A DNA stretch of 9,565 nucleotides from positions 1-9,565 of the forward strand of contig JAFYGL010000700.1 in the NCBI GenBank assembly GCA_017543165.1, in the 5' to 3' direction. The position numbers and the translations under genes were made by a program. The notes beneath the pieces were generated by a model. It saw only the letters and a list, made by a program, of their open reading frames with translations, was not told where the DNA came from and made no database searches. Origin of the DNA: Victivallales bacterium. GTDB lineage: Bacteria; Verrucomicrobiota; Lentisphaeria; Oligosphaerales; Oligosphaeraceae. Positions 1 through 9,565 of the stretch are shown piece by piece. The number at the start of each line of letters is the position of its first letter. The first letter of the stretch is position 1.

Positions 1-155
1 ACCAAGGACACGCAATCACTACTATCGTCCTTTGTCAGAAGCGTGTTTTCAGTAAGCGAGAAGCCGGCCTCGGGTGCGACGGCGAGGTACGCTACGCTAA
101 GGCCATCGCTACTACGGTCTGTTGCAAGGCACACTATTAGCGGGAGGCTGCGTAG
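1..155 (-). other. Unassigned flank downstream of murG, cut by window edge
   Basis: After the murG stop codon the same minus-strand frame stays open for 51 codons to the window edge. It has no ATG; the only usual start is a GTG at codon 8, with no Shine-Dalgarno sequence. The other minus-strand frames contain stops. The plus strand is also open here, as part of a long antisense frame through murG, so openness alone is weak evidence. A 9-bp inverted repeat with one mismatch (positions 3-9 and 27-33 core, loop of about 17 nt) sits at the edge. No murC, ddl, ftsW or other cell-wall gene start is visible. It could be a gene fragment, an RNA or a repeat; I cannot decide. Confidence 0.3.
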
Positions 156-1262
156 TCAGTTGGCGTTTTCCATAATTAACTTTGCCATTTCCCTGGCCGA
201 ATCAGTCTTGGCGAGGGCGGATTTGAGTTTGTTTCCCATTTCGCGGAACAGTTCTGGCTGCTCAATGGCTTTCTTAATATGCGAGGCAAGCAATTCAGGT
301 GTCGCGCTTTGCTGTGGGAAATGTATTGCGCCGCCAAGCTTTTGCGCCAGCTGCGCGTTTACCGCCTGGTGATTGTCCGCCGCAGTAGGCAGTGGTATGA
401 TTATTGCGGGTTTGCCGAAAAGTGCCAGTTCGCAAAGACTTGAGGCGCCGCCGCGGCAAATCACAAGATTGGCGGCAAGATAGCATTCCTCAATGTGGTA
501 ATCTGCCTTGCGGACAGATGCTTGCAGGCCTGTTTTTTGATATGCTGCCTGTATTTCTGCGTTTTCATCAGTGCCAGTGAGATGTATGAATTGGAGGGGC
601 AGGCCCTTAAGAAGGCTGCATGTTTCGCATAAAAGCTGGTTGATGCGCTGCGCCCCCTGGCTTCCACCGAAAACAAGCACTGTGAACATGCTTTCAGAAA
701 GCCCCAGGTTTTTGAAAAAGCCTTCTGCTGGCTTGCTGCGTTGCGAGGCCTTGAGCAAATCCTCTCTCAATGGCATACCGACGAGGTGTGCAGGCGTGCC
801 TTTCAACTGTCCTTCATCAGCCAATGGCAGGGACAGTCCGATTGCCTTTGCACGCCCTGCGAAAAGGCGGTTTGCCTTGCCCATGAATGCATTGCCTTCA
901 TGCAGTATCAGCGGGACATTGGATGGCAGGGCCTTGCATGTCGCCACAGAGGCGTAGCTTCCCATTCCAAGCGCCACATCGGGCTTGAGTTGGCTGATGA
1001 TTTGCTTTGTGGCGTTTTTCACCTTCAGGTATTTGAAGGGCAGGGCGAGCCAACCTGCTATGCTGGCGGGCCTGCTTATATAGCCCACTTCCTGTGCGGG
1101 AATGCCAGCATCCTTTGCCAGTTTTAATTGTTCCTGTGCGTGTTTCCCAGCGATGAGCAGGGTTACTTGCCCTCCTAGTTCAATGAAAGCCTGCGCTATT
1201 GATACTGTTGGATAGAAATGCCCGCCTGTGCCGCCGCAGGCTATGATTAAATGTTTTGCCAT
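156..1262 (-). CDS. murG: MurG, UDP-GlcNAc:lipid I N-acetylglucosaminyltransferase
   Basis: MurG transfers GlcNAc from UDP-GlcNAc to lipid I to make lipid II, on the cytoplasmic face of the inner membrane, in the last intracellular step of peptidoglycan synthesis. The 368-residue product is close to the usual length (E. coli about 355). It has the N-terminal glycine loop GGTGGH (residues 10-15), a second glycine-rich loop GMGSYAS (99-105), HEGN (121-124; the family usually has HEQN), GGSQGAQ (199-205), and the UDP-GlcNAc-binding region RGGASSLCEL (270-279) with HQAVNA (298-303). The ATG at 1262 is preferred over an in-frame GTG at 1271, because AGAGGTG lies 6 bases before the ATG and overlaps that GTG. 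A TATAAT box lies about 50 bases upstream. It is not next to murC, ftsW or murB in this window; its upstream neighbours are small envelope genes of unknown function. Confidence 0.97.
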   Translation of the reverse strand: MAKHLIIACGGTGGHFYPTVSIAQAFIELGGQVTLLIAGKHAQEQLKLAKDAGIPAQEVGYISRPASIAGWLALPFKYLKVKNATKQIISQLKPDVALGMGSYASVATCKALPSNVPLILHEGNAFMGKANRLFAGRAKAIGLSLPLADEGQLKGTPAHLVGMPLREDLLKASQRSKPAEGFFKNLGLSESMFTVLVFGGSQGAQRINQLLCETCSLLKGLPLQFIHLTGTDENAEIQAAYQKTGLQASVRKADYHIEECYLAANLVICRGGASSLCELALFGKPAIIIPLPTAADNHQAVNAQLAQKLGGAIHFPQQSATPELLASHIKKAIEQPELFREMGNKLKSALAKTDSAREMAKLIMENAN

Positions 1263-1314
1263 GATTTTCACCTCTTATAAAAAAGAAAGGCGCCGAACCG
1301 CAAAGAGCAATTTG

Positions 1315-1343
1315 ATTATAAACCACAACTCTCCGCGTCTCAG
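1315..1343 (-). promoter_or_regulatory. Candidate sigma70-like promoter for murG
   Basis: On the minus strand a perfect TATAAT (1315-1320) lies 17 bases downstream of CTGAGA (1338-1343), which matches four of the six bases of TTGACA. The predicted start near 1308 would give a leader of about 45 bases before the murG ATG. The site lies in the 121-base gap between the lipoprotein gene and murG, so murG could be transcribed independently of the upstream cassette. The -10 match is strong and the -35 match is weak. Confidence 0.45.
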
Positions 1344-1383
1344 CGCCTTGGGATACGGGCCTTAAGCCAAGTACTTAAAAGTA

Positions 1384-1533
1384 CTAGTGCCTGATTCCGA
1401 TGGTGGAATTCTCCCATGAAGCAGGTGCGTTCCATGGCAGATTTTCCGATTCATTCTCGCCAACGCTAACACATGAGGCGAGCAGCATTCCTGCCACTAG
1501 AAGCAGAAGCAATTTATACAATGATTTGTTCAT
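1384..1533 (-). CDS. Small putative lipoprotein, 49 residues
   Basis: I do not recognise the family. The product begins MNKSLYK, followed by a hydrophobic stretch and the lipobox LLASC with Cys at residue 21. This is the layout of a type II signal peptide, with lipid attached to that Cys after cleavage. The mature part would be only about 29 residues, acidic and polar at first (GENESEN), then the aromatic segment PWNAPASWE (residues 34-42), then a short basic end. Its ATG overlaps the stop of the preceding transmembrane-peptide gene as ATGA. No Shine-Dalgarno sequence is visible, so translation is probably coupled. Ser at position +2 after Cys agrees with outer-membrane sorting under the E. 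coli rule only if the residue following Cys is non-Asp; here that residue is Val. The gene is short, but lipobox, coupling and spacing together support it. Confidence 0.72.
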   Translation of the reverse strand: MNKSLYKLLLLLVAGMLLASCVSVGENESENLPWNAPASWENSTIGIRH

Positions 1534-1622
1534 AGTGAGAGCAGCAGGAGAACCGAGAAGGCGATGCTTGTCGCAAGGCCAAGAACTGAGAGCAGCATTC
1601 CTATTGGAAACAAGAATTTCAT
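1530..1622 (-). CDS. Small transmembrane peptide, 30 residues
   Basis: This short open frame encodes an almost wholly hydrophobic peptide starting MKFLFPIGMLLSV and ending in a Leu-rich stretch (VLLLLSL). It is long enough for one membrane-spanning helix. It has the best Shine-Dalgarno sequence of the cassette, AGGAGG at 1633-1638, 10 bases before the ATG. It begins 19 bases after the stop of the preceding gene, and its TGA overlaps the lipoprotein ATG. Good initiation signal, coupling to the next gene and membrane-like composition make it likely to be a real peptide. Alternatives are a leader peptide for the lipoprotein gene or a regulatory uORF. No function can be assigned. Confidence 0.6.
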   Translation of the reverse strand: MKFLFPIGMLLSVLGLATSIAFSVLLLLSL

Positions 1623-1641
1623 TGTAAGTATTCCTCCTGGC

Positions 1642-1917
1642 TTATTGCTCGTCCTTGGATTTGGCTTCTTCCTTGCCGAGACTGTCGCTGATTATGATTG
1701 TTGCTCCTTTGAGGGAGGTGTCTGGCTTGCGCATGCTCAATTCGACAAGGCATGTGTCTTTCTCAACCTTCTTGATCTTGCCTGAAGCAAGATATTCGCC
1801 ATTGCTGGAGACGATGACGTCAAGGTCTGGCACAACTTCTTTCCTGCCCAGGTCAACTACCACGTAGTTCCACTCGTCATTGTCGATTATCACCGTGCCT
1901 TTTACGCTTGCATCCAC
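1642..1917 (-). CDS. Small beta-rich domain protein, unknown function
   Basis: I do not recognise a named family. The 91 residues alternate short hydrophobic strands with turns (GTVIIDNDEWNYVVVDLG, then VIVSS, YLASGKIKKVE, CLVEL and TIIIS), which suggests a small SH3-like or KOW-like beta barrel, followed by a charged tail. There is no signal peptide or membrane segment. The start is uncertain: the GTG at 1917 has no Shine-Dalgarno sequence and no in-frame ATG lies nearby. The frame is open upstream to 1977, overlapping the last 28 bases of the coiled-coil gene. This may be translated by coupling, or it may be the detached C-terminal domain of the preceding protein after a one-base loss or sequence error. 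Thirty-two bases separate the upstream stop from the GTG. Confidence 0.75.
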   Translation of the reverse strand: MDASVKGTVIIDNDEWNYVVVDLGRKEVVPDLDVIVSSNGEYLASGKIKKVEKDTCLVELSMRKPDTSLKGATIIISDSLGKEEAKSKDEQ

Positions 1918-1949
1918 CTGGCTCTTGTCTGTCAGGTCAGGCTTTTGCT

Positions 1950-2957
1950 TTACGCGTATGCCATCTCGTCCAGCAGGTCATTTGCCTCTTTCAGCAGTTT
2001 ACGGAGTTCCTCCTTTTCTGCTTCCAGTGCCTTGATCTTCTTTTCCGCGGCCTGGACTTTTGCCTTTTCCTGCTGCAACTGCTTTTTCACAGTATTCAGT
2101 TCCTGGAGTCTTTTGTTGATTTCACCCATGTCGGATGCAAGACTCAGCAGTATTTTTTCAAAATCTTTTCCGCCTATGCCGTTTAGATTAGTCTTGAATT
2201 TATATGCAGTCAGAACTTTGCTCAAATTCTTTATGGCGGTCTCGTATGCCTGCCTGCGCTTTTGCAGAAGGCCGATGTTCTCCTTTATCTGGGCAAGGTC
2301 TTTTGCCTGTGAATCATAGACTGCAGTCTTTACGGTCTTTGCCTCGGCCTCCTCGCCTTCCTCCCCAGCGGGAGCCAGTTTTGTCTCCTTGATGACTGGC
2401 TGCTTCTTGGAGGCGGCTACCGCCTTGTTGGCACCGACTGATGCCGCCACGTCCTGGACTGTTTTCGCCAATTCTTGGTCCTTCTTGCGTATTGCCTCGG
2501 CGTAGGATTTTGCAAGAACCAGCAGGTCCTTGTAACTTTCCAGGGAACTGAGAGTCTCTACTGTGATGGTGTCATTTGGAAGTCCCAGTGTCTTTGTCAT
2601 TTCCTGGATGGCCTCTGCCATCTCGTCTCTTTGTGAGATGACATCACCAGCCAGTTTGACCACGTTGCCAGTTTGCTTTTCAAAGGTGCTTGCATCGGTC
2701 TTGAAACTTTTGTATGAAAGGCTGCCGTCCTCTTTTGTGCCAGTACCTGGCACTGGGGCTGTATAGGTTATGCCCGATGTGAGGCCAGAATTGCTTCCTG
2801 TGTCGAGTTTCTTTGCGGTTTTATCAACGGTTTCAGCCAGGTTCGCTGCTCGCTTCTGGTAATTTTGGAAGCCCTTATAGATAAAAAAGCTAGCCACCGC
2901 AAGAGCAATTGCCAACACCGCCGCGATTGGTGCCAATATCCTGCCAAGTTTACCCAT
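1950..2957 (-). CDS. Membrane-anchored coiled-coil protein, unknown function
   Basis: The 335-residue product has an N-terminal membrane anchor at about residues 8-27 (hydrophobic, Ala/Ile/Val-rich, preceded by Lys and Arg). No clear cleavage site follows, so most of the chain is probably periplasmic and tethered to the inner membrane. The middle is polar and mixed, with an acidic Glu/Ala-rich linker (GEEGEEAEAK). The last 70 or so residues are a Lys/Glu-rich heptad coiled coil (KRLQELNTVKKQLQQEKAKV onward). The ATG at 2957 is chosen over a GTG at 2966 because AAGGAG lies 8 bases before the ATG and overlaps the GTG. It is the first gene of a four-gene cassette running to 1384. The architecture suggests a structural or scaffold protein of the envelope; nothing catalytic is visible. 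Confidence 0.85.
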   Translation of the reverse strand: MGKLGRILAPIAAVLAIALAVASFFIYKGFQNYQKRAANLAETVDKTAKKLDTGSNSGLTSGITYTAPVPGTGTKEDGSLSYKSFKTDASTFEKQTGNVVKLAGDVISQRDEMAEAIQEMTKTLGLPNDTITVETLSSLESYKDLLVLAKSYAEAIRKKDQELAKTVQDVAASVGANKAVAASKKQPVIKETKLAPAGEEGEEAEAKTVKTAVYDSQAKDLAQIKENIGLLQKRRQAYETAIKNLSKVLTAYKFKTNLNGIGGKDFEKILLSLASDMGEINKRLQELNTVKKQLQQEKAKVQAAEKKIKALEAEKEELRKLLKEANDLLDEMAYA

Positions 2958-2981
2958 TAATGCCACTCCTTAAAAAGTTAT

Positions 2982-3010
2982 TTTATATTGTTGTATTTAC
3001 GATTCGTGAA
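2982..3010 (-). promoter_or_regulatory. Possible promoter for the envelope cassette
   Basis: On the minus strand TATAAA (2982-2987) lies 17 bases downstream of TTCACG (3005-3010), a four-of-six match to TTGACA. The predicted start near 2975 would give a leader of about 18 bases with AAGGAG just before the ATG at 2957. The gap is AT-rich, so chance matches are expected and this is only a candidate. Confidence 0.3.
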
Positions 3011-3017
3011 ATTAGCA

Positions 3018-3034
3018 ATGCTTTTGAAAAGCAT
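3018..3034. repeat. 17-bp palindrome, possible operator
   Basis: ATGCTTTTGAAAAGCAT has perfect 8-base arms around one central base. It lies just upstream of the candidate -35 box of the coiled-coil gene, where an activator or repressor site would be expected. As RNA it would form only a tight, A/U-rich hairpin with no usable loop and no following U-tract, so a protein-binding site is likelier than a terminator. AT-rich sequence makes chance palindromes more common. Confidence 0.35.
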
Positions 3035-3145
3035 AAAGCTGACAAAAGGTAAAGTAAATTTTGTTAATTACAAGCCAATCTATTGAAAATTTCCACGAAA
3101 ATGCGATTTAATTGCAAATTTCGCAGAACTTGTTTGAATTAAGAA

Positions 3146-3192
3146 GTAATTTCAAAACTATCATCAAAATGCGCTTCTTTTGAAATTACCTC
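3146..3192. repeat. Short inverted repeat sharing the end of the 4990-5191 element
   Basis: GTAATTTCAAAA (3146-3157) and its exact reverse complement (3178-3189) flank a 20-base loop. The right arm extended outward reads GAGGTAATTTCAAAA on the minus strand (3178-3192), identical to plus-strand positions 4993-5007 at the left end of the larger element before the phosphofructokinase gene. It begins 9 bases after the arfB stop, so it might also act as a weak transcript-end hairpin, though the stem is A/T-rich and no clean U-tract follows. It may be a reduced copy of the same mobile repeat. Confidence 0.6.
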
Positions 3193-3200
3193 TTAAGCAT

Positions 3201-3611
3201 TCAATCACAGTCCTTGATTCCTCCACTTCGCATTTTTTTCTTCTGGGAATGAAGCCGTTTGGACTGGAGGCGCTTCAGGCGGCTTGCCTTCGTGGGCTTT
3301 GTGGCGCGTCTGGGCTTTGGGGGATTGGCCGCCTGCCTAAGCATGGCCGCCAGGCGGGCGTACGCGGCTTCCTTGTTCTGGAGTTGAGAACGGTGCTCCT
3401 GCGCGTCAATCAGCAAAAAGCCTTCGCCGTTGATGTTGCCATGCATGCGGGCGCGTATGTCCTCTGGTGCCTTGTCCAGCGGATAGCGCAATTGCACGGC
3501 GCTGTCGGTGCGGTTCACATATTGCCCGCCAGCGCCTGAGGCTCTGGTGCAGATGAACTCCACATCGTCAGGCTCCAGAAAGAAATCCCCCTTTATGACC
3601 AGTTTTTCCAT
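3201..3611 (-). CDS. arfB: ArfB (YaeJ-type) alternative ribosome-rescue factor
   Basis: ArfB is a codon-independent peptidyl-tRNA hydrolase that frees ribosomes stalled at the 3' end of broken mRNAs, a backup to tmRNA. The 136 residues match the usual length (E. coli 140). The catalytic GGQ is at residues 28-30 in the context RASGAGGQYVNRTDSAVQLR. The central segment IDAQEHRSQLQNKEAA is typical of the family. The C-terminal tail from about residue 98 is rich in Lys and Arg with RRATKPTKAS; in known ArfB this tail enters the empty mRNA channel. There is no stop-codon-reading domain, which excludes RF1 and RF2. The ATG is three bases after the phosphofructokinase stop with little Shine-Dalgarno sequence, so translation is probably coupled to that gene. 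Confidence 0.95.
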   Translation of the reverse strand: MEKLVIKGDFFLEPDDVEFICTRASGAGGQYVNRTDSAVQLRYPLDKAPEDIRARMHGNINGEGFLLIDAQEHRSQLQNKEAAYARLAAMLRQAANPPKPRRATKPTKASRLKRLQSKRLHSQKKKMRSGGIKDCD

Positions 3612-3614
3612 GGT

Positions 3615-4949
3615 TTATATGCCAAAGTCCATGTATTGCCTGGTTCCAAGGAGCACGCTTTGCCAAAGTTGGCTGCACGGGTCGATTTTGCGTCTGGCAA
3701 GTGTGGCAAGTGGAATTGGCACGTATGTGAAATAACCCTGCCAGTTGCCAACCACCGCATCGGTCATTCCCGCCATGGCGGCATGCACTGCATGCTGTGC
3801 CAGATGCGAGCAGAAAATGGAATCCATGGCATTTGCTTCAGTGCTGCGAATGTTGTAGCTGGGATCAAAGTATTTCACATTGATTTCCTTTCCCCTCTCT
3901 TTGAAGTAGCTGGTGATGGCGTCCTTTAGCAAGGGGCCTATGTCTTTGTGCAGTTTGTTGCCAGACTTGTCATGGACGTCGTTCCCGCTTTCAAACAGGT
4001 TCTGCCCCGCGCCTTCCGCGACGACCACCACGGCGTGGTGCTTCCTGTCCAGCCTGCGTTCCAGTGCAGTCAGGAAACCATGTTCGCCTTCCAGGACGAA
4101 GTCCAGTTCAGGTATCAGGCAGAAATTGACCACGGAGCTTGCCAGGCTTGCGTTTGCGGCGATGAAGCCCGAGTCCCTGCCCATGAGCTTTACCAGACCT
4201 ACGCCGTTCAAGCAGCCCTTCGCCTCGTTGTGCGCACATTGGATGATGGGCGCGGCATTTTGCACGGCGGTCTCGAATCCAAAGGTCTTGTCCATGAAAT
4301 TCAGGTCGTTGTCTATGGTCTTCGGAATGCCGATTACGCTGATGGGCAGTTTTCTCTTTTCGATTTCCTGGTGGATTGCGTGGGCGCCCTTCTGGGTGCC
4401 GTCGCCCCCGATTGTGAAGAGTATGTTTATGCTCAGGCGGTCAAGCGTGCGTACCATTTCCTCCACTGACTGTTCGCCCCTTGAAGAGCCAAGGATTGAG
4501 CCGCCCTTTGTGTGTATGTCGTCCACCACGTCAGGTGTTAGAATGAGCGGTTTGAGGCCGTACTTGGGGTTGAGGCCGCTGTATCCGTACTGGATGCCGT
4601 AGATGTTGTCCACGCCATAGCTATAATAGAGAGTGTTGACCAGAGACTTGATGACGTCGTTCAGGCCAGGGCACAGGCCACCGCATGTGGCTATTGCGAC
4701 GCGCACCCATACTGCATCGAAATACAACTGCTTTCTGGGACCCGCCGCCTGGAAGGCAGGTACCTTCTTGCCTTCCTTGATGAGGCGCTCGTTTTCCGCA
4801 TTGTCTGCGCAATAGCTAATGGTTTCGCTGTCATCGACAAAAATCACATCCTTCAAATGTGATTCCAGTGTGGGAGTGCCTACGCGCTTGATGCTGAAGT
4901 CCAGCTTGGAGATTTCATCGAGAGGCAAACTCATATTCTGCGGTAGCAT
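3615..4949 (-). CDS. pfkA: 6-phosphofructokinase, probably ATP-dependent (trypanosome/TP0108-like type)
   Basis: The enzyme phosphorylates fructose 6-phosphate to fructose 1,6-bisphosphate, a committed step of glycolysis, in the cytoplasm. The 444 residues exceed the classical bacterial form (about 320), with an N-terminal extension of about 85 residues as in the longer family. Motifs in order: GGLCPGLN (90-97), GGDGTQKGA (181-189), PKTIDND (209-215, catalytic Asp), MGRDS (256-260), PE (280-281), EGAGQ (312-316) and DPSYNIRS (362-369). Gly in GGDGT, rather than the Asp of pyrophosphate enzymes, favours ATP. Lys in PKTIDND is shared with both pyrophosphate enzymes and the ATP-using trypanosome type, so the donor is inferred. 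AGGAG stands 7 bases before the ATG. arfB follows after three bases. Confidence 0.93.
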   Translation of the reverse strand: MLPQNMSLPLDEISKLDFSIKRVGTPTLESHLKDVIFVDDSETISYCADNAENERLIKEGKKVPAFQAAGPRKQLYFDAVWVRVAIATCGGLCPGLNDVIKSLVNTLYYSYGVDNIYGIQYGYSGLNPKYGLKPLILTPDVVDDIHTKGGSILGSSRGEQSVEEMVRTLDRLSINILFTIGGDGTQKGAHAIHQEIEKRKLPISVIGIPKTIDNDLNFMDKTFGFETAVQNAAPIIQCAHNEAKGCLNGVGLVKLMGRDSGFIAANASLASSVVNFCLIPELDFVLEGEHGFLTALERRLDRKHHAVVVVAEGAGQNLFESGNDVHDKSGNKLHKDIGPLLKDAITSYFKERGKEINVKYFDPSYNIRSTEANAMDSIFCSHLAQHAVHAAMAGMTDAVVGNWQGYFTYVPIPLATLARRKIDPCSQLWQSVLLGTRQYMDFGI

Positions 4950-4986
4950 GATTTTTCTCCTGTATTTATGCAGTATGTGCGCAATA

Positions 4987-4992
4987 ATTATA
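4987..4992 (-). promoter_or_regulatory. Candidate -10 box for pfkA at the repeat edge
   Basis: A perfect TATAAT on the minus strand lies 37 bases upstream of the pfkA ATG, giving a predicted leader of about 30 bases. It straddles the outer end of the inverted-repeat element. No good -35 box lies 16-18 bases upstream; the TTGAAA inside the repeat end is too close (7 bases). The match may therefore be incidental, or the promoter may depend on an activator. Confidence 0.35.
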
Positions 4993-5014
4993 GAGGTAAT
5001 TTCAAAACATCCAG

Positions 5015-5041
5015 TGTGAGCGCCTTAGCGGCGCTCACTCA
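5015..5041 (+). repeat. REP-like hairpin, left copy
   Basis: This is the perfect core of the left arm. GTGAGCGCC (5016-5024) and GGCGCTCAC (5030-5038) make a 9-bp stem closed by the loop TTAGC. The whole 27-base core recurs, exactly inverted, at 5140-5166. The core is G+C-rich between A+T-rich ends, as in REP sequences. Confidence 0.8.
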
Positions 5042-5139
5042 AGTTGGCCAACTTGCATGTTTTCTTCTGTTGGACAGCCACACAGGTTGGCCAACCCGCA
5101 TGGAATTACCTGGGGCTTTATCTTACAACTTGGTCAACA

Positions 5140-5166
5140 TGAGTGAGCGCCGCTAAGGCGCTCACA
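5140..5166 (-). repeat. REP-like hairpin, right copy (inverted)
   Basis: This is the exact inverse of the left core, with the same 9-bp stem and 5-base loop. The full identity of the two cores, against about 76% identity in the outer arm segments, suggests that the core is maintained by selection or by conversion while the ends drift. Confidence 0.8.
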
Positions 5167-5203
5167 TTGGCATTTTTTAAATAACCTCTATGGATAATTC
5201 CAT

Positions 5204-7798
5204 CTATTTGACAACGAAGTTCATAAGGCGGCCAGGCACCGCGATTAGTTTGACCACGGTCTTGCCTTCCAGCGCTTCTGCCACGGCCTGGTTTTGTTTT
5301 GCAAGCGCGACCATTGCATCCTTGTCTGCCTGTGCAGGCATCATGATGCGGGCCTTTGGCTTGCCATTGACTTGAACCAGGATTTCCGCTTCGTCCAGTT
5401 TGGTTTTCGCCTCGTCGTATGTGGGCCACTTCTCGTATGCGAGGGTATCAGTATGCCCCAGGCGCTGCCAAAGTTCCTCTGCGATATGGGGGGCCATTGG
5501 GCTGATGAGGAGCACCATTGTCTCCATGGCGGCTCTGTTGCGCTTCTTCAGGCGTGAAAGCTCGTTGAGTGCAATCATCAGCTGGCTTATCGCCGTGTTG
5601 TAGCTGATTGCCTCCAGGTCTTCCGTGACTTTCTTGATTGTCTGGTGCATGATGCGTTCCACATCCTTCGGCAGTGGTTCGTCGCAGAGTTCAGGGGCCA
5701 GATTGCCTGTGTTTATGTCCACGATGGAGCGCCACAGCTTGTTGAGGAAGCGGTTCACGCCTTCGACACCTTCCGTGTTCCATGGCTTGACTTCCTGCAG
5801 CGGGCCCATGAACATCTCGTAGAGGCGGAAACTGTCCGCCCCGTATTTTTGGATGATGTCGTCTGGATTCACCACATTCTTCAGTGACTTGGACATCTTG
5901 GCGGGCAGCATTGTGAGTTTTTCGCCTGTTTCCTTGTGGTAGAAGCAGTCGTCCTCGCGTTTTTCAACAAGGTCGTTTGGAACAAGGACGCCGCGTGTGT
6001 CCTTGTAGGATATGCCCAGAATCATTCCCTGGTGGATAAGGCGCTTCCATGGTTCTGGCGTGGAGACCAGTCCCAGGTCATAGAGCACCTTGTGCCAGAA
6101 ACGGGAATACAGCAGGTGCAGGACGGCGTGTTCTGCGCCTCCGATGTACAAATCCACTGGCATCCAGTATTTTTCCTTTTCTGGATCCCAGCCTTGCTTG
6201 TCGTTATGCGGGTCGATGTAGCGCAGGTAGTACCAGCATGAGCCAGCCCATTGCGGCATGGTATTGGTCTCCCGCTTGCCCTTCATGCCAGTTTCCTTGT
6301 CTGTGTAGTCCAGCCATTTTGTGGCGCGCGCCAGAGGCGGCTCGCCTGTTGCCGTGGGCTTGTAGTCTTCCATTTCAGGTAGCACCACTGGCAATTCGCT
6401 TTCGGGAACCAGCTTGATGCTGCCGTCCTCGTAGTGCACCAGCGGGAATGGTTCGCCCCAGTAGCGCTGGCGGGAGAACAGCCAGTCCCTCAGCTTGAAG
6501 TTCACGGTTGGAGTGCCGATGCCCTTCTTGTGCAGCCATTCGATGATGGTCTTCTTCGCATCCGCCACGGAAAGGCCGTCCAGCGAAACCTCCTGGTTTG
6601 ACGAGTGGAAAAGGACGCCGTTCCCAGTCCAGCAAACCTTGCCTTCCAGGATGTCCTCCAGCTTAAGGCCTTTTGCCTCCGCTTCTTCCTTGGTTGGCTT
6701 CAGGATGCAGATGATTGGTATGTTGAACTTTGTGGCGAAATCGAAGTCTCGGTCATCGTGGGCGGGGACTGCCATGATGGCGCCAGTGCCGTAGCTTATC
6801 AGCACATAGTCTGAAATCCAGATTGGAATCTTTGCGCCGTTGACGGGGTCGATTGCGTATGCGCCAGTGAACACGCCTGTCTTGTCCTTTGTGCCCTCGG
6901 TCCTGTCCATGTCTGACTTGGTGCGCGTGATTGCCACGTATTCGTCCACTGCGGCTTTCTGCTCTGGCGTGGTGAGTTTTTCCACCAGCGGATGTTCAGG
7001 CGCCAGCACCATGTAGGTTGCGCCGAACAAGGTATCGGGCCTGGTAGTATAGACTCTTATCTTGTCCTCATGTCCCTCCACCTGGAAGTCCACTTCCGCG
7101 CCAGTGGATTTTCCAATCCAGTTGCGCTGCATTTCCTTGGTGCCTTCAGGCCAGTCAAGGCCGTCGATGCCAGCCAGCAGCTGCTCTGCATACTTGGTTA
7201 TGCGGAGCACCCATTGCCTGATGGGTTTCCTTTCCACTGGGAAGTTGCCCACTTCGGAGCGACCATTGATGACTTCCTCGTTTGCCAGGACCGTGCCAAG
7301 CGCGGGGCACCAGTTGACTGGCTGCTGCGATTCGTATGCCAGTCCCTGCTCATACAGCTTGCAGAAAATCCACTGCGTCCACTTGTAGTATGCGGGGTCA
7401 GTTGTGTTGATTTCCCTGTCCCAGTCAAAGCTGAAGCCGAACGCCTCCAGCTGTCTTTTGAAAACGGAAATGTTCTTTGCCGTGGTCACTGCGGGATGCG
7501 TGCCAGTCTTGATTGCATATTGTTCCGCGGGGAGGCCGAATGCGTCCCAGCCCATGGCATGCAGAACGTTGTAGCCGTTCATGCGCTTGAAGCGGCACCA
7601 GATGTCCGATGCCGTATATCCTTCGGGATGCCCCACGTGAAGGCCTGCGCCTGATGGGTATGGGAACATGTCCAGCACGTACAGTTTCTTGCGTGAATAG
7701 TCGCAGTCAACTGCCTTGAATGTCTTGTGTTCCTGCCAGAATTTCTGCCATTTCGGTTCGATTTCAGCAGGGTTGTAATTGTAGTTGTTCTCGCTCAT
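5204..7798 (-). CDS. leuS: Leucyl-tRNA synthetase
   Basis: LeuRS charges tRNA-Leu with leucine using ATP, in the cytoplasm, and removes mischarged amino acids by editing. The product is 864 residues from the ATG, the normal bacterial length. The class I signature [12 protein letters not shown] has the HIGH-type motif HVGH at residues 54-57. The CP1 editing domain shows TTRPDTLFG (251-259) and [18 protein letters not shown] (about 337-354), including the conserved editing Asp. KMSKS is at 634-638, followed by the anticodon-binding helical domain and the small C-terminal domain ending in NFVVK. An in-frame TTG at 7810 is possible but has no Shine-Dalgarno sequence; the ATG has a weak TGGA 7 bases upstream. 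It starts 18 bases after the stop of the upstream membrane-protein gene, so the two are probably co-transcribed. Confidence 0.98.
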
Positions 7799-7816
7799 TT
7801 TTGTGTCCAAATACTG

Positions 7817-9565
7817 TTATGCATTGCCGCCTGTCGCCAATGGGGTTTCCATTTCGAAAATGCCCTCCATGTCCTTGCCCAGGTAGCCTTCGGGTGTTTC
7901 AACTTGGATCGTGACTCCTTCTTCATTCAGTGTCAGGTTTTCAAGGAAATACATTGCGTCTTCTTTGCTCAGGCAGGAGTATTTGTAGCAGAGCATGATG
8001 CTGCCGTCTTCCGTGCGGATTTCCTCGCGGCCCAGGTCCTTGATGTCGATGTTCTGTTCCGCCATGTTTGGCATTTCCAGTTGTACCGATGGTTCCGTGC
8101 TGACCTTGAAATACTGTGCATTGGGCAATTCAGGCATGACAGCCGTCGCCTCTCGCCAAGGCGCGTAGTGCAGGTCTGTGCCGCCGATGAAGGCGATTTC
8201 CTTGCCATTGTGGGGGTACGTTCCATAGTCGATGTTCTTGGAGCATTTCAGTGCCCCGTTGGGCAGTGCGCTTATGTAGCTGAGTTGCAGCAATGCGTTT
8301 CTTGCCTCTTCTTCATTGGGGAACATGTATGTCACGTACTTGAAGTTTTCAGGGTCGGCGTTTGCCTTGTCCCAGAACGCCTTCTGCACTGCGCCCTTGC
8401 CTTCGAAGAAGCTGGTGAATTTCTTTTCGTCCTTCTTCCGTTTGATTATGATGTATGCGACGCATCCAGCCGCAAGGACTATGACACCTGCAATTATGCC
8501 AATGATGGCGCCCATGCCAATGATGGGTTCGGGCGTCTCCTCATCGATGACGGGCTTCTGCTTCCTTGCGTTCTTTGCCGCTTCACGCTCTTTCCTTTGC
8601 CTTTCCGCCTCTTCCGCCTTCTGCTTGCGAAGTTCTTCCTCCTCCTTCTTCTTGGCCTCTTCAGCCAGACGCTTTTGCCTTGCCTCCTCCTGTTTCTTCA
8701 ATACTTCAGTCGGGTTTAGGTGCAATGGTGGAGGATATGCGGAGTTGGACAATTGAATTGTGTTTGACTGGGCGTGGGCTATTTCAGAATGGATCCTTCC
8801 TTCTGCCAGCCTTTCCTGCTCCTGTTCCTGGCTGAAGATGGCCTTTGCGTTTTTGGCGAGTTGCTCAAGGAGTTCGGTGGGATTAAGCCATGCCCCGTCC
8901 AGATAGGTGAAGCCTCTTTCCTCGTTTATTGCGGTGAAATCCTTCAATGTGCTCTGCATGATTTCATTTTCATTTTTCTCAATGAACTCCTTCCTTCCAT
9001 CTGCAGCGGCGAATCTTTGATTCCTGATGAATGTTTTGCGGACCTTTTCTGTGGCGGCCTGGTCGAATTTCAGAATTTCCTCTTCATTGCCAGCCACGCT
9101 GGCCATGTCCTCCCTGCGAATGCTGCTTTGCCCTATGCGCAGATACCCATTGCGCTCACCTTTGAATACGCCTTCGATTTTAGACGGATACTGGGGGTTT
9201 GTCCTGTAGAGCACCTTTACTCGCTCGCCGACTTTGTAAAGAGGGTACTTCTTCTCTGCCATTGCCTCCAATTCAGCATCAGAAGCAAGAGGAAATGCCT
9301 TTTCCGCAGCCTTTTCTATGCGTGAACGTGCCTCAAGCAGGCAGTCATCCACAGTGTATGGCCTGGAATTGGCGATGTAGTTTTTCCATGCGGAAGATGT
9401 CTGCTTTTCAATTGTCTGGGCTGCTGCACTGGTAGTTGCATTTGGATTTTTCCTGTAGTACTTCAGCAACGTACTTTCTAGTTGCTCGACTCTTTGTTTG
9501 GAACGTTCGCTGCCAGGTATGCTGGTAGGCAGTGTAAGCTCTGCATACGCCACGGCAGCCGCCAG
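7817..9565 (-). CDS. Large exported/membrane protein of unknown function, 5' end outside window
   Basis: I do not recognise a named family. The frame is open to the window edge and begins LAAAVAYAEL, which looks like the end of a signal peptide cleaved after AYA; an in-frame GTG at 9553 is therefore probably not the start. The visible 582 codons show, from the edge: a helical region; a small SH3-like segment around residues 107-154 (YKVGERVKVLYRTN, YLRIGQSSIRREDM); the segment GFTYLDGAWLNPTELLEQ (about 218-235); a highly charged Lys/Glu/Ala helix or coiled coil (about 288-335); one transmembrane helix (about 348-374) followed by KRKKDEKK; and a C-terminal alpha/beta domain of about 200 residues. 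By the positive-inside rule the C-terminal domain is cytoplasmic and the N-terminal part periplasmic. A bitopic sensor or scaffold is possible, but nothing catalytic is visible. Confidence 0.9.
   Translation of the reverse strand: MAAAVAYAELTLPTSIPGSERSKQRVEQLESTLLKYYRKNPNATTSAAAQTIEKQTSSAWKNYIANSRPYTVDDCLLEARSRIEKAAEKAFPLASDAELEAMAEKKYPLYKVGERVKVLYRTNPQYPSKIEGVFKGERNGYLRIGQSSIRREDMASVAGNEEEILKFDQAATEKVRKTFIRNQRFAAADGRKEFIEKNENEIMQSTLKDFTAINEERGFTYLDGAWLNPTELLEQLAKNAKAIFSQEQEQERLAEGRIHSEIAHAQSNTIQLSNSAYPPPLHLNPTEVLKKQEEARQKRLAEEAKKKEEEELRKQKAEEAERQRKEREAAKNARKQKPVIDEETPEPIIGMGAIIGIIAGVIVLAAGCVAYIIIKRKKDEKKFTSFFEGKGAVQKAFWDKANADPENFKYVTYMFPNEEEARNALLQLSYISALPNGALKCSKNIDYGTYPHNGKEIAFIGGTDLHYAPWREATAVMPELPNAQYFKVSTEPSVQLEMPNMAEQNIDIKDLGREEIRTEDGSIMLCYKYSCLSKEDAMYFLENLTLNEEGVTIQVETPEGYLGKDMEGIFEMETPLATGGNA

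Follow-up and report, generated by a model that had tools for sequence, protein, structure and literature searches.

An element located between two housekeeping genes, leuS and pfkA, of a gut bacterium of the Victivallales is probably a nested pair of selfish elements, in which an extragenic REPIN resides inside a TIR1 MITE of a kind that is accompanied by 2-bp target duplications. In the window (the whole 9,565 nt stretch of DNA that was analysed) this composite extends for 198 bp from position 4992 to position 5189, as delimited by comparison of its arms, by the target duplication and by the junction between its parts. The MITE begins with the terminal repeat TIR1 (AGAGGTAATTTCAAAAC, 4992-5008, plus strand), a 17-mer that is also dispersed in genomes G001-G004, and ends with a diverged copy recognized by sequence comparison (5173-5189, minus strand). 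These bounds were chosen because the dinucleotide AT stands outside both terminal repeats, at 4990-4991 and at 5190-5191, and thereby forms a probable 2-bp target duplication, although a match of this kind has a 1 in 16 probability of arising by chance alone, which counts against the composite reading. The enclosed REPIN (5014-5167) is composed of two inward-facing REPs that together span 150 bp (5016-5165). REP 1 (5016-5046, plus strand) carries its hairpin at 5016-5038 followed by the inner flank TCAAGTTG, and REP 2 (5135-5165, minus strand) carries its hairpin at 5143-5165 together with its inner flank. Three direct-repeat copies of 24 nt, which are spaced by 43 nt and include TTGGCCAA-type palindromes, lie inside the REPIN (5036-5145).

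The two flanking genes, which had been named leuS and pfkA in a first-pass annotation of this DNA, are identified as such by matches to TIGR00396 (leuS, 5204-7810, minus strand, 1115.6 bits) and NF005301 (the 6-phosphofructokinase gene pfkA, 3615-4949, minus strand, 625 bits). The element, including its duplication, begins 12 nt from the leuS stop codon, and 42 nt separate the pfkA start codon from the MITE end. The minus strand at 7817-9553 also encodes a protein of 578 amino acids in which one can discern by eye a charged region and a hydrophobic stretch that resembles a transmembrane segment, and for which no Pfam or NCBIfam match was found at E 0.001.

The first-pass annotation described the stretch from 4990 to 5191 as a REPIN with 66-base arms, a perfect 27-base core and two hairpins of 9 bp with TTAGC loops, and recomputation bears out this description of the sequence. 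The arms (4990-5055 and 5126-5191, 66 nt each) match at 57 of 66 positions, and thus are 86% complementary, both by repeat search and by direct comparison. The longest perfect run between them is 27 nt (5015-5041). Hairpin 1 has the form GTGAGCGCC-TTAGC-GGCGCTCAC with 9 bp, and hairpin 2 likewise has 9 bp and the loop TTAGC. A 221 nt stretch folds with a z-score of -11.2 as DNA of the plus strand and -12.6 as RNA of the minus strand, and none of 200 dinucleotide shuffles folded as well for either nucleic acid. The assignment as a REPIN, in comparison, stands for the inner part of the stretch only, as each arm corresponds to a MITE end over its outer ~24 nt and the whole is therefore composite.

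When genome contigs were scanned with the pfkA protein, the best of the 30 loci recovered (L001, 98% protein identity) came from the goat-rumen Victivallales draft RGIG3456 (G001). The window and this genome share 91.3% identity in a leuS-side alignment of 2188 nt and 89.0% in a pfkA-side alignment of 1564 nt and, judged by these alignments, the genome is that of a sister species of the window species. The high copy number expected of a REPIN is observed there: 122 sites conform to the hairpin pattern with up to three mismatches compared with 5 for a reversed control, two of the 122 belonging to another repeat on contig C409, and when the inner flank TCARGTTG is also required, 89 sites (44 plus, 45 minus) remain compared with none for the control. 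Because of this copy number, chance can be excluded as the origin of the hairpin. The counts are lower bounds because contigs of this draft break at the repeats, with C699, C130, C452, C405, C497 and C240 (at both ends) terminating inside or next to a REP copy; the search patterns also require a loop of 5 nt and so undercount REPs such as the one at L001. In eight other genomes, the hairpin pattern yielded 4 to 42 matches, which is 0.4 to 2.6 times the number given by their own controls. Among 98 genomes queried with the REPIN, for each of which the best eight candidates at most were scored, G001 was the sole one with a match at E 0.001 or better. In viral contigs, searches for subfamilies A and B of the REP (defined below) gave no exact hairpin match. 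The REP population thus appears to be lineage specific, being found here only in the window species and its sister.

We examined the arrangement of 92 REPs fetched from G001, of which 88 have no more than three mismatches (the whole-genome oriented search gave 89 rows). There are 18 cases of neighbours less than 400 bp apart, of which 15 face inward, three lie on the same strand and none faces outward. Inverted pairing, which the REPIN assignment had anticipated, is thus evident in these 15 pairs but does not extend to 62 of the 92 REPs, which have no detected inward partner and either are single or have a partner that was not found. The inward pairs span 107, 123, 123, 130, 148, 148, 149 (four pairs), 150, 176, 190, 191 and 236 bp, such that seven of the 15 fall within 148-150 bp, and the window pair measures 150 bp. 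The spans of 190, 191 and 236 bp fit the presence of one or two extra 43 nt modules, and the window REPIN has three module copies. Placement of the REPs in the sister genome is extragenic, as had also been anticipated, with 85 of the 92 located outside ORFs of at least 100 amino acids; of random positions drawn from these stretches, in comparison, 86.4% are inside.

An alignment of 91 REPs, made from 89 of the 92 from G001 (three without flank were left out) and the two of the window, reveals that the hairpin is maintained, as its stem covaries. Six of the ten stem pairs have changed on both sides, and 97.1% of cells are paired. Cells with two-sided changes number 62, compared with 16.4 in shuffles, which do not preserve the relatedness between REP copies, and with at most 10 in slid controls. 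The main switch in the stem converts GTGA..TCAC to GTGG..CCAC. The foot GTGG..CCA[CT] is present in 37 of the 91 REPs and GTGA..TCA[CT] in 42, including both window REPs, whose GTGA differs from the canonical GT[AG]G. In general, the REP unit comprises 31 nt, with a 9-10-bp hairpin whose foot is GTGA or GTGG, followed by TCA[A/G]GTTG. Two subfamilies can be distinguished by eye: subfamily A, to which the window REPs belong, is associated with TTGGCCAA modules, and subfamily B with GTTGCCTTAGCGG. The TTAGC loop occurs among the aligned REPs only in the window and at locus L089.

Some REPs depart from this organization. Symmetric copies that carry the outer flank at either end (L162:2062, L167:1019, L171:141 and L178:1487) look as if the interior of a REPIN had been deleted. 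At L090, L093, L095, L163 and L173 a complete REP is immediately bordered on its outer side by a truncated one of the same orientation, and these may be either REPINs inserted into an older REP or products of slippage.

The outer repeat has a distribution of its own. With one mismatch allowed, the TIR1 17-mer marks 296 ends in four genomes (36 in G001, 148 in G002, 53 in G003 and 59 in G004), five ends in G011 and G013 together, and none in G005, G006 and G016, whereas the reversed control gave one match in all nine genomes searched. Seventeen TIR1 elements that hold no REP were observed in G001-G004, having been hand-picked from lists of matches. A 2-bp duplication is present in 13 of 22 rows of TIR1 MITEs, which measure 46 to 190 bp, compared with ~1.4 expected by chance; after removal of one nested row and of one element that appears twice, the figure is 12 of 20. 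The nine rows that lack an exact 2-bp duplication include a composite at locus L109. From these sequence comparisons, the outer ~24 nt of the window arms constitute the terminus of a distinct MITE family, which is also carried by more distant Victivallales. Inspection by eye of the matches listed for G002 (100 of its 148 ends) gave no autonomous TIR1 element. Five elements of 46-52 bp (L150, L180, L185, L188 and L189) are near-palindromic MITEs that consist of two 17 nt ends and a short centre. We also considered the outer repeat as a TIRYT repeat, and rejected this assignment since at none of 33 loci scanned did it flank a Y1 gene on each side; at L088 such a gene has a TIR1 MITE as a neighbour on a single side.

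The association between the two elements is not confined to the window. The junction between MITE and REPIN, AAAACATCCA-TG-GAGCG, is common to the window and three G001 loci, namely L109, L103 and L089 (where the end is decayed). Recurrence of the same junction at other loci argues that the composite moved as one. In addition, a 114-bp TIR1 MITE at L107 holds a single REP and is bordered by a CT duplication. Among 91 outer flanks of G001 REPs (one of the 92 being too short to assess), 20 carry a MITE terminal repeat, which is TIR1 in two cases, TIR2 in nine and TIR3 in nine, whereas these repeats occur in 0.07%, 0.19% and 0.42% of random 45-mers, respectively; the comparison is not blind because TIR2 and TIR3 were drawn from the same flanks. 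REPINs are also found by themselves, as 12 of the 15 pairs in G001 have none of the three terminal repeats outside, one of these (on C130) reaching the contig end at one side. Because most pairs lack known terminal repeats outside, we regard the REPIN as a separate unit. The composite would then have entered the leuS-pfkA spacer in the manner of a MITE, mobilized in trans by a TIR transposase, and free-standing REPINs would move as single-stranded hairpins through the action of a RAYT-type HUH Y1 enzyme. More generally, we tentatively raise the possibility that REPs of this lineage spread in two ways, alone as REPINs and as the cargo of MITEs with at least three types of terminal repeats that are mobilized by ordinary TIR transposases.

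The strongest competitor to this scheme holds that no RAYT is involved, and that the REPs spread solely by riding in TIR MITEs as passengers and through recombination or slippage. The first-pass annotation looked to a RAYT gene flanked by the window hairpin, and none was encountered at 31 of 43 Y1 matches, including all three of the fragmented draft G001; at these 31 the REP complete with its inner flank was likewise absent. The palindrome, with up to four mismatches, matched at four of these 31 loci. The matches at L068 (on C409), with two and three mismatches, were rejected as part of another repeat that lacks the inner flank, and those at L059, L074 and L075 have four mismatches. A looser search permitting six edits added one match, near a Y1 gene on C547; the Y1 genes of both C409 and C547 are surrounded by other hairpins. 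On C409 (L126:1-1130), an IS200-like Y1 gene is located between CCCGGGTGAGCGCCC-type hairpin repeats that have opposite order on the two sides. Inspection by eye of seven stretches recognized no Y1 gene between neighbouring REPs.

One RAYT-like gene is present on contig C111 of G001, with an NF047646 score of 67.7 bits that is below the cut-off of 80. It is flanked on both sides by GTAGCCAGCGCG hairpins, which also occur within its reading frame (L128:2190-3130). This hairpin has 43 matches in G001, some of them overlapping, compared with none for the control, and 7, 4 and 4 matches in G002, G003 and G004 compared with 3, 2 and 1 for their controls. On these sequence features, the gene and its hairpins look like a second, RAYT-linked REP system of the GTAG type, separate from the window REP. 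Both the failure to find a cognate RAYT in G001 and the excess of MITE ends in REP outer flanks (20 of 91, each type being found in less than 0.5% of random 45-mers) favour spread without a RAYT. This scheme is nevertheless unlikely, given that 12 of the 15 pairs have no MITE end outside, that contig breaks at the repeats of this fragmented draft could have cost it a flanked RAYT and, as a point given little weight, that a truncated subfamily-B REP resides just upstream of the RAYT-like gene (L128, about 3100-3130).

The spacer was compared among relatives by a scan of as much as 500 nt of the sequence preceding pfkA at 27 of the 30 loci, the three loci with partial matches being left out. No REP was detected by this pattern scan, and L003 of genome G003 was the sole locus with MITE ends, one clear and one decayed TIR1 element lying there in a row (L003:460-630). 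The spacer at L001 has no TIR1 but contains a subfamily-B REP, GTGGGCGCC-AAAC-GGCGCCCAC, perhaps with a decayed partner, which the scan missed because its hairpin loop is 4 nt. The remaining 25 of the 27 upstream regions carry neither REP nor TIR1. The leuS-pfkA spacer has received such elements more than once. The TIR1 ends at L003 allow a history in which the spacer was first occupied by a TIR1 MITE, whose central loop was subsequently entered by a REPIN, and the REPs that reside in G001 inside MITEs of two other terminal-repeat types look as if MITE hairpins were targets for them. We consider this order of events quite improbable, however, because TIR1 is absent from the 500 nt that precede pfkA at the closer sister locus L001, and because the MITE-REPIN junction recurs at other loci.

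Arrival of a ready-made composite must also be weighed against a further alternative, namely that the whole of 4990-5191 is a plain REPIN inserted by a RAYT, with REP arms of 66 nt whose outer 24 nt are a long REP tail. The arms do pair across all 66 nt and the sister genome does hold REPINs. Yet the outer repeat is missing from 12 of the 15 REPIN pairs in G001, and in G001-G004 it forms inverted pairs of 46-190 bp without the hairpin. This interpretation is disfavoured because its two parts have separate distributions, and we judge it very improbable. The 2-bp duplications in 13 of 22 outer-repeat rows also speak against it, since HUH transposition is not expected to leave a 2-bp target duplication.

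A transcribed copy of the composite would form a strong RNA hairpin between leuS and pfkA, and the very strong structure predicted (-111.7 kcal/mol), together with the location of the two genes on one strand, might point to a conserved leader, riboswitch or terminator of a leuS-pfkA operon, but this is exceedingly improbable: Rfam gave no hit to the window at gathering scores, no terminator-like site and no T-tract were found in 4850-5300, the element is absent here from all relatives scanned except L001, which has a different REP, and G001 contains the hairpin at over 100 further sites. The absence of REPs and MITEs in most relatives indicates that the structure is not conserved at leuS-pfkA, and a pfkA leader or terminator is rejected on the basis of the Rfam, terminator and upstream scans. 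Copies confined to the region upstream of pfkA in relatives, which the first-pass annotation had named as evidence against a REPIN, were not seen, as the hairpin is dispersed in G001 and 27 loci were scanned.

REPINs were defined in Pseudomonas fluorescens SBW25, where RAYTs are single-copy genes that seemingly do not move themselves and are proposed to move REPINs (PMC3116915). The elements described here have in common with those of SBW25 their organization as inverted REP doublets, extragenic location, preferred span and hairpin formation, as well as frequent singlets and more than one REP family per genome (PMC3116915). They differ in that a RAYT lies beside each REP group in SBW25 and none was found here, and in that the REPIN is also found inside a TIR MITE. 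One subfamily, with 5′ GTGG and 3′ CCAC, resembles the double-foot REPs of TnpAREP subclass 2.4, and the RAYT-like gene of G001 holds REPs in its reading frame as in that subclass, although the window foot is GTGA/TCAC instead of GT[AG]G (PMC6006769). The same source suggests that double-foot REPs could come from central deletion of an inverted dimer, and our symmetric forms resemble such products. As with the GTAG and CGTC super-families and the TIRYT repeats, the repeats in question are high-copy hairpins that also occur in the PVC group (PMC3733652). The window REP is tagged neither GTAG nor CGTC, however, and the outer repeat, unlike TIRYT repeats, has 2-bp duplications and was not seen to flank a Y1 gene on each side at the 33 loci scanned. 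With TIRs of 17 bp, lengths of 46-190 bp and 2-bp duplications, it is like bacterial MITEs that have TIRs and short target duplications, which are described in part in PMC3733652.

The composite differs from usual bacterial MITEs in carrying a REPIN as internal cargo, and no autonomous partner was seen among the G002 ends listed. Degenerate REPs joined to unrelated hairpin repeats have been described in P. putida and P. fluorescens (PMC3733652). The first-pass annotation considered a REPIN layout outside the proteobacteria to be of interest in itself; REPs are already known in the PVC group, including GTAG repeats in O. terrae of the Verrucomicrobia (PMC3733652), and what stands is the population in Victivallales. 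A literature search that covered few subscription papers found no earlier report of a REPIN-like population in Victivallales, and nothing relevant on REPINs or REPs combined with MITEs or on RAYTs or MITEs in Lentisphaerae. What is new here is therefore the nesting of a REPIN in a MITE and the host group, the kind of repeat itself being known.

A REPIN-like population of the Victivallales is thereby added to those known. Packaging of a REPIN in a MITE would provide a second vehicle for REPs, and this vehicle would leave a scar in the form of a duplication. The missing RAYT of CGTC repeats is left as an open point in PMC3733652, and a MITE route could help to explain REP families that have no visible RAYT. 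If REPs do spread both alone and as MITE cargo, the latter route would let them persist and jump after the loss of their RAYT, or without it.
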